Shown: in pieces, positions 1 through 64,000 of the stretch | How the letters are laid out: each line of letters begins with the position of its first letter | How positions within the stretch are numbered: the stretch's first letter is position 1 | DNA from: Aequorivita todarodis | GTDB lineage: Bacteria > Bacteroidota > Bacteroidia > Flavobacteriales > Flavobacteriaceae | Direction of reading: 5' to 3' | DNA: 64,000 nucleotides | NCBI RefSeq assembly: GCF_028561335.1 | Contig: NZ_JAQQTG010000016.1 | Location: forward strand, 129,704 to 193,703 | The notes under the pieces: model-generated | Database searches by the model: none | Seen by the model: the letters and a program-made list of their open reading frames with translations, nothing else | What the model was told of the DNA's origin: nothing | Translations under genes and position numbers: made by a program

Positions 1-1420
1 CGCGAAACTCAAATTTGTTACCCGTAAAAGCAAAAGGGGAGGTTCTGTTTCTATCGGTGTTGTCCAGTAATATTTCCGGGATTTTTCCAACCACGTTAAG
101 CTTAAGATCGGTTTTTTCCTGTGGAGAAAGTTTGCCGCTGGTCACTTTTTCCAACTCATCCAACACTTCGGTCAATTGTGAACCAATAAACGCCGAAATT
201 ATGGCTGGAGGAGCCTCATTGGCGCCCAAACGGTGATCGTTACCTGCGCTGGCAATAGATGCCCTGATCAATTCCTCATGTTCGTTTACGGCCTTCAGTG
301 TATTGATGAAAAAGGTTAGAAACTGAAGATTCTTCATTGGCGTGCTTCCAGGGCCTAAAAGGTTCACGCCTGTATTGGTTGCCAAAGACCAGTTGTTGTG
401 TTTTCCACTTCCGTTTACGTTGGCAAATGGTTTTTCGTGAAACAAGACCTTAAAATTATGCTTATTGGCAATTTTGTGCATCAGGTCCATTAATAAGGAG
501 TTGTGGTCCACCGCCAAATTGGTTTCCTCAAAAATGGGTGCCAATTCAAATTGGTTTGGCGCAACTTCATTGTGGCGTGTTTTAACAGGAATGCCCAAAA
601 GCATGCACTCGGTTTCCAAATGGCGCATAAAATTCAAAACCCGGGCAGGAATAGACCCAAAATAATGGTCGTCCAACTGCTGTCCTTTTGCTGAGGAATG
701 GCCCAACAAGGTTCTTCCTGCCAAAGAAATATCTGGGCGGGATGCCGCCAAAGCACTATCGACCAAAAAATACTCTTGCTCCCAACCCAAAGTAGCATTT
801 ACCTTGGTCACGTTTTTATCGAAATATTTCGCTATTGCAGTTGCAGCATTATCCACCGATTGCAGCGCACGGAGCAATGGGGTTTTATAATCCAGTGCCT
901 CGCCTGTATAGGAAACAAAAACAGTGGGGATACACAATGTTGTACCATAAATAAATGCCGGCGAGGTTGGATCCCAAGCGGTGTAGCCACGCGCTTCAAA
1001 AGTATTTCTGATGCCGCCATGCGGAAAACTTGAGGCATCCGGTTCTTGTTGAACCAATTGCCCACCGCCAAATTTTTCGATCGCATGTCCATTCTCCATA
1101 GTTTCAAAAAAGGCGTCGTGCTTTTCAGCGGTAGCCCCAGTTAAAGGCTGAAACCAATGGGTATAGTGTGTAGCGCCCTTTGCAATGGCCCATTCTTTCA
1201 TTCCAGTTGAAATATGGTCAGCAATATGGCGTTCAATTTTTGAGCTATTTTCAATGGCATCCATAACACTCTTAAAAGAGTCTTTGGTTAGATACTGCCG
1301 CATGGCAGCTTCATTAAAAACGTTTTTTCCGAAGATCTCGGAACGTCTTTCTGGTTCAGTAACTGGCATGGGAAGCCTGTTGAAGGTTTCTTTAATGGCA
1401 TAAAATCGCAAGGTGGGCAT
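1..1420 (-). CDS. glnN: Glutamine synthetase type III, C-terminus beyond window
   Basis: ATP-dependent ligation of ammonia to glutamate, cytoplasmic. The reading frame runs open from an ATG at 1420 (MPTLRFYAIKETFNR) to the window edge, giving 473 N-terminal residues of a family usually about 730 long. Near the edge it reads DNTDRNRTSPFAFTGNKFEF, a hallmark of the GSIII catalytic domain, and near the N-terminus RRSEIFGKNVFNEAAMRQYL, the GSIII-specific N-domain. GSI and GSII lack this N-domain. The gene stands alone upstream of a leftward antiporter gene. Only truncation by the window is seen, no frameshift. Confidence 0.95.
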   Translation of the reverse strand, partial: MPTLRFYAIKETFNRLPMPVTEPERRSEIFGKNVFNEAAMRQYLTKDSFKSVMDAIENSSKIERHIADHISTGMKEWAIAKGATHYTHWFQPLTGATAEKHDAFFETMENGHAIEKFGGGQLVQQEPDASSFPHGGIRNTFEARGYTAWDPTSPAFIYGTTLCIPTVFVSYTGEALDYKTPLLRALQSVDNAATAIAKYFDKNVTKVNATLGWEQEYFLVDSALAASRPDISLAGRTLLGHSSAKGQQLDDHYFGSIPARVLNFMRHLETECMLLGIPVKTRHNEVAPNQFELAPIFEETNLAVDHNSLLMDLMHKIANKHNFKVLFHEKPFANVNGSGKHNNWSLATNTGVNLLGPGSTPMKNLQFLTFFINTLKAVNEHEELIRASIASAGNDHRLGANEAPPAIISAFIGSQLTEVLDELEKVTSGKLSPQEKTDLKLNVVGKIPEILLDNTDRNRTSPFAFTGNKFEFR

Positions 1421-1546
1421 AATATGTTTTTTAGGATTTGACAGCGCAAAAATAGAAAAAACACAAATACACCCCCTAAATTATAGCGATTAATTTATTA
1501 AAAATGACAAAAACTTATAAACACCCCCAAAAAAATAGGGGCAATT

Positions 1547-2512
1547 TTATTTTGAAGTTTGTTTTAGAATCGTCATCCCAATAAAAATTGCATACGCTGC
1601 AACCAATACAATTCCTCTTTTTCGGCCAAGCTGAAATGATTTTGGAAGAAATGCCAAGGGAAGTAAAACCGCGGCAAAACCAATCATCCAAAATATATCA
1701 TTGGTAAGCACCTCTTTGCTCTTCACCGCTATCGGCTGTATAATGGCCGTGATCCCCAAAACGGAGGAAATATTAAATATATTTGAACCTATAAGGTTTC
1801 CCAGTGAAATAGCCTTTTCCCTTTTAAGCGCCGCGATTACCGAAGCCGCAAGTTCAGGTATGCTCGTGCCAACAGCTATCATCGTTACGGCAATTACGCG
1901 TTCACTAACGCCAAAGCCTTCCGCCAATGAGACCGCTCCAGTAACCAAAAATTCACTTCCCGCATACAGTGCCGCCCCTCCAATTAATAGCCATAGCGCG
2001 ATCTTAAAATTGGAAGCTCGGGACAGACCTTCGTCAATACTGTCGTCCGTTGGTTCAGTACCTCTTGCCTTTCTGGCTCTTTTTATTAGTATCCAGAGAT
2101 ATACAAAGAGCATTAGCAGCAAAGCCACTCCCTCGGAACGGGATATCTGCATACCGCTTTTAAGAATAAAATACAGCGCGATGGAAAGAACCATCATTAC
2201 GGGCCAATTCAGCTTATAAAAATCCTTATCGATGGCCAAAGGCGCTATTACTGCCGTAATACCAAGCACCAATCCAATATTGGCGATATTCGAACCGATT
2301 ACATTGCCCAAGGAAATATCGGAGAACCCGTTGAGCGCAGCCTGCAAACTAACCAAAAGCTCTGGGGCGGAAGTGGCAAAAGAAACCACCGTAAGACCGA
2401 TGACCATTTTTGAAAGATGAAGTTTGAACGAAAGCGCTACAGAAGATCGCACTAAAAATTCGCCCCCCACTACCAATAAAACCAAACCGAGAAAAAGCTG
2501 TAAATAATCCAT
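1547..2512 (-). CDS. Calcium/sodium antiporter, CaCA family (YrbG-like)
   Basis: Inner-membrane exchanger of Ca2+ for Na+ or H+. The 321-residue protein is almost wholly hydrophobic with about ten membrane segments. It carries the two inverted alpha-repeats that define the family: TSAPELLVSLQAAL...GNVIGSNIANIGLVLG near residues 45-85 and TSIPELAASVIAAL...GNLIGSNIFNISSVLG near 210-250, with the ion-binding Glu and Asn in each. The charged loop between the halves is short, as in bacterial members. It is monocistronic, and the ion specificity cannot be read from sequence. Confidence 0.92.
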   Translation of the reverse strand: MDYLQLFLGLVLLVVGGEFLVRSSVALSFKLHLSKMVIGLTVVSFATSAPELLVSLQAALNGFSDISLGNVIGSNIANIGLVLGITAVIAPLAIDKDFYKLNWPVMMVLSIALYFILKSGMQISRSEGVALLLMLFVYLWILIKRARKARGTEPTDDSIDEGLSRASNFKIALWLLIGGAALYAGSEFLVTGAVSLAEGFGVSERVIAVTMIAVGTSIPELAASVIAALKREKAISLGNLIGSNIFNISSVLGITAIIQPIAVKSKEVLTNDIFWMIGFAAVLLPLAFLPKSFQLGRKRGIVLVAAYAIFIGMTILKQTSK

Positions 2513-2649
2513 AAAAATATAAATGCCAGCGAAGATACTAAATGCAAAAAAGAATTAGTTGTATATTTGTTACTATCCCCAAATTTTTAATTTTCTTAAA
2601 CGTCCACCAATTCTATCTTTTTGGACTAATTTTTAATTTATATATAATT

Positions 2650-3546
2650 ATGGAAACCAATATTAAGAGAGCAATTCAAAATCTTTCGTTTTTTCCCGTT
2701 CTGGTGCTTTTCAGTTTTTTACTGCTTTCATTCAGTACAAAACGTGCATTCACCACGACTTTAGAAAACAATTCCGTTACAAAAAAACAAATAACCGTAA
2801 TGATTACTAAAAAAACGACTCTTGAGGAGCTTCAAAAGATCAAAGAACAACTGAAAGAAGAAGGACTGGGTTTTGACTATTCAGACGTAGTTTACAATGA
2901 AAAAGATGAAATAATTTCAATCTCCATTCGCTATAAAGACGCAAATAACAACTCTGGAAACTATAGCGTGAGCAGCAAAAATCCCATAAATGATATCATA
3001 ATTGTTTCGGAAGGCGGCAGGATTTCAGTTAAAAGTGCGGGCAGTTCAAATCAAGCATTCATTAGTCAAGGAAACACTGGACGGGTTCCAAACGACACTG
3101 AAAAATCGCATATGGATCGCCGGGAAGCTATGAGGCAAAAAAGCGAGCAGATGCAAAAGGAAATGGAAGCCCAAATGAACGCAATGAAAGAAAGGCAGGC
3201 TGAAATGGAGATGCGCATGCAAAAACGAAGAGATAGCTTGAGCAGGTTAAAAAAATATCCAGTAAAAAGCGCTATGGACTTTACTGGACCTTCGCGCCTA
3301 ATAACAAAGAATACGACCAATTCGGAATTGCTTGGGCTTCAAAATAGCTATGACGCGGAAAACATTTCTTTTTATTATAAAGATTTAGAGCGAAACGACA
3401 AAAATGAAATAACACATATATCAATCACCATAGACAATCGAAACGGATCGGTTTCTACCTCAACATTTGGCAATGGCAATGAGCCCATAAAAAACATTAC
3501 CTTGGCTGTAGATAAAAAGCACACAATTATGAAAAACACCGAATAA
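2650..3546 (+). CDS. Membrane-anchored protein with duplicated domain around a coiled coil
   Basis: Function not recognised. The ATG at 2650 (METNIKRAIQN) is preferred because an upstream in-frame ATG at 2542 would add a leader rich in F, I and Y. Residues about 10-30 form a single membrane segment or uncleaved signal. Two copies of a domain of roughly 75 residues follow, one from MITKKTTLEELQKIKEQL and one from LITKNTTNSELLGLQN. They share the pattern ITK-x-TT...EL...F-Y-x-D...N-x-K-x-EI...ISI...G...S...PI-x-xI. Between them lies a Met/Glu/Arg-rich stretch (about residues 155-195) predicted to be a coiled coil. Similar segments are found at the C-termini of Bacteroidota M56 (BlaR1-like) peptidases, but no peptidase motif is present here. 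It may therefore be a stand-alone sensor or partner domain (inference). Confidence 0.7.
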   Translation: METNIKRAIQNLSFFPVLVLFSFLLLSFSTKRAFTTTLENNSVTKKQITVMITKKTTLEELQKIKEQLKEEGLGFDYSDVVYNEKDEIISISIRYKDANNNSGNYSVSSKNPINDIIIVSEGGRISVKSAGSSNQAFISQGNTGRVPNDTEKSHMDRREAMRQKSEQMQKEMEAQMNAMKERQAEMEMRMQKRRDSLSRLKKYPVKSAMDFTGPSRLITKNTTNSELLGLQNSYDAENISFYYKDLERNDKNEITHISITIDNRNGSVSTSTFGNGNEPIKNITLAVDKKHTIMKNTE

Positions 3547-3612
3547 GTTTTAACATCGTTTTTAAAAAATATCCAATCACTTTGCTTAATTTCAAAAGAA
3601 ATTTAATTTAGG

Positions 3613-3765
3613 ATGAAAAAGAAATTCTTTAGATTTTTGGCAAAACTCAACAAGAAAATCCTGCCCAGTTTTACAAAAAAAGAAGTTGATCTATCTAAAG
3701 CATCCAAACTTCAAATGGCGCTATTTGCGTATAGATTATGGGTTACAAAGAATGCTTTGGATTAA
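3613..3765 (+). CDS. Conserved 50-residue basic protein, convergent with apt
   Basis: A 50-codon frame from ATG 3613 reads MKKKFFRFLAKLNKKILPSF then TKKEVDLSKASKLQMALFAY, ending RLWVTKNALD. From memory, this matches a tiny protein widespread in Flavobacteriaceae that is sometimes labelled 'SsrA-binding protein', a name with no obvious sequence basis. It is strongly basic at the N-terminus with an amphipathic helix in the middle. Its TAA overlaps the apt stop codon on the other strand inside TTAA, so the two genes meet tail to tail. The function is unknown. Confidence 0.75.
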   Translation: MKKKFFRFLAKLNKKILPSFTKKEVDLSKASKLQMALFAYRLWVTKNALD

Positions 3766-4274
3766 TATTTCAACAATGATTGGACAGAATGGGCCCGTAA
3801 TTTTTTAATTCCGTTTAAAAACTCAAGTTCGAGCAAAAAGTTGCACTGCACAATCTCTCCGCCCAATTGTTCAATTAAATTACACGCGGCCCGCGCCGTT
3901 CCGCCTGTTGCCAAAACATCATCGTGCAATAACACCCGCTCTCCTTTTTTAATTGCATCTTCGTGAATTTCAAGGGCGTCCATTCCGTACTCCAATAGAT
4001 ATGGCTCTTTTAACGTATTGTACGGAAGCTTACCCGGTTTTCTGATGGGCACAAATCCCGCATTGAGCTTTTGAGCCAAGAGCGTTCCGAAGAAAAAACC
4101 GCGTGACTCTATAGCTGCAACTTTATCAATCTTTTGACCCGCTATCAGTGCCGTCAATTGCTGCAAGCAACTTTCCATTGCGGCGCTATTGGCAAGCAAT
4201 GGCGTAATGTCCTTAAAGTGGACTCCAGCTTTTGGAAAATCTTCAATATTCCGTATATATTCAGATAAATTCAT
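3762..4274 (-). CDS. apt: Adenine phosphoribosyltransferase
   Basis: Purine salvage in the cytoplasm: adenine plus PRPP to AMP. The 170-residue length is typical. The protein begins with the APRT signature FPKAGVHFKDITPLL, has the base-binding segment AAIESRGFFFG, and has the PRPP loop LLHDDVLATGGTARAA (about residues 117-132). A divergent tRNA-Arg transcription unit starts just upstream, so the two promoters share about 50 bp. Confidence 0.97.
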   Translation of the reverse strand: MNLSEYIRNIEDFPKAGVHFKDITPLLANSAAMESCLQQLTALIAGQKIDKVAAIESRGFFFGTLLAQKLNAGFVPIRKPGKLPYNTLKEPYLLEYGMDALEIHEDAIKKGERVLLHDDVLATGGTARAACNLIEQLGGEIVQCNFLLELEFLNGIKKLRAHSVQSLLKY

Positions 4275-4291
4275 TTTTTTACAAGTATTAA

Positions 4292-4323
4292 TTTGCCTTG
4301 CAAGTTAAAAAGAAATATATTTG
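4292..4323 (+). promoter_or_regulatory. Bacteroidota-type promoter of the tRNA-Arg array
   Basis: TTTG at 4292-4295 and TATATTTG at 4316-4323 are separated by 20 bp. This matches the Bacteroidota -33/-7 consensus (TTTG and TAnnTTTG). The predicted start lies about 25 bp before the first tRNA-like copy. No other obvious promoter precedes the true tRNA, which suggests one transcript for all three units. Confidence 0.65.
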
Positions 4324-4348
4324 CACCCGCTTAAAGCGAAATTAATTC

Positions 4349-4449
4349 GGCCTTGTGGCGCATCCCGATAGCTATCGGGAGAATAGCGCACCCCGAACTC
4401 GATTCGGGAAGGTTCCAGGTTTCCCCGAAGCGTCGGGGCTGGCAAGACC
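4349..4449 (+). pseudogene. tRNA-Arg-like copy 1 with hairpins in the arms
   Basis: Aligned with the true tRNA at 4625, the copy keeps acceptor GGCCTTG, the TG linker, D-stem GCGC/GCGC, variable AGGTT, T-stem CCAG/CTGG and a 3' acceptor strand CAAGACC (one C-A mismatch). Three segments differ. The D-loop gains TCCCGATAGCTATCGGGA, the whole anticodon arm is replaced by a CCCGAA...TTCGGG hairpin, and the T-loop gains CCCCGAAGCGTCGGGG. No normal TTCGAA-type T-loop remains, so translation activity is unlikely. Processing by RNase P remains possible because the acceptor and T stems persist. Confidence 0.8.
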
Positions 4450-4486
4450 GCAAAAAACTGCGAAGTTTTAAAAAATCTGAAATAAT

Positions 4487-4587
4487 GGCCTTGTGGCGCA
4501 TCCCGATAGCTATCGGGAGAATAGCGCACCCCGAACTCGATTCGGGAAGGCTCCAGGTTTCCCCGAAGCGTCGGGGCTGGCAAGACC
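4487..4587 (+). pseudogene. tRNA-Arg-like copy 2 with hairpins in the arms
   Basis: It is identical to copy 1 except C4551 for T4413 in the variable region, which reads AGGCT instead of AGGTT. The same three hairpins sit in the D-loop, anticodon arm and T-loop. The near identity of the copies means the hairpins were present before the last duplication, or that the copies are being homogenised. Confidence 0.8.
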
Positions 4588-4624
4588 GCAAAAAACTGCG
4601 AAGTTTTAAAAAATCTGAAATAAT

Positions 4625-4698
4625 GGCCTTGTGGCGCAACTGAATAGCGCACCTGATTACGGCTCAGGAGGTTCCAGGTTTGAATCCTGGCAAGGTCA
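4625..4698 (+). tRNA. tRNA-Arg (anticodon ACG)
   Basis: A full cloverleaf is visible. Acceptor GGCCTTG (4625-4631) pairs with CAAGGTC (4691-4697), with one G-T wobble. The D-stem is GCGC/GCGC, the anticodon stem CCTGA/TCAGG encloses TTACGGC, and the T-stem CCAGG/CCTGG encloses TTTGAAT. The discriminator is A4698. ACG at 4659-4661 reads CGU and, after deamination of A34, CGC and CGA. The CCA end is not encoded. It is the last unit of the array started by the promoter at 4316. Confidence 0.95.
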
Positions 4699-4708
4699 CA
4701 AAAAACAG

Positions 4709-4738
4709 AAAACCACGTTCCAAAAGACGTGGTTTTTT
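4709..4738 (+). terminator. Rho-independent terminator of the tRNA-Arg array
   Basis: Stem AAAACCACG (4709-4717) pairs with CGTGGTTTT (4728-4736), followed by a short T run. It lies 10 bp after the tRNA. Confidence 0.85.
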
Positions 4739-4805
4739 CATTTTCTTTCTTGAACTTATCAAGAATATATTGATTGCTACTGCTGTTCCAATATTTTTAG
4801 AAGTT

Positions 4806-5081
4806 CTAAATTATCTCAGCGCTCAACCCAGCTTCCAAAAGCATCGAGCAACGCGGTTTTAATTCGTTAAATTCTCCTGTTTTCACGGTACATTTTCCTT
4901 TATAATGCACAATAATCGAGCATTGCTCGGCCTGTTCTGGGGTATGTTCGCAAGCGAAAATTAGGCTATTAATAACGTGATCAAACGTGTTTACATCATC
5001 ATTGTAAAGCACAATTTCATTGAGATTGCTCTCCTTTTCTGCAACCTCTACCTCTTCTTGGATTTTTTCTCTGGTACTCAT
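4806..5081 (-). CDS. clpS: ATP-dependent Clp protease adaptor ClpS
   Basis: Delivers N-degron substrates to ClpAP/ClpCP. The 91-residue protein has a flexible charged N-terminal tail, then EIVLYNDDVNTFDHVI (about residues 22-37) with the N-degron pocket residues N and D. The helix HTPEQAEQCSIIVHYKGKC and a GLSAEI C-terminus follow. It is the last gene of the leftward run from 10943, after prmA. Confidence 0.95.
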   Translation of the reverse strand: MSTREKIQEEVEVAEKESNLNEIVLYNDDVNTFDHVINSLIFACEHTPEQAEQCSIIVHYKGKCTVKTGEFNELKPRCSMLLEAGLSAEII

Positions 5082-5119
5082 ACTATCGTTTGTAAAATTC
5101 CTAATACAAATGAAATTTA

Positions 5120-5947
5120 CTAAATTTTAAACTTAGCCGCAACCCATTTGTTTTTCTCCTTGTTTTCAACGAAGGTAAAACCCAGATTATTGCAAGCTTC
5201 TTTAATAATTGGCAAATCCTCATTATAAAATCCGCTTAGGTAAAGTTCCCCACCCTTATCCAAACAGTTTCGGTAGGCCTCCATATCGTTCAAGAGAATA
5301 TTTCGGTTGATGTTGGCAATAATCACGTCATATTTTTTGCCGTCCAGCAGTGAGGCATCGCCCAGAAATACTGAAATATTATTGCATTGGTTTCTTTGAA
5401 TATTTTCCAAGGAATTCTCAAAACACCACTTGTCAATATCAATGGCATCCAGTTTTGAAGCGCCGCGCATTTCTGCCAAAATTGCCAAAACCGCGGTGCC
5501 GCAACCCATGTCGAGCACCGTTTTCCCCTTAAAAGCGTTTTCCAAAATAAACTGGAGCATCATAAAAGTAGTTTCGTGGTGGCCCGTTCCGAAGGACATT
5601 TTTGGCTCGATTACTATTTCGTATTCAAAATTTTTATTTGGGTGAAATGGTGCGCGAACGGTACATTTTCCGTCAACTTCAATGGGGTCGAAGTTCTTTT
5701 CCCATTCAGAATTCCAGTTGATTTGTTCTATTTCTGAAAAAGTATATTCTATTTTAAATTCCTCAGAATTTAAAATATGAATGTCATCCAAAATATTTTG
5801 GTTCCATTCTTCCTTTTGGATGTAAGCCGTAACGCCTTCCTCGGTTTCAACAAAACTTTCAAAACCGGCATACCCCAATTCGGCAATCAAAATTTCGGTA
5901 CCTGGTTGGAGCGGGCTCACTTTAAAAATGTATTCTATATAATTCAT
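5120..5947 (-). CDS. prmA: Ribosomal protein L11 methyltransferase
   Basis: Transfers methyl groups from S-adenosylmethionine to ribosomal protein L11. The 275-residue protein has a small N-terminal substrate-recognition domain and a class I methyltransferase fold. Visible motifs are MSFGTGHHETTFMML, the SAM loop TVLDMGCGTAVLAI (about residues 143-156), the acidic IDIDKWC strand and VIIANINRNIL (motif IV). It is followed 38 bp later by clpS, a pairing common in Bacteroidota. Confidence 0.96.
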   Translation of the reverse strand: MNYIEYIFKVSPLQPGTEILIAELGYAGFESFVETEEGVTAYIQKEEWNQNILDDIHILNSEEFKIEYTFSEIEQINWNSEWEKNFDPIEVDGKCTVRAPFHPNKNFEYEIVIEPKMSFGTGHHETTFMMLQFILENAFKGKTVLDMGCGTAVLAILAEMRGASKLDAIDIDKWCFENSLENIQRNQCNNISVFLGDASLLDGKKYDVIIANINRNILLNDMEAYRNCLDKGGELYLSGFYNEDLPIIKEACNNLGFTFVENKEKNKWVAAKFKI

Positions 5948-5975
5948 AGTTTTTTAAAAATTCGAAATTACAAGT

Positions 5976-6062
5976 ACCAAATCCCAAATAAATTCCAAAA
6001 AACCAAAAAACAAATCTCAAACTTGGGATTTGGAATTTGGAATTTGGGATTTGGGATTTGGT
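5976..6062. repeat. Imperfect hairpin of repeated TTTGGGATTTGG words
   Basis: CCAAATCCCAAAT and AATTCCAAA (5977-5999) face several copies of GGAATTTGG and GGGATTTGG (6024-6061), forming a long A/T-rich hairpin between tpiA and prmA. Similar words recur near 10290, 15440 and 17040. Confidence 0.7.
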
Positions 6063-6090
6063 TTTGTGGTGCTTTAGATTAATTGTGTAC

Positions 6091-6846
6091 TTACTTTTCG
6101 AAGGAATTTACAATTTTCATAAAACTCTCAACCTTTAGCGAAGCTCCGCCAATAAGGCCTCCGTCCACATCATTCTGCCCAAAGATTTCACTGGCGTTGT
6201 CTGGCTTTACACTTCCACCGTAGAGGATTGAAACCTCATCGGCTATTTCTTTTGAATAATTTTCAGCAAGGGTCTTTCTTATGAATTTGTGCATTTCCTG
6301 AGCCTGCTCGGGGCTTGCGGTTTCACCAGTTCCTATTGCCCAAACAGGTTCGTAAGCAATAATAATATTTTCCCAAGCTTCGTCAGCAATATGGAAAAGA
6401 CCTTCGGAAAGTTGCGTTTTTATCAATTCGAAATGGCTTCCTTTTTTTCGGTCGTCCAATTCCTCACCGATACAGAAAATAATGGTCATTTCGTTTTCGA
6501 GCGCCGTATTTACTTTTTCGGCAAGTATGGCGCTGTCTTCATTAAAATATGCACGTCGCTCGCTATGGCCCAAAATAACGGTGCTTGCCCCAACACTTTT
6601 CAGCATTTTTGCGGAAATTTCACCCGTAAAAGCGCCTTCATTGCTCTGGTGCATATTCTGTGCGGCAAGCGCTACGGGATGCTCGCGCAAAGACCGGAAG
6701 GTATGGTTCAAACTCGTAAACGGCGGGGCTATCATAACCACTACATCTTCTGGAAATACCTGCTTTTTCAATTCTACCAAAAACATTTCGGTCTCGGCCA
6801 AATCGTTGTTCATTTTCCAATTTCCAGCTACTATTTTTTTTCTCAT
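6091..6846 (-). CDS. tpiA: Triose-phosphate isomerase
   Basis: Interconverts dihydroxyacetone phosphate and glyceraldehyde 3-phosphate in glycolysis. The protein starts MRKKIVAGNWKMNNDL with active-site N and K. It carries the catalytic His in ILGHSERR, the catalytic Glu in AYEPVWAIGTG, and the phosphate loop SILYGGSVKPDNA. The ATG at 6846 matches the usual family start. A second in-frame ATG at 6852 exists only because a palindromic element (6851-6870) abuts the gene. A GAPDH gene lies elsewhere in the window at 39634. Confidence 0.96.
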   Translation of the reverse strand: MRKKIVAGNWKMNNDLAETEMFLVELKKQVFPEDVVVMIAPPFTSLNHTFRSLREHPVALAAQNMHQSNEGAFTGEISAKMLKSVGASTVILGHSERRAYFNEDSAILAEKVNTALENEMTIIFCIGEELDDRKKGSHFELIKTQLSEGLFHIADEAWENIIIAYEPVWAIGTGETASPEQAQEMHKFIRKTLAENYSKEIADEVSILYGGSVKPDNASEIFGQNDVDGGLIGGASLKVESFMKIVNSFEK

Positions 6847-6850
6847 AGTC

Positions 6851-6870
6851 ATGCCCGCGAAGGCGGGTAT
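6851..6870. repeat. CCCGC/GCGGG palindromic element at the tpiA start
   Basis: ATGCCCGC-GAAG-GCGGGTAT forms an 8-bp stem with a tetraloop directly upstream of tpiA. It is of the same type as the element inside the RidA-family gene at 52121. Confidence 0.7.
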
Positions 6871-6880
6871 CTTTTTAATA

Positions 6881-7360
6881 TTAGTTATTCAGTTCTTTTA
6901 AAAGATTTTCATCATTAGTTTCAATGGCTTTGTAAAGGCTGATTTCGCCTTCGGCATTCACAACCATATATCTGGGAATCCAGTCCAAATCTATGGAAGA
7001 ACAAAAATCGCCCTTCCACCCTGCGGGTATAAAATAGTTTTCGCCCACAACGCCGTACTTTTCAATGCCGTGCTTCCAACTCTTCGTTTCTTTATCCAAG
7101 GAAAGGAAAAGAAAAACAACTTCCGGGTTTTCCTCCCGCAGCTTTTGCACCTTCGGCATTCCCTCGATACAGTCCTTGCACCAACTGGCCCAAACGTCTA
7201 TAAAAACAGTCTTGCCTTTGTACTGTTGAAGTATTTCTGAAAAGCTTATTTCCACATTATTTTCAGAAAGAAACTTTTCGTTCAAGGCTGCTTCGGAAAA
7301 GGATTTTTGCTGGGCTTGTGCAAAGCCTACAAATAAAAGTAAGGCAATTAGTGTTTTCAT
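6881..7360 (-). CDS. TlpA-like periplasmic thiol-disulfide oxidoreductase
   Basis: Thioredoxin-fold redox protein exported to the periplasm. The 159-residue precursor has a clear signal peptide (MKTLIALLLFVGFAQA) and a CxxC active site in VWASWCKDCIEGMPKVQ (about residues 57-73). The cis-Pro region is WIPRYMVVN. It is short for the TlpA family. It sits between the DppB-like permease and tpiA in the leftward run, and its partner is unknown. Confidence 0.85.
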   Translation of the reverse strand: MKTLIALLLFVGFAQAQQKSFSEAALNEKFLSENNVEISFSEILQQYKGKTVFIDVWASWCKDCIEGMPKVQKLREENPEVVFLFLSLDKETKSWKHGIEKYGVVGENYFIPAGWKGDFCSSIDLDWIPRYMVVNAEGEISLYKAIETNDENLLKELNN

Positions 7361-7435
7361 AAAAAATTGTTTTATCTACTGATTAAAGGGCACGCGATAA
7401 ATCGCGAGCCTACAAGACTGGTTACTGCTTACTGA

Positions 7436-8512
7436 TCACTGCCGACTGATTTTCGGATCGAGCCAACCGTAAATTATATCCACAAAAATATTGATTATAA
7501 TGAACAATGTGGCTATTACGATTACAGCTCCCATAATTACAGGGAGATCCAAAGTATTTAGCGCGTTTACGATTTCCTTTCCCAAGCCATTCCATCCGAA
7601 AATGTACTCCACAAAAACTGCGCCCGCCAGCATACTCGCAAACCAACCTGAAATGGCGGTAACAACGGGATTCAGCGAATTTTTAAGTGCGTGTTTTTTT
7701 ATAATTTGATAAAAGGAAAGTCCCTTCGCTTTTGCGGTGCGAATGTAATCCTGGTTCAAAACCTCAAGCAATGAATTGCGCATCAACTGACTCACAACGG
7801 CCAATGGCCGGATACCCAAAACAATGGCCGGGAGTATTAAATTTTTCCATTGAATGTATTTGCCGTTGCCGAAATCGTCAACTTCGTACAGGCTTCCCGT
7901 CATATTCAAATTTGTGTATTCGTGAAGCAAAAAACCGAAAATCCACGCAAAGATAATCGCGCTGAAAAACGAGGGAACACTCATCCCCAACGTGCTTACC
8001 AATTGAATGGCTTTATCGATAAACCCATCTTTAAAAAGCACGGAAATAATTCCGAGGAAGACACCGATAATCATTGCGATAACAATTGCTGAAACCGCGA
8101 GAATAAAGGTATTCGGAAGTGTTTCCGCTATCACCTCGCTCACCTCTTTTCCGTTCTTTTGAAAGGATTCGCGCAAATAGGGCGTTTTTAAAACCACGTT
8201 TGTACTTCCGACAGAGAATAATTTTGCAGCATTGTATTTTCCCTCGGAAAGAAAGGTGTAATCGTCCGGATTTTTACTGTGAAAGGATATGGGCGACAAA
8301 TCATTCAAATACCGTACATATTGCACCGAAACAGGTTGGTCAAAACCGTATTTCCTTTTTACAACGGCAAGTTGTTCCGCGGTTTCGTTTTGGCCGAGCA
8401 TCATGCGCGCGGGGTCGCCGGGAAGGATTGTGAAGAGCAGAAAAATCACGGTCACAACCCCAAACAATGTGAGCAATGCATAACCCAATTTTTGAAGTAT
8501 GTAACTCCCCAC
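7436..8512 (-). CDS. DppB/OppB-type ABC transporter permease
   Basis: Inner-membrane subunit of a peptide or nickel type ABC importer. The 358-residue protein starts YILQKLGYALLTLFGVVTV and has the family's LPGDPARMMLGQ segment. A periplasmic insertion of about 60 residues follows the first helix, then five helices. The EAA coupling motif is in DYIRTAKAKGLSFYQIIKKH (about residues 265-284), and the end is IYGWLDPKISRQ. No DppC permease, ATPase or binding protein is adjacent, so its partners must be encoded elsewhere. Confidence 0.9.
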   Translation of the reverse strand: MGSYILQKLGYALLTLFGVVTVIFLLFTILPGDPARMMLGQNETAEQLAVVKRKYGFDQPVSVQYVRYLNDLSPISFHSKNPDDYTFLSEGKYNAAKLFSVGSTNVVLKTPYLRESFQKNGKEVSEVIAETLPNTFILAVSAIVIAMIIGVFLGIISVLFKDGFIDKAIQLVSTLGMSVPSFFSAIIFAWIFGFLLHEYTNLNMTGSLYEVDDFGNGKYIQWKNLILPAIVLGIRPLAVVSQLMRNSLLEVLNQDYIRTAKAKGLSFYQIIKKHALKNSLNPVVTAISGWFASMLAGAVFVEYIFGWNGLGKEIVNALNTLDLPVIMGAVIVIATLFIIINIFVDIIYGWLDPKISRQ

Positions 8513-8562
8513 TTTTCTATTTTTTATTGTTTATTATTATTTTTTATTGCTCGTGGTTTTGG

Positions 8563-10269
8563 CTATTGCTTAACCTGCTCTATAGTAAGAGGTTTGTATT
8601 CAAAATCTTCGCCGAAAAGCCTTTTGGCATATTCTTCAATTGTTTCGTCAAAGCCAGCCTTTTTTCTTCTTTCATTTACGGTTTCGGGGTTTTCAATGGG
8701 CCAGATAAATTTTGCGCCATCTCCTTCCATTCTTCCCTGTGTTCCGTAAATTTGAGGTCTGCCTTCGTCCATCAAATATCTATCTTCCATCATTGCCACC
8801 AATTTCATAGGAATTTCTCCTTCTTCGCCCGCCTTTTTAATTAAATGTAGATACTCACCAATTTTGTTTGAATGTTGTAACACATACCAAGCAGCAGTAT
8901 TTGTAGGCTCACCCACCATAGATTTGCCCGGATATCCCACTGTTTTGAATATTTTTTCTACATAATTCAAATTCGCACTATCAATAACTACTTGCATTTT
9001 CCACAGGTCGCCACTATATTCTGCTTCCGAAAGTCCCATTTTTTTACCGAGTTCAGCACGCGCCTCGGGAGATTCTTCGTGCATCAATTTTCGGTATTTC
9101 TGATCCAAAATAGCAATACTGTCCAAACGACGCTTCATTTCCAAATCCAACTTTGGTTTTGCATTTTCAACTACGGGAAGCTGCAATTTTTGGGCATCGT
9201 TCCAGTGAAGCTTTTGTTTTATGGTTCCGTTGTCCAACTCCAAAATCCCCGGATTACTGCGGACGATGGTTTTCAGTGTAGTTTCATCGCAGAAGTAAAA
9301 TTTGAAATTCAACTTATATTCCTCCGTCAAAGCCTCGGTCATTTCCTGCGAGGATGCCGAAAGACCAATCACATTGTAACCATTTTTTAAGGCTTTATCG
9401 GTCACCTCTTTTATAGGAATGTAACCGTCCTTTTCGGTATTTCCCAAACTGTATGCGATCACAACCACTAAATTTTCTTCATTTAAAAATTGTTCAGTGT
9501 AATCCTCGCCATCCCTTTCCATCGTAAAATCGTGGATTGGCGGGGTGTAGCCCTCCTGTATCATTTCGGTTTCGGTACTTATCAATTCGCCGTCAACCTG
9601 CGGATATTCGCCGTTTGTGGTGATAACTTTTTCTTCGCCATTAATTTTGAATTTCCACTTATATTCATAAATAGGGCCCGGTGCATCTTCGGGAATGGTC
9701 ATTCCTTCCTTAATATTCGCGCCAATTTTATACGGACGGAAATCGATAATCGGGAGATGCAACAAAACATAATAAGTAATTCCGAGACAGAAAACGAAGG
9801 ATGCAAAAATGAGGATGCTCCGTATCCCTTTTGTGAAAAACGGCTGAATATATTTTCTTCCCACAAAAAGAATCAAAATCAAAATTAGGAGCACGATATC
9901 TTTTGTGAAAGATTCCCAAGGCGTGAGTTTTATGGCATCGCCAAAGCAGCCGCAATCGGTCACCTTGTTGAAATATGCCGAATAAAATGTAAGAAATGTG
10001 AAAAACACAATCATTAGCAACAAGGCCCAAAGTGTAAATTTTTTGAGGTAACCCAATAGCAATGCCACGCCCAGCAGCACTTCAAATATGACGACAAATA
10101 TTGCAATCAGCAAAGCATACGGCACCAAAAATCCAAGATCCAAAACTTCGGGCGCAAAGTAATCTTTCAGTTTGAATGAAAATCCAACGGGGTCGTTCAA
10201 TTTAATCAGTCCGCTTATAATAAAAAGTACTCCAACAATTATTCGTGATATTCCTACTAAGTATTTCAT
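8563..10269 (-). CDS. DoxX/MauE-like membrane protein fused to thioredoxin-like and DUF6624 domains
   Basis: Three parts are visible. Residues 1-150 are a four-helix DoxX/MauE-like membrane domain with FSGLIKLNDPVGF-type features and the TDCGCFGD motif, as in the Bacteroidota BT_3928 family. Residues about 200-370 are a thioredoxin-like domain without a CxxC active site (VVIAYSLGNTEKDG...NVIGLSAS). Residues about 385-560 match DUF6624, with YPGKSMVGEPTNTAAW, VLQHS, DRYLMDEGRPQIYGTQ, PIENPETVNERRKKAGF and EEYAKRL. The usual family member ends after the second domain at about 360-370 residues, so the C-terminal third is an addition. It neighbours DUF1599 and tpiA, the usual context. Confidence 0.85.
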   Translation of the reverse strand: MKYLVGISRIIVGVLFIISGLIKLNDPVGFSFKLKDYFAPEVLDLGFLVPYALLIAIFVVIFEVLLGVALLLGYLKKFTLWALLLMIVFFTFLTFYSAYFNKVTDCGCFGDAIKLTPWESFTKDIVLLILILILFVGRKYIQPFFTKGIRSILIFASFVFCLGITYYVLLHLPIIDFRPYKIGANIKEGMTIPEDAPGPIYEYKWKFKINGEEKVITTNGEYPQVDGELISTETEMIQEGYTPPIHDFTMERDGEDYTEQFLNEENLVVVIAYSLGNTEKDGYIPIKEVTDKALKNGYNVIGLSASSQEMTEALTEEYKLNFKFYFCDETTLKTIVRSNPGILELDNGTIKQKLHWNDAQKLQLPVVENAKPKLDLEMKRRLDSIAILDQKYRKLMHEESPEARAELGKKMGLSEAEYSGDLWKMQVVIDSANLNYVEKIFKTVGYPGKSMVGEPTNTAAWYVLQHSNKIGEYLHLIKKAGEEGEIPMKLVAMMEDRYLMDEGRPQIYGTQGRMEGDGAKFIWPIENPETVNERRKKAGFDETIEEYAKRLFGEDFEYKPLTIEQVKQ

Positions 10270-10340
10270 ATATTTTAAATTCTATTTTCAAAATTCCAAA
10301 TATGTGTTTTTGGAATTTGGAGTTTTTTTTATTTGAAATT

Positions 10341-10943
10341 TTAATTACCCGTTTTTTGCGCTGTTTCCTCTAAATGAATCAGCGCAAAAACCGCATAATT
10401 TATCATATCTTGATAATTTGCATCAATTCCTTCAGAAACCAAGGTTTTCCCGCTATTGTTTTCAATTTGCTTTACGCGCAGTAATTTCTGAAGAATCAAA
10501 TCCGTCAACGAGCTAACCCGCATATCACGCCACGCCTCGCCATAATCGTGGTTTTTGTCCATCATCAGCTGTTTGGTTTTCGCCACTTGCTCATCGTAAA
10601 GTTGGGTGGCCTCTTCCAAAGACAGGTCGGGCTGCTCCACTACGCCTTTATCCAGTTGGATAAGCGCCATTATGGAATAATTTACAATCCCAATAAATTC
10701 GCTGGTTTCGTCCTCTTCAATTTTTCGCTCCGCATTTTGCTGCAAACCACGGATGCGCTGTGCCTTTATAAAAATTTGGTCGGTAAGGGACGGAAGCCTG
10801 AGAATTCGCCATGCACTTCCGTAGTCATGCATTTTCTTGATAAACAGCTCCCTGCATTTTTCAATCTGGTCGTTGTATTGATTTGAAGTATCGGCCATTA
10901 GTGATGTGTAAGATTTTGCGTAAATTTCGCTTAAATAGTTCAA
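10341..10943 (-). CDS. DUF1599 protein (duplicated nucleotide-modification-associated domain)
   Basis: Biochemical role unknown. The 200 residues hold two copies of one domain. The first has CRELFIKKMHDYGSAWRILR, the second TKQLMMDKNHDYGEAWRDMR. Each is followed by a LPSLTDQI or VSSLTDLI helix and an RI/RV-rich helix (RIRGLQ, RVKQIE). From recall, Pfam groups this family with proteins found near nucleotide-modification genes, but here it sits in a conserved housekeeping group with the DoxX protein and tpiA, and folP is divergent. The paired HDYG-x-AW motifs suggest a metal or ligand site per repeat (inference). Confidence 0.85.
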   Translation of the reverse strand: MNYLSEIYAKSYTSLMADTSNQYNDQIEKCRELFIKKMHDYGSAWRILRLPSLTDQIFIKAQRIRGLQQNAERKIEEDETSEFIGIVNYSIMALIQLDKGVVEQPDLSLEEATQLYDEQVAKTKQLMMDKNHDYGEAWRDMRVSSLTDLILQKLLRVKQIENNSGKTLVSEGIDANYQDMINYAVFALIHLEETAQKTGN

Positions 10944-11030
10944 AGTTCAAAGTTGAACGCTTAAAGTTATTCGCCAAACGGCACATTGACTAAAAGATTT
11001 TGAATTTTGAATGATTAAAAATTTAAAAAA

Positions 11031-11861
11031 TTGCAGACTCTTAATTGCCGCGGCAACCTTATAGACCTCTCCGTGCCCAAAGTGATGGGCATCATTAATG
11101 TAACGCCCGATTCATTTTATGACGGCGGGAAAACGTTTTCCAAAAAGGAAATTTTGAAGCAGGCCGAAAAAATGCTTTCCGAAGGTGCTACCTTTTTGGA
11201 TGTTGGCGGTTACAGCACTCGGCCGGGCGCTGAGGAAATTTCAGAAACCGAAGAAATTCGAAGAGTTGTTGAGAGTGTTGAAAGTATTCTGAAAAGATTT
11301 CCCGAAGCATTGATTTCCGTAGATACGTTCCGAAGTGAGGTTGCAAAAAAAGCCGTGGAAGCCGGAGCAGCGATTGTGAATGACGTTTCGGGCGGAACTT
11401 TGGATGCCGAAATGTACAATACCGTCGCAAAGTTGAAAGTTCCGTACATTTTGATGCACATGCGCGGCACGCCCAAAACAATGGCAAAACTTACCGATTA
11501 TAAAAATGTGACCATTGAAGTTTTAAAAGATTTAGCCGAAAAAATCGCACTCGCCCGAGCAGCGGGAATCAACGATATTATTGCCGACCCCGGTTTTGGC
11601 TTTGCAAAAACCCGCGAACAAAGTTTTCAACTTTTAAATAATTTGGAGCTTTTCCAGAATTTGGATGTTCCCATTTTGGCAGGCGTTTCACGAAAATCCT
11701 TTATATACACAACACTGGAAACTTCCGCGGAAAATGCTTTAAACGGCACCACTTCGCTCAACACCATCGCGCTTTTAAAAGGAGCAAAGATTCTTCGAGT
11801 ACACGATGTAAAGGAAGCGGTTGAATGCGTCAAATTATTTTCTGAAGTTGTTAGGAAATAA
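11031..11861 (+). CDS. folP: Dihydropteroate synthase
   Basis: Condenses p-aminobenzoate with the pterin pyrophosphate in folate synthesis. The 276 residues carry the signature MGIINVTPDSFYDGG (about residues 19-33), LDVGGYSTRPGAEEI, SVDTFRSEVA, VNDVSGG, DPGFGFAKT and GVSRKSFI, the full set of pterin-site motifs. The start is a TTG at 11031. The only nearby upstream ATG (11011) is out of frame, and starting at the internal ATG would remove the first strand. In this phylum folP is normally next to cdaA. Confidence 0.95.
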   Translation: MQTLNCRGNLIDLSVPKVMGIINVTPDSFYDGGKTFSKKEILKQAEKMLSEGATFLDVGGYSTRPGAEEISETEEIRRVVESVESILKRFPEALISVDTFRSEVAKKAVEAGAAIVNDVSGGTLDAEMYNTVAKLKVPYILMHMRGTPKTMAKLTDYKNVTIEVLKDLAEKIALARAAGINDIIADPGFGFAKTREQSFQLLNNLELFQNLDVPILAGVSRKSFIYTTLETSAENALNGTTSLNTIALLKGAKILRVHDVKEAVECVKLFSEVVRK

Positions 11862-11892
11862 AGCTTTGTAGAAGTATAAGGCTGTTATCTTT

Positions 11893-12480
11893 CTAAAATT
11901 GAAATCTAAAACCAATTACGTAAGTACCATTATTGGCGCTAAATCCAATTTGAGCTTGGTCAGTTTCATAGGGTTTTGTAAAGATGTAAGTACTGCCAAT
12001 ACCAACGGTGGCTCCCGCCAAAACATCCCAAATGTCATGCCATCCATCTGGGCCTTCCATTCGGCTTACACCAACTATAGCAGCAAGTACGTATGCCCAT
12101 TTGGCATATTTCCAGCCATAACGCCGTTGAATAAATGAAGCGCCCGAAAAAGCGGACGTGGTATGTCCAGAAGGAAAAGCATCATAAAGATTTCTACCTT
12201 CTGGCCGCTGTTTACGCACTATTCTTTTTAGCGAATGCGTAACTATAATACTGGTTCCATAAGATAGGGCAAACTGTTTTGTGCCTTGCCAATCCTTTTT
12301 AATAACAGTGGTTATCCCCGCGGCTAAGGGCAGCGCAAGTTGTAAAACGTCTCCAGTATCTTCTAAAATATATTCCCATTTTTCGTGCGAACCTATATCG
12401 TCTGCCTCAACAGTTTGCGATAAAATGATTTGAAAAACAAAAAAAACAGGGAATAAAGTAAAGCGTAATGGCACGTTCAT
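11893..12480 (-). CDS. PAP2-family phosphatase, signal-bearing
   Basis: Probable lipid phosphate or undecaprenyl pyrophosphate phosphatase facing the periplasm. The motifs are KRIVRKQRP (KxxxxxxRP), PSGH in AFPSGHTTSAF and SRMEGPDGWHDIWD. The last has seven residues between SR and H, two more than the usual five. The ATG at 12480 gives a signal-like N-terminus (MNVPLRFTLFPVFFVFQ...SQTVEA); an ATG 33 bp upstream is possible. The gene is inverted between folP and cdaA, which suggests insertion into that pair. Confidence 0.88.
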   Translation of the reverse strand: MNVPLRFTLFPVFFVFQIILSQTVEADDIGSHEKWEYILEDTGDVLQLALPLAAGITTVIKKDWQGTKQFALSYGTSIIVTHSLKRIVRKQRPEGRNLYDAFPSGHTTSAFSGASFIQRRYGWKYAKWAYVLAAIVGVSRMEGPDGWHDIWDVLAGATVGIGSTYIFTKPYETDQAQIGFSANNGTYVIGFRFQF

Positions 12481-12676
12481 AAACAGAAAATCAGCTACAG
12501 TTAATAACAACAAAATCAGCTATTTAGTATTGCCATTCTCTTTAATTTTTTAGTTTTAGTTTCAATTTTCAACCAATTGGCAACCACTGCCAACCGACAA
12601 TTTTGCGCCTTCAATTTTGAATTTTGAATTTTGAAGCTTGAATTTTTAAACTACTTTTACAAAAAAACGCACACCC

Positions 12677-13450
12677 TTGGATTTTCTCGACATTCGGATT
12701 ATAGATATTGTGGACATTGTGCTGGTGGCATTCCTGCTGTATTACCTCTATAATTTGGTGAAAGGCACCGTCGCCATCAATATTTTGGTGGGTATTATCA
12801 TTGTTTACGCCATTTACGTAGTTACCCAACTTTTGGAAATGGAGCTCTTGAGCAAAATTCTCGGCGGTTTTTTGGGGGTCGGTATGTTTGCTTTGGTGGT
12901 GGTTTTTCAACCCGAAATACGAAAATTTCTGTTGATGTTGGGTTCAACGAATTTCAACGCCCGCCGAAGATTTCTGAAACAGTTTAAATTTTCTGGAAAT
13001 GACGGCGGTCTTAAAACCAATTTGCAGGGAATTATAGCCGCCTGCAAAAAAATGTCCGCTTCGCACACCGGAGCGTTAATCGTTCTCCAACGCAACAATA
13101 GCCTTGATTTTGTAAAAAACACGGGCGATGAAATGAACCTGGAAGTAAACCAGCCCATTATTGAAAGTATCTTTTTCAAAAACAGCCCGTTGCACGATGG
13201 CGCGATAATTATTGAAGAAAACAGAATTACGGCAACACGGGTTATTCTGCCCGTTTCCAACGATAAAAAGATACCGTTGCGCTTTGGACTTCGGCACCGC
13301 GCAGCCGTTGGTATTACCGAAAAGACCGATGCCGTTTGTTTGGTCGTTTCCGAAGAAAACGGTCAGATTTCCTATTTAAAGGATGGCGATTTTGTGCTTT
13401 TTGAGGATACGGATGAACTGTTGAAAATTTTGAAGAAGGATTTGAGCTAA
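12677..13450 (+). CDS. cdaA: Membrane-bound diadenylate cyclase CdaA
   Basis: Makes cyclic di-AMP from two ATP. Three N-terminal membrane helices (about residues 10-80) are followed by a DAC domain with FKNSPLHDGAIII (DGA motif, about residue 171) and LRFGLRHRAAVG (RHR motif, about residue 205). The start is TTG at 12677: an in-frame TAA lies 30 bp upstream and no ATG or GTG lies between. No YbbR-domain regulator gene (cdaR) is adjacent, which is usual in this phylum. Confidence 0.94.
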   Translation: MDFLDIRIIDIVDIVLVAFLLYYLYNLVKGTVAINILVGIIIVYAIYVVTQLLEMELLSKILGGFLGVGMFALVVVFQPEIRKFLLMLGSTNFNARRRFLKQFKFSGNDGGLKTNLQGIIAACKKMSASHTGALIVLQRNNSLDFVKNTGDEMNLEVNQPIIESIFFKNSPLHDGAIIIEENRITATRVILPVSNDKKIPLRFGLRHRAAVGITEKTDAVCLVVSEENGQISYLKDGDFVLFEDTDELLKILKKDLS

Positions 13451-13643
13451 GAAATTAAACGCTTTCAAAAGACTTAATTTTCATATTTTGAAATAATTTT
13501 CATCAATGTTGCTTATTCTTCGCTGGAAATAAACTTGGGGCTTCTAAATTTAATTCTTAAAATATTTTTCAGAAACCTAAAAATCTGATTTTTATTCACG
13601 AAATAAATTGCCAAATTTCCACATTATTTTGAGGGTAGTGATT

Positions 13644-13665
13644 CCCCTTTGGGGGTTAGGGGGCC
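13644..13665. repeat. CCCC/GGGG palindromic element overlapping the MsbA-like stop codon
   Basis: CCCCTTTGGGGGTTAGGGGG followed by CC. The TTA inside it is the stop codon (TAA on the minus strand) of the ABC exporter, and its G-rich tail encodes the last Ala-Pro. A near-identical string is at 38694. Confidence 0.7.
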
Positions 13666-15425
13666 AATTCCTCAGCCATAAACTGCACCTCGTAAAGATT
13701 CCTATAAAAACCATTTTCAAGTTTCAGCAATTCTTTGTGCGTGCCCTCCTCCATAATTTTTCCAGCGTCCATCACTATAATTTTATCGGCTTTTTTAATG
13801 GTTGCCAATCTATGTGCGATTACTATTGAAGTTCGGTCTTTGGTGATTTTATCAGTAGCCGTTTGAATCAATTCTTCGGAATACGTATCTACGGAAGAAG
13901 TGGCTTCGTCCAAAACCAAAATGCTGGGCTTGCTAACATAGGCACGCAAAAATGAAATGAGCTGCCGCTGCCCCGAGGAAAGCATGCTGCCGCGTTCCTT
14001 CACATTATAATGATAGCCATCTGGAAGCGATTGTATGAATTTATGGACGCCTATTTCCTTTGCCGCCGCTATTACTTCTTCTTCGGAAATGTTTGGGTTG
14101 TTTAGCGTAATATTGTTCAAAATTGAATCGGCAAAGAGGAATACATCCTGCAAAACCACAGCTATCTGCCCCCGAAGTGACGCCAGTTTATAATCCTTTA
14201 AAGAAATACCGTCAATCAAAATATCGCCGCTGTTTATTTCGTAAAAACGGTTTAAAAGATTGATTATCGTACTTTTTCCGGCTCCAGTAGCACCTACTAT
14301 GGCAACCGTTTCACCGGGATTTGCCTTAAAGGAAATTCCCTTTATTACTTCTTCATCCTCATTATACCCGAAATGCACATTTTTGAATTCAATTTCGCCT
14401 TTGGTGCTGGTATAATCAACCGTGCCAGTATCAGCGATGTGCGATTTTGTATCGAGAATTCCGAAAACGCGGTTCGCCGCAACCATCCCCATTTGAAGGG
14501 TATTGAACTTATCAGCAATCTGCCGCAGCGGTCGGAAAAGCATTTCGGCGTATTGTATAAAAGCCGTAATAATACCGAGGGTAACCACGCCTCCGCCAAT
14601 AACATTCAACCCGCCGTACCAGACGACCAAACCAGTGGCCACGGCCCCAGCGGTTTCGGCAATGGGAAAGAAAATAGAGTTGTACCAAACGGTTTTTATC
14701 CAAGCCTTTCGGTGGTCTTTGTTTATCTCCTGAAAACGTTCGTATTCGGTTTTTTCTCGGGTGAAAATCTGAACTATTTTCATCCCCGTGATGCGCTCCT
14801 GCACAAAGGTATTTAGGTTTGCAACTTGGTTTCGAACGTCTTCAAAAGCTACTTTCATCGCTTTTTGGAACACACGGGTGGCATAGAGAATAAAGGGCAA
14901 AACAATAAAAACGATGAGCGACAACCGCCAGCTTTGGTAAAGCATAAACCCCGCGATTACGAGCATTTTCAGCAAGTCGCTAATAATCATAAACAAGCCT
15001 TCACTGAAAATACTGGAAATGGTTTCCACATCATTTACGGCGCGGGTGGTCAATCTTCCGACGGCGCTCTTATCAAAATATTTCATTTTGAAACTCATCA
15101 TCAATCGGAAGAGTTTTTGGCGCATATCGCGAATTACACTTTGCCCGAGCCAGTTTGTATAAAATATAAAGGCGAATTGAAATATCACTTCCAGCATAAG
15201 TACGACCACCATTAAAATGACGTACTTCATAAAACCCTCGCCATCTTTGGGAACCATGGAATTGTCTATGGCCAATTTCAAAAGATAGGGGCGCAGCACG
15301 GCAAGGCCGGACATTATGATTGCGGCAAAAGCGACAAAATAAAACACAAGCCGATAGGGCTTTGTAAAAGCCAGCAATCGCTTAAAAAGCTTAAAATCGA
15401 ATGCGTTTCCTGTGGTTTCTGACAC
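13656..15425 (-). CDS. MsbA-like ABC exporter (fused membrane and ATPase domains)
   Basis: Half-transporter exporting lipid or drug-like substrates across the inner membrane, active as a homodimer. Of 589 residues, about 1-320 form six membrane helices. The ATPase domain has Walker A GATGAGKST (about 376), the signature LSSGQRQ (about 480), Walker B ILVLDEATSSVDTYS (about 500) and the H-loop IAHRLATI. The protein starts MSETTGNAFDFKLFKRLLAF. Its last two codons and stop lie in a repeat element. The substrate is not evident, and lipid A export is only one possibility. Confidence 0.92.
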   Translation of the reverse strand: MSETTGNAFDFKLFKRLLAFTKPYRLVFYFVAFAAIIMSGLAVLRPYLLKLAIDNSMVPKDGEGFMKYVILMVVVLMLEVIFQFAFIFYTNWLGQSVIRDMRQKLFRLMMSFKMKYFDKSAVGRLTTRAVNDVETISSIFSEGLFMIISDLLKMLVIAGFMLYQSWRLSLIVFIVLPFILYATRVFQKAMKVAFEDVRNQVANLNTFVQERITGMKIVQIFTREKTEYERFQEINKDHRKAWIKTVWYNSIFFPIAETAGAVATGLVVWYGGLNVIGGGVVTLGIITAFIQYAEMLFRPLRQIADKFNTLQMGMVAANRVFGILDTKSHIADTGTVDYTSTKGEIEFKNVHFGYNEDEEVIKGISFKANPGETVAIVGATGAGKSTIINLLNRFYEINSGDILIDGISLKDYKLASLRGQIAVVLQDVFLFADSILNNITLNNPNISEEEVIAAAKEIGVHKFIQSLPDGYHYNVKERGSMLSSGQRQLISFLRAYVSKPSILVLDEATSSVDTYSEELIQTATDKITKDRTSIVIAHRLATIKKADKIIVMDAGKIMEEGTHKELLKLENGFYRNLYEVQFMAEELAP

Positions 15426-15436
15426 GGTTTTTTATT

Positions 15437-15537
15437 AATTCGTTAATTGGTGATTCGTGATTTGTTAATTCGGGATTCGTTAATTTGGGATTCGTTAATT
15501 TGTGATTTGTGATTTGTGATTTAGGATTTGAGATTTC
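15437..15537. repeat. Tandem GTGATTTG / GTTAATTCGGGATTC words
   Basis: Between truA and the MsbA-like gene, short words such as TTCGTTAATT, GTGATTTG and GGGATTCG repeat with slight variation for about 100 bp. It has a minisatellite-like appearance, and no promoter or ORF is evident in it. Confidence 0.7.
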
Positions 15538-15552
15538 TCTGTTCTTTGTTCT

Positions 15553-16314
15553 TTATTCTTTTTTCTCAGTTCTTTTAAAAATACTCTCAGGATAAACAAC
15601 CCTCGTCAAATACAATCCATGCGCCGGCGCGGAGGCACCCGCTTCTTCCCTACTTTTACTTTTCAGTATTGCCTTAAAATCTACCAGCGTAGTCTTTCCG
15701 TAACCTACATCCAAAAGCGTCCCGACGATGGCGCGGACCATATTCCGAAGAAAACGATCTGCGGCAATGGTAAAAATAAGGCTATTATCCGTAGCTTCCC
15801 AAAATGCTTTTACGATGGTACAATTGTACGTTTTTACATCGGTTTTTGAGCGTGAAAAGCATTGAAAATCCTTATGGTTCAATAACAATTTTGCCGCTTC
15901 GTTCATTAAATCCATATCGGGTCTGTTATTTATTTGAAACGCAAAATCCTGTAAAAACGGGTCTTTTTCTAATGAAATAACGTATTCGTATTCCCGTTCC
16001 ACCGCGTCAAATCGCGCATGCGCATCTTCCTTTACCTCAAAAATATTCTTTATTGAAATATCCTTCGGAAGAAAGGAATTCATTCTAAAAATAAATTCAT
16101 CAAAATTTTCAATTTTATCGCTATCGAAATGGGCAAACAACTGCTTGGCGTGCACGCCGGTATCGGTCCTTCCCGCTCCGGTGAGTTTTATTTCCTTCCG
16201 AAGCAAGGTTGAAATGGTCTCCTCCAAAACCTGCTGTACGCTTATCTGCTCGGGCTGGCGCTGCCATCCAAAATAATTTTTCCCGTTATAGGCTATTTCA
16301 ATAAAATATCGCAC
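15553..16314 (-). CDS. truA: tRNA pseudouridine synthase A
   Basis: Isomerises uridines 38-40 in the tRNA anticodon arm. The 253 residues start MRYFIEIAYNGKNYFGWQRQ. The catalytic Asp is residue 51 in LTGAGRTDTGVHA. RFDAVEREYEY and FLRNMVRAIVGTLLDVG are the other family motifs. It lies 127 bp upstream of the MsbA-like gene on the same strand, separated by repeats. Confidence 0.96.
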   Translation of the reverse strand: MRYFIEIAYNGKNYFGWQRQPEQISVQQVLEETISTLLRKEIKLTGAGRTDTGVHAKQLFAHFDSDKIENFDEFIFRMNSFLPKDISIKNIFEVKEDAHARFDAVEREYEYVISLEKDPFLQDFAFQINNRPDMDLMNEAAKLLLNHKDFQCFSRSKTDVKTYNCTIVKAFWEATDNSLIFTIAADRFLRNMVRAIVGTLLDVGYGKTTLVDFKAILKSKSREEAGASAPAHGLYLTRVVYPESIFKRTEKKE

Positions 16315-16442
16315 TTGGATTTTTTCAGAATTGACAAAATTACGATTTTAGTTTAGGAGTTTATGGGTTTAAAAGTGTAAAAGTTGAGGAGTCGAGAGGT
16401 TTGTTTGCGCTATTTGATTTAAAAGTTTGTTTAAATTTGAAA

Positions 16443-16495
16443 ACAACTCAATAACTTAATAACCCAATAACTTAGTAACTTAATAACCCAACAGC
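16443..16495. repeat. Direct repeats of AACTTAATAACCCA
   Basis: The word AACTTAATAACCCA occurs twice within about 50 bp directly before the phosphodiesterase gene, with a third degenerate copy between. Confidence 0.65.
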
Positions 16496-16500
16496 CCATT

Positions 16501-16995
16501 TTGAAAAAAATCCTACTTCTCAGCGATACCCACAGCTATATTGACGAAAAAATCCTGAACTACGTAAAACAGGCCGATGAAGTGTGGCACGCCGGCGATA
16601 TTGGCGACCTTTCGGTTACCGATGCAATCAAAAAACTAAAGCCGTTGCGAGCGGTTTACGGAAATATTGACAGCACGGAAGCCCGTATGGAATTTCCGCT
16701 CCACAACCGTTTTATGTGCGAAGGGGTTGATGTTTGGATAACGCACATTGGCGGCTATCCGGGAAGGTACAATCCGTCAATCCGGCAGGAAATTTATTCC
16801 AACCCACCAAAAATCTTTATTTGTGGGCATTCACATATTTTGAAGGTCATGCCGGATAAAACAACTGGACTACTTCATATGAATCCAGGTGCCGTGGGAA
16901 AGCACGGTTTTCAAAAAGTTCGCACTATGCTCCGTTTTGAGATTGACGGGGAAAAAATCCAGAATCTGGAGGTTATTGAATTTGGGAATCGTTGA
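16501..16995 (+). CDS. YfcE/MJ0936-type metallophosphodiesterase
   Basis: Two-metal phosphodiesterase of unknown physiological substrate. The 164 residues carry LLSDTHSYID (D-x-H), WHAGDIGDL (GD), YGNIDSTEARMEF (GN-D), ITHIGGYPGRY (H) and ICGHSHI (GHSH). These supply the full metal-binding set of the calcineurin-like fold. The start is TTG at 16501, with no in-frame ATG upstream after the stop. It stands alone and faces DUF4293 tail to tail. Confidence 0.92.
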   Translation: MKKILLLSDTHSYIDEKILNYVKQADEVWHAGDIGDLSVTDAIKKLKPLRAVYGNIDSTEARMEFPLHNRFMCEGVDVWITHIGGYPGRYNPSIRQEIYSNPPKIFICGHSHILKVMPDKTTGLLHMNPGAVGKHGFQKVRTMLRFEIDGEKIQNLEVIEFGNR

Positions 16996-17077
16996 TTGGG
17001 GAATCGGGATTCATTGATTCGTTGATTGGTTGACTACAGAATTTGGGATTTGGAATTTTGCATTGGGGATTTTAGAA

Positions 17078-17112
17078 ACAAAAAACCCCCGAAGTTGGCA
17101 TACTCCGGGGGT
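17078..17112 (-). terminator. Terminator of the DUF4293 gene
   Basis: On the minus strand a CCCCCG...CGGGGG hairpin (17086-17111) is followed by a T run (TTTTTTGTT). It lies 26 bp past the DUF4293 stop. Confidence 0.75.
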
Positions 17113-17137
17113 CTTGCACTAATATACCAAGATCGGT

Positions 17138-17548
17138 TTATCGTAAACGGTCCACAGATTTTACGAGGTCCTCATCCCTTTTTATGGCCTTGTTGGCCAG
17201 CACTAAAAATACGATAGAAATGATGGGAAAAAGCACCCCAATACCCTTCTCTGAAACAATAGTCTCTCCGGATAAAGTTAGCAACCTGTAAACGAAAACT
17301 CCCAGTAATACAAAGTTTGATATGATGTTCAAACGGTTGAGCACAAACTGCAACTGCCGTTTTTTGAAACTTAAAATTGAAATTATTGCCAACGCAATCG
17401 AAACAAATATCAACCCGAAAATCAAGGGCTCACTCCGCTCCATAATTACCGAGCCATCCTTGCCCAGAACCACTGGAAACCACATAAATAAAGCTCCCAT
17501 TACAATGGCAGAAACGACTAAATAAATGGTTTGGATGCGTTGGATCAT
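17138..17548 (-). CDS. DUF4293 four-helix membrane protein
   Basis: Function unknown. The 136 residues start MIQRIQTIYLVVSAIVMG and hold four membrane segments with a short periplasmic stretch (LGKDGSVIMERSEP) between the first two. The C-terminus is charged (KRDEDLVKSVDRLR). It lies divergent to rho across 203 bp, an arrangement common in Bacteroidota. Confidence 0.9.
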   Translation of the reverse strand: MIQRIQTIYLVVSAIVMGALFMWFPVVLGKDGSVIMERSEPLIFGLIFVSIALAIISILSFKKRQLQFVLNRLNIISNFVLLGVFVYRLLTLSGETIVSEKGIGVLFPIISIVFLVLANKAIKRDEDLVKSVDRLR

Positions 17549-17751
17549 TTTTTACAAAAATCTATTCTGCAGCAAAAATACTGTTTCTTTTTAAAAAAAA
17601 TAACAGTGGTTTTTAATTTATTGTTGTATTATTGCAGTAACAATTCGTAACCAACTCAATCAAGGTTACTTAGTCTTCGAAAAAATTTTCAACGTACTTA
17701 CCTTCTCAAAAGGAACACATTTGTATCAACATTAACAACAGTATATTCTAC

Positions 17752-19443
17752 ATGTTTGAAATTTCAGAATTAAAAGAAAAAAAGCTACCTGAACTTCAGG
17801 AAATAGCCAAAGAGCTTAACGTGCCGAAATATCGCACTCAAAAAAAATTGGACTTGGTATATCAAATCCTTGATTACCAAGCCGCGAATCCGAAGGCAGT
17901 CAAAGCCGTCATAAAGGCTGAAGAACCTGCTTCGGAAACCAAAAAAGAGGAGAAGTCCTCTTCTTCTAATGAAAATCCTTCAAAAGACCAAAAGCAGCAT
18001 CCGCAGAAAAACGAGGGCAGAAGCAAGAAGTCTAAGCCCCAAAAGCAACATCGCGATAAAAAAAGTGATGATGATAAAAAAACTGCCGATGACAAGCGTT
18101 CAAGCAACGAAAGGGCCGACAAAAAGGAAAGCGATAAAAAACCGCAACACCAAAAGTCAAGCTCCAGCAGCAACGACAACCGTCAGAAAAACCAGCGCAA
18201 CGACAGCAACAATTCTGACAACCGCCAAAAACACCAAAACCACAAACAGAAGGACGGCAATGTACACGACAACAAGAGCAACGGAAACAAAGATTCCCGC
18301 AACCGTTACCGTGAGCCGGACTATGAGTTTGACGGCATCATTGAAAGCGAAGGTGTGCTGGACATCATGCAGGACGGCTACGGCTTTCTGCGCTCCAGCG
18401 ACTACAACTACCTTTCCTCTCCCGATGATATTTATGTATCGCAATCGCAGATTCGTCTTTTCGGGTTAAAGACCGGAGATACGGTATTGGGCGAAGTGCG
18501 TCCGCCAAAAGAAGGCGAAAAATATTTCCCTTTAATAAAGGTGAATAAAATCAACGGCCTGAACCCCAATGTGGTTCGTGACCGGGTTTCCTTTGAGCAT
18601 TTAACGCCGCTTTTCCCACAGGAAAAATTTAACCTTGCAGATAAGCAGAGTACTATTTCCACTCGTATTATTGACCTTTTTGCACCTATCGGAAAAGGAC
18701 AACGGGGTATGATTGTTTCGCAACCAAAAACGGGTAAAACCATGTTGCTGAAAGATATTGCAAACGCAATAGCGGCAAACCATCCGGAAGTTTACCAAAT
18801 TGTCCTTTTGATTGACGAACGTCCAGAGGAAGTTACCGATATGCAACGAAACGTTCGTGGCGAAGTGGTAGCTTCAACCTTCGACAAAGAAGCCAGCGAG
18901 CACGTCCGCGTTGCCAATATCGTAATCGACAAGGCAAAACGTTTGGTGGAATGCGGCCACGATGTGGTGATTCTCTTGGACTCTATAACACGATTGGCGC
19001 GAGCTTATAACACCGTGCAACCTGCCAGTGGTAAGATATTGAGTGGTGGTGTGGATGCCAATGCACTTCACAAACCGAAACGTTTCTTCGGTGCCGCGCG
19101 TAATATTGAAAATGGCGGTTCTTTGAGTATCATCGCCACAGCGTTGACTGAAACCGGCTCTAAAATGGACGAGGTTATCTTTGAGGAATTTAAAGGAACA
19201 GGAAATATGGAGCTTCAGTTGGACAGAAAGATTTCAAACCGAAGAATCTTCCCTGCAATTGACCTTACCTCTTCAAGTACGCGTCGCGACGATTTGCTGC
19301 TTGATGAAAACGTAATACAGCGCATGTGGGTACTTCGGAAATATCTCGCCGATATGAACCCGGTGGAAGCAATGGAATTCATCAATGACAGAATAAAACA
19401 AACCCGGAACAACGAAGAGTTTTTGATTTCGATGAACGGATAA
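17752..19443 (+). CDS. rho: Transcription termination factor Rho with long disordered insert
   Basis: RNA-dependent ATPase/helicase ending transcription. Residues 1-47 are the Rho N-terminal SAP-like domain ([20 protein letters not shown]). Residues about 55-195 are low complexity, rich in K, S, N, D, Q and E. The cold-shock RNA-binding fold follows ([15 protein letters not shown], about 202-216), then Walker [11 protein letters not shown] (about 322-331), [13 protein letters not shown] and the Q/R-loop segment [20 protein letters not shown]. The roughly 200-bp leader contains no other gene. Insert-bearing Rho proteins are typical of the phylum; in Bacteroides thetaiotaomicron the disordered region has been reported to drive condensate formation. 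Confidence 0.97.
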
Positions 19444-19475
19444 AAAGTATTTAAATTTTATCTTGAAACAAGATT

Positions 19476-19507
19476 TCCCCGAAGCCAAACTTCGGGGATT
19501 TTTTTTA
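19476..19507 (+). terminator. Rho-independent terminator after rho
   Basis: TCCCCGAAG (19476-19484) pairs with CTTCGGGGA (19490-19498), followed by eight or more T. The rho gene itself thus has an intrinsic terminator. Confidence 0.92.
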
Positions 19508-19546
19508 ATAAAACTGCGCTCAGGCCAGTCCAGCATTGAACGAAAT

Positions 19547-19564
19547 GTAATATTGCAATATTAC
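19547..19564. promoter_or_regulatory. Perfect 18-bp palindrome, candidate operator
   Basis: GTAATATTGCAATATTAC is a perfect palindrome 129 bp before the M14 peptidase ATG. The same first 14 bases recur exactly 100 bp downstream. A dimeric regulator site is inferred; no cognate regulator is visible nearby. Confidence 0.45.
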
Positions 19565-19646
19565 TTTTTGATTGCATTACCTTTCACAGTTCCCATTCTT
19601 CCTAACCAGACTTTCCCCTTTCAAATTTTTCTTTTTCGGAACTTCC

Positions 19647-19660
19647 GTAATATTGCAATA
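19647..19660. promoter_or_regulatory. Second copy of the GTAATATTGCAATA box
   Basis: GTAATATTGCAATA repeats the first 14 bases of the palindrome at 19547, with the inner ten bases (TATTGCAATA) still palindromic. It lies 33 bp before the peptidase ATG and so could overlap its promoter. Confidence 0.45.
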
Positions 19661-19692
19661 CAAAACCCGCGATAAAACGAAACGAACACCCT

Positions 19693-21423
19693 ATGAAACT
19701 ATTTCTTAAAATTTTAATCTTCCTCAGCTTTTGCCATAGTTTTTCACAGGAATTGTCCACTATTTTTGAAAAATCAAACGGCAAAAAAACGGCAACTTAT
19801 GGCGAAACCCTCGACTATTATACTTCGCTCGCCAAAAAATATCCTTCCATTTCCATATTTGTAATGGGCGAAACCGATAGCGGTCTCCCGCTGCACGTAG
19901 TTGTGTTCGACCCCAAAAATGAAGAACATTCAAAAGAAAAGTTTTCAAAAAACGGAAGAAACGTATTGCTGATAAACAACGGCATCCATCCCGGCGAGCC
20001 CGACGGCATTGACGCCACGATGCTGCTTTTTCGCGATTTTGCCGAAAATAAAATCCCCGCGCCAAAAAATACGATTATTGCAACCATCCCGATTTACAAT
20101 ATTGGCGGCGCTTTAAATAGAAACAGCACCAGCCGAACCAATCAAAACGGCCCCGAGGAATACGGGTTTCGCGGTAACGCAAGAAATTACGACCTAAACC
20201 GTGATTTTATAAAAAACGACACCAAGAATGCGCGCACTTTCGCAGAAATTTTCCATTGGCTGAATCCGGAATTGTTCATAGACAACCACGTTAGCAATGG
20301 CGCGGACTATCAATATGTGCTAACCCATCTTTTTACGCAGCACGACAAATTGGGCGGCGATTTGGGCAACTATCTGCACACTTCGTTTATGCCGCAATTG
20401 GAGGATTCGCTTCAGCAAAAAAACTGGGACATTACCCCTTACGTAAACGTTTTCAACCAAGTGCCGGAAAAGGGTTTTGCCCAATTTATGGACTCGCCGC
20501 GCTACGCCTCCGGTTACACTACTTTGTTCAACACTTTGGGTCTCACGGTGGAAACGCATATGCTAAAGCCCTATAAACAAAGGGTTGCAGGCACGTACGA
20601 ATTGATGAAAAGTTTTATAAATATTGCCGATGCGGATGCCTCAACAATAAAAACGCTTCGGAAAAATGCTGTGGAAAAATATAAAGTTGGAAGCTACTAC
20701 CCTATTTCTTGGGAAGTGGATTCCTCAAAAACCACGACGTTAAAATTCAAAGGTTATGAGGGGAAAATGGTGCCGAGCAACATTACGGGGGCGGACCGTT
20801 TGAAATATTTCCGCGACAAACCCTTTACCAAAGATGTTACCTATTACAACTATTTTAAGCCGATTGATTCCGTGACCATTCCTTCGGCATACATTGTTCC
20901 CAAAGGATATTGGAACGTTATCGAACTTTTGAAATTGAACGATATTGAATTTTCAGAATTTTCAAAAGACACTACAATTACTGCGGAAGTTTATCACATT
21001 AAAAATTTTGAAACGATAAAAAATCCGTTCGAGGGACATTACCTCCATTATAAAACGGAAGTAAGAAAAAGCACGGAAAATATTTCAATAAAAGAAGGTG
21101 ATATTTTGGTTAAAACCCAGCAGCCCGGCGTTCGCTATCTTTTGGAAACGCTGGAACCGGCGGCTCCCGATTCATTTTTCAACTGGAATTTTTTCGATGC
21201 CATCCTGCAGCAAAAGGAAGGATTTTCGCCCTACGTTTGGGAAGATATGGCCGAAAAATTTCTGAATGAAAATCCTAAAATCAAACAGGAATTTGAAGCC
21301 AAAAAGCGGAACGAGCCCGATTTCGCAAACAACTGGTATTTACAACTCGATTGGATTCACAAGCAATCGCCCTATTACGAAAAATCGCATTTACGTTATC
21401 CTATCGTTCGGGTGGGTGGTTAA
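19693..21423 (+). CDS. Secreted M14-family zinc carboxypeptidase
   Basis: Exported peptidase. The signal peptide is MKLFLKILIFLSFCHSFSQ. The zinc site is seen in NNGIHPGEPDGID (H and E, about residues 99-102) and in DNHVSNGADY (third ligand, about 197). ARNYDLNRDFIK holds the substrate-binding N and R, and TVETHML (about residue 290) supplies the general-base Glu candidate. The 576-residue length means about 250 residues follow the catalytic domain without a recognised domain. It overlaps the convergent NUDIX gene by 33 bp. Two palindromic boxes lie upstream. Confidence 0.9.
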   Translation: MKLFLKILIFLSFCHSFSQELSTIFEKSNGKKTATYGETLDYYTSLAKKYPSISIFVMGETDSGLPLHVVVFDPKNEEHSKEKFSKNGRNVLLINNGIHPGEPDGIDATMLLFRDFAENKIPAPKNTIIATIPIYNIGGALNRNSTSRTNQNGPEEYGFRGNARNYDLNRDFIKNDTKNARTFAEIFHWLNPELFIDNHVSNGADYQYVLTHLFTQHDKLGGDLGNYLHTSFMPQLEDSLQQKNWDITPYVNVFNQVPEKGFAQFMDSPRYASGYTTLFNTLGLTVETHMLKPYKQRVAGTYELMKSFINIADADASTIKTLRKNAVEKYKVGSYYPISWEVDSSKTTTLKFKGYEGKMVPSNITGADRLKYFRDKPFTKDVTYYNYFKPIDSVTIPSAYIVPKGYWNVIELLKLNDIEFSEFSKDTTITAEVYHIKNFETIKNPFEGHYLHYKTEVRKSTENISIKEGDILVKTQQPGVRYLLETLEPAAPDSFFNWNFFDAILQQKEGFSPYVWEDMAEKFLNENPKIKQEFEAKKRNEPDFANNWYLQLDWIHKQSPYYEKSHLRYPIVRVGG

Positions 21424-22014
21424 ATATTCCTTCGGAAAGAGCAGTTTTATATTTTCGTAGGAATCCTGCAGTGCCTTCTGCGACTTTTCAAAATCCTTCC
21501 ACTTTACTTTTTTAATGCCTTCCTCAGGTTCGGGAATGAGCGGCCCGTCGTAATCGCTGAACATTTCGTACCAATAGGTTATCTTCAATCTGAATTTGTC
21601 GTTTCTCGTAAAAACGTGATAGGTAGTCATTAAAAAATCGCGGATTTCAAGGTCCTTCACCCCCGTTTCCTCGATAACCTCACGAACGGCGGCTTCGCGG
21701 TGGGTTTCGCCTTTTTCGATTTTGCCCTTTGGAAGGTCCCATTTTTTGTTTCTCCGTATAAAAAGAATTTCCTTTCTACTGTTATATACCAGCCCCCCGG
21801 CGGCTTCAACCACTTTTATTTTCTTCCGAAGAAAGCGTTCCAGCTTTTCCGCATTTTTGTGGTACAGATTTACATAGAGCAGCTCGCCGTTGTATATTTT
21901 TTTTACCAACTTTTTAAAACGTGCCTGTTTTAAAGGAATGGTGGTGTAGTGCTCCCCAATATTTTCTTCAGTAGAAAGAATAATGGGAATATCTTTTACA
22001 AAAACTTTATACAT
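21391..22014 (-). CDS. NUDIX hydrolase
   Basis: Hydrolyses a nucleoside-diphosphate-linked compound; the substrate is unknown. The Nudix box GKIEKGETHREAAVREVIEE is complete. An N-terminal part of about 65 residues (MYKVFVKDIPIILSTEEN...) precedes the fold. The ATG at 22014 is preferred to the one at 22035 because it begins the conserved MYKVFV segment. It is divergent from pyrE with only 7 bp between start codons, and its 3' end overlaps the M14 gene by 33 bp. Confidence 0.92.
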   Translation of the reverse strand: MYKVFVKDIPIILSTEENIGEHYTTIPLKQARFKKLVKKIYNGELLYVNLYHKNAEKLERFLRKKIKVVEAAGGLVYNSRKEILFIRRNKKWDLPKGKIEKGETHREAAVREVIEETGVKDLEIRDFLMTTYHVFTRNDKFRLKITYWYEMFSDYDGPLIPEPEEGIKKVKWKDFEKSQKALQDSYENIKLLFPKEYLTTHPNDRIT

Positions 22015-22017
22015 TTG
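22010..22017 (+). promoter_or_regulatory. -7 box TACATTTG just before pyrE
   Basis: The box ends four bases (CACA) before the pyrE ATG at 22022. If transcription starts the usual 4-6 bases after the box, the mRNA would be leaderless or nearly so. No clear -33 TTTG is seen. Confidence 0.4.
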
Positions 22018-22021
22018 CACA

Positions 22022-22663
22022 ATGATATTAAACAAAGAAACGGCGCAAAAAACCGCGGCCCTGCTATTGCAAATTAATGCAATAAAATTGCAACCACAAA
22101 ACCCTTTTACGTGGGCCTCGGGGTGGAAATCCCCAATTTATTGCGACAATCGCATCACGCTTTCCTACCCAATGATTCGAAATTACATCCGCGAGAACCT
22201 CGCCAGACAAATTGAGGAACTCTACGGAAAGCCCGAAATGATTGCCGGCGTGGCCACTGGCGCGATAGGCATTGGCGCATTGGTCGCCGATTATTTGAAC
22301 GTACCGTTTTGCTACGTGCGTCCCGAGGCAAAGGGCCACGGCCGCCAAAATAAAATTGAGGGCCATTTGGAGCCAAACACCAATGTGGTTGTCGTAGAGG
22401 ACCTAATCAGCACCGGGAAAAGCAGCTTATTGGCCGTGGAGGCTTTAAACGAAGCAAATGCGAACGTAAAAGGAATGTTGGCAATTTTCAGCTATGGTTT
22501 TAATACTGCGGAAGAAAATTTCAAAAAGGCGAATGTTGCGTTAAACACTTTGAGCAATTATGAAATGTTGCTGGAAGAGGCCGAAAAATCCAAATACATC
22601 AATTCCGAAGAAGCTGCATTACTTTCTGAATGGCGGGAGAATCCTGCTGTTTGGGGGCAATAG
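22022..22663 (+). CDS. pyrE: Orotate phosphoribosyltransferase
   Basis: Converts orotate and PRPP to OMP in pyrimidine synthesis. The ATG at 22022 (MILNKETAQKTAALLLQINA) gives 213 residues and fits the family better than the upstream 21983 start, which lies inside the NUDIX gene. Motifs are FTWASGWKSPIYCDNR, VRPEAKGHGRQNKIEG (flexible loop) and the PRPP site VVVEDLISTGKSSL. No other pyr gene is adjacent. Confidence 0.95.
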   Translation: MILNKETAQKTAALLLQINAIKLQPQNPFTWASGWKSPIYCDNRITLSYPMIRNYIRENLARQIEELYGKPEMIAGVATGAIGIGALVADYLNVPFCYVRPEAKGHGRQNKIEGHLEPNTNVVVVEDLISTGKSSLLAVEALNEANANVKGMLAIFSYGFNTAEENFKKANVALNTLSNYEMLLEEAEKSKYINSEEAALLSEWRENPAVWGQ

Positions 22664-22701
22664 TGTTCAGTCGCAGTGTTCAGTCGCAGTGTTCAGTCGC
22701 A
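22663..22701. repeat. Three tandem copies of GTGTTCAGTCGCA
   Basis: Three perfect 13-bp copies start in the last base of the pyrE stop codon. The copy number may vary between strains. Confidence 0.9.
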
Positions 22702-22715
22702 GTATCCAGCACTTC

Positions 22716-22739
22716 TAAACTCATAAACTCATAAACTCA
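22716..22739. repeat. Three tandem copies of TAAACTCA
   Basis: Three perfect 8-bp copies end three bases before the SRPBCC ATG, which places them where a ribosome-binding site would normally be. Confidence 0.85.
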
Positions 22740-22742
22740 TAA

Positions 22743-23135
22743 ATGAAACTAAACAGCAAAAAGGTGACCACCCAAAAATCCGCAGCGGAGCTTTGCGATT
22801 TTTTGGCAGATGTGAAAAATTTTGAAACATTGATGCCCGAAAGCATCAGCAAATTTGAAGTTATACGGGAAAATGCATTTGTATTTGCCTTAAAGGGAAT
22901 GCCCGAAATAGCGTTGGAAGTAAAAGAAGTTGAAAAGCCAAACAGAGTAGTTTTGGGCGCAATCAGCGATAAAATTCCCTTCACGTTAACGGGGAATATT
23001 GAAGAAGTTTCAGAAAATACCTCAACCGTGGAACTCCATTTTGAAGGCGAATTCAACGCCATGATGGCCATGATGGTAAAAGGCCCCATTTCAAAGTTTA
23101 TTGATACGCTTGCCTCCAATTTGGAGCAGGTTTAA
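22743..23135 (+). CDS. SRPBCC-fold (START-like) small protein
   Basis: 130 residues with the helix-grip pattern: a first strand (MKLNSKKVTTQKSAAELCDF), a cavity region with NFETLMPESISKFEV, strands with KVVEVEKPNR-like features, and a C-terminal helix (GPISKFIDTLASNLEQV). The family binds hydrophobic ligands; the ligand is unknown here. The stop overlaps birA tail to tail by four bases. Confidence 0.8.
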   Translation: MKLNSKKVTTQKSAAELCDFLADVKNFETLMPESISKFEVIRENAFVFALKGMPEIALEVKEVEKPNRVVLGAISDKIPFTLTGNIEEVSENTSTVELHFEGEFNAMMAMMVKGPISKFIDTLASNLEQV

Positions 23136-23863
23136 TAAATCAACTTTACTTCTTTCATCTGAAATTTTTGCAACGGATCATTTTCCGTTTCCACCAAAAG
23201 TTCGCCAATATCGGAAACCCCCTTTATTATTCCGTTGAACCGAAACCTTTCGGGAGTTTCAAAAACCGAAACCTTTTCTTTTCGAAATAAATTGTTTTCG
23301 TAATTCCGTTTCATTTCTGAAAAATCGGCTGCTGGAAGATTTTTTAAATTTTTGAAAACATTTTTCAGAATTGTGTCAAGCACTTCTTCCAATGGAAAGG
23401 TTTTTCCCGTTTCAAGTTTCATGGAGCTTGCCTGTGGCAAATTTGAAAAATCCGCTTCGTTCACGTTGAGCCCAATGCCAATTATTGAATACTTTACCGT
23501 ACTGCCCTCCAGCACGTTTTCAATCAAAATACCGCCAATTTTTTTATTGGCTGACAATATGTCGTTTGGCCATTTAATTGATATATTTGGAACATTCAAA
23601 CGGTCTGTGGCTTGCAAAATAGCCAACGAGACTGCCATTGAAACCAAAAATTGATGTTCTACCGGCAGCCCCTTAAACTCTTTAAAGATGCTGAATGTAA
23701 GGCTTTGCCCTTCCCTTGAAAGCCAGGCGTTGCCCATTTGCCCACGGCCCGAAAGTTGGTTTTCCGCAACCACCACCGTTCCATCGGGCAATCGGGTTTC
23801 TTTTGCCAATTGCTTTAAGTAGGTATTGGTGGAATCGGTGGCATTAAGTTTGATTAAGTTCAA
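23132..23863 (-). CDS. birA: Biotin--[acetyl-CoA carboxylase] ligase, single domain
   Basis: Attaches biotin to BCCP. Motifs are DSTNTYL, the biotinyl-AMP loop NQLSGRGQMGNAW, SIKWPNDI, KIGGILIE and GIGLNVN. There is no N-terminal helix-turn-helix, so it should not be a repressor. Start codons are unclear. TTG at 23863 (reading MNLIKLNATDSTN) aligns with family N-termini, while TTG at 23905 would add 14 hydrophobic residues. It is divergent from rsfS. Confidence 0.92.
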   Translation of the reverse strand: MNLIKLNATDSTNTYLKQLAKETRLPDGTVVVAENQLSGRGQMGNAWLSREGQSLTFSIFKEFKGLPVEHQFLVSMAVSLAILQATDRLNVPNISIKWPNDILSANKKIGGILIENVLEGSTVKYSIIGIGLNVNEADFSNLPQASSMKLETGKTFPLEEVLDTILKNVFKNLKNLPAADFSEMKRNYENNLFRKEKVSVFETPERFRFNGIIKGVSDIGELLVETENDPLQKFQMKEVKLIY

Positions 23864-23920
23864 AACGATAATTATGTTTAGTATTACGCTTTTAAGGCGC
23901 TTCAAGAAACAAAAAAGTAA

Positions 23921-23928
23921 TAACTTTG
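23921..23928 (+). promoter_or_regulatory. -7 box TAACTTTG of the rsfS-ftsH run
   Basis: TAACTTTG followed by CACC fits the Bacteroidota -7 element and lies 25 bp before the rsfS ATG. It is the only good candidate between birA and rsfS. Confidence 0.5.
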
Positions 23929-23953
23929 CACCATAGAAAAGAAAAATAATTTA

Positions 23954-24325
23954 ATGCAGAAAAAACAAGCAGAACCAGATCAACTTATTGCTCAAATAAT
24001 ACGAGGGATTGAAGATGTAAAGGGAAATGATATTGAAATTCTTGACCTAAGAGATATAGAAAATACCGTTTGTGACTATTTTATAATATGCAATGGTACC
24101 AGTAACACACAGGTAAATGCCATTGTGAATTCTGTTCAAAAATCCGTTAGCAAAGCTTTAAAGGAAAAACCGTGGCACGTTGAAGGCAGCGACAACGCAG
24201 AGTGGATCCTTATGGACTACGTGCACGTTGTGGTGCATGTTTTCCAAAAGCATATCCGCGAGTTTTATGATATTGAGGGGCTTTGGGGCGATGCAAAATC
24301 AGTTAAAATAGAAACAACACACTAA
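23954..24325 (+). CDS. rsfS: Ribosome silencing factor RsfS
   Basis: Binds L14 of the large subunit and blocks subunit joining under starvation. The 123 residues hold CDYFIICNGTSNTQVNAI, WHVEGSDNAEWILMDYVHVV and FYDIEGLWGDAK, all characteristic. It is first in a rightward run, with ftsH 15 bp downstream. Confidence 0.95.
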   Translation: MQKKQAEPDQLIAQIIRGIEDVKGNDIEILDLRDIENTVCDYFIICNGTSNTQVNAIVNSVQKSVSKALKEKPWHVEGSDNAEWILMDYVHVVVHVFQKHIREFYDIEGLWGDAKSVKIETTH

Positions 24326-24340
24326 AAAGAAAATAGCCAT

Positions 24341-26296
24341 ATGGCCGAAGAAAATAAAAATAAAAAAAGCGAATCAAAACGACCGAAACCCAATTATTAT
24401 TGGATCTATGCGGCGATAATACTTTTGTTTTTTGGCATCCAGATTTTTGGCGGCGGCAGTTGGTCGCAGCCCGAAAAAACAAACCAGGCAAAGTTTGAGG
24501 AATTTTTGAAAAATGGCGATGTTAAAAAAGTTGACATCATCAACAAAAAAATCGCAAAAGTTTATCTTACCGATGAAGCCAAACAAAAGGAGATCCATTC
24601 CAAAAAAGGGAATACTCCCGCATTTCTGGCTCCCGGCCCGAACGATCCCGATTATCAATTTGAGTTTGGTGACCTTCAACTCTTTCAAAAAGATTTTCAG
24701 GAGATAAAAGCGGAAAACCATTTGTCCACCTCTTTAAATTTCGAAACAGACAATAATGTTTGGGGCGATATTTTAATGGGAATCTTGCCTTTTGTTATCA
24801 TTATCGCTATTTGGATTTTTATTATGCGCCGCATGTCTTCGGGCGCTGGTGGCGGTGCTGGCGGGCAATTATTCAATATTGGCAAATCCAAGGCAAAACT
24901 TTTTGACGAGAAGACGGATGTAAAAACCACTTTCAAGGATGTTGCCGGTTTAGAAGGCGCCAAGGAAGAAGTTCAGGAAATTGTGGATTTCTTGAAACAA
25001 CCCGATAAATATACATCTTTGGGAGGTAAAATTCCTAAGGGAGCTTTGTTGGTTGGCCCTCCGGGAACCGGTAAAACCCTCCTGGCCAGAGCCGTGGCGG
25101 GCGAAGCCCAAGTTCCATTCTTCTCGCTTTCGGGCTCCGATTTTGTTGAAATGTTTGTGGGCGTGGGTGCTTCCCGTGTTCGCGATCTTTTTAAACAGGC
25201 AAAAGACAAGGCTCCGGCAATTATCTTTATTGATGAAATCGATGCTATTGGCCGTGCCCGTGGAAAGAATAACTTCTCCGGAAGCAATGACGAACGCGAA
25301 AATACTTTGAACCAACTGCTTACCGAAATGGACGGTTTCGGAACCAATACAAACGTAATCGTTTTGGCCGCAACAAACCGAGCCGATGTTTTGGATAAAG
25401 CTTTGATGCGTGCCGGACGTTTTGACAGGCAGATTTATGTGGACCTTCCAGACGTACGCGAGCGCAAGGAAATATTTGAAGTACACTTGCGCCCCATTAA
25501 AAAAGACACCGAGCTGGATACAGATTTTCTTGCAAAACAGACTCCGGGGTTCTCTGGGGCAGACATTGCGAATGTTTGTAACGAAGCTGCGCTAATCGCC
25601 GCCCGAAATGGTAAAAAATTCGTGGACAAACAGGATTTCCTTGATGCGGTTGACAGAATTGTTGGCGGCTTGGAAAAGAAAAATAAAATAATGACGGTGG
25701 ACGAAAAACGCGCTATTGCTTTCCATGAAGCGGGCCACGCCACCGTAAGCTGGATGCTTGAGCATGCCGCGCCATTGGTGAAAGTAACTATCGTTCCCCG
25801 GGGGCAGTCTTTAGGAGCTGCTTGGTATTTGCCAGAAGAGCGCCTTATTATCCATCCAGAGCAGATGCTGGATGAAATGTGCGCTGCCTTGGGCGGACGG
25901 GCCGCTGAAAAGGTTATTTTCAACCGAATTTCCACAGGAGCGTTGAGCGATCTTGAAAAAGTGACCAAACAGGCCCGCGCAATGGTAACCATTTACGGCC
26001 TGAACGACAAAATTGGAAACCTAACGTATTACGACAGTAGCGGACAGTCTGAATACAACTTTAGCAAGCCGTACAGTGAAAAAACTGCCGAGCTTATAGA
26101 CCAGGAAATTTCAAAACTTATAGAGGAACAATACGAGCGGGCGGTAAAAATCTTGGAAGAAAACAAAGATAAACTTACCGAGCTGGCAAACGTACTTTTA
26201 GAGAAAGAAGTGATTTTCAAGGACAACCTCCAAAAAATATTTGGCGATCGTCCTTTTGAGACACCGGAAGAAGTAACAAGAGTGGCAACAACTTAA
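24341..26296 (+). CDS. ftsH: ATP-dependent zinc metalloprotease FtsH
   Basis: Membrane protease for quality control and regulated turnover. The 651 residues hold two membrane segments (about 20-40 and 140-165) around a periplasmic domain. Then follow a Gly-rich linker, Walker A VGPPGTGKTLLA (about 238-249), Walker B IIFIDEIDAIGR, the second region of homology ATNRADVLDKALMRAGRFDR and the zinc site AFHEAGHATV (about 462). The gene is complete. It is followed by LUD and cdsA, so membrane protein turnover and lipid synthesis are linked by position. Confidence 0.98.
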   Translation: MAEENKNKKSESKRPKPNYYWIYAAIILLFFGIQIFGGGSWSQPEKTNQAKFEEFLKNGDVKKVDIINKKIAKVYLTDEAKQKEIHSKKGNTPAFLAPGPNDPDYQFEFGDLQLFQKDFQEIKAENHLSTSLNFETDNNVWGDILMGILPFVIIIAIWIFIMRRMSSGAGGGAGGQLFNIGKSKAKLFDEKTDVKTTFKDVAGLEGAKEEVQEIVDFLKQPDKYTSLGGKIPKGALLVGPPGTGKTLLARAVAGEAQVPFFSLSGSDFVEMFVGVGASRVRDLFKQAKDKAPAIIFIDEIDAIGRARGKNNFSGSNDERENTLNQLLTEMDGFGTNTNVIVLAATNRADVLDKALMRAGRFDRQIYVDLPDVRERKEIFEVHLRPIKKDTELDTDFLAKQTPGFSGADIANVCNEAALIAARNGKKFVDKQDFLDAVDRIVGGLEKKNKIMTVDEKRAIAFHEAGHATVSWMLEHAAPLVKVTIVPRGQSLGAAWYLPEERLIIHPEQMLDEMCAALGGRAAEKVIFNRISTGALSDLEKVTKQARAMVTIYGLNDKIGNLTYYDSSGQSEYNFSKPYSEKTAELIDQEISKLIEEQYERAVKILEENKDKLTELANVLLEKEVIFKDNLQKIFGDRPFETPEEVTRVATT

Positions 26297-26405
26297 CGGG
26301 TGCCTATTTTTTATTTCGTTTTAATTTTTTTTGGTAACACAACTTCAATATAGATTTTATATATTTGAAGTATAACGTATATACGAACTCCTCAATTAAT
26401 TATTA

Positions 26406-27017
26406 ATGAGTCTGTTTAAAAGACTTTTAAACCCAAACTATAAATCGGAAGAAAAGGCCAAGCGCGCCGAGAAAGCCGATCATAGCAGTTATTACCCTGA
26501 GCAAAAACTTCCCATTGACGAGAAATTTACCTATAATTTTAAAAATAACGGGGGTAAATTTATCTATTGCGAAAACTGGGAAGAGGTAACCGAAGCTTTT
26601 GATAATATAATGATCGAAAACGATTGGTATGAGCAGGAAGTATTTTGTGTAAACGATATGCTCTCCAAAAAATTTGATGGTTTCAACCTCAACTTTACAA
26701 AAAATACCGATTCAAAATTCTTTCTTTCCACCTGCGAATCTTTGGTTTCAAACAACGGTTCCATCTTGCTTTCCTCAAACCAAATAAAAGAAAAGAAACT
26801 GAAGGAACTGCCCTCAAACTTTGTGATTTTTGCAACAACCAGCCAGATTGTTGATAGTATAAGCGAAGGCTTGCGGGTTATAAAAAACCAAAGTTCCGGT
26901 TCCATTCCCAGTAACATTACTACCATTCAAGACTTTGAAACCGAAAAAGAAAAGGATTTTATGAGTTATGGAAGTAGCACAAAAAACCTATATTTGTTGC
27001 TACTGGAAGACTTATAA
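26406..27017 (+). CDS. LUD (LutC-like) domain protein
   Basis: 203 residues with a LUD fold. Conserved features are FIYCENWEEVTEAFDNI, DSKFFLSTCESLVSNNGSIL (the family's 'ADTGTL'-like position) and PSNFVIFATTSQIVDSISEG. The family includes lactate-utilisation protein LutC, but no lutA or lutB lies near. Here it occupies the conserved ftsH-LUD-cdsA position, so a role in membrane lipid or stress physiology is as likely as lactate oxidation. cdsA starts one base after its stop. Confidence 0.82.
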   Translation: MSLFKRLLNPNYKSEEKAKRAEKADHSSYYPEQKLPIDEKFTYNFKNNGGKFIYCENWEEVTEAFDNIMIENDWYEQEVFCVNDMLSKKFDGFNLNFTKNTDSKFFLSTCESLVSNNGSILLSSNQIKEKKLKELPSNFVIFATTSQIVDSISEGLRVIKNQSSGSIPSNITTIQDFETEKEKDFMSYGSSTKNLYLLLLEDL

Positions 27018-27018
27018 T

Positions 27019-27852
27019 ATGAAGGAAATTCTCGTGCGGACCCTCTCGGGCGTATTATACATTTCGATCATCATCTTTGCAATGTTCACTTCGCGCGAAT
27101 GGTTTATGGGGCTTTTTTTCGTACTTGCAATTATTACTTTAAGCGAATATTTAAAACTGGTGCACCTTACCAGCTATCTTGCCTATTTTCTACTTGCGGC
27201 CGCCTTTTACTTTTTAAGCTATGACGTTTTTGCCGATAATGCCGTCTATCTTCTTTTGATTTTAAGTGGCTTCGTCAATCTTTTTTTATTGAAAGACGTA
27301 TTGTGGACCAGCAAAATCCCGATGTTTGAAAAGAAAAAATACATTACCGTGGTATTCTACATTATTAGCGGCTTCGTTTTTCTTACCCTTATCCCTGTAA
27401 TGAATATTGACGGCAGGTTTATGCCAGAAATCATAGTGGCGGTTTTTGTATTGGTTTGGAGCAATGATACCTTTGCATACCTCATCGGTTCAAAATTCGG
27501 AAAACATAAACTCCTGGAACGCGTTTCGCCCAAAAAGACCGTTGAAGGTTTTGTTGGCGGTTTATTGGGGGCTCTTTTGGCGGGATTTGTTATCTTTAAG
27601 GTATTAGAAAATTATCGTCCGATGGAAGCCGAAAAGTATCCGCTGTGGACTTGGATTGTAATGGCAATGATCATTTGCGTTTTCGGAACTATTGGTGATT
27701 TGATCCAATCAAAGTTTAAAAGACAGGCTGGCGTTAAGGACAGCGGAATTATTATGCCCGGGCACGGCGGATTGTATGACCGGTTGGACAGTATTATTTA
27801 TGCCAGCCCTTTTGTATATGCATTTTTATTAATTGTTGACAATGTTTCATAA
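27019..27852 (+). CDS. cdsA: Phosphatidate cytidylyltransferase
   Basis: Makes CDP-diacylglycerol from phosphatidate and CTP in the inner membrane. The ATG at 27019 (MKEILVRTLSGVLYISIIIF) is chosen over an in-frame ATG 51 bp upstream that lies inside the LUD gene. It has about seven to eight helices. The signature region includes SNDTFAYLIGSKFGKHKL, RVSPKKTVEGFVGG and GTIGDLIQSKFKRQAGVKDSG, ending in MPGHGGLYDRLDS. Its end overlaps psd by 11 bp. Confidence 0.96.
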   Translation: MKEILVRTLSGVLYISIIIFAMFTSREWFMGLFFVLAIITLSEYLKLVHLTSYLAYFLLAAAFYFLSYDVFADNAVYLLLILSGFVNLFLLKDVLWTSKIPMFEKKKYITVVFYIISGFVFLTLIPVMNIDGRFMPEIIVAVFVLVWSNDTFAYLIGSKFGKHKLLERVSPKKTVEGFVGGLLGALLAGFVIFKVLENYRPMEAEKYPLWTWIVMAMIICVFGTIGDLIQSKFKRQAGVKDSGIIMPGHGGLYDRLDSIIYASPFVYAFLLIVDNVS

Positions 27853-28492
27853 AGAAGGTTTCAAGATTATTTTTATAGCGCTGGCAGTCGTTATTGGGCT
27901 TAGCCTTTTAGCCAATGTATTTGTGGCAAACCCGACCATTCGCGGAGGAATTATTATTTCGCTGATTATTCTGCTGCTGCTGGTGCTACAGTTTTTCAGA
28001 AATCCAAAGCGCAATTTTTTAGTACATCCCGAGCGGGTTCTATCTTCCGTCGATGGAAAAGTTGTTGTTATTGAAGAAGTTTTTGAGAAGGAATATTTCA
28101 ACGATAAAAGATTACAGGTTTCAGTCTTCATGAGCCCCATAAACGTTCACGTAACCCGCTATCCCGTGGGCGGAAAGGTGGTTTACAGCAAATATCACCC
28201 GGGAAAATTCTTAGTGGCGTGGCACCCAAAATCTTCCGAGGAAAACGAACGCACCACGGTAGTGGTAAATAATGAAACTTTTGGAGACGTGCTTTTCAGG
28301 CAGATTGCCGGCGCTATGGCCAAACGGATTGTCAATTACGCCGAAGCGGGCCAAGAGGTAGAACAAGCTTCGGACAGCGGTTTTATAAAATTTGGATCGC
28401 GCGTGGATATCTTCCTTCCGCTGGATGCAAAAATTAAGGTAACCCTGAACCAAAAAGTTAAAGGTGGAATTTCAATAATTGCCGAAAAATAA
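27842..28492 (+). CDS. psd: Phosphatidylserine decarboxylase, short form
   Basis: Makes phosphatidylethanolamine. The ATG at 27842 (MFHKEGFKIIFI) overlaps cdsA. Two membrane segments (about 10-55) precede the decarboxylase domain with VSSVDGKVVVIEE-like and MSPINVHVTRYPVGG (catalytic His) motifs. The self-cleavage site is seen in IKFGSRVDIFLP, where the Ser after Gly would become the pyruvoyl group. The 216-residue length fits the short proenzyme type. The stop overlaps the next ATG (TAATG). Confidence 0.94.
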   Translation: MFHKEGFKIIFIALAVVIGLSLLANVFVANPTIRGGIIISLIILLLLVLQFFRNPKRNFLVHPERVLSSVDGKVVVIEEVFEKEYFNDKRLQVSVFMSPINVHVTRYPVGGKVVYSKYHPGKFLVAWHPKSSEENERTTVVVNNETFGDVLFRQIAGAMAKRIVNYAEAGQEVEQASDSGFIKFGSRVDIFLPLDAKIKVTLNQKVKGGISIIAEK

Positions 28493-28758
28493 TGACTTCA
28501 GAAGAGCTTGATATAGCCTTTAGAAATGCCGTGAAGAGCATTAATGAGCACACAGAGCCTTTTCCCGCAGATGTGCTCTTGCGGTTATATGCCTACTACA
28601 AACGCGCAACGAATGATGCCGACATTCCCAGTGGTGGCAAGCCGCATATCTCGGCATTTAAGACCAACGCACTTTTCCAAACGCGCGGCCTTACCGAGGA
28701 CGAGGCCAAACAACTCTACATCGAGGCCGTTAATCAATACTTTTTGTACCGAAAGTAA
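28492..28758 (+). CDS. Acyl-CoA-binding protein (ACBP)
   Basis: Binds long-chain acyl-CoA in the cytoplasm. The 88 residues follow the ACBP pattern: FRNAVKSINEH, PADVLLRLYAYYKRATNDAD (the LYxxYKxAT core), AFKTNALFQTRGL, EDEAKQLYIEAVNQY. It is translationally coupled to psd by TAATG. In an operon with cdsA and psd it may supply or buffer acyl-CoA for phospholipid synthesis (inference). Confidence 0.88.
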   Translation: MTSEELDIAFRNAVKSINEHTEPFPADVLLRLYAYYKRATNDADIPSGGKPHISAFKTNALFQTRGLTEDEAKQLYIEAVNQYFLYRK

Positions 28759-29001
28759 TCAGGCCTGCTGTGCCTTGTTGAATTTTATCTCGTACTCCTC
28801 AATAGCTTCCCTAATCTTTTCCACATTTTCCGAAGCGCGTTCATGTGCGCCTTCCATTGCTTTTTCAAGGTCTTTATCGGGATGTTGAAATAAGTCGGTA
28901 ATCACGTGGTTAATCTTGTCGATGATACTTTTTTGAGTGTTTTTGATGTCCTCCAATTTGTGGAGCATCGACTGCATTTGTTCATACTTTGCTTGGTCCA
29001 T
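28759..29001 (-). CDS. Small helical protein of unknown function
   Basis: 80 residues, MDQAKYEQMQSMLHKLEDIK to KFNKAQQA, with heptad-like spacing of hydrophobics throughout. It probably forms a helical bundle or coiled coil. There is no signal peptide. Its stop is adjacent to that of the ACBP gene, tail to tail. No family recognised. Confidence 0.7.
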   Translation of the reverse strand: MDQAKYEQMQSMLHKLEDIKNTQKSIIDKINHVITDLFQHPDKDLEKAMEGAHERASENVEKIREAIEEYEIKFNKAQQA

Positions 29002-29101
29002 AATTGTTCAGTTTTGAAGCAAGTTACACTCAAATGCAGTTGAAAATGAATAAATTAACCTGGATTTAGAATAAATTAAGAGATTTTAACGCGTTCAGAG
29101 T

Positions 29102-31759
29102 TTACTTCAGTCCCGCCAAACTCGCCTTCAAAGTTTCAATCTTTGCAAGCGCATCTGCCTCTTTCTGTCTTTCCAAAGCAACTACTTGTTCCGGAGCGCC
29201 GCTCACAAAACGTTCGTTCTTCAGTTTGCCCTGCACGCTTTTTAGGAAACCTTCGGTGTATTTCAATTCTTCGGAAAGCTTTGCCATTTCTTCTTCAACG
29301 TTAATTGCCCCAGCAATCGGTATAAAATATTCGTTGCTCTTTACACGGAAAGTCAATGCCCCGTCCAGTTTTTCTGAGATGTAATTCAATTCTGAAATAT
29401 TGCCGAGTTTTGAAATCACGGCGTCAAATTCCTTGGAAGCATTGTCGTTGTTCAACACCGAAAGTTCGATCGTATCTTTAAAGGAAATATTCTTCTCTTT
29501 CCGAATGGTTCTGATCCCTGAGATTACTTCGGAAGCAAATTCGAAATCCTTTATTATTTTTTCATCAAAAGCTTCCTGTTTTGGCCATTCTGAAATTATC
29601 AAGGCTTCGGAAATGTCGCGCTGGGTAATGTGTTGCCAAATTTCTTCTGAAATGAAAGGCACGAAAGGATGCAATATTTTTAAATTATCTTCCAAAACGG
29701 AAATCACTTCCAAATAAGTTTTCTCTGAAATTTTTTCCCCAAAAGGCGGTTTTACCATTTCCAAAAGCCACGAACAGAAATCGTCCCAAACCAATTTATA
29801 GGTTGCCATCAAGGCATCGCTGATGCGGTATTTGCTGTAATGGTCTTCAATTTCGGCAAGCGTTTTTTGGAATTTGCTGCGGTACCATTTTAGGGCAATG
29901 ATGTCGCTTTGCGATTGTTCCTTTTCCAAATCAACTTCCCAGCCATCAATCAATCGGTAGGCGTTCCAGATTTTGTTTACAAAGGCACTTCCCTGTTTGC
30001 AAAGATCTTCGTCAAACATTAAATCATTCCCTGCTGGCGAGCTCAAAAGCATCCCCACACGCACGCCATCGGCTCCGTAGGTATCCATCAAATCAATTGG
30101 ATCTGGCGAGTTACCGAGCGATTTGCTCATCTTTCGGCGCTGCTTATCGCGAACAATTCCCGTTAGGTAAACATTTGTGAAAGGCTTTTCGTTTCTGTAT
30201 TCATAACCTGCGATAATCATACGGGCTACCCAAAAGAAAAGAATTTCGGGGGCGGTAACGAGGTCGTTGGTTGGGTAGTAATAATTTATTTCTTTGTTGT
30301 CTGGCTCTAAAATTCCATTAAATACTGAAATAGGCCATAACCAAGATGAAAACCATGTATCGAGCGCGTCCGGATCTTGGGTTAGATCCGCAGCTTTTAA
30401 TTGGTCATTGCCAGTTTTTTCTTGCGCTAATTTTACCGCTTCTTCAATGTTTTCCGCAACTACAAAATCCTCTTTTCCGTCGCCATAGAAATATGCGGGA
30501 ATTTGCTGTCCCCACCACAATTGGCGGGAGATGTTCCAATCGCGAACGTTTTCCATCCAGTGGCGATAAGTGTTAACGAACTTTTCGGGAACTAAGTTTA
30601 CGTCTTTTTCCAGCACGGCATCCAAAGCAGGTTGCGCAAGCTCCTTCATTTTAAGGAACCACTGATCGCTCAGTTTTGGTTCTATCACAGCGCCGGTTCT
30701 TTCACTGGTTCCAACCTTGTGCATATGTGTTTCAATTTTTGAAACCACGCCCATTGCTTCCAGTTCCTTTACAATTTCCTTTCGAACCACAAAACGGTCT
30801 TTTCCTTCGTAATGAAGGCCAAAACTGTTTAGGGTTCCGTCATCATTGAGAATATCAACTATTTCAAGATTATGCTTATCGCCAAGCATTTTATCATTCT
30901 CATCGTGGGCAGGTGTAACTTTTAGACACCCTGTTCCGAATTCCACATCAACATATTCGTCTTCAATGATTGGAATTACACGATTGCAAACCGGAACGAT
31001 GGCTTTTTTGCCGCGCAGGTGTGCAAAACGCTCGTCATTAGGGTTTATGCAGATTGCAGTATCGCCGAGAATGGTTTCGGGACGCGTAGTAGCAATGGTT
31101 AAAGCCTCCCCCGACCCCTCCAGAGGAGGGGAGCCATCCTCGTTAAGAATTTTATAGTTTAAGTAATAGAGATTGCCTTGTTTTTCTTCGTAAATAACTT
31201 CTTCGTCAGAAAGGGTGGTCTTTGCCTGCGGATCCCAATTTACCATTCGGTAGCCGCGGTAAATGTTTCCTTTTCGGTATAGATCAACAAATACCTTTAT
31301 CACAGAAGCTGACATATCTTCATCCATGGTGAACTTGGTGCGTTCCCAATCGCAGGAGGCGCCGAGTTTCTTCAACTGTTCCAAAATAATCCCACCGTGT
31401 TTGTGGGTCCATTCCCAAGCGTGCTCCAAAAATTCCTCGCGCGTAAGGGTTGCCTTGTCAATTCCTTCGGCTTTCAATTTTGCTACAACTTTGGCCTCGG
31501 TAGCAATGGAAGCGTGGTCCGTGCCCGGTACCCAGCAAGCATTATAGCCCTGCAGACGCGCACGGCGGATCAAAACATCCTGTAAGGTATTGTTGAGCAT
31601 GTGGCCCATATGCAAAACTCCCGTAACATTCGGCGGAGGGATGACAATGGTGTATGGCGTTCTTTCGTCAACTTCTGAATGGAAATATTTATTCTCCATC
31701 CAGTAGCTATACCACTTGTTTTCAGTCTGTTTTGCATTATATTTTGCCTCTAAAGCCAT
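29102..31759 (-). CDS. valS: Valyl-tRNA synthetase
   Basis: Charges tRNA-Val. The ATG at 31759 ([20 protein letters not shown]) is preferred to one 33 bp upstream. Motifs are the HIGH-type [14 protein letters not shown], the editing-domain [13 protein letters not shown], the ARMIIAGYE region, KMSKS in [14 protein letters not shown], and a C-terminal coiled coil ([20 protein letters not shown]). Between the first editing-domain strand and TIATTRPE, the protein has an extra segment ([12 protein letters not shown]) encoded by a G-rich palindromic element at 31104-31134. The frame is intact. Confidence 0.97.
31104..31134. repeat. CCCCTCC/GGAGGGG palindromic element inside valS
   Basis: In the valS sense the DNA has CCCCTCC-TCT-GGAGGGG followed by TCGGGGGAGGC. 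This is the same architecture as the intergenic elements at 13644 and 38694 (CCCC...GGGG plus a T-rich spacer and G-run). It stays in frame and adds about 10-12 residues. Confidence 0.6.
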
Positions 31760-31789
31760 ACTTTGGTCTGGTATTTGTGTAATGAGTTG

Positions 31790-31797
31790 CAAAAGTA
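31790..31797 (-). promoter_or_regulatory. -7 box TACTTTTG of valS
   Basis: TACTTTTG followed by CAAC on the minus strand matches TAnnTTTG, 30 bp before the valS ATG. No clear -33 box is seen. Confidence 0.5.
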
Positions 31798-31887
31798 AAT
31801 ATATCTAAAGGATAATAAAAGTGAATAAGTTATTTTGCTTGTTGTTCAAAAGTTATATACTTTAGCAATCATTAAAAACATAAAATC

Positions 31888-32283
31888 ATGAAAAAATTAG
31901 CTCTTATGGCTCTTGTTGCCCTTATCGGTTTTACCGCACAGGCGCAGCAAGCAAAAATCAGTTTCAAGGAAGACACCGTGGATTACGGCACTATCGCAAA
32001 AGGCAGTGACGGCGTTCGCTTATTTGAGTTCACTAACACTGGCGATGCCCCGCTTATTATTAGTGATGTAAAATCCAGCTGTGGTTGTACTGTCCCGAAA
32101 AAACCGGACGGACCCATTGCTCCCGGTGCCAGTAGCACTATTCAGGTAAAGTATGACACAAACCGTGTTGGCCCAATCAGAAAGACCATTACGGTTTATT
32201 CCAACGCCAGCGAACCTATGGTAGCTTTAAAAATAAAGGGAGAAGTGATGAACGACTCCAGCAGTGTTTTGGAAAAAAGCTAA
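31888..32283 (+). CDS. DUF1573 secreted Ig-like protein
   Basis: 131 residues with signal peptide MKKLALMALVALIGFTAQAQ. The mature part has the DUF1573 (ASH/MSP-like beta-sandwich) pattern: DTVDYGTIAKGSDGVRLFEF, NTGDAPLIISDVKSSCGCT, PIAPGASSTIQVKYDTNRVG, KTITVYSNA. The SSCGCT cysteines are typical of the family. Function unknown, periplasm or cell surface. A strong terminator follows. Confidence 0.9.
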   Translation: MKKLALMALVALIGFTAQAQQAKISFKEDTVDYGTIAKGSDGVRLFEFTNTGDAPLIISDVKSSCGCTVPKKPDGPIAPGASSTIQVKYDTNRVGPIRKTITVYSNASEPMVALKIKGEVMNDSSSVLEKS

Positions 32284-32303
32284 ACAACTTTACTATTAAA
32301 GTT

Positions 32304-32341
32304 AAAATCGGCTGGAGCAAATGCTCCAGCCGATTTTTTTT
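32304..32341. terminator. Bidirectional terminator between DUF1573 and aspartyl protease genes
   Basis: AAAATCGGCTGGAGC pairs with GCTCCAGCCGATTTT around a 4-base loop, with A and T runs at the two sides. It serves convergent genes. Confidence 0.92.
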
Positions 32342-33668
32342 AGAACACACTTTTAAGGTAGAATTTTGTTTTATTTATAGCCCCATCCCTTCTATACTCC
32401 ATCGTTATCCGCTTTCCCTCTTCGCTGGAAAACAATTCAATTAATTGATGCAGTTTATATTCATAACAAGGTTTGCCGTTTATGGAAATAACCTCATCTC
32501 CTTTTTGGATTCCCGCCAATGCAGCCGGCGAACCTTCCCGAACATCTACAACCACATATTTGGGGACCAATGAAAAATGGACCTCGGTAGTTATGGAGAC
32601 GCTGTTTCTTGTAAAATTATCGTTTTGGTTTGCCCGGTTTGAATTCACGGCGGCCTGCCGTTCCTGTTTTACCAACTCCATTCCTTCGTGTTCCAACGTT
32701 AATCCACTCATATTGTAATGGAAGGGATCTTTAAATTTGCTGTTCTTCTTAAACCGCACCAGTTTTTTTCCATAATCGAAAGTAACCGTAAACCTGCTCA
32801 AGAATCCTCCGCCAACGCTGCCGTCGCGGTCTTCGTAATACCGTGCTTTCAAAATGGCATTTTCTTCGGGAAAAGAGGTGTTTACTTCCTTTAAATGATA
32901 TTTGCCCAAACTGAGTTCCGGAATTCTGGCGCGCTTGCCAAAAATGTTCCCACTGAGGCCCAGCCCCAAAAAGTCATTGAAATAATTTTTTGGGGATTCT
33001 TCAATAAAATCCTTGTCATCAAAAAGCCAAATCACATCGCTGGAGCCAGAATCTACCAATAGCTTTACTTCTTCCTGTTTTTCCCCTGAAGCTACATTTA
33101 GGGAAATATAGGGCTTGCCCGACACAAAATTCAATGGCAAATCCTCACATTTTCTGCACTTCTTCAACGGAAATCTCTGAGGGTCATAAACGGTTATGAC
33201 CTGTGTGGAATAACTGATCCTTACAATAAAATTCTGAAAAAAATCATTCCCCAGAATACCGTGGATCGGGATGCCCATTCGTGGCGAAAAATTGAGCGAA
33301 CTATCAAAAATTATGTAAAGGGCGTGGTTCCTATCTATGGCATCGCCAACTTTTACCGTATTGTTCAAGCTTTTCAAAGCCTTTACCGTTCCGCCCGGCC
33401 CCAAGCCCTGTAGAAGCACGGGGGAAGTGTTGCGTACCTGTACGCTATCTGCTTCCTCCAAACTAAAAAGAATGGTAGATTTAACGCCCGTATCGAGAAT
33501 AAAGGAAAGCGGAGTGCCGTTTATTTCCACCGCAACTATGGGTAGATTGTTTACCAATTGAAAAGGGATCCTGTCCCGCTTTCGGTCATTCTGCAAAAAA
33601 AAGCCAGACTGTGCCGCCAAGGAAGCAGAAACACACATAAAAAGAAAGATGATGAAGCTTTTATACAA
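32340..33668 (-). CDS. Two-lobed retropepsin-like aspartyl protease with PDZ domain
   Basis: Exported protease candidate. The signal peptide is MYKSFIIFLFMCVSASLAA, from a TTG start at 33668. Two half-domains each carry a catalytic Asp: SFILDTGVKSTILF (about residue 58) and KLLVDSGSSDVIW (about 207). A C-terminal PDZ domain follows (VDVREGSPAALAGIQKGDEV). Having both halves in one chain with a PDZ tail is usual for this Bacteroidota group. The substrate is unknown. Confidence 0.88.
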   Translation of the reverse strand: MYKSFIIFLFMCVSASLAAQSGFFLQNDRKRDRIPFQLVNNLPIVAVEINGTPLSFILDTGVKSTILFSLEEADSVQVRNTSPVLLQGLGPGGTVKALKSLNNTVKVGDAIDRNHALYIIFDSSLNFSPRMGIPIHGILGNDFFQNFIVRISYSTQVITVYDPQRFPLKKCRKCEDLPLNFVSGKPYISLNVASGEKQEEVKLLVDSGSSDVIWLFDDKDFIEESPKNYFNDFLGLGLSGNIFGKRARIPELSLGKYHLKEVNTSFPEENAILKARYYEDRDGSVGGGFLSRFTVTFDYGKKLVRFKKNSKFKDPFHYNMSGLTLEHEGMELVKQERQAAVNSNRANQNDNFTRNSVSITTEVHFSLVPKYVVVDVREGSPAALAGIQKGDEVISINGKPCYEYKLHQLIELFSSEEGKRITMEYRRDGAINKTKFYLKSVF

Positions 33669-33781
33669 ATTTTTGAGAATTTTTTGAGAACCATTGAAGA
33701 TATAAAAAAAAGGCGAATGTTGCTACAGGCACAATGGAATTATAAAATATATTTTGCAACTTTGCCACAAACCAATTCACT

Positions 33782-34972
33782 ATGCCTTCAGTTTCAAATA
33801 AAGGGAAAAACATGCCGGAATCACCCATCCGCAAACTGGTTCCCTACGCCGAAAAAGCCTATAAAGCAAACAAGACCGTTTATCACCTAAATATTGGCCA
33901 GCCCGATATCAAATCGCCAGAAATTGCGATGGAGGCCGTGGCAAACCACCATTTGGAAATACTTGCCTATACCCGCTCGGAAGGGTCGCTGGAATACCGC
34001 GAAAAAATTGCAGATTATTATAAAAAGAACAACATTTCCGTTGAGGCCAATGACATTATTGTTACAACAGGCGGAAGCGAGGCCCTGCTATTTGCCATGG
34101 GAAGCATTGCCGATGCAGGCGATGAAATCATTATCCCAGAGCCATTTTATGCAAATTACAACGGTTTTGCCACGGCATCCGATGTAAAGATCGTGCCCGT
34201 TATTTCAAAAATTGAAGACAATTTTGCCTTGCCGCCAATTTCAGAATTTGAAAAACTGATTACCCCAAAAACAAAGGCAATCCTTATCTGTAACCCCGGA
34301 AATCCAACAGGGTATCTCTATTCAAAAGAAGAAATACAGACCTTGGCCAAAATCGTTAAAAAACACGATCTGTTTTTGGTGGCTGATGAAGTATATCGCG
34401 AGTTCACCTACGACGGCTATAAACATTACTCAATTCTCGAAGAACCAAGCTTGGCCGAAAACGGAATCATCATCGATTCGGTTTCAAAAAGGTACAGCAT
34501 GTGTGGCGCGCGCATTGGCTGTCTGGTTTCAAAAAACAAACAGGTTATCGCCACGTCCTTAAAATTTGCGCAGGCGCGTTTGAGCCCGCCCACCTTTGCC
34601 CAGATTGCCAGCGAAGCGGCACTGCAGACGCCCCAAAGTTATTTTGACGAGGTAATCGCAGAATACCAGGATAGAAGAGACACTTTGGTTACCGCGCTCA
34701 AAGCCATTCCCGGCGTGCAGGTCGGCGAGCCCAAAGGCGCTTTTTATTGCATCGTACAACTTCCTATAAAAAATAGCGATGCCTTTGCGCAGTGGCTTTT
34801 GGAGGAATTTGACGACAATGGCGAAACCGTTATGGTCGCTCCAGCCGCAGGTTTCTATTCCAGTCCCGGCGTTGGGTTGAACCAGGTGCGCATTGCCTAT
34901 GTTTTGAAAAAGGAAAGCCTTGTCCGTGCAGTGGAAATCTTAAAAATCGCCCTTCAAAAATATAAGGATTGA
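33782..34972 (+). CDS. PLP-dependent aminotransferase, class I/II
   Basis: 396 residues. Motifs are HLNIGQPDIKSP, TTGGSEALLFAM, ICNPGNPTGYLY (with the PLP-contacting Asn and Pro), LVADEVYREFTYDG and the PLP-lysine in DSVSKRYSMCGARIG. An Arg for the carboxylate is in VRIAYVL. The substrate, aspartate or another amino acid, cannot be fixed from sequence. Its stop overlaps the murB start (TGATG). Confidence 0.93.
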   Translation: MPSVSNKGKNMPESPIRKLVPYAEKAYKANKTVYHLNIGQPDIKSPEIAMEAVANHHLEILAYTRSEGSLEYREKIADYYKKNNISVEANDIIVTTGGSEALLFAMGSIADAGDEIIIPEPFYANYNGFATASDVKIVPVISKIEDNFALPPISEFEKLITPKTKAILICNPGNPTGYLYSKEEIQTLAKIVKKHDLFLVADEVYREFTYDGYKHYSILEEPSLAENGIIIDSVSKRYSMCGARIGCLVSKNKQVIATSLKFAQARLSPPTFAQIASEAALQTPQSYFDEVIAEYQDRRDTLVTALKAIPGVQVGEPKGAFYCIVQLPIKNSDAFAQWLLEEFDDNGETVMVAPAAGFYSSPGVGLNQVRIAYVLKKESLVRAVEILKIALQKYKD

Positions 34973-35985
34973 TGCCGGTTGAAGAAAACAAATCGCTTAA
35001 AAACTACAATACTTTTGGCATAGCCTGCAATGCGCGTTATTTTGTTTCGGTTGAAACTATTTCTGAATTGAAACAGGCGCTTTCCAATAAACCTTCCGAA
35101 ACGCTCTTCATTCTCGGCGGCGGTAGTAATATGCTGTTGACGGCCCATTTGGACGCATATGTTCTTCACATAAATTTAAAGGGAATTGAAATTTTAAAGG
35201 AAACCGAAACCGAAGTTTGGGTGAAAGCAATGGCCGGCGAAAACTGGCACGAGTTTGTTCAATATTGCATCGCGAATGATTTTGGCGGCCTGGAAAATCT
35301 TTCGCTGATTCCCGGGAACGTTGGTACGGCGCCCATTCAAAATATAGGCGCTTATGGTGTAGAATTGAAAGATACGTTTGTAAGTTGCAACACTGTTGAA
35401 ATTGAAACTTTAAAAGAACGGGAGTTCACAAAAGCCGAATGTGAATTTGAATACCGCAATTCAATTTTTAAAAACGAGGCAAAGGGAAAATATATTATTA
35501 CCAGCGTTACTTTCCGATTGACCAAAAAGAATCACAAAACGAGTATTTCTTACGGCGATATTCAAAAGATTTTAGCCGATAAAAATATCGAAACCCCTTC
35601 AATAAAGGACATTTCGGAAGCGGTAATCGCCATTCGCCAATCAAAACTTCCGGACCCGAGAGTGTTGGGCAATAGCGGTAGTTTCTTTAAAAATCCGGTT
35701 GTGGATGCTGAAACCTTCCAAGAGTTCCGAAGAAATTATCCCGAAGCTCCTTTTTACGAAGTTTCGCCTACGGAATTTAAAATTCCGGCGGGCTGGCTCA
35801 TTGAAAAAGCAGGATTTAAAGGCCAGCGTTTTGGCGATGCGGGCGTGCATAAAAACCAAGCCTTGGTTTTGGTAAATTACGGAAACGCCACCGGCAAGGA
35901 AATTTGGCAGCTCGCCATGGAAATCCAAAAAAAGGTAAAGGAAATGACCGGCATCTTTATTGAGCCGGAAGTGAACGTTTTTTAG
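34972..35985 (+). CDS. murB: UDP-N-acetylenolpyruvoylglucosamine reductase
   Basis: NADPH- and FAD-dependent step of peptidoglycan precursor synthesis. The 337-residue type I enzyme has KNYNTFGIACNARYF, FILGGGSNML (FAD), LSLIPGNVGTAPIQNIGAYG, the catalytic Ser in LGNSGSFFKNP and GWLIEKAGFKGQRFGDAGVH. It is coupled to the aminotransferase by one shared base. The stop overlaps the convergent fasciclin gene. Confidence 0.97.
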   Translation: MPVEENKSLKNYNTFGIACNARYFVSVETISELKQALSNKPSETLFILGGGSNMLLTAHLDAYVLHINLKGIEILKETETEVWVKAMAGENWHEFVQYCIANDFGGLENLSLIPGNVGTAPIQNIGAYGVELKDTFVSCNTVEIETLKEREFTKAECEFEYRNSIFKNEAKGKYIITSVTFRLTKKNHKTSISYGDIQKILADKNIETPSIKDISEAVIAIRQSKLPDPRVLGNSGSFFKNPVVDAETFQEFRRNYPEAPFYEVSPTEFKIPAGWLIEKAGFKGQRFGDAGVHKNQALVLVNYGNATGKEIWQLAMEIQKKVKEMTGIFIEPEVNVF

Positions 35986-36608
35986 TTTGCACCCAGCAAG
36001 CCATCCACAACGTAAACCACTCCGTTTGAGCCTTCAATGCTCCCTTTCACCACGTTAGCCTTTGCGCCTTTTCCGTCGGAAATAACAATATCTTCCCCAG
36101 ATTTTGTTGCGGTCAAAGTAGTTCCTGCAAGCGTCTTTAGCTTTGCTCTGCCACTTTTATCAATGGTTTGCAGCAAGGTTTCCTTATCCATTTTCCCCGA
36201 AACTATGTAGGATTTTAACATTGCTTCCAGCTTCGGATTATTGTCCGGCGTAGCATAGAATTTCTTTTTTTCAGCTGTCAAGGATTCAAGTGCTACTGAT
36301 GATGGTGCAAAAACAGTAAATGGCCCCTTATCTTCTGAAAGCATTGTACCCATTCCCGCAGTTACCAAATAACTTGCATACTTTTTTAAATGGGGTTCGG
36401 CCATTATGCGGGCCATTACACTTTGTATTACGGCAATATCTTCGGGAGTCAAGTCTTTCTTGGGGGCTCTTTTCACCGGTGGTTTTTTAACGGTATCTAC
36501 CGCGGTTTTTTCAGGTACCGTTTTTTGGGCATCCTGCGCTTCATTTTTGCAAGAAAAAGTAAAAAGGATAAACATCGAAATCAACAGAAAAGCGAATGGT
36601 TTTGGCAT
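35982..36608 (-). CDS. Fasciclin-domain lipoprotein
   Basis: 208 residues with a lipobox at LFTFSCKN (Cys about 20), so an outer-membrane or surface lipoprotein. After a Lys/Pro-rich linker comes one FAS1 domain: MLSEDKGPFTVFAPSSVALESL, LKSYIVSGKM, TLTATKSGEDIVISDGKGA, GVVYVVDGLL. The role may be adhesion or anchoring, as for the family; no partner is visible. Confidence 0.92.
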   Translation of the reverse strand: MPKPFAFLLISMFILFTFSCKNEAQDAQKTVPEKTAVDTVKKPPVKRAPKKDLTPEDIAVIQSVMARIMAEPHLKKYASYLVTAGMGTMLSEDKGPFTVFAPSSVALESLTAEKKKFYATPDNNPKLEAMLKSYIVSGKMDKETLLQTIDKSGRAKLKTLAGTTLTATKSGEDIVISDGKGAKANVVKGSIEGSNGVVYVVDGLLGAN

Positions 36609-36674
36609 CGTTAAAATATTTAAAAATGGAGGCTAAAAATACTTAAATTCCGAGCAAAACAACAAGAAAGATTG

Positions 36675-36682
36675 TATTTTTG
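36675..36682 (+). promoter_or_regulatory. -7 box TATTTTTG before the small Cys-rich gene
   Basis: TATTTTTG followed by CACC fits TAnnTTTG and lies 18 bp before the ATG at 36700. Confidence 0.5.
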
Positions 36683-36699
36683 CACCCTAAATACTTGAG

Positions 36700-36921
36700 A
36701 TGAAACTTTTACTTATCACCTTAGCTTTATTATTACTTGCCGTTGCGGGAATCGCCATAAAACTGTGGGCAAAAAAAGATGGAAAATTTGCCGGCACCTG
36801 TGCCAGCCAGAGTCCTTTTTTAAACAAGGAGGGCCAATCGTGCGGCTTCTGCGGAAAAACCCCGGACCAATTCGATACTTGTAAGGAAGATACCCACAAA
36901 ATTGAGGCTTCTTCCAATTAA
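36700..36921 (+). CDS. Small membrane-anchored protein with four cysteines
   Basis: 73 residues: an N-terminal membrane helix (MKLLLITLALLLLAVAGIAI), then GKFAGTCASQ, GQSCGFCGK and FDTCKED, giving four Cys including CxxC. It is conserved in Flavobacteriaceae as an unnamed 'membrane or secreted protein'. The plan of one helix plus four Cys resembles NqrM, which delivers iron to Na+-NQR, but no nqr genes are near and the similarity is only of layout. Confidence 0.75.
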   Translation: MKLLLITLALLLLAVAGIAIKLWAKKDGKFAGTCASQSPFLNKEGQSCGFCGKTPDQFDTCKEDTHKIEASSN

Positions 36922-36970
36922 CTAAATTTAAGCTTCGTCTTTATTCACAAAATTACAATCGTAAACCCCT

Positions 36971-38065
36971 ATGGTGCTACTTTACGTTTTCGGCGCGGTC
37001 GCGTTGATTAACTGTATTTATTACATCTTCTTCTCGAAACTTGCTTTTTTAAAACCTTCGGAAAAAACCACTTCGGAAAAATATCCTATCTCCCTTATAA
37101 TATGTGCCAAAAACGAAGCCGAAAATCTTAAAAAGAACATTCCGCTTTGGCAACAGCAAAATTACGCCAATTTTGAGATCATACTCATAAACGACGCTTC
37201 GGTTGACGAGACTTTAGAAGTAATGGAAAGTTTTGCTGAAAATGACAACCGCATCCAAATTGTCAACGTGAAAAACAACGAAGCGTTTTGGGCCAATAAA
37301 AAATACGCCCTAACCCTTGGCATTAAACGCGCAAAAAACACCCGCCTCGTTTTTACCGATGCAGATTGTTATCCCGCCTCAACAGAGTGGTTGGCAATAA
37401 TGGCCAGTAAATTTTCCGACGAAAAACAGTTGGTCCTGGGTTATGGTGCCTACGAAAAACACCCCGGATTCCTGAACAAAATGATCCGTTTTGAAACTTT
37501 GATGACAGCGGTCCAATATTTTTCGTATGCCAAGGCCGGCAATCCGTATATGGGCGTAGGCCGCAACTTGGCTTACACCAGCAATCTTTACTACGAAAAC
37601 AAGGGCTTTATGGGCCACATAAAAATCCCTTCGGGTGATGATGACCTTTTTGTGAATGAAGCCGCAACATCCAAAAACGTGGCCATTTGCATAGAACCGG
37701 AAGCTTTTACGTATTCATTTCCGAAGAAAAAGAAGAAAAAATGGCTTATCCAGAAAAAAAGACATTATTCCACCGCAAGACTTTACAAACCAAAACATCG
37801 GTTTCTTTTGGCGGTGTATTTTGGCTTTAATTTATTGTTTTGGCTTTTGGCGCCCCTGAGCTTAGTTACCGAGTTCTGGATTCTTGGACTTGGCATCATC
37901 TTGATACGCGTTGTTTTTCAGTATCTCATTATAGGCAAAGCGGCCAAAAAATTAGGGGAGCAGGATTTGGTACCGTTCATTCCTTTTTATGAATTGTTTT
38001 TAGTCTTCAATCAATTAAGTATCTTTATTTCCAACAGCAGCGAAAAAAACGCGCGATGGAAATAA
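36971..38065 (+). CDS. Membrane-bound family 2 glycosyltransferase
   Basis: 364 residues: an N-terminal helix, then a GT-A domain with ISLIICAKNEAENLKKNI, LINDASVDET, the metal-binding DxD-like VFTDADCYPAS, and SGDDDLFVNEAA. A basic stretch (KKKKKKWLIQKKRHYSTARLY) and two or three C-terminal helices follow. The product is unknown. Its end overlaps the sigma factor gene by 10 bp, so the two are co-transcribed. Confidence 0.9.
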   Translation: MVLLYVFGAVALINCIYYIFFSKLAFLKPSEKTTSEKYPISLIICAKNEAENLKKNIPLWQQQNYANFEIILINDASVDETLEVMESFAENDNRIQIVNVKNNEAFWANKKYALTLGIKRAKNTRLVFTDADCYPASTEWLAIMASKFSDEKQLVLGYGAYEKHPGFLNKMIRFETLMTAVQYFSYAKAGNPYMGVGRNLAYTSNLYYENKGFMGHIKIPSGDDDLFVNEAATSKNVAICIEPEAFTYSFPKKKKKKWLIQKKRHYSTARLYKPKHRFLLAVYFGFNLLFWLLAPLSLVTEFWILGLGIILIRVVFQYLIIGKAAKKLGEQDLVPFIPFYELFLVFNQLSIFISNSSEKNARWK

Positions 38066-38622
38066 CTTCGGAAGAAATAGCACGCCAAATAGAAAAAGCG
38101 AAAAAAGGAAAGCAGGGCGCTTTCAAGTTTTTGCTCGATTATTATTGGAACGAAGTTTACGGTTTTCAGCTGAAAAGAGTGCGCAACGAGCACGAGGCCG
38201 AGGATATTACCATTGAAACTTTCGCGAAGGCTTTTGACAAAATTGAAACTTTTGACGAAAATTACACCTTTCCCACTTGGCTCGTCGCTATTTCAAAAAA
38301 CATACAAATAGACAAAACGCGGAAAAAAAACGCCTCCATCTATTCCAATACAACAGACGCTTCCAACGAGCAGGTCCAAAAAATTGCGGACCACTCGCCC
38401 ACTCCCGAGGACGAATTGATTCGGGAACAAAATCTTGCGGAACTTTTAAGGTACATCAAACAACTAAAACCACATTACCAAGATGTGATAAACCTTCGCT
38501 ATTTTCAGGAGATGAGCTATAATGAAATTTCCGAAACCCTGGAAGAACCGCTGAATAACATAAAGGTGCGGCTCCTTCGCGCCCGAAAATTGCTTGCTGA
38601 AATCATTACACAGAAAGGGTAA
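38056..38622 (+). CDS. ECF-type RNA polymerase sigma factor
   Basis: 188 residues. Region 2 is in AFKFLLDYYWNEVYGFQLKR, EDITIETFAKAFDKIETFD and TFPTWLVAISKNIQID. Region 4 is in PHYQDVINLRYFQEMSYNEI and ETLEEPLNNIKVRLLRARK. The linker between them is long and polar. No anti-sigma gene follows; the next gene is lipA after repeats. It overlaps the GT2 gene by 10 bp. Confidence 0.92.
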   Translation: MEITSEEIARQIEKAKKGKQGAFKFLLDYYWNEVYGFQLKRVRNEHEAEDITIETFAKAFDKIETFDENYTFPTWLVAISKNIQIDKTRKKNASIYSNTTDASNEQVQKIADHSPTPEDELIREQNLAELLRYIKQLKPHYQDVINLRYFQEMSYNEISETLEEPLNNIKVRLLRARKLLAEIITQKG

Positions 38623-38646
38623 GTAATACGAATCCCAAAAACAATC

Positions 38647-38717
38647 CCGATAGTTATCGAGACCAAATTCCAAGAAAAAAAATGGAGTTGCCCCTTTGGG
38701 GGTTAGGGGGCTTTTTT
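38647..38717. repeat. Two palindromic elements between the sigma factor gene and lipA
   Basis: A degenerate CCCGATAGTTATCGAG at 38647 and CCCCTTTGGGGGTTAGGGGG at 38691-38710 followed by a T run. The second resembles the element at 13644. With its T run it may also terminate the sigma factor mRNA. Confidence 0.7.
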
Positions 38718-38720
38718 TCG

Positions 38721-38728
38721 TACTTTTG
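38721..38728 (+). promoter_or_regulatory. -7 box TACTTTTG of lipA
   Basis: TACTTTTG ends 8 bp before the lipA ATG. TTTG at 38695-38698, inside the palindromic element, lies 22 bp upstream and could act as the -33 box. Confidence 0.45.
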
Positions 38729-38736
38729 TTTCCCTT

Positions 38737-39621
38737 ATGAGCACAGAAACTTTGGAAATTCAAAAGCCTTCCGAAACTTCGGGACCCAAACCGAAATGGA
38801 TTCGCGTAAAGCTTCCCACCGGAAAAAAATACACCGAACTGCGCGGCGTGGTTGAAAAATATAAACTGCACACCATCTGCACCTCTGGCAGCTGCCCAAA
38901 TATGGGCGAATGTTGGGGCGAGGGCACGGCAACATTTATGATTTTGGGAAACATCTGTACCCGCTCCTGCGGCTTTTGCGGCGTGAAAACCGGACGCCCC
39001 GAAACCATAGAATGGGACGAGCCCGAAAAAGTAGCCCGTTCCATTAAATTGATGAACATAAAGCACGCGGTTATAACCTCTGTTGACCGTGATGATTTGA
39101 AAGATATGGGCTCCATCATTTGGGCCGAAACCGTAAAGGCTATCCGCAGGATGAACCCCGAAACTACTTTGGAAACCCTGATTCCGGATTTTCAGGGCAA
39201 CACCCGAAATATAGACAGAATAATCGCCGTAAAACCCGAAGTGGTAAGCCACAATATGGAAACGGTAAAACGGTTGACACGGGAAGTTCGGATTCAGGCA
39301 AAATACGAACGCAGTCTTGAAGTTTTGAATTATTTGAAACAATCCGGTATGCCTCGCACCAAAAGCGGCATTATGCTCGGTTTGGGCGAAAAGGAAGAAG
39401 AGGTTTTTCAAACCATGGAAGATTTGAAGAATATTGGACTGGATATTTTGACCATTGGGCAATATTTGCAACCTTCCAAAAAACACCTTCCCGTAAAGGA
39501 GTTTATTACGCCGGAACAGTTCAAAAAATATGAGAGCGCGGGGCTGGCAATGGGCTTTCGGCACGTGGAAAGCGGGGCACTGGTCCGTTCTTCGTACAAG
39601 GCACAAAAGCATCTCACCTAA
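38737..39621 (+). CDS. lipA: Lipoyl synthase
   Basis: Radical-SAM insertion of two sulfurs into octanoyl groups on 2-oxoacid dehydrogenases. The 294 residues carry the auxiliary cluster motif [12 protein letters not shown], the radical-SAM cluster CTRSCGFC, and TRSSYKAQ-like SSYKAQKHL at the end, with the conserved RSSY Ser for the auxiliary cluster. No lipB is adjacent. gap follows after 12 bp. Confidence 0.97.
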
Positions 39622-39633
39622 ATAATTTCTGAA

Positions 39634-40632
39634 ATGCAAAAAAAAACAACCGTCGGCATTAATGGTTTTGGCCGCATTGGCCGCAATCTTTTCAGGTTAC
39701 TTTTGGACCATCCTTCCATTGAGGTTGTTGCCGTAAACGATTTGGCCGATACAAAAACAATGGGCCATCTTTTAAAATACGACAGCATCCACGGGGTTTT
39801 AAAGGAAGACATTTCACACTCAAAAAACGAGATTACCGTTGCCGGAAAGAAGGTAAAATTTTCTTCGGAAAAAAACCTAAAAGATATTTCTTGGGGCAAT
39901 GTAGATGTTGTTGTGGAATGCACGGGCAAATTCAAAAGCAGGAAACAGCTTGAAAACCATTTGAAAAACGGAGCCAAAAAAGTAATCCTATCGGTTCCGC
40001 CGTTGGATGACGACATAAAAACGGTCGTTCTTGGCGTAAACGATTCAATTCTCGATTCCAACGATTTAATTATTTCCAACGCTTCCTGCACCACAAACAA
40101 TGCGGCGCCCATGTTGAAAATAATCAACGAGCTTTGCGGTATTGAGCAGGCGTACATTACAACGGTCCATTCCTATACGACCGACCAAAGTTTGCACGAT
40201 CAGCCACACAGGGATTTAAGGCGTGCACGGGCTGCGGGACAATCCATCGTGCCCACGACCACGGGCGCGGCAAAGGCCTTGACCAAAATATTCCCCGAAC
40301 TTTCTGATGTTATTGGCGGGTGCGGCATCCGGGTGCCCGTTCCGAATGGTTCCTTGACAGACGTAACCTTAAACGTCAAAAAAGAGGTTTCAATTGAAGA
40401 AATAAACGATGCCTTCAAAAACGCTTCGGAAAATTCACTTGCCGGAATTCTTCAATATACCGAAGACCCCATCGTATCCATTGACATTGTGGGCAATACA
40501 AATTCATGCATTTTTGACGCGGGAATGACCTCCGTAATAGGAAAAATGGTAAAAATCATTGGATGGTATGATAATGAAATTGGCTATTCATCCAGAATTA
40601 TAGATTTAATTGACAGAATTTCCGTGAAATAA
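39634..40632 (+). CDS. gap: Glyceraldehyde-3-phosphate dehydrogenase
   Basis: Glycolytic NAD-dependent enzyme. The 332 residues start TVGINGFGRIGRNLFRLLL, with the active Cys in SNASCTTNNAAPMLK (about 152), the His in TTVHSYTTDQSLHD, and GWYDNEIGYSSR at the end. It lies 12 bp after lipA, probably in the same transcript. Confidence 0.96.
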   Translation: MQKKTTVGINGFGRIGRNLFRLLLDHPSIEVVAVNDLADTKTMGHLLKYDSIHGVLKEDISHSKNEITVAGKKVKFSSEKNLKDISWGNVDVVVECTGKFKSRKQLENHLKNGAKKVILSVPPLDDDIKTVVLGVNDSILDSNDLIISNASCTTNNAAPMLKIINELCGIEQAYITTVHSYTTDQSLHDQPHRDLRRARAAGQSIVPTTTGAAKALTKIFPELSDVIGGCGIRVPVPNGSLTDVTLNVKKEVSIEEINDAFKNASENSLAGILQYTEDPIVSIDIVGNTNSCIFDAGMTSVIGKMVKIIGWYDNEIGYSSRIIDLIDRISVK

Positions 40633-40662
40633 CTATATTTATTGCCCCCATTAAATTAACCG

Positions 40663-42909
40663 ATGCTCCAATTACTTTCGAAATACAAAATTATCGTGCC
40701 CCTTCTTGTATGTGCACTGTTTTCGATAAAATCCTTTCCCTATCAAATAAAGGATACCATTGTAGCCATAAAACAACTTCAGTATAACGCTACAAAAGCT
40801 ATTGAAAAGGAAGATTTTATTGAAGCCGTAAAGAACTTGAACGACGCCAATAAACTGGCAATGTTGCCTAAATACAGAAGTTACAAACCAGATGTTGAGT
40901 TAAGCATAGCCGAGCTTTATTACAATCTGGAATATTTTGGGAAAGCCGCGGAACAAGTTGAAGTGGCCCTAAAAAGTGCAGAATCGTATCAAAACGACCA
41001 CAAACTTGCGAAAGTTTACAATCTGTATGCAATCATCCTTATTTCGACCAGAAAATATGTAAAATCGGAATTATATCTGGCAAAAGCAGATTCGCTTTAC
41101 ACAAAACTTAAAGACACAAAAGGCAAAGTCAATACGGTCTATGGCCAAGGTTTGCTGGCGCTCCAACTTGGAAATTACAACACTGCCGTGGAAAAATTTA
41201 AAATTGCGGCAAATGGATTCAAGGAGCAGGGGCTCCTTTACCAGGAAGTAACCGCATACAGCAATCTTGCCGATGCACTATCGCTTATTGATCCTGAAGT
41301 CTATCCAAAACCGCTTTTTGAAGCGAGACAACTTTTGGGCATAATTTCAGAAATTGCCCATGCGCAAGGCTTTTCAAAATTGTTGGTAGAAAATCACCGC
41401 ATTGCTTCCCAGATTTTAATTGCTGAAGAAAAAGGTGCGCAGGCAGAGGAAGAACTGAAATTTTACCTGCATCAAAAAGATTCCCTGAAACAAATACATT
41501 TAAAAGCAATTGAACGCGGAATCCAAGCGGAATCTGCGATTGGCGATTTAAAAGAAACCATTGCCAGCCAAAAGGACGACTTGACCAAAAAAGACAAATC
41601 GCTTTTCCTCGGAAAACTTACGGGCTGGCTGAGCATTGCATTAATACTGATACTTTCATTATTGACGCTTTCGCTCTACAAAAACAACAATCTACGGGCG
41701 AAGGCAAACGAGCTTCTTCAGGATAAAAATACGGAGCTGCAAGAAGCAAAAGAAAACGCCGAAAAAGCCTCACAGGCCAAAGCGCTGTTTCTTTCAACCA
41801 TAACCCACGAACTTAGAACGCCAATGTACACGGTTACTGGATTGACCCATTTGCTTTTGGAAGAAGACCCAAAACCCGAGCAAAAGGAACATCTAAATTC
41901 CCTCAAGTTTTCTGGGGAATATTTACTTTCGCTTATCAACAATATTCTCGATCTTAACAAACTGGAAGCGAATAAAGTAGAGATTGAAAAAGTTCCCTTT
42001 CATTTGAAAAAGAGGATAGACGGCGTGCTCACAGCTTTAAAAAAATCTGCAGAGACGAAAAACAATACGATTCATTACGAATATGACAATACCCTTCCCA
42101 ATGAAGTGATTGGCGATTCGCTTAAAATATCCCAAATCCTGATCAATCTGATAAGCAATTCAATCAAGTTTACAGAGAACGGCACAATTTGGGTTCGCGT
42201 GAAAAATGCAGAAAAGAACGCAAAAAAAGTGGTTGTACATTTTGAGGTTGAAGATACCGGAGATGGTATTTCAAAGAAAAAACAGAACACCATTTTTGAA
42301 TCCTTCTCCCAAGGTTCACTCCAAATCAATAGGAAATACGGCGGAACCGGACTGGGGCTTTCCATCGTGAAAAACCTTTTGGAACTGATGGGAAGCAAAA
42401 TATTTTTGGAAAGTAAATTGGGCGAAGGTTCTAAATTTTGGTTCAATATAAGCTACGATATTGCTGAGGACAGTGGTTCACAGACTAACCTGAACGACAT
42501 TGAAGTTGTTTTGGAAAATACGCTTTTCGATAATAAAAAAGTGATGATTGTGGAAGACAACAAAATCAACCAAATGATCACCAAAAAAATTCTTGAGAAG
42601 AAAAAAATGGTCTGCACCGTGGTTGACAACGGAATGGACGCCATAAAACAAGCTAAAGAAACGGATTACGATATTATCTTAATGGATATACATATGCCCG
42701 GAATAAGCGGAATTGAAGCGACCAAAAAAATCCGTGAATTCAATAAAACCGTGCCCATTATCGCACTTACCGCAATTACCCTCGAAGAGGATTTAGAAGA
42801 TTTTTACAAGGCCGGTTTCAATGAATTTATCCCAAAACCATTTAAAGCCGAAGACTTCTTCGATAAAATAAACAGGGTACTGCGCAGCAATGACTTTTTG
42901 GTAAAGTAA
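40663..42909 (+). CDS. TPR-containing hybrid histidine kinase
   Basis: 748 residues. After a signal or membrane segment come about 280 residues of TPR-like helical repeats (AKVYNLYAIILISTRKYVKS, YGQGLLALQLGNYNTAVEKF). Then follow a membrane helix (WLSIALILILSLLTLSLY), a coiled coil, HisKA with STITHELRTPMYT (phospho-His about 385), HATPase with DTGDGIS and YGGTGLGLSIVK, and a REC domain with VEDNKIN, MDIHMPG and TAIT (phospho-Asp about 680). No output regulator gene is adjacent, so the signal probably passes to an unlinked regulator through a phosphotransfer protein. Confidence 0.93.
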   Translation: MLQLLSKYKIIVPLLVCALFSIKSFPYQIKDTIVAIKQLQYNATKAIEKEDFIEAVKNLNDANKLAMLPKYRSYKPDVELSIAELYYNLEYFGKAAEQVEVALKSAESYQNDHKLAKVYNLYAIILISTRKYVKSELYLAKADSLYTKLKDTKGKVNTVYGQGLLALQLGNYNTAVEKFKIAANGFKEQGLLYQEVTAYSNLADALSLIDPEVYPKPLFEARQLLGIISEIAHAQGFSKLLVENHRIASQILIAEEKGAQAEEELKFYLHQKDSLKQIHLKAIERGIQAESAIGDLKETIASQKDDLTKKDKSLFLGKLTGWLSIALILILSLLTLSLYKNNNLRAKANELLQDKNTELQEAKENAEKASQAKALFLSTITHELRTPMYTVTGLTHLLLEEDPKPEQKEHLNSLKFSGEYLLSLINNILDLNKLEANKVEIEKVPFHLKKRIDGVLTALKKSAETKNNTIHYEYDNTLPNEVIGDSLKISQILINLISNSIKFTENGTIWVRVKNAEKNAKKVVVHFEVEDTGDGISKKKQNTIFESFSQGSLQINRKYGGTGLGLSIVKNLLELMGSKIFLESKLGEGSKFWFNISYDIAEDSGSQTNLNDIEVVLENTLFDNKKVMIVEDNKINQMITKKILEKKKMVCTVVDNGMDAIKQAKETDYDIILMDIHMPGISGIEATKKIREFNKTVPIIALTAITLEEDLEDFYKAGFNEFIPKPFKAEDFFDKINRVLRSNDFLVK

Positions 42910-43917
42910 TTATTCTTCCACCTTAATTTCCCGCTCAATTCTTCTCTTGAAACTGTCTTCTGCCCCGTTCAGAATTACCGTTTTTATTGGTAAATAGTAG
43001 ATTTCAGTTGTGTTTGCAATTGGCTGCAACCGCATAAAATCCTTTTCGGTCGTCAATATTAAACCCTGCTTTTTTAATCCTTCAATCTCAGAAACCGTAA
43101 AATTATGATGGTCGGGGAATGATTTTTCCTCAAAACTGAATCCTTCATTTTTTAAAAAGCCAACCAAAGGTTTTGGATTGGCAATGCCGGTAACCAAAAG
43201 GAATTCGCGATCTTTTAAATAGGAAAGCGGCTTATCTTCAGTTGCATTTTTTATTTTGGAAGCATAGCCAATTTTTGAAAAATATAGTTCCTGATGCGGT
43301 TTCGGCTTCAGTTTTCGCTTTATGGTTTCGATTTTGGAATCGGAAAGAGTATCGGGACATTTCGTTACAACAAGTATATCTGCCCGACCTGCGCCAAATT
43401 TCGGCTCCCGAAGATTTCCCGCGGGCAGCATACAGTCGTCCACATACAGTTCATCAAAGGAAGTGAGCAAAATACTTAAAGAGGCGGTTACCTTTCTATG
43501 TTGAAAGGCATCGTCGAGCAAAATTACAGCTGCCTTATCCTGCAGTTTTTCAATTCCCGTTTGCCGATCTTCGCAAACAGCGACGGATATTTCGGGAAAT
43601 TTCATTTTAAACTGAAGCGGCTCGTCGCCCACTTCCTCCGCAGTACTTTCAGTTAAAACTTCGCGGTAACCGGAAGTCTTCCGTTTATAACCTCGACTTA
43701 AAACGGCAATTTTATTATCATCTTTTAAAAAAGAAACCAACAGCTCAATCATCGGCGATTTTCCCGTACCGCCCGTGGAAAGGTTTCCCACGCAGATAAC
43801 CGGAAAATCATAGCTTTTGCTTTTCAAAATCCCTTTGTTGTAAAAAAAGTTGCGGAGCGCAGTAATGCCGCCGTACAGGATTGAAAAAGGAAATAATAAC
43901 TTCCGCAGAAAATTCAT
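42910..43917 (-). CDS. lpxK: Tetraacyldisaccharide 4'-kinase
   Basis: Phosphorylates the lipid A precursor at the inner membrane. The 335 residues begin NFLRKLLFPFSILYGGITAL and have the Walker-like VGNLSTGGTGKSPMIELL (about 42-59), DDAFQHRKV and LTTEKDFMRL. The stop abuts the stop of the kinase gene. It confirms a lipopolysaccharide-type outer membrane. Confidence 0.95.
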   Translation of the reverse strand: MNFLRKLLFPFSILYGGITALRNFFYNKGILKSKSYDFPVICVGNLSTGGTGKSPMIELLVSFLKDDNKIAVLSRGYKRKTSGYREVLTESTAEEVGDEPLQFKMKFPEISVAVCEDRQTGIEKLQDKAAVILLDDAFQHRKVTASLSILLTSFDELYVDDCMLPAGNLREPKFGAGRADILVVTKCPDTLSDSKIETIKRKLKPKPHQELYFSKIGYASKIKNATEDKPLSYLKDREFLLVTGIANPKPLVGFLKNEGFSFEEKSFPDHHNFTVSEIEGLKKQGLILTTEKDFMRLQPIANTTEIYYLPIKTVILNGAEDSFKRRIEREIKVEE

Positions 43918-44021
43918 TTGACGAAAGTACTAATTCCGCAGAAATTGAGGATTGCTTTAAAATAAAAATAGAGGTCGCTAAAAATTGGGCAAACCGTTAT
44001 CTTTACCAAAAATGTAGAAAA

Positions 44022-45116
44022 ATGAAGGTAAAAGAAGTAATCGCACTGCTTGAGGAGCTCTCGCCCCTCTCCTATTCCGAAGGGTTTGACAATACGGGCC
44101 TGCTCGTCGGCGATGCCAATGCCACCGTTTCGGGAATCTTGGTAACGCTGGATACGCTTGAGAAAGTGGTGGACGAAGCCATTGAAAAAAACTGCAATCT
44201 CATCGTGAGCTTTCACCCGATTATTTTCTCGGGCTTGAAAAAAATTACCGGAAAGACCTATGTGGAACGCGTGGTGCAAAAAGCCATAAAGCACGATATC
44301 GCCATATTCTCAAATCATACTGCGCTTGACAATTCCTGGAACGGCGTAAACGCAATGATCTGCGAAAAGCTCGGGTTGAAAAATCGCTCGGTATTGATTC
44401 CCCAAAAGGAAACGATTAAAAAACTCATTACGTTTGTGCCCTCAAAGGATGCTGAAAAAGTTAGAAATTCCCTATTTGCAGTTGGTGCCGGCAATATTGG
44501 CAATTACGAAAATTGCAGTTTCAATATTGAGGGAAAAGGCAGTTTTAAGGGCAATGAAGCCTCCAATCCCGTAATCGGGAAAAAGGGGGAAACACATTTT
44601 GAGGAGGAAACCCAAATTGGGATTACTTTTGCAAAACACCTCCAAAGGACTATTTTAAAAGCCTTGTTTGAAGCGCATCCGTACGAAGAAGTAGCTTATG
44701 AAATTACTACACTCGAAAACCAAAACCAACATTTGGGGATGGGAATGGTCGGGGAACTGGAACAAGCGATGGAAGAAAACGAATTCTTAAAATTTCTGAA
44801 AAAAACCATGAAAACAGCTTGCGTGCGCCATTCCGCTTTGCTCCAAAAACCAATTAAAAAGGTTGCAGTTCTCGGCGGAAGCGGAGCTTTTGCCATTGAT
44901 GCCGCAAAAAATGGTGGTGCCGATGCATTTATTTCGGCGGATTTTAAATATCACGACTTCTTTAAGGCAGAAAACACGCTGCTTTTGGCAGATATTGGGC
45001 ATTATGAAAGCGAGCAGTACACAAAAGAGCTTTTACATTCTTTCCTTAAGAAAAAAATTACTAATTTTGCAGTCCTTTTATCACAAACAAATACCAATCC
45101 TATTAGCTATTTATAA
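44022..45116 (+). CDS. Nif3-like dinuclear metal protein
   Basis: Hexameric Nif3/YbgI family, with GTP cyclohydrolase I type 2 named by homology only. The ATG at 44022 (MKVKEVIALLEELSPLSYSE) is chosen; the longer frame from 43881 would overlap lpxK. Motifs are GFDNTGLLVGD, VSFHPIIFSGLKKITG, FSNHTALDNSWNGVN, VLGGSGAFAIDAA and LADIGHYESEQY. The middle about 100 residues form the PII-like insertion. The next gene begins 3 bp later, a pairing typical of the phylum. Confidence 0.94.
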   Translation: MKVKEVIALLEELSPLSYSEGFDNTGLLVGDANATVSGILVTLDTLEKVVDEAIEKNCNLIVSFHPIIFSGLKKITGKTYVERVVQKAIKHDIAIFSNHTALDNSWNGVNAMICEKLGLKNRSVLIPQKETIKKLITFVPSKDAEKVRNSLFAVGAGNIGNYENCSFNIEGKGSFKGNEASNPVIGKKGETHFEEETQIGITFAKHLQRTILKALFEAHPYEEVAYEITTLENQNQHLGMGMVGELEQAMEENEFLKFLKKTMKTACVRHSALLQKPIKKVAVLGGSGAFAIDAAKNGGADAFISADFKYHDFFKAENTLLLADIGHYESEQYTKELLHSFLKKKITNFAVLLSQTNTNPISYL

Positions 45117-45119
45117 TTT

Positions 45120-45902
45120 ATGGCAACAAAAACCGAAGTTACTGTTGAAGAGAAGTTAAGAGCCTTGTATGACCTACAGCTTATTGATTCCAGAATTGAT
45201 GAAATAAGAAGCGTTCGTGGCGAGCTTCCGTTGGAAGTTGAAGATCTTGAGGACGAGGTGGCAGGAATGAACACCCGTTTGGAAAAACTGAAGGCCGATC
45301 TTGAGGTAATTGAAGACCAAATCAAGGAAAAAAAGAACAACATTGAAGAGTCCAAAGCCCTCATCAAAAAATATTCAGCTCAGCAGGACAATGTTCGCAA
45401 CAACCGCGAATACAACTCTTTAAGCAAAGAGGTTGAGTTCCAGGAACTTGAAATACAACTTGCGGAAAAAAACATTAAGGAATATCGCGCACAGATAGAG
45501 CAAAAGAATCAAGTAATCGAAGAAACCAAAGCACGTTTTGACGAGCGCTCCGAGCATTTGAAGCACAAACAGAACGAGCTGGACGAAATCTTAAAAGAAA
45601 CCGAAAAAGAAGAGCAAACGCTTATAAAGGAGTCCAATAATTTTGAAGCGCAAATTGAACCGCGACTTATTAAGGCATACAAAAGAATCCGTAAAAATGT
45701 AAAAAACGGACTTGCCATTGTACCTGTTGAACGCGGTGCTTCTGGCGGTTCTTTCTTTATTATTCCGCCGCAAGTACAAGTGGAAATTGCCAGTCGCAAA
45801 AAAATTATTACCGATGAGCACAGTGGCCGTATCCTGGTAGATCCGGATCTTGCAAACGAGGAGCGCGAAAAGATGGAAGCCATGTTCGCGAAACTCAAAT
45901 AA
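45120..45902 (+). CDS. Coiled-coil protein of the zf-RING_7 family lacking zinc cysteines
   Basis: 260 residues: a long antiparallel coiled coil (about 10-175), then a ribbon-like end. Family members have CxxC pairs in the ribbon. Here the positions read GASGGSFFIIPPQ and ITDEHSGRILVD, with Ala, Ser, Asp and Ser in place of Cys, so zinc cannot be held in the usual way. It directly follows the Nif3-like gene (3 bp). Function unknown, possibly translation- or RNA-related. Confidence 0.88.
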   Translation: MATKTEVTVEEKLRALYDLQLIDSRIDEIRSVRGELPLEVEDLEDEVAGMNTRLEKLKADLEVIEDQIKEKKNNIEESKALIKKYSAQQDNVRNNREYNSLSKEVEFQELEIQLAEKNIKEYRAQIEQKNQVIEETKARFDERSEHLKHKQNELDEILKETEKEEQTLIKESNNFEAQIEPRLIKAYKRIRKNVKNGLAIVPVERGASGGSFFIIPPQVQVEIASRKKIITDEHSGRILVDPDLANEEREKMEAMFAKLK

Positions 45903-45926
45903 GCACTCAAAAAATCAATTATAACA

Positions 45927-45957
45927 AAGCCTTCACATACTGTGGGGGCTTTTTTTT
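45927..45957 (+). terminator. Terminator after the Nif3/coiled-coil pair
   Basis: AAAGCC-TTCACA pairs with TGTG-GGGGCTTT around a 4-base loop and runs into eight T. Confidence 0.85.
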
Positions 45958-46015
45958 GTACTTTAATTGAAAGGTTTTAAAATAAATTATGACCTATTGT
46001 TCAAAACATTTCGAA

Positions 46016-46687
46016 ATGAAAAAATTCACAGTTTTAGTTGCAAGCCTTTTTCTATTTACACTCCAAGGCGCTTGCAAACCTTCAAACGAAAACAACAAGC
46101 AAGCCGAGAAGTTGGCTCAAAAAGAGCAGGTTCCGGTTCAAACGGAAATGCAGAATGGTTTAAAAAAGGCCTATTTTGCAAGCGGCTGTTTTTGGTGTGT
46201 TGAAGCAGTCTATGAAAGCGTAAAAGGCGTAAAGGAAGCAATTTCGGGTTATAGCGGCGGTACAATGAAAAACCCAACCTATGAAAACCACGGCGACCAC
46301 GCAGAAGCCGTAGAGGTTATTTACGACCCGGAAGTTGTAAGTTTCAGCCAATTGGTCGATGTGTATTTTGGCTCACAAAACGTAACCCAAGTGAACGGCC
46401 AAGGGCCGGACCACGGAAGATCCTATCGTTCGATAATTTTCTATCAAAACGATGAAGAAAAGAAAATAATAGACAAAAAAATCGAGGCGCTGAACAAACA
46501 ACTTGACGGCGATAAAGTGGCCGCGCAAGTGTTGCCATTCCAAAAATTCTGGAAAGCAGAGGCATATCATCAAAATTACGAGCGCAACAACCCCGATAAT
46601 CCGTACATTCAAAATGTTTCCATTCCACGTTTGAATAGATTTAAGGAGAAATTTCCGGAATTATTAAAAGAGGATACAACGCATTAA
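46016..46687 (+). CDS. msrA: Peptide methionine sulfoxide reductase MsrA, lipoprotein form
   Basis: Repairs methionine-S-sulfoxide. The ATG at 46016 gives a lipoprotein signal (MKKFTVLVASLFLFTLQGAC, lipobox LQGAC), so the enzyme is in the cell envelope. The catalytic motif is FASGCFWCVEAVYESVKGV. Other features are GYSGGTMKNPTYENHGDHAE and GPDHGRSYRSIIFY. No msrB domain or gene is adjacent. The recycling reductant is unknown; the TlpA-like protein at 6881 is one candidate only by compartment. Confidence 0.94.
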   Translation: MKKFTVLVASLFLFTLQGACKPSNENNKQAEKLAQKEQVPVQTEMQNGLKKAYFASGCFWCVEAVYESVKGVKEAISGYSGGTMKNPTYENHGDHAEAVEVIYDPEVVSFSQLVDVYFGSQNVTQVNGQGPDHGRSYRSIIFYQNDEEKKIIDKKIEALNKQLDGDKVAAQVLPFQKFWKAEAYHQNYERNNPDNPYIQNVSIPRLNRFKEKFPELLKEDTTH

Positions 46688-46706
46688 TTTTGTGTAAGTA
46701 AAGCGG

Positions 46707-47528
46707 TTAAGATTCCACAGCTTTGGTTGTGGAATTTTTTGTTGCCTTCACCTCAAAAATCAAGGGATACATTTTGTTTGGAAGCGCAAACATTTCTTCC
46801 TTATTTTTCAGCAATCCCGGGAAAATATCATAGGGCGAGGCATCGTGCTCCCTTAAATATTCAATATAGAGCCCAACTTCGGAAAGCGAGGTAATTACTT
46901 CGCCCAAACTGTGGTTCCAACCGTATTCCTTGCTTACCATTTTTGAATTTTTATCGGCATACGTCCCTTCGTATTCTTCATAAATTGCCTCTTTTTGATG
47001 ATAGCCGTATTTCATAACTGGTGGCGAAACGGAATAGTCAAACATCCACGCGATTGGATGGAACTCAACGATATAGAAAAAACCGCCCGGTTTCAATCTT
47101 ACCGAAATCATTTTTGCCCACGGTTTTAAATCCGGCAGCCAGCCAATAGTACCGTAGCTCGTAAATACGATGTCGAATTTTTCCGAAATATATTCTGAAG
47201 TGTCCAAAACGTTGCAGCAGACGAAACTTGCATCAAGTTTCAATTCCGCATTCAATCGCTTTGCCAATTTGATTGCTTCATCCGAAATATCAACGCCCGT
47301 ACATTTGGCACCCATCCGCGCAAGGCTCAACGTATCTTGCCCAAAATGGCATTGAAGATGCAAAAGACGCTTCCCCGAAATGTCCCCCACGGCATCTAAT
47401 TCGTATTTGTTAAGTGACGTTTTGCCATTTCTGAAATTCTGCATTTCATAAAATTCACTTTCAGCATGAACAGCAACTTTGGCATTCCACGTTTTTCGAT
47501 TTGTTTCAAATTTCCCGGAATTATTCAT
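46707..47528 (-). CDS. Class I SAM-dependent methyltransferase
   Basis: 273 residues. The SAM loop is LLHLQCHFGQDTLSLARMGA (about 54-73), followed by TGVDISDEAIKLAKRL and FDIVFTSYGTIGWLPDL. The C-terminal part (YHQKEAIYEEYEGTYADKNS) is aromatic-rich. The substrate is unknown. Convergent with msrA, sharing a terminator. Confidence 0.85.
   Translation of the reverse strand: MNNSGKFETNRKTWNAKVAVHAESEFYEMQNFRNGKTSLNKYELDAVGDISGKRLLHLQCHFGQDTLSLARMGAKCTGVDISDEAIKLAKRLNAELKLDASFVCCNVLDTSEYISEKFDIVFTSYGTIGWLPDLKPWAKMISVRLKPGGFFYIVEFHPIAWMFDYSVSPPVMKYGYHQKEAIYEEYEGTYADKNSKMVSKEYGWNHSLGEVITSLSEVGLYIEYLREHDASPYDIFPGLLKNKEEMFALPNKMYPLIFEVKATKNSTTKAVES
46712..46740. terminator. Terminator for msrA inside the methyltransferase 3' end
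   Basis: ATTCCACA (46712-46719) pairs with TGTGGAAT (46728-46735), followed by T. The stem overlaps the last codons of the convergent methyltransferase gene. Confidence 0.75.
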
Positions 47529-47685
47529 AGCGATCTACTTTGGTGAAAATAAAATATTAACTCAAAAAACACATTCATTAACGTTTTTGATACTTTATTG
47601 AGAATTTCGTTAAATGTGGGTTAAATATCTTGAAAATTAAAATGTTTTTGTTGTAGTTTTAATATTACTAAAAAAATAACCCATC

Positions 47686-47838
47686 ATGAGAGATTTAATT
47701 TGGTTAATTGTAGTAATTCTGATAATAGGTTGGCTTTTCGGCTATTTCTATTTTTCATTAGGAGCTTTCATTCATATTTTATTGGTGCTCGCCATAATTG
47801 GAATTCTTTGGCGTTTGGCTACTGGCCGTAAACTATGA
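47686..47838 (+). CDS. lmo0937-type small membrane protein
   Basis: 50 residues from ATG 47686: MRDLIWLIVVILIIGWLFGY then FYFSLGAFIHILLVLAIIGI, ending LWRLATGRKL. Two membrane helices form a hairpin, as in the lmo0937 family often induced by envelope stress in this phylum. It is 46 bp before a small lipoprotein gene, probably one transcript. Confidence 0.8.
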   Translation: MRDLIWLIVVILIIGWLFGYFYFSLGAFIHILLVLAIIGILWRLATGRKL

Positions 47839-47884
47839 TTTTATTTTTTAAAACGTTTTACTAACCTTTAAACAACAAGCAAAT

Positions 47885-48016
47885 ATGAAGAAAGTATTTT
47901 TAATCCTATTCGCCGCAGGTCTTATGACTACAGGTTTTTCAAGTTGCCGCGAGAAAAAAACAGTTGGAGACAAAATTGAAGATGTTGCCGACGATATTGA
48001 AGATGCGGTAGATTGA
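47885..48016 (+). CDS. Small acidic lipoprotein
   Basis: 43 residues: MKKVFLILFAAGLMTTGFSS then CREKKTVGDKIEDVADDIED, ending AVD. Lipobox GFSSC; the mature peptide is about 23 residues and one amphipathic acidic helix. It follows the lmo0937-type gene. A terminator lies 20 bp after. Confidence 0.75.
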   Translation: MKKVFLILFAAGLMTTGFSSCREKKTVGDKIEDVADDIEDAVD

Positions 48017-48035
48017 TTCCCATTCCTCACACCTA

Positions 48036-48075
48036 AAAAAAGCCCTTTCAATTATTTTTTTGAAAGGGTTTTTTC
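48036..48075. terminator. Bidirectional terminator
   Basis: CCCTTTCA (48043-48050) pairs with TGAAAGGG (48061-48068), flanked by A and T runs. It serves the small lipoprotein and the convergent GNAT gene. Confidence 0.88.
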
Positions 48076-48077
48076 AT

Positions 48078-48356
48078 TTAATCTTTTTGGGCCAATATAG
48101 ACTTCCATTCGGGATGTTTGCCTATATATTTTTTAATGAAAGGACAAACCGGTATTACCTTCAACCCAAGCAGTTCTATCTGAAGCAACACTTTTTCAGT
48201 CATCTCGCTGGCCACGCCTTGTCCGGAAAGTTCTTTGGGAACCTCGGTATGGTTCAGAGACAGAACACCCGGCAGGACCGAATATTCAATAATGGCTTTA
48301 TTGCCATCAATCTCGGCTTCAAACCTGTTCATTTCTTTGTTATCTATCACACGCAT
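48078..48356 (-). CDS. Small GNAT-family N-acetyltransferase
   Basis: 92 residues of the YidJ/Gcn5-related type. FEAEIDGNKAIIEYSVL, LNHTEVPKELSGQGVASEMT (the acetyl-CoA loop, SGQGVAS) and VIPVCPFIKKYIGKHPEW are seen. The ATG at 48356 (MRVIDNKEMNRFE) is chosen; the longer frame to 48413 would add a hydrophobic, poorly conserved start. Substrate unknown. Confidence 0.85.
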   Translation of the reverse strand: MRVIDNKEMNRFEAEIDGNKAIIEYSVLPGVLSLNHTEVPKELSGQGVASEMTEKVLLQIELLGLKVIPVCPFIKKYIGKHPEWKSILAQKD

Positions 48357-48449
48357 TCCAAATGGGGAGTTATTGATTCTAAACAATAAAAATACAAAAA
48401 ATATGAAAGCCAAAAGTATTCTTTACATTTACAAAAAAACATATCCTAT

Positions 48450-49151
48450 ATGAAAGTCACGTATGCCGCCCTATTTTTACTTTTTGCAGTTGTAGGTTGT
48501 AACAACAATCAAAAGTCATCAGAAAATTCCAATTCCATTGAAGTAATGGAAAAAAAGGATTCCATTGAAAATTCAGATATCAGGCATCAAATTGCAAACA
48601 CCAATGGTTTTCAAAACTGGAAAGATGTTTCAGAAATTGCCTTTACCTTCAATGTAGATCGCGGCAAAAACCATTTTGACCGCTCTTGGGTCTGGAGCCC
48701 AAAAACGGGTGATGTGTCCATGAAATCCACAAAGGACACCGTAAATTACAACCGTGCAAAAATGGACAGCCTGATTATGAAAACCGACGCTGCCTTCATT
48801 AACGACAAATACTGGCTACTTGCGCCCTTTCAACTTGTTTGGGACGATGGCATTACAGTTTCGGAAAAAGAAGATGCCGTGGCACCTATTTCCAAAGACA
48901 CTTTAAACCAATTGACCATCGTTTACGGAAACGAGGGCGGCTATACGCCCGGAGATGCCTATGACTTTTTTTATGATGAAAATTTCAAAATAAAGGAATG
49001 GAACTATAGAAAAGGAAATGCCGAAACTCCCTCTATGAGTACTACTTGGGAAGATTATGAAAATTTCAACGGAATTGAAATCGCAAAAATGCACAAGGAC
49101 AGCACCGGCAATTTCAAGTTGTATTTTACCAATATTTCAGTGAAAAAATAA
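48450..49151 (+). CDS. Lipoprotein of unknown function
   Basis: 233 residues with signal MKVTYAALFLLFAVVGC (lipobox AVVGC). Mature segments include FQNWKDVSEIAFTFNVDRGK, RSWVWSPKTGDVSM, YWLLAPFQLVWDDG, PGDAYDFFYDENFKIKEWNY and TWEDYENFNGIEI. The alternating beta-strand pattern suggests a LolA/LppX-like half-barrel (inference only). It lies 64 bp before kynureninase on the same strand but need not be part of that pathway. Confidence 0.75.
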   Translation: MKVTYAALFLLFAVVGCNNNQKSSENSNSIEVMEKKDSIENSDIRHQIANTNGFQNWKDVSEIAFTFNVDRGKNHFDRSWVWSPKTGDVSMKSTKDTVNYNRAKMDSLIMKTDAAFINDKYWLLAPFQLVWDDGITVSEKEDAVAPISKDTLNQLTIVYGNEGGYTPGDAYDFFYDENFKIKEWNYRKGNAETPSMSTTWEDYENFNGIEIAKMHKDSTGNFKLYFTNISVKK

Positions 49152-49215
49152 ATCGACAATTAAACAAATTTTAATTCCTATTTTTGTAAAAAGCCGAAAA
49201 ATCCAACGCAACCAA

Positions 49216-50481
49216 ATGTTCCAAAACTCTTTAGAATACGCAAAAAAGCAAGATGCCGAAGATGCTTTGGCCGCTTTCCGAAATAAATTCCACATCCCCA
49301 AAGATGCGTCTGGCAAAGAACTTATTTATCTCTGCGGAAATTCCCTCGGATTGCAACCAAAAATCACTTCAGAATATATAAGGGAAGAGCTTACCGATTG
49401 GGCAAATCTGGGTGTTGAAGGCCATGTGGAAGGCAAGCATCCGTGGCTTCCGTACCACGAATTTCTCACCGAAAACATGGCAAAAATCGTAGGCGCAAAA
49501 CCTTCGGAAGTTGTGGTGATGAATACCTTGACGACCAACCTGCATTTAATGATGGTTTCCTTTTACCAGCCTACAAAAACCAAATATAAAATTGTAGTGG
49601 AAAGCGACGCTTTCCCGAGTGATAAATACGCCGTTGAAAGCCAGTTGAAATTCCATGGCTTCGACCCAAAGGACGGATTGATTCTTTGGAAACCAAGAAA
49701 GGGAGAAGTTCTCTGTCGATTTGAGGATTTGGAGGAAATTATGAAAACCCACGGCAGCGAAATTGCCTTGCTGATGATTGGCAGCACCAATTATTACACG
49801 GGCCAGTCGTTTCCGTTGAAAAAAATTACCGAACTCGGCCATAAATACAATTGCAAGGTAGGTTTCGATTTGGCGCACGGCGCTGGAAACATTCAACCAA
49901 ACCTTCACGAAACGGGAGCCGATTTCGCCGTTTGGTGTACGTACAAATATTTAAACAGCGGCCCGGGAAGTTTGGGCGGATGCTTTGTGCACGAACGCCA
50001 CGCAAACAATGAACAACTAAACCGTTTTGCAGGCTGGTGGGGCCACAACAAAAAAACGCGTTTCAATATGCGGCAAGATTTTGATGCGCTTCCCGGAGCA
50101 GAAGGTTGGCAACTCAGCAATCCGCCAATACTTTCAATGGCAGCCATTCGCGCTTCTTTGGACACATTCGCGGAAGCGGGTTTTGAAAACCTTCGGAAGA
50201 AATCCATTAAACTGACTGGATATTTAGAATTTTTGTTGGACGAAATGAAAAACGATGCCATCAACGTAATCACGCCGAGAAATCCCGAAGAGCGCGGCTG
50301 CCAGCTTTCAATTCAAGTGAAAAATGCAGATAAAAGTTTACACACAAAATTGACCGAAGCAGGCGTAATCAGCGATTGGCGCGAGCCCGATGTAATCCGA
50401 GTTGCCCCTGCCCCACTGTATAATAATTTTGAGGATGTTTTCCGGTTTTCGGAAAAATTAAAAGATGTTTTGAAGAATTGA
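49216..50481 (+). CDS. kynU: Kynureninase
   Basis: PLP enzyme cleaving 3-hydroxykynurenine (or kynurenine) to 3-hydroxyanthranilate and alanine. The 421 residues hold YLCGNSLGLQP, MNTLTTNLHLMMVSFY, GFDLAHGAGNIQ (the PLP-binding Asp), the PLP-lysine in VWCTYKYLNSGPGSLGG (about 244), GWWGHNKKTRF and CQLSIQVK. First gene of the kynurenine cluster. A gap of about 100 bp with an inverted repeat separates it from kmo. Confidence 0.97.
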   Translation: MFQNSLEYAKKQDAEDALAAFRNKFHIPKDASGKELIYLCGNSLGLQPKITSEYIREELTDWANLGVEGHVEGKHPWLPYHEFLTENMAKIVGAKPSEVVVMNTLTTNLHLMMVSFYQPTKTKYKIVVESDAFPSDKYAVESQLKFHGFDPKDGLILWKPRKGEVLCRFEDLEEIMKTHGSEIALLMIGSTNYYTGQSFPLKKITELGHKYNCKVGFDLAHGAGNIQPNLHETGADFAVWCTYKYLNSGPGSLGGCFVHERHANNEQLNRFAGWWGHNKKTRFNMRQDFDALPGAEGWQLSNPPILSMAAIRASLDTFAEAGFENLRKKSIKLTGYLEFLLDEMKNDAINVITPRNPEERGCQLSIQVKNADKSLHTKLTEAGVISDWREPDVIRVAPAPLYNNFEDVFRFSEKLKDVLKN

Positions 50482-50488
50482 CATACGA

Positions 50489-50566
50489 CTTTAAGACTTA
50501 GGACGTAAGACCATTTTGCAATGATTAATAGTCCTATGTCTTATGTCCTACCGTCATAAGTCATAA
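50489..50566. repeat. Imperfect inverted repeat between kynU and kmo
   Basis: GGACGTAAGAC faces GTCTTATGTCC, with further copies of CTTAAGAC/CATAAGTC-like words on both sides. It could form a long hairpin in the mRNA and adjust the kynU:kmo ratio. Confidence 0.6.
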
Positions 50567-50582
50567 AAAATAATAATAAACA

Positions 50583-51980
50583 ATGAACAATATCCTAATC
50601 ATCGGCGCAGGCCTTTGCGGGAGCCTTTTAGCATTGCGAATGGCACAACGCGGCTATCAGGTAACCTTGGTTGAAAAACGCCCCGATTTGCGCAAAGTAA
50701 CCCAAGATGCCGGACGTTCCATAAACTTAGCGTTGAGCGACCGCGGGTTGCGCGGTTTGCGGCTTGCAGGCGTTGAGGAAGCCGCAAAAAAACTGTGCAT
50801 CCCAATGCACGGCCGGATGATTCACGACAAGGCGGGAAACTCTTTTTTGAGTCCGTACAGTGGCAGAAAGGACGAATACATCAACTCCATCTCCCGTCCC
50901 GGACTCAATATGATGTTACTTGACGAGGCCGAAAAGATGCCAAACGTGCAGCTCATTTTCAACCATTCCTGCGAAACGGTGGAATTGGAAACGGCTACCG
51001 CAACCTTTAAAAACACACTTGTTGGCGAAGACGTAACTCTGTCCGCAGACGTCATTATCGGTACTGACGGTGCCGGCTCCGCAGTTCGCAGGAATATGTT
51101 CGAGGACCATCGCTTCCTCTTTAGTTTTTCGCAGCAATGGCTCAGTCACGGTTATAAGGAACTTGAAATCCCAGCTACTGAGAATGGCGGTTACAGAACC
51201 TATAAAAACGCATTGCACATTTGGCCACGCGGCGAGGATATGCTGATTGCACTGCCAAATCTGGACGGAAGTTTTACGGTAACCCTATTTCTTCCGTATG
51301 AAAACAGCGATTATTGTTTCGCGAATTTGACTACGCCAGAAATGGTGCACGAATATTTCAACAAAGAATTTCCCGATGTGGTAGAAATGATCCCAAATCT
51401 TGCAGAGGAGTTTTTCGGAAACCCAACTGGGCCTTTGGGAACCGTAAAATGTTCCCCGTGGAATAGCTTCGGAAAAGTACTTTTAATGGGCGATGCTGCC
51501 CACGCAATAGTTCCTTTTTACGGACAGGGAATGAATGCCTCCTTTGAAGATGTTGTGGTTTTTGATGAAATTCTTGAGAAATATGCTTCCGAAGAAAACA
51601 TCAATTGGAATAATCTTTTTAAGGAATACGAAGCGCTTCGGAAAAAAGATACGGATGCCATTGCAGATTTGGCGGTAGATAATTTCCACGAAATGAAGGA
51701 ACACACCGCAATGGAAATTTTTCAAAGGAAAAGAAAACTGGAAACCGCTTTTGAGGCAGAATTCCCCGAAGATTATTACAGCAAATATTCTTTAGTTACC
51801 TTTAAGGAATCAATTACCTATTCCGAAGCATTAAAACGTGGGAGAGCGCAGGACAAAGCGATTTTGAATCTTTTGGACGATGGAAAAATCAAGGATGAAA
51901 TGTCTCTAAAAGAAAAACTGGAACTGGTTAAAACTGAAACCGAAGCCATCCTTCACGATGATGAAGTGGCGTTTGGGTAA
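50583..51980 (+). CDS. kmo: Kynurenine 3-monooxygenase
   Basis: FAD- and NADPH-dependent hydroxylation of kynurenine. The 465 residues begin with the dinucleotide fold NNILIIGAGLCGSLLALRMA and VTLVEKRPDLR. SINLALSDRGLRGL, GTDGAGSAVR, and the second FAD motif LMGDAAHAIVPFYGQGMNAS (about 303-322) follow. The C-terminal helices (about 380-465) are as in the family. Lies between kynU and the RidA-type deaminase. Confidence 0.97.
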   Translation: MNNILIIGAGLCGSLLALRMAQRGYQVTLVEKRPDLRKVTQDAGRSINLALSDRGLRGLRLAGVEEAAKKLCIPMHGRMIHDKAGNSFLSPYSGRKDEYINSISRPGLNMMLLDEAEKMPNVQLIFNHSCETVELETATATFKNTLVGEDVTLSADVIIGTDGAGSAVRRNMFEDHRFLFSFSQQWLSHGYKELEIPATENGGYRTYKNALHIWPRGEDMLIALPNLDGSFTVTLFLPYENSDYCFANLTTPEMVHEYFNKEFPDVVEMIPNLAEEFFGNPTGPLGTVKCSPWNSFGKVLLMGDAAHAIVPFYGQGMNASFEDVVVFDEILEKYASEENINWNNLFKEYEALRKKDTDAIADLAVDNFHEMKEHTAMEIFQRKRKLETAFEAEFPEDYYSKYSLVTFKESITYSEALKRGRAQDKAILNLLDDGKIKDEMSLKEKLELVKTETEAILHDDEVAFG

Positions 51981-52010
51981 TTTATAATTTGATGAAAAAT
52001 AACATTGGCT

Positions 52011-52064
52011 CCTTCCCCTTTTTCAGGGGAAGGTGGATTCAAAATCGCCCAAAGCGATTTTGAA
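52011..52064. repeat. Two stacked palindromes between kmo and the RidA-family gene
   Basis: CCTTCCCC...GGGGAAGG (52011-52033) is followed by TTCAAAATCGC-CCAAA-GCGATTTTGAA (52038-52064), an 11-bp perfect stem. No T run follows, so termination is doubtful; it looks like a composite repeat element. Confidence 0.75.
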
Positions 52065-52101
52065 GACGGAAGGGGTCAATACTTAAGTAAAAATTTAAAA
52101 T

Positions 52102-52545
52102 ATGGATAACAATTCAAAGGATTCCCGCATTCGCGGGAATTGGGCGACACCACGTGGTGCATACCCGCACGTGAAGCGCGTAGGCGATTTTATATTTATC
52201 AGCGGTACGAGCTCGCGTTTACCGGACAATACATTTGCGGGCGTTCACAAAGTGGACGAAATGGGCACGATGCATTTTGACATTCGGGAACAAACCCGTG
52301 CCGTGCTGGAAAACATAAAAGATTACCTCGCCACCGAAGGCGCCACCTTGGCCGACGTGGTTGACGTAACGAGCTTTTTGGTAAATATGAACGACTTTGC
52401 AGGTTACAATGAAGTGTATGCGGAATATTTCAACAAAGAAACTGGGCCTGCAAGAACCACGGTTGCGGTGCACCAATTGCCGCATCCGTATTTGGTGGTG
52501 GAGATAAAGGCGATGGCTTATAAGCCAATTGACGGTAAACAGTAG
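52102..52545 (+). CDS. RidA-family deaminase, probable 2-aminomuconate deaminase
   Basis: 147 residues with [58 protein letters not shown] and the conserved Arg in [15 protein letters not shown]. Family members in kynurenine clusters hydrolyse 2-aminomuconate to 4-oxalocrotonate and ammonia. The N-terminal KDSRIRGN is encoded by a palindromic element (52121-52140). No later in-frame start exists before the core, so the element appears to be translated. Confidence 0.9.
52121..52140. repeat. CCCGC/GCGGG palindromic element inside the RidA reading frame
   Basis: ATTCCCGC-ATTC-GCGGGAAT is an 8-bp perfect stem with a tetraloop located 20 bp inside the gene. It resembles the element at 6851. It encodes the peptide DSRIRGN in phase. 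Confidence 0.75.
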
Positions 52546-52561
52546 CGGTTACCAATGAAAC

Positions 52562-52586
52562 CCCAAAGGTTTTGAAAACCTTTGGG
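52562..52586. repeat. Palindrome with AGGTTTTGAAAACCT core, CCCAA flanks
   Basis: A 25-bp odd palindrome, CCCAAAGGTTTT-G-AAAACCTTTGGG. It shares its 15-bp core with the next element but has different, self-complementary flanks. It may fold in RNA after the RidA gene. Confidence 0.85.
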
Positions 52587-52612
52587 TCTGGCTACAACAA
52601 TTTTTATTTAAA

Positions 52613-52664
52613 AGACCTCACAGGTCTCAAAAGACCTCACAGGTTTTGAAAACCTGTGAGGTCT
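52613..52664. repeat. Palindrome with AGGTTTTGAAAACCT core and a partial duplicate
   Basis: AGACCTCAC, the shared core and GTGAGGTCT make a 33-bp palindrome at 52632-52664. A shortened version, AGACCTCACAGGTCT, sits just before it at 52613-52627. Confidence 0.85.
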
Positions 52665-52680
52665 GAAGCCACAATACTAT

Positions 52681-54132
52681 ATGAATATTTTAAACTATAT
52701 AAACGGCGAATACGTTGAACCGCTTTCAAAAAAATGGTTGGATAACTACAATCCGTCCAACGGCGAAGTGTATTCGCAAATAGCCAATTCAAATACCGAG
52801 GATATTGAAACTGCATATCAGGCAGCAAAGGAGGCGTTCCCAAAATGGAGCAACACAACCATTGACGAACGCAGCAGAATTCTTCTAAAAATTGCAGATT
52901 TAATTGAAGAGAAATTGGTCGATTTGGCCGAAGCCGAAGCAAAGGACAACGGGAAACCATTGAGTTTGGCTTTGGCAGTTGATATTCCACGGGCCTCTGC
53001 AAACTTTCGATTTTTCGGAAATGCAATTACCCAATTTTCCAGCGAGGCCCACGAAAGTGTGGGGTTGAATACGATGAATTTTACCTTGCGCCAGCCACTG
53101 GGCGTTGTCGGTTGTATTTCGCCGTGGAACCTTCCGTTGTATTTATTTACTTGGAAAATCGCGCCCGCAATCGCAGCAGGAAATACAGTAGTTGCAAAAC
53201 CCAGCGAGGTTACACCAATGACGGCTTTTCTTTTAGGTGAAATATGCACCGAAGCTGGTTTGCCAAAAGGAGTTTTAAATATCGTTCACGGCACGGGACC
53301 TTCCGCAGGGCAAGCGATTGTGGAGCATAAAAACATTAAAGCAATTTCATTTACCGGCGGAACCAAAACCGGCGAACACATTGCCCGAACGGCCGCTCCG
53401 ATGTTTAAAAAATTATCCTTGGAACTCGGCGGAAAAAATCCAAACCTCATCTTCGCAGATTGCGATTATGAAAAAATGCTGGAAGTTACCATGCGTTCAT
53501 CATTTGCAAATCAAGGCCAAATCTGTCTTTGCGGCAGCAGAATTTTCGTTGAAAAACCTATTTACGAAAAATTCAAAAAAGATTTTGTTGAAAAAGTGAA
53601 GCAACTAAAAGTGGGAAATCCCTTTGATGCCGAAACCAATTTGGGTGCTTTGGTATCGAAACCACATTTGGAAAAAGTGGAATCGTACATAAAACTCGCT
53701 GAAAAAGAAGGCGGAAAAATCCTTTTCGGCGGAAATAGAGTTACCGTGAAAAATTTCGAAAACGGTTATTATTTGGAACCCACGGTCATTGAGGTTTTTG
53801 ACGACCAATGTCGTGTAAACCAAGAAGAAATCTTCGGTCCCGTAGTAACCATTATGCCTTTTGAAACCGAGGAAGAAGTTTTACAAATGGCAAATTCCGT
53901 TAAATATGGTTTATCTTCAACCCTTTGGACTTCAGATTTGAACCGCACGATGCGCATTTCAAAAGAAATTGAAGTGGGCATTGTTTGGGTAAATACGTGG
54001 CTGAACCGTGATCTGCGAACCCCTTTCGGCGGAATGAAAGACAGCGGCGTAGGCCGCGAAGGCGGATTTGAGGCACTTCGGTTTTTTACGGAGGCGAAGA
54101 ATGTTTGTATTAGGTATGAGGATGAGGGATGA
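52681..54132 (+). CDS. 2-aminomuconic/2-hydroxymuconic semialdehyde dehydrogenase
   Basis: NAD-dependent aldehyde dehydrogenase, 483 residues. PWNLPLYLFTWKIAPAIAAG and FTGGTKTGEHIA form the NAD fold, the Glu is in LSLELGGKNP (about 250) and the Cys in FANQGQICLCGSR (about 284). NQEEIFGPVVTIMPF and PFGGMKDSGVGREGG are also present. The assignment as semialdehyde dehydrogenase rests on strong resemblance and on its place between RidA and ACMSD genes. Confidence 0.93.
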   Translation: MNILNYINGEYVEPLSKKWLDNYNPSNGEVYSQIANSNTEDIETAYQAAKEAFPKWSNTTIDERSRILLKIADLIEEKLVDLAEAEAKDNGKPLSLALAVDIPRASANFRFFGNAITQFSSEAHESVGLNTMNFTLRQPLGVVGCISPWNLPLYLFTWKIAPAIAAGNTVVAKPSEVTPMTAFLLGEICTEAGLPKGVLNIVHGTGPSAGQAIVEHKNIKAISFTGGTKTGEHIARTAAPMFKKLSLELGGKNPNLIFADCDYEKMLEVTMRSSFANQGQICLCGSRIFVEKPIYEKFKKDFVEKVKQLKVGNPFDAETNLGALVSKPHLEKVESYIKLAEKEGGKILFGGNRVTVKNFENGYYLEPTVIEVFDDQCRVNQEEIFGPVVTIMPFETEEEVLQMANSVKYGLSSTLWTSDLNRTMRISKEIEVGIVWVNTWLNRDLRTPFGGMKDSGVGREGGFEALRFFTEAKNVCIRYEDEG

Positions 54133-54262
54133 GGGATGAGGAATTAGGAATTAGGAATTAGGTATGAGGAATTTGGTATGAGGAATTAGGGATGAGGGAT
54201 GAGGGATGAGGGATGAGGAATAAAAATATTGAGAATTGAATATTGAATATTGAACATTGACT
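54124..54262. repeat. Tandem GATGAGG / AATTAGG / TATTGAA words
   Basis: GGGATGAGG recurs at least five times and GAATTAGG several times, then ATTGAATATTGAATATTGAA. Purine-rich on the plus strand for over 100 bp between the dehydrogenase and SDR genes. Nothing else is seen in the interval. Confidence 0.85.
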
Positions 54263-55048
54263 ATGAATTTAGATTTAACAAATAAAAACGCAATGGTCTG
54301 CGGAAGTACTGCCGGCATCGGGAAAGCGACAGCAATTCAACTTGCAAAACTTGGGGCAACCCTAACTTTGGTTGCGCGCGACGAAGCAAAATTAAAAGAA
54401 ACCTTGATTGACCTTCCTTTTGAAAAAGGCCAAAAACACAACTATTTCGTTGCGGATTTTACCAATCCAAAGCAGGTAAAGGAAAAGGCAGAATTGGCCG
54501 CTTCCAACAAAACCTTTCATATTTTGGTAAACAACACGGGCGGCCCAAAAGGCGGTCCCATCTTTTCCGCGGAAACCGAGGAATTTGAAAAAGCATTTTC
54601 AATGCACGTGATCTGCAACCAGATTTTGGTGCAGGCGCTCGTCCCCGGCATGAAGGAAGCCGATTATGGCAGGATTATCAATATCATTTCCACCTCAGTA
54701 AAACAGCCTATCGACGGACTGGGCGTGAGCAATACCATTCGCGGTGCGGTTGCAAGTTGGAGCAAAACCCTGGCGAATGAGTTGGGGCAATTCGGCATAA
54801 CGGTGAACAACGTTTTGCCAGGTTTTACAGCAACTGACAGATTAGAAGACATTGTAGGCAACGCTGCAAAACGCATGAATAAAACCGAAAAAGAAGCCAG
54901 TGAGTTTATGAAAAGTCTTGTTCCTGCGCGCCGTTTCGCCCAACCCGGTGAGATTGCCAATGCCGTAGCGTTTTTGGCCAGTGAAGCCGCCAGCTATATC
55001 AACGGAATAAACCTACCCGTAGATGGTGGGCGCACTAAAAGTTTGTAA
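54263..55048 (+). CDS. Atypical short-chain dehydrogenase/reductase
   Basis: 261 residues with the cofactor motif CGSTAGIGKATAIQLAKLGA, HILVNNTGGPKGG, and GFTATDRLEDI and FLASEAASYINGINLPVDGG near the end. At the usual active site, IINIISTSVKQPIDGLGVSN then TIRGAVASW, the Tyr of YxxxK is replaced by Ser and the Lys by Arg. Proteins with SNxxR at this point are a known SDR branch. The reaction in this cluster is unknown. The ATG at 54263 is chosen over a TTG 6 bp before. Confidence 0.9.
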   Translation: MNLDLTNKNAMVCGSTAGIGKATAIQLAKLGATLTLVARDEAKLKETLIDLPFEKGQKHNYFVADFTNPKQVKEKAELAASNKTFHILVNNTGGPKGGPIFSAETEEFEKAFSMHVICNQILVQALVPGMKEADYGRIINIISTSVKQPIDGLGVSNTIRGAVASWSKTLANELGQFGITVNNVLPGFTATDRLEDIVGNAAKRMNKTEKEASEFMKSLVPARRFAQPGEIANAVAFLASEAASYINGINLPVDGGRTKSL

Positions 55049-55072
55049 CTTTAGCATTCCTTAAATTTTCTT

Positions 55073-56158
55073 ATGAAACGAAAACTACGCATTAACGGCC
55101 ATTCACATTTGCTTCCTTATCCCGAGGAAATTCCGCAGTTTATGCAGGATAAAGGAATTTTTTGGGTAGATAAGGACCGAAAGTTTATGCTCCAAAAAGA
55201 TTGGAGCCGCCCCGTTACCGATTCCAGTTTCTTTTTGAATGAAAAACTGGAATGGATGGAGCGTTTCAAAATAGACCACGCCGTGGTTTTAAACCTTTCC
55301 CAACTTTACGGAAACGGGCTGCGTGTGGAAGAAATGAAGCAGGCATTGCGTTTTCAGAATGATTTCAACGCAAAGGTTCAGCACGACCATCCATCAAAAT
55401 TTACCTGCGGTTTTGTGGTACATCCCGGTCTGATAAAAGGGGCAATGTGGGAAATGGAGCGCTGTGTGGAAGAACTTGGTCTGCAATTGCTGTGCCTACC
55501 CACGCATTATATGGATACCATTGGTACGTGGCGCTGCATTTTTGACGAAGAAAACGAGCCTATTTTTGAACTTGCTTCAAAATATAATCTCGCTGTAGAA
55601 ATCCATCCCTACGATGGCGAAAAATTTATTAAACTTGAAAACACGGCCTGGCGTTTCCACCTTATTTGGATGCTCGCGCAGTGTGCGGATGCCTATCATT
55701 TTTTAACACTGAACGGTTATGCAGATAAATATCCGGGAATGCGAACCTGTTTTGCCCACGGCGGCCAGTTGGCACAGATAAATTTGGGAAGAAGAATTCA
55801 AGGCTTTGACGGCCGTCCCGATCTTTTTGAAGGAAAAACGCATCCCCGGAAAGCTGTTGGCCACAAAAATATTTTCTTTGATACCTTGGTCCACGACACG
55901 GGTTCCCTGGAACTGGTCGTGAGAAACCAAGGGTCCAAACAGGTTTTGGTGGGGCTGGACGACCCATATCCGCTGGGTGAAATGGAAAGCGCCCCACAAT
56001 CTTCCTATCCTGGAAAAATTTTGGATCTGGCCTTGGAACGAAAGATTGTAACCCTCGAAGAAGCCGATGCCATGTGGGAAGACAACGTGATACAATGGCT
56101 TTGCGGCGACGACGAAGCGGCCAAACAAAAATTAGTCAAAAGAATTTTGGGCGAATAA
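55073..56158 (+). CDS. ACMSD-type amidohydrolase (2-amino-3-carboxymuconate 6-semialdehyde decarboxylase)
   Basis: Metal-dependent decarboxylase. The 361 residues carry INGHSHLLPYPEEIPQF (HxH, about 9-11), AVEIHPYDGEKF (metal His), TCFAHGGQLAQINLGRR and VLVGLDDPYPLGEMESA (the metal Asp). The product is 2-aminomuconic semialdehyde, the substrate of the dehydrogenase upstream. The stop overlaps the start of the membrane protein gene (TAATG). It would need 3-hydroxyanthranilate dioxygenase product, whose gene is not in the window. Confidence 0.93.
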   Translation: MKRKLRINGHSHLLPYPEEIPQFMQDKGIFWVDKDRKFMLQKDWSRPVTDSSFFLNEKLEWMERFKIDHAVVLNLSQLYGNGLRVEEMKQALRFQNDFNAKVQHDHPSKFTCGFVVHPGLIKGAMWEMERCVEELGLQLLCLPTHYMDTIGTWRCIFDEENEPIFELASKYNLAVEIHPYDGEKFIKLENTAWRFHLIWMLAQCADAYHFLTLNGYADKYPGMRTCFAHGGQLAQINLGRRIQGFDGRPDLFEGKTHPRKAVGHKNIFFDTLVHDTGSLELVVRNQGSKQVLVGLDDPYPLGEMESAPQSSYPGKILDLALERKIVTLEEADAMWEDNVIQWLCGDDEAAKQKLVKRILGE

Positions 56159-57294
56159 TGACCGAAGTAGCCAAGTTTTATATCCTTTCTCATATTTGCA
56201 TCGCCTTTATCGGCGGCGTTTTATTGCTTGCACTTTGGTACAACATCCGTGCGCGGTTTCGCCAGCTCCTGGAAGAAGACGATTCGCAAAAACGCGTAGA
56301 TAAAGGTTTGCTGTATCTGAGTTTGGCCATGTTCGTTTGGGTAATTTCCGGAGGCTGGATTTTTGGCGGCACCATTTTCAACCTAACCGAAACACGGGGC
56401 TATCAACTGGCAATAAACCTATTTTCAATAGTCAACAATATGTTTTTACTGTTGGCACTTTTTTACTTTTATTACGCCCCAAAATTCATCTATCACAATA
56501 AAAAGAATATCAAGAAAATAGTAATCGCCATTGTTTTCACGGCTATTATAACGTTTGCGCTGCCATTTCTATTGAAAGAGAACAATGTGGTAAACGGCAT
56601 ACGCATTAGTGCCGTTCCAGATTTATTACTTTCGGCATTTCTTTGCTATTTATTGGGCGTTTCGTTCTTCAGGACCTTTGTTTATAGAGGGTTGAAGATT
56701 ATCGGCTATATTTCGGTAGTAGTGATACTGCTTATTTTCGTATCGCAGCTTTCAGAGGTTTTCTTGACCTTCGGAAATGATTTTAGCAACAATTTCATCA
56801 AAATCATTGCAAAGACTTCCTTGATTTCCATCTTTTTGGTGTTGGCGACAACTTGGGTTATTCGGCTTGCGAGTACCCCAAAACCCAATGAAATCACGAT
56901 TCACTTTTTGGATTGGAGTTTGGTGAAGTTGAACATCCCAACGAAAAACATTTACGACCAAACCATCGATTTCGGTTCAAAAACGACTCAATATAAAAAT
57001 CTGCTGAAATTTGCCATCCGAAGAAAATTTGCTGAAGGCGATTCGCAAACCATTCCCGTAAATCTTGGTGGTGAAATAAAAAACCAAACCTATCTCACCC
57101 GAATTATCGAAAACATAAACGATATTCTTCAATTGGACGATTCGCAAAAGCTCGATCGCCGTGATCTTTTCACCTTTATTGGCGAAAGCAAATACCGTTT
57201 GCGAATTGTTCCGAACAACATTTCCATCGACAAAAGGTTACTTGAGGAATTCTCCGAAAGCGCCGAAAACAAAGACTATAAAGCGTTTTTGTAA
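56158..57294 (+). CDS. Seven-helix membrane protein coupled to ACMSD
   Basis: 378 residues: about seven membrane helices (1-245: MTEVAKFYILSHICIAFIGG..., WGIFGGTIFNLTE-like, FVLATTWVIRL), then about 130 cytoplasmic residues (ITIHFLDWSLVKLNIPTKNI, YLTRIIENINDIL, DRRDLFTFIGESKYRLRIVP). No transporter or kinase motif is recognised. The start codon is TAATG-coupled to the ACMSD gene. A longer in-frame start at 56074 lies inside the ACMSD gene and is rejected. A sensor or uptake role is guesswork. Confidence 0.85.
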   Translation: MTEVAKFYILSHICIAFIGGVLLLALWYNIRARFRQLLEEDDSQKRVDKGLLYLSLAMFVWVISGGWIFGGTIFNLTETRGYQLAINLFSIVNNMFLLLALFYFYYAPKFIYHNKKNIKKIVIAIVFTAIITFALPFLLKENNVVNGIRISAVPDLLLSAFLCYLLGVSFFRTFVYRGLKIIGYISVVVILLIFVSQLSEVFLTFGNDFSNNFIKIIAKTSLISIFLVLATTWVIRLASTPKPNEITIHFLDWSLVKLNIPTKNIYDQTIDFGSKTTQYKNLLKFAIRRKFAEGDSQTIPVNLGGEIKNQTYLTRIIENINDILQLDDSQKLDRRDLFTFIGESKYRLRIVPNNISIDKRLLEEFSESAENKDYKAFL

Positions 57295-57411
57295 CTCATT
57301 GTAACCGCATTCACAATTACGCACATTCCGCTATTTTTTGGTATAATTTAAAACTGCGAACGTTTCCGCTTACAATACGTTCTACATTCGTCCAAACTTA
57401 AATTTTCAGTT

Positions 57412-58968
57412 ATGGGCAATGTAATCTCCGAAGCGGAACAACCGCAACTTTTCGGCCATCCAAAAGGACTTCTTTATCTATTTTTTGCAGAATTGTGGGA
57501 ACGCTTTTCCTTTTATGGAATGCGCGCCCTGCTCGTGCTGTATATGACCAAACATTTGCTGTATGACGACGATATGGCTTTCGGGGTTTATGCGGCTTAT
57601 ATGTCTTTAGTTTATGTAACACCGATGATTGGCGGGATTTTGGCCGATAAAATTTTGGGCTACCGAAAAGCAATTATCCTCGGCGGGATTTTGATGGTTT
57701 TTGGCCACTTTTTTCTTTCCATTGAAATGCCCGTTTTCTTTTATGGCTCCCTCGGATTGATTATTGTTGGGAATGGATTTTTCAAACCAAATATTTCCTC
57801 ATTTGTAGGCGAATTGTATGCCCAGGGCGATGCGCGGCGCGATTCCGGCTTCACAATTTTTTACCTCGGAATAAATTTGGGCGCGGCCATCGCACCGCTT
57901 TTATGCGCTTGGTTTGCCATTACATACGGTTGGCATTACGGCTTTGTTTTGGCGGGAATTGGAATGGTTACCGGACTTTTGGTTTTTAAAAGTGGGTTGA
58001 AAAATAATGTCTTCGGAAATAAGGGCCATGTGCCAAATCAGCAGCTTTACGAGCATAAAAAATTCGGTTTAAATCGCGGGAAATGGATTGTTTTGGCTTC
58101 AATCGTCTCGGTTGGAATTTTTGCGACGCTTGTCCGTTTTAATGAATTTGAAGGGTATTTGGTGTGGATTGTTTCAGCCTTTTTGGTTTTTTACATCGGT
58201 TATATTCTTACAAAAGTGACTTCAAGGGAAAGAAAACGATTGCTCGTGGCCGTTTACTTCACCATTTTATACACGCTTTTCGCTGCCATTTTTGAACAGG
58301 CCGGAAGTTCGCTGACGCTTTTTGCCGATAGAAATGTAAATCTGGTTTGGATGGACGCCGCCGGAACAAACAGTATAAATGCAGGTTTTATAATTCTCTT
58401 TGCCATCCCGTTTTCAATGCTTTGGACTTTTTTAAGCCGAAGAAAAATCAATCCAAATTCGGCCGTAAAGTTTGGTTTGGGATTGCTGTTTCTCGGTCTC
58501 GGTTTTATCGTTTTCGCCCTTTCGGCCCACAGCGTTGACGATTTTGCGAGAACCTCGATGAGTTATTTGGTAATCGGTTACATGGTTTTGACCGTTGGGG
58601 AACTCTTCCTCTCGCCTATCGGCCTTTCAAAAATGACAGAGCTTTCGCCCATAAAATACGTAGCTTTCATTATGGGCGTTTGGTTTTCGGCGAATTTTTA
58701 CGGACACTTTTTCGCTGGAAAGATTGCGAAACTCACCACAGTTTCTGATGGAAATTCGAATGTTTTTTCAGAAGGATTCTTCGGAAATATTACAAAATAC
58801 ATCACCGGATTATCGCCGCAGATAGCTTCGGAGCAAAGCGATGCGTTTCAGCAGTTGTTTTCGTATGTCTCGGTATATGCAAGTTTTGGGGTGATTAGCG
58901 TAGTTGTTGGTATATTTGCAATACTTATTTCGCCAATTGTCAAAAAAATGATGGGCGGCATTCACTAA
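57412..58968 (+). CDS. POT/PTR-family proton-coupled peptide transporter
   Basis: 518 residues with about 14 helices. ELWERFSFYGMRALLVLYMT holds the family ExxERFxYY-like motif. GGILADKILGYRKAIILGGI, GNGFFKPNISSFVGELY and FTIFYLGINLGAAIAPLLC are PTR signatures. It would import di- and tripeptides. A 117-bp gap separates it from the preceding gene, so it need not be in the kynurenine operon. Confidence 0.93.
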   Translation: MGNVISEAEQPQLFGHPKGLLYLFFAELWERFSFYGMRALLVLYMTKHLLYDDDMAFGVYAAYMSLVYVTPMIGGILADKILGYRKAIILGGILMVFGHFFLSIEMPVFFYGSLGLIIVGNGFFKPNISSFVGELYAQGDARRDSGFTIFYLGINLGAAIAPLLCAWFAITYGWHYGFVLAGIGMVTGLLVFKSGLKNNVFGNKGHVPNQQLYEHKKFGLNRGKWIVLASIVSVGIFATLVRFNEFEGYLVWIVSAFLVFYIGYILTKVTSRERKRLLVAVYFTILYTLFAAIFEQAGSSLTLFADRNVNLVWMDAAGTNSINAGFIILFAIPFSMLWTFLSRRKINPNSAVKFGLGLLFLGLGFIVFALSAHSVDDFARTSMSYLVIGYMVLTVGELFLSPIGLSKMTELSPIKYVAFIMGVWFSANFYGHFFAGKIAKLTTVSDGNSNVFSEGFFGNITKYITGLSPQIASEQSDAFQQLFSYVSVYASFGVISVVVGIFAILISPIVKKMMGGIH

Positions 58969-58978
58969 AAATTTCAAA

Positions 58979-59620
58979 ATGGATTTTCTTCCCGAAAAAA
59001 TAAACGATTACGTAGAAAAACATTCGCAACCCGAACCGGAATTGCTTCAAAGATTGAATCGCGAAACCTGGCAAAAACAGTTGCAGCCACGGATGCTGAG
59101 CGGACATTTGCAGGGTCGCGTATTGAGTATGCTTTCAAAATTGATACGTCCTCAACACATCTTGGAGATTGGAACCTATACTGGGTATTCCGCACTTTGT
59201 TTGGCGGAAGGAATGCAGGAAAATGGGGAACTTCACACTATAGACATCAACGAGGAATTGTATGATTTCCAAAGAAAATATTTTGACGAATCACCCTTCG
59301 GAAAGCAGATTTTTCAGCATTTGGGAAATGCTTTGGAAATTATTCCAAAGCTCGAAAAAACCTTCGATTTGGTTTTTATTGATGCCGATAAAAACAACTA
59401 TCCGAACTATCTCGAAATCATTCTTCCGAAGCTAAAAAAAGGGTCCGTGATTTTAAGCGACAATGTGCTGTGGAGTGGAAAAGTTGTGGAAGATTTGAAG
59501 GAAGATGACGAAGACACCAAGGCGCTTCTTCAGTATAATAAATTGCTGAACGAACACCCCAAACTGGAAACGGTGATTTTGCCCATCCGCGATGGTTTGG
59601 CCATAAGCCGGGTACTATAG
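58979..59620 (+). CDS. Class I SAM-dependent O-methyltransferase (COMT-like)
   Basis: 213 residues of the bacterial catechol/caffeoyl-CoA O-methyltransferase type. ILEIGTYTGYSALCLAEGM (SAM loop), HTIDINEELYDFQRKYF, FDLVFIDADKNNYPNYLEI (metal Asp) and GSVILSDNVLWSGKVV (metal D and N). It starts 10 bp after the peptide transporter. The acceptor is unknown; a catechol from aromatic catabolism is conceivable. Confidence 0.93.
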   Translation: MDFLPEKINDYVEKHSQPEPELLQRLNRETWQKQLQPRMLSGHLQGRVLSMLSKLIRPQHILEIGTYTGYSALCLAEGMQENGELHTIDINEELYDFQRKYFDESPFGKQIFQHLGNALEIIPKLEKTFDLVFIDADKNNYPNYLEIILPKLKKGSVILSDNVLWSGKVVEDLKEDDEDTKALLQYNKLLNEHPKLETVILPIRDGLAISRVL

Positions 59621-59735
59621 GTATCCAAAATTTTCGGAATCTATATTTTCCCTCTATTTAGCTCCAAAATTTCTTCGATATGTTACATATATGTTTCGGG
59701 AAATCAATTTCCCGAAACCATTTTTATGCAGCATT

Positions 59736-60305
59736 TTAATCATTTTTGGCTTCAACCCTGTTTGTTATTTTTTTACATAAAAAGTAAAAAATAAAAGCGA
59801 AAACCGTTCCCACCAATGCACCAACAAGAATATCGCTGGGGTAATGCACACCCACATATATCCGGCTCATCACAAAAATTAGCGGCCAGAGATAGGCCAG
59901 ATAGATCCATTTTGTGAATTTGCGCAATACCAGGACCATAAAAGTGGTTATCGAAAAACTGGAGGATGCATGGCCTGAAAAAAAACTATAACTGGTCGGT
60001 TTTTGAAGAATACGGATCAATTCGGCAAAGGCTTCCACATTATTGGGCCTCAAACGGGCCACGTAGTCTTTCACTATAGATGTGAACAAAAAAGTAATTA
60101 CAAACGTCAACAAACCCATAAGGAAAACTACAACGCCTTTTTTTCCTTTGTAGTAGTAAAAAATAAGGAGAATAAAAAAAATGAAAAGCGGGGTCCAGCT
60201 TTCAATTTTTGTAGCGTAGATCCAAAAGCCATCAAAACGTTCTATCCCTATACTGTTGAGGTAAACAAAAAGATCCCTGTCCCATTGTTTTAGGGTTTCC
60301 AGCAT
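59736..60305 (-). CDS. PAP2-family membrane phosphatase
   Basis: 189 residues with five or six helices. KDYVARLRP (KxxxxxxRP), SFFSGHASSSFS (SGH) and SRIYVGVHYPSDI (SR-x5-H-x3-D) are complete. Likely lipid or undecaprenyl pyrophosphate phosphatase. It starts directly after the tatA stop (TAA ATG), so the two are coupled. The second PAP2 gene of the window, after 11893. Confidence 0.93.
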   Translation of the reverse strand: MLETLKQWDRDLFVYLNSIGIERFDGFWIYATKIESWTPLFIFFILLIFYYYKGKKGVVVFLMGLLTFVITFLFTSIVKDYVARLRPNNVEAFAELIRILQKPTSYSFFSGHASSSFSITTFMVLVLRKFTKWIYLAYLWPLIFVMSRIYVGVHYPSDILVGALVGTVFAFIFYFLCKKITNRVEAKND

Positions 60306-60593
60306 TTAGAATTTTCTTTTTATGGGGCCAGTAACCTCATCAACGTCTTCTTTAACTTGGTCTATTTGTTTTTGAACGTCTTTGGTGATGTCTAAATCAA
60401 TACCCTGTTTTTCAGCACTCTTTGTGATTTCAGATTTAATATCGTTGGTGGCATCTTTCACTTGCCGCATCGCTTTTCCCAGACCGCGGGCTATCTCCGG
60501 CACTTTATCAGCACCAAAGACCAAGAGCACGATAAATAGGATAAAACCTATTTCGGCACCGCTGATGAATAAAAAAATTGCTTGTGAAATCAT
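60306..60593 (-). CDS. tatA: Sec-independent translocase protein TatA
   Basis: Forms the Tat pore. The 95 residues have an N-terminal helix (GAEIGFILFIVLLVFGADKV), the hinge with FGADKVPEIARGLGKAMRQV, and an amphipathic helix, then a charged tail. No tatC is adjacent. The ATG comes four bases after a TATCTTTG box. Confidence 0.92.
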   Translation of the reverse strand: MISQAIFLFISGAEIGFILFIVLLVFGADKVPEIARGLGKAMRQVKDATNDIKSEITKSAEKQGIDLDITKDVQKQIDQVKEDVDEVTGPIKRKF

Positions 60594-60597
60594 GGTG

Positions 60598-60605
60598 CAA
60601 AGATA
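60598..60605 (-). promoter_or_regulatory. -7 box TATCTTTG of tatA
   Basis: On the minus strand TATCTTTG is followed by CACC and then the tatA ATG. The same spacing as at pyrE, predicting an mRNA with little or no leader. Confidence 0.45.
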
Positions 60606-60744
60606 GTAATGAGTTATGAGTTATGCGTGCAGAGTTATGAGTTTTTGTGAAATTCCAATTTAATCAACAAACGCTTTTCGCTATTTAGAAAAGGGGATTG
60701 AAAATTTCTTTGAATTTTTACCCTGCGCCTAAATGGAAATTAAA

Positions 60745-60806
60745 GAAATCTTCATTTCATCCGTTAGTCCCGATAGCCTTCGGGAGCGGAAATAAATGAA
60801 GATTTC
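60745..60806. repeat. Nested hairpin with CCCGA/TCGGG tip
   Basis: Outer arms GAAATCTTCATTT and AAATGAAGATTTC (13 bp, perfect), middle arms TCCG and CGGA, inner arms CCCGA and TCGGG. It lies 20 bp past the M1 peptidase stop and may end or protect that mRNA. Confidence 0.85.
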
Positions 60807-60825
60807 GGCTTAAAATTTCTATATA

Positions 60826-63132
60826 TTAATCTTTTTCCGTTTTCTTCTTAAAGCTATCAAAAGCGCCCAGTTTTTTGCGTTTTGGCCAAGTATTGTTGCT
60901 GGTATCGATATCAGCGGTTTCTTCATCGGGGTCCACTTCAATTTTGGTAATTTCCTTTTCCGAAGCAACAATCTTGCCCACGGATTGGTCGTTTTTTCGC
61001 CATATTTCAGCAGGATAGGTCACTTTTTCAGAAGTTCCGTCGCTGTAAGTATATTGCACAATAATAGGCATTGGGATACCTCCCGGCTTTTCAAAAGTTA
61101 CATTGTAAAAATAATTGGGACGCTTCAATTTAGCTCTTTCTTCCGCAGGAATATTGTCCATGATATATTCGTTCAGCGTTTTAACATCTTTTAGTTTTGA
61201 ATTGCGCATGGTTTCGTCAAAATCTGCGCTGTCTTCTTCCACCAAATAGACCATTGGAGGCAGGTCGCTTTCTGAAATGCCCCTTGCGGCTATCATTTGT
61301 TTCACTTCATTGTTCATTTTTGAGGTAACGTAGAATTTCTTAACATCCTTTACGCCAATATCCACATAATCGGTGGTATAAAACCATTCTCTCCAATACC
61401 AGTCCAAATCTACGGCGGAAGCATCTTCCATAGTCCTGAAAAAATCCTCTGGCGTTGGGTGTTTAAACATCCATCGGTTTGCATAGGTTTTAAAGGCGAA
61501 GTCAAAAAGCTCACGGCCCATAATGGTCTCACGAAGAATATTTAAAGCCGTTGCAGGTTTTGCATAGGCATTAGCGCCAAAATTATAGGTGTTGAGCCCC
61601 TTGGTCATAATGGGCGCCAACTGGCTTTGGTCGCCAGCCATATAATCAACGATGTTTTTTGCGGGACCGCGGCGGGAAGGATATTTTTTGTTCGGCGCAA
61701 TGGCATCTGGATATTCTTCACCAAAATCCTGCTCGGCCACGTATTGTGTAAACGTGTTCAGCCCTTCGTCCATCCAGGTCCATTGGCGCTCGTCACTATT
61801 TACGATCATCGGGAAATAGTTGTGGCCCACTTCGTGGATTATCACGCTTATCATTCCATATTTGGTGCGTTCACTAATACTCCCATCTTTGTCGGGACGG
61901 CCATGGTTCCAGCAAATCATGGGGTATTCCATTCCCTGGTTTTTTGCACTAACCGAAATTGCCTTTGGGTACGGGTAATCAAAGGTCATCCGAGAATAGG
62001 TTTTTAACGTACTGGCAACAGCTCGGGTGGACCAATCTTCCCAAAGTGGATTGGATTCGGGTGGATACAGCGATACCGCCATTACGGAACCACTGCCCAT
62101 TTTCACGGCCATCATATCCCAAATGTATTTTCGCGATGTTGCGAAGGCATAGTCGCGCACATTTTCAGCCTTAAATTTCCAGGTTCTTTTTGCCGTTGAA
62201 AAGCCTTTTGAAGCGGCTTCCGCTTCGGCTTGGGTTACTATGACGACAGGCTTGTTAAATGATTTTTTGGCGGCATCGTAACGGCTCATCATTTCCTTCG
62301 TAAAAATTTCCTTTCTGTTTTGAAGCTCGCCAGTAGCATCCAAAATATGGTCTGCCGGCACGGTGATGTTCACTTCAAAATTTCCGAAGGGCAGTGCAAA
62401 CTCGTCCCTTCCCCAAAACTGGCTGTTCTGCCAGCCTTCCACATCGTTATAAACCGCCATTCGCGGATAGAACTGGGCGATGACATAGCCGCGATTGCCG
62501 TCCTCAAAGGTTTCGTAGCCGCTGCGGGCGCGGTCCACCACGTGATCGTTGATGTTGTACCACCATTTTATGGAGAATATAAATTTTTCGCCGGGCATCA
62601 AATTCTTTGGCATATCCACACGCATCATGGTTTGGTTGATGGTGTACTTCAAGGGGTTGCCCTTGGCATCTTTCACTTCCAAAATATTAAAACCACCGTC
62701 AAATTCATTTCCCATATAATTTTGAACAAAGCTACCCGCCATATTTGCAGGTACGGCATCAGAAGGTTCGATCAATGGCGATTTTGAATCCTTGGCCCTT
62801 TTGTTTTGGTCTAATTGTACCCAAAGATATTCCAATGGGTCTGGCGAGTTGTTGCTATAGGTAATGGTTTCATTTCCCGTAATTTTTTTGTTTTTATCAT
62901 CCAACTCAATGTCCATTTTATAATCAGCTTGCTGCTGGTAATAGCTGGGGCCGGGGGCGCCACTGGCTGTACGGAACATATTGGGCGTTGAAAATTCTTC
63001 GTATAGCTGCTTAAAACGATTGGTGTTGTAATGACCGGATTCGCGTTTCTGTGAGTCTGTTTCTTCCTGTGCTGAAACAATTCCGGAAAAAAGGAAAAGT
63101 ATTGCGAGAAATAGGGAATTTGTTGATTTCAT
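60826..63132 (-). CDS. M1-family zinc metallopeptidase
   Basis: 768 residues with signal MKSTNSLFLAILFLFSGIVSAQ. The zinc site HEVGHNYFPMIVNSDERQWT (HExxH, about 428) is followed by WMDEGLN with the third ligand Glu. The exopeptidase motif region reads KNQGMEYPM, with Tyr in place of the usual Asn of GxMEN. The large N-terminal beta domain includes DIELDDKNKKITGNETITY. It is a periplasmic or secreted aminopeptidase-like protein. DUF6702 lies upstream on the same strand. Confidence 0.93.
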   Translation of the reverse strand: MKSTNSLFLAILFLFSGIVSAQEETDSQKRESGHYNTNRFKQLYEEFSTPNMFRTASGAPGPSYYQQQADYKMDIELDDKNKKITGNETITYSNNSPDPLEYLWVQLDQNKRAKDSKSPLIEPSDAVPANMAGSFVQNYMGNEFDGGFNILEVKDAKGNPLKYTINQTMMRVDMPKNLMPGEKFIFSIKWWYNINDHVVDRARSGYETFEDGNRGYVIAQFYPRMAVYNDVEGWQNSQFWGRDEFALPFGNFEVNITVPADHILDATGELQNRKEIFTKEMMSRYDAAKKSFNKPVVIVTQAEAEAASKGFSTAKRTWKFKAENVRDYAFATSRKYIWDMMAVKMGSGSVMAVSLYPPESNPLWEDWSTRAVASTLKTYSRMTFDYPYPKAISVSAKNQGMEYPMICWNHGRPDKDGSISERTKYGMISVIIHEVGHNYFPMIVNSDERQWTWMDEGLNTFTQYVAEQDFGEEYPDAIAPNKKYPSRRGPAKNIVDYMAGDQSQLAPIMTKGLNTYNFGANAYAKPATALNILRETIMGRELFDFAFKTYANRWMFKHPTPEDFFRTMEDASAVDLDWYWREWFYTTDYVDIGVKDVKKFYVTSKMNNEVKQMIAARGISESDLPPMVYLVEEDSADFDETMRNSKLKDVKTLNEYIMDNIPAEERAKLKRPNYFYNVTFEKPGGIPMPIIVQYTYSDGTSEKVTYPAEIWRKNDQSVGKIVASEKEITKIEVDPDEETADIDTSNNTWPKRKKLGAFDSFKKKTEKD

Positions 63133-63192
63133 TATAAAAGTTTAATAGTTTAGATGTTTATGAGTTTAAAAGCCTGCCCGCTGTAGGAGGCC

Positions 63193-63693
63193 TTAGAAGT
63201 TTAGTTGGCCGCTGGGCTCGTCCCTGTCAAGAATCAAGCTGCGGCGGCTTTTTGAAGTTTTTAGGTGAATAATATTTTGTTGTTCGGGAAACATTTCCAT
63301 CAACACTTTGTTTTCAATTTCAATGGTTTTTAGTTTCTTCACGTCTTTCACTTCAATATAGGCCACGAGCATATCGGTATCATATTCCTTGCCTATATAA
63401 TCCAGTTTTACGGATTTTCCATTTATCTTAATATTTAATTTTTGAAGAATGTAGTTTTTCAAATCTTCATCGGCTTCCGCAGTTTCCTTTTTTGTGTCGA
63501 GTGAAATGGAAGGATCGTACCGCTGCTGCAGGGCATCCTCAATATCGTCGATAAAAATTTTGGTAATTATTTGAAGGGAACTTTTCTCCTTTACGTATTC
63601 AATTTTTGTGATGCTAACATAAAATTTGTGGGCAGAAGTAGCTGAAGCTAAAGGAAAGACCCACAATAAAAGGAGAATTCTGAAAAATTTCAT
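63193..63693 (-). CDS. DUF6702 family secreted protein
   Basis: 166 residues with a signal peptide (MKFFRILLLLWVFPLASA). AHKFYVSITKIEYVKEKSSL, ITKIFIDDIEDALQQRY, INGKSVKLDYIGKEYDTDML and the basic end SRRSLILDRDEPSGQLNF fit the DUF6702 family. The family is often next to M1 peptidases in Flavobacteriaceae, as here (60 bp). Function unknown. Confidence 0.85.
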   Translation of the reverse strand: MKFFRILLLLWVFPLASATSAHKFYVSITKIEYVKEKSSLQIITKIFIDDIEDALQQRYDPSISLDTKKETAEADEDLKNYILQKLNIKINGKSVKLDYIGKEYDTDMLVAYIEVKDVKKLKTIEIENKVLMEMFPEQQNIIHLKTSKSRRSLILDRDEPSGQLNF

Positions 63694-63753
63694 AATATAA
63701 AAAGAGGGCTAATGGAACATTAGACGGTTTCTGCAAATGTATGTTACAAATAT

Positions 63754-64000
63754 CTATTCTTTATTTTCTTCGGAAATACGTGCCGCATAAATCTTTGCTT
63801 TTTCATCTAAAATAAGCAATACGCTTCCGTAGTGTTCTTTTTTGAAATCACTTTCAATAGCAGTAGTTTCAGCACAGAAAAGCAGGAAGTCATACACCCT
63901 GTTTTCGGGAATGCCGTAGGTTGTCATAAAATAAGGAACCGTATAATAATTCAGCATTTTAGCCACGGCGTTGTTTTCGTATTCCCACTTTCTTCGCGTT
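63754..64000 (-). CDS. Unrecognised protein, N-terminus beyond window
   Basis: The frame is open from the window edge (TRRKWEYENNAVAKMLNYYT) to the stop at 63754, so the apparent GTG start at 63966 is probably internal. The last 80 or so residues include VPYFMTTYGIPENRVYDFLL and YGSVLLILDEKAKIYAARIS. Mostly helical. No family recognised. It lies 60 bp before DUF6702. Confidence 0.7.
   Translation of the reverse strand, partial: TRRKWEYENNAVAKMLNYYTVPYFMTTYGIPENRVYDFLLFCAETTAIESDFKKEHYGSVLLILDEKAKIYAARISEENKE

Follow-up and report, generated by a model that had tools for sequence, protein, structure and literature searches.

It is probable, if by no means certain, that the two hybrid units preceding the tRNA-Arg(ACG) gene of Aequorivita todarodis are relics, that is, non-autonomous and tandemly amplified ends, of a GIY-YIG homing element which invades tRNA genes through putative cutting by its nuclease. 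The units lie in a stretch of 64,000 nucleotides (the window), and the tRNA-Arg(ACG) locus of the window contains no nuclease gene. Each unit is 138 bp long (4349–4486 and 4487–4624), the two are 99% identical, and the tRNA-Arg(ACG) gene follows next in register, an arrangement proposed in the initial annotation and confirmed by alignment. The features of the locus are as follows:

4316..4348, plus strand: promoter-like TATATTTG and leader, normally abutting tRNA-Arg in congeners (conserved among congeners; distance counts)
4349..4449, plus strand: hybrid unit 1, a full-length tRNA-Arg copy with three hairpins (alignment, flank search)
4363..4380, plus strand: D-loop hairpin TCCCGATAGCTATCGGGA of unit 1 (sequence reading)
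4391..4409, plus strand: hairpin replacing the anticodon arm of unit 1 (sequence reading)
4423..4438, plus strand: T-loop hairpin CCCCGAAGCGTCGGGG of unit 1 (sequence reading)
4450..4486, plus strand: spacer of unit 1, recurring before the true tRNA (alignment)
4487..4587, plus strand: hybrid unit 2, 99% identical to unit 1 (alignment)
4501..4518, plus strand: D-loop hairpin of unit 2 (sequence reading)
4529..4547, plus strand: anticodon-arm hairpin of unit 2 (sequence reading)
4561..4576, plus strand: T-loop hairpin of unit 2 (sequence reading)
4588..4624, plus strand: spacer of unit 2 (alignment)
4625..4699, plus strand: intact tRNA-Arg(ACG) (ARAGORN, Rfam)

We take TATATTTG to be a promoter element from its likeness to the Bacteroidota -7 consensus. 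When the array was put to tRNA models, as had been advised with the initial annotation, the third copy (4625–4699) was the only tRNA called by ARAGORN and by Rfam (gathering threshold); judged by such recognition, neither hybrid unit is a functional tRNA gene.

In both units TCCCGATAGCTATCGGGA stands in for ACT of the D-loop, CCCCGAACTCGATTCGGGA for the anticodon arm (nucleotides 27–43) and CCCCGAAGCGTCGGGG for GAATC of the T-loop. The three hairpins of a unit differ from one another and have the CCCGA/TCGGG stem in common. The initial annotation had all three positions filled by such hairpins. All three are indeed present, and the anticodon arm is wholly replaced, but the D-loop, which retains GAATA, and the T-loop are replaced in part only. 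Its statement that the acceptor, D and T stems are kept is nearly correct; in each unit the acceptor stem has a single mismatch (C3-A70) and the T stem is shorter by one pair, unit 1 being the one scored.

The units were sought in 59 genomes, namely the own genome of the window (G000, Aequorivita todarodis) and 58 relatives. Beyond G000, strong matches were found in G022, a sister species, and G026, a third species, and nowhere else in this set, so that the search of related genomes suggested at the outset did recover hybrid units or fragments. The G022 locus has two units related to, but different from, those of the window: unit A combines a near-native anticodon arm with a D-loop hairpin and a T-loop hairpin that is slightly decayed, while unit B possesses an anticodon-arm hairpin, a decayed T-loop hairpin and a D-arm which is partly lost. 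In G026 the tRNA variant of that genome is represented by two 5' fragments at a distance of 80 bp, both with the identical D-loop hairpin. Since G022 has different units at the same locus and G026 has 5' fragments with the same D-loop hairpin, an assembly error, against which the initial annotation had cautioned, is an unlikely source of the window array. Counting G000 itself, 28 genomes of the genus were considered, and in 27 the 300 nt upstream of tRNA-Arg(ACG) could be read; because arrays occur in three of these and a single tRNA-Arg in 24, the array is variable and probably young. The leader starts 27–29 nt from the tRNA in 22 of the 24 single-tRNA genomes.

Within G000 the pattern CCCGAN{2,9}TCGGG has 114 sites, as against 10 for the same pattern read backwards, and these hairpins are therefore not due to chance (the hairpin positions used are the first places among the 114). 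A search of the flanks of all 35 G000 tRNAs, made without selection for hairpins, revealed 15 partial tRNA copies, 14 of them with CCCGA-type hairpins. All five copies in G022 also carry such hairpins; in G002 there are 23 copies of mixed kinds, a list that takes in matches of three false tRNA-Gln calls. The reverse-complement control gave none in G000, none in G022 and eight in G002.

The G000 copies involve several tRNAs. At tRNA-Leu(TAG) there are five 57-bp 5' fragments with D-loop hairpins, and single upstream fragments occur at Gly(TCC), Trp and Gly(GCC), a further one being recognised by eye at Ser(TGA). On the downstream side, 3' copies with a hairpin in the T-loop or anticodon arm were found at Thr(GGT), Pro(GGG), Phe and Val(TAC), and by eye at Val(GAC). 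The copies at tRNA-Ser, Val(GAC) and Asp are diverged and, like a second Pro copy, were recognised by eye only. Eighteen of the 114 G000 hairpins fall in copies from the flank search, with a few more by eye, and most lie elsewhere.

Among 25 readable genomes of the genus, tRNA-Leu(TAG) is accompanied by hairpin fragments in three and by a hairpin-free 5' fragment in four, with neither in the remaining 18. In the four (G010, G011, G016 and G018; loci L257, L260, L258 and L251) the remnant has the acceptor sequence GCAGGCG and stands before a tRNA-Leu with acceptor GCGGGCG, which suggests a possible replacement of alleles. The 3' fragments that stand in tandem at tRNA-Thr, Met and His of G002 (L295, L301 and L314) likewise have no CCCGA hairpins; they are preceded by other sequence, around CCTGAGC...GTCGAAGG or a variant of it.

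One D-loop-hybrid pattern was scanned over 84,980 species genomes and gave 114 stretches, and by title all 80 of the 80 listed belong to Bacteroidota; relatives with named records among the matches include Aequorivita lipolytica and A. vladivostokensis. These stretches were found by their D-loop pattern, and statements on hairpin position rest on the flank search and the GIY-YIG loci described below. The 80 listed stretches hold 107 hybrids, 94 with a tRNA on the same strand no more than 1 kb downstream, and eleven tRNA identities are involved. With tandem copies entered singly, the acceptor 7-mer agrees with that of the next tRNA at 7/7 positions in 83 of the 94, at 6 of 7 in eight and at fewer in three, and the exact match stops no more than 4 nt past the D-arm in 76 of the 94 fragments. 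In an even draw of the phylum the exact pattern was present in 2 of 395 Bacteroidota genomes, own included, and in the viral contigs searched it was absent. The pattern is rare yet recurrent, and because it is nevertheless spread over many tRNAs and lineages a repeated origin of the hybrids is suggested. A tRNA array of Chryseolinea sp. H1M3-3 (L133, 523–2643) includes a tRNA-Gly call (607–699) which contains a CCCGA hairpin, as well as an uncalled tRNA-like unit with paired stems and hairpins in its D- and T-loops.

The evidence for a nuclease comes from other tRNA loci. Two tRNA genes of G000, those of tRNA-Phe and tRNA-Val(TAC), are each followed by a small GIY-YIG gene and then by a hairpin-bearing partial tRNA copy. 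A third such nuclease gene adjoins tRNA-Leu(TAA) at a contig end; of the six small GIY-YIG frames in this genome, the other three have no tRNA nearby. The protein possesses a GIY-YIG domain (PF01541, E 1.5e-13). NCBIfam gave only a below-cut-off match to a group I intron endonuclease, none of the solved structures matched the protein, and no match at E<=1e-5 was found for the G000 protein in 50,697 phage records. Of 295 genomes of the class, 78 contain relatives of the G000 protein (E<=1e-10), a sporadic distribution.

Fifty GIY-YIG loci were read. They are not a random sample, being the 30 best plus 20 picked from other rows, some of these for being tandem. Y, Y.G, R, H and E are conserved in their alignment. 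Of the 50 loci, 39 are preceded by a tRNA on the same strand at a distance below 300 nt, and 34 of these 39 have a partial tRNA copy (reverse-complement copies, as a control, in 2 of 39). A hairpin lies within 26 of the 34 copies, and none was found in the other eight. When an exact tRNA 3' tail was required, copies were found at 11 of the 23 tRNA-adjacent loci among the 30 best. Small GIY-YIG genes of Bacteroidota often stand in the order intact tRNA, terminator, nuclease gene and partial tRNA copy, the copy mostly having a perfect hairpin in at least one loop or arm. At many loci hairpin-bearing fragments, single or repeated, are all that is present.

Hairpins were detected as perfect stems with shuffled sequences as the control. 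Perfectly paired stems of 6 bp or longer are present in 33 of 39 distinct inserts, with 0.69 expected from the shuffles. A set of 33 hairpins was aligned, consisting of 28 of the 32 strings from GIY-YIG loci plus five from G000 and G002, with one trimmed; the four strings dropped were two cut short at their ends, one native T-arm and one lacking the TCC end. Stem changes occur on both sides at pairs 2, 4, 5 and 6, although their Watson-Crick pairing is partly by construction.

Tandem forms of such loci also exist. At tRNA-Val(TAC) of G002 a terminator, a GIY-YIG gene and a tRNA copy in which TCCCGAACTTGCTTCGGGA replaces the anticodon arm make up a unit repeated in tandem, and a similar unit, likewise in tandem, is found at tRNA-Arg(TCT). 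The tRNA-Arg(ACG) of another genome (L332) carries a GIY-YIG element. GIY-YIG matches lie inside 10 of the 80 listed D-hybrid stretches; none was detected in the other 70, the stretches being up to 8 kb long. In Salinimicrobium sediminilitoris (L160) the order is a 5' fragment of tRNA-Met with a D-loop hairpin, a GIY-YIG gene and an intact tRNA-Met. At the tRNA-Asn of Bacteroidetes bacterium UKL13-3, 5' fragments lie upstream, 11 in number, and GIY-YIG genes and 3' fragments form an array downstream; in the two downstream units which were read the 3' fragments have CCCCGATAGCTATCGGGG as T-loop. Going by these few loci, upstream fragments are most simply regarded as relics of the junctions of such elements. 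At a further locus (L351, genome G542) ten tandem GIY-YIG genes with a period of 457 bp lie beside tRNA-Met; no hairpin was found when sought in the tRNA copies there.

An empty site was recognised at tRNA-Phe. In G022 the tRNA, its terminator and the flank are uninterrupted. In G000 the GIY-YIG gene and a hairpin-bearing T-arm intervene before a repeated tRNA 3' tail and terminator, which are found 370 bp downstream, and the same flank follows (141 of 150 positions identical to G022, counted from the tRNA tail).

Based upon these arrangements we would picture the following sequence of events. The nuclease would cut in a loop or an arm of a tRNA gene, and repair would copy the element in, the element itself making good the lost stretch of tRNA and thereby preserving one intact gene. 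The displaced remnant would bear a hairpin in place of the target loop and would presumably be neither cleavable nor a functional tRNA. Repeated cutting or unequal recombination might then amplify the units in tandem, and loss of the nuclease gene would leave arrays such as that of the window, with all three loops sealed. We infer the cutting in loops, the homing and the block of re-cutting from the GIY-YIG domain and the behaviour of the phage nuclease SegB. It counts against the scheme that the intact tRNA, which is not displaced, ought still to be open to cutting: a hairpin replaces the loop in 26 of the 34 leftover copies, and the neighbouring intact tRNA is unaltered. The three small GIY-YIG frames of G000 that lack an adjoining tRNA also count against it. 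Read as a T-loop, the SegB motif fits 13 of the 35 G000 tRNAs, and as tRNA-Arg(ACG) is not among them this motif is at best an analogy.

The initial annotation had considered that a family of palindromic elements inserts into tRNA loops. In so far as hairpins do occupy loop or arm positions beside several G000 tRNAs and in other Bacteroidota this was borne out; what it lacked was the association with GIY-YIG genes and the junction copies. One might still regard the hairpins as independent REP-like palindromes which insert at loops of structured RNA genes and are tolerated in tRNA copies because an intact tRNA adjoins, with the GIY-YIG genes a separate user of the loci concerned. We judge this rather unlikely. 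It would account for the excess of G000 hairpin sites (114 to 10), so few of which lie in flank-search copies, for two hairpins within a cobalamin riboswitch match and for the tRNA array whose tRNA-like units contain hairpins. However, the hairpins beside GIY-YIG genes vary widely in stem sequence, as copies of a single mobile palindrome would not, the ends of the fragments cluster directly past the D-arm, and the empty tRNA-Phe site fits an element junction. An independent hairpin family nevertheless stays a serious rival because the window has no nuclease, 70 of the 80 D-hybrid stretches are without a GIY-YIG match, most hairpins lie elsewhere, and some copies are hairpin-free or contain another repeat.

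The riboswitch match (L070, C7:57609-57685 of G000) was one result of an Rfam search of 20 loci, most of them around CCCGA hairpins; besides this single hairpin-holding cobalamin riboswitch it returned tRNAs and one ribosomal-protein leader.

Ordinary slippage or recombination might also duplicate pieces of tRNA genes, breaks in the loops being healed by capture of any genomic repeat. Hairpin-free duplicates, as at tRNA-Leu of the four congeners, and the other repeat at the G002 array junctions are what such a process would leave. We regard it as improbable, since beside GIY-YIG genes 33 of 39 inserts are perfect hairpins against less than one expected and copies accompany 34 of the 39 tRNA-adjacent nuclease genes.

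Because the units sit between the conserved promoter-like leader and the tRNA, their co-transcription with the latter is plausible from the sequence. The folding suggested as a check showed them to be better folded than shuffles, if modestly so (unit 1, z -1.65; unit 2, z -2.56). For unit 1 a cloverleaf with hairpins (-42.1) is about equal to the minimum energy (-42.2). The three hairpins, their stem sequence being common to them, cross-pair in the predicted folds, and a clean cloverleaf non-coding RNA was considered and set aside on this account, despite the near-equal energy in unit 1. The initial annotation also proposed that the units had become structured RNAs transcribed together with the tRNA. 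A function of the units as such RNAs, perhaps as decoys or leader elements, is very improbable in spite of their position behind the leader, the near-minimal cloverleaf of unit 1 and the z value of unit 2, for they are missing in 24 of the 27 readable genomes, copy number and replaced arms vary between G022, G026 and G000, the z value of unit 1 is slight, and most fragments elsewhere, with 76 of 94 ending their match so soon after the D-arm, form no cloverleaf.

Relics of tRNA-invading nuclease elements, the reading we prefer, may be compared with several known systems. Genomic islands with tyrosine integrases that reside in tRNA genes carry replacement tRNA sequence, so that one copy is intact and a partial copy lies at the other end. 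The elements described here share both features. They differ in that the tRNA-Phe element, at about 370 bp, has room for a small GIY-YIG gene but not for an integrase, and in that the leftover tRNA copy bears a hairpin. Mitochondrial double-hairpin or repetitive hairpin elements are sited in loops of RNA genes, and are similarly mobile hairpins in or near structured RNA genes; they are organellar, whereas the present hairpins are bacterial, and we know of none linked to partial tRNA copies with a nuclease gene.

The closest parallel is phage SegB. The account of this GIY-YIG homing nuclease describes cutting within tRNA genes and a need for SegB in tandem amplification of the tRNA-segB segment (PMC13096335); another account gives its target as a tRNA intergenic region (PMC2988022). 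As there described, the free-standing SegB of T4 and T6 resembles the Bacteroidota loci in that the GIY-YIG nuclease gene lies beside tRNA genes, and differs in being phage-borne (PMC13096335), the Bacteroidota genes lying in bacterial genomes. Its preferred motif RAWTSGAAC (PMC13096335) is GTTCSAWTY on the other strand, which we read here as T-loop-like. The word hairpin is absent from the main text on SegB (PMC13096335), and the hairpin-replaced tRNA copy, a feature of the present loci, is not met in the passages on SegB of either account (PMC13096335, PMC2988022). In the open-licence PMC literature searched we recognised no description of hairpin-bearing tRNA copies beside GIY-YIG genes.

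The hairpins also resemble REP/RAYT sequences, which are described as short repeated palindromes in many copies, also inside genes (PMC3733652). Membership of this class was rejected: the GTAG/CGTC foot tag of its description (PMC3733652) was seen in none of the 83 readings of the 5 nt that precede CCCGA at G000 loci, and the four Y1_Tnp matches, one of them below cut-off, are not flanked by CCCGA repeats. A single CCCGA hairpin lies at the edge of one 3.3-kb Y1_Tnp locus, with none in the other three.

On a wider and more tentative view, which we think possible rather than probable, these would be minimal mobile elements present throughout the phylum. A lone GIY-YIG domain of some 80–100 amino acids would home into tRNA loops, restore the tRNA on one side and set at the cut loop a hairpin, of DNA or RNA, which would serve as a structural end or as a mark of immunity, and hairpin-bearing non-autonomous ends would amplify in the manner of tRNA-specific miniature elements. 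If so, the tRNA genes of a major bacterial phylum would have been invaded repeatedly by very small nuclease elements, whose scars would be hairpin-closed pieces of tRNA, and odd arrays of tRNA pseudogenes and some false tRNA calls would be explained. The elements would be bacterial counterparts of SegB-type tRNA-gene nucleases, and would offer a compact system for testing how a selfish nuclease spreads through essential genes without killing its host.

Elsewhere in the window further CCCGA...TCGGG hairpins occur at 19478–19496, where a T run follows, and at 60769–60784. A different short palindrome, the REP-like GCCCGCGAAGGCGGG, lies at 6853–6867 in the gap between two ORFs. At the tRNA-Val locus L302 of G002 (C1:1926200-1929800) the hairpin-bearing tRNA-Val copies pass the Rfam cut-off and are called tRNA-Gln(TTG) by ARAGORN; copies of this type are a likely source of false tRNA annotation.
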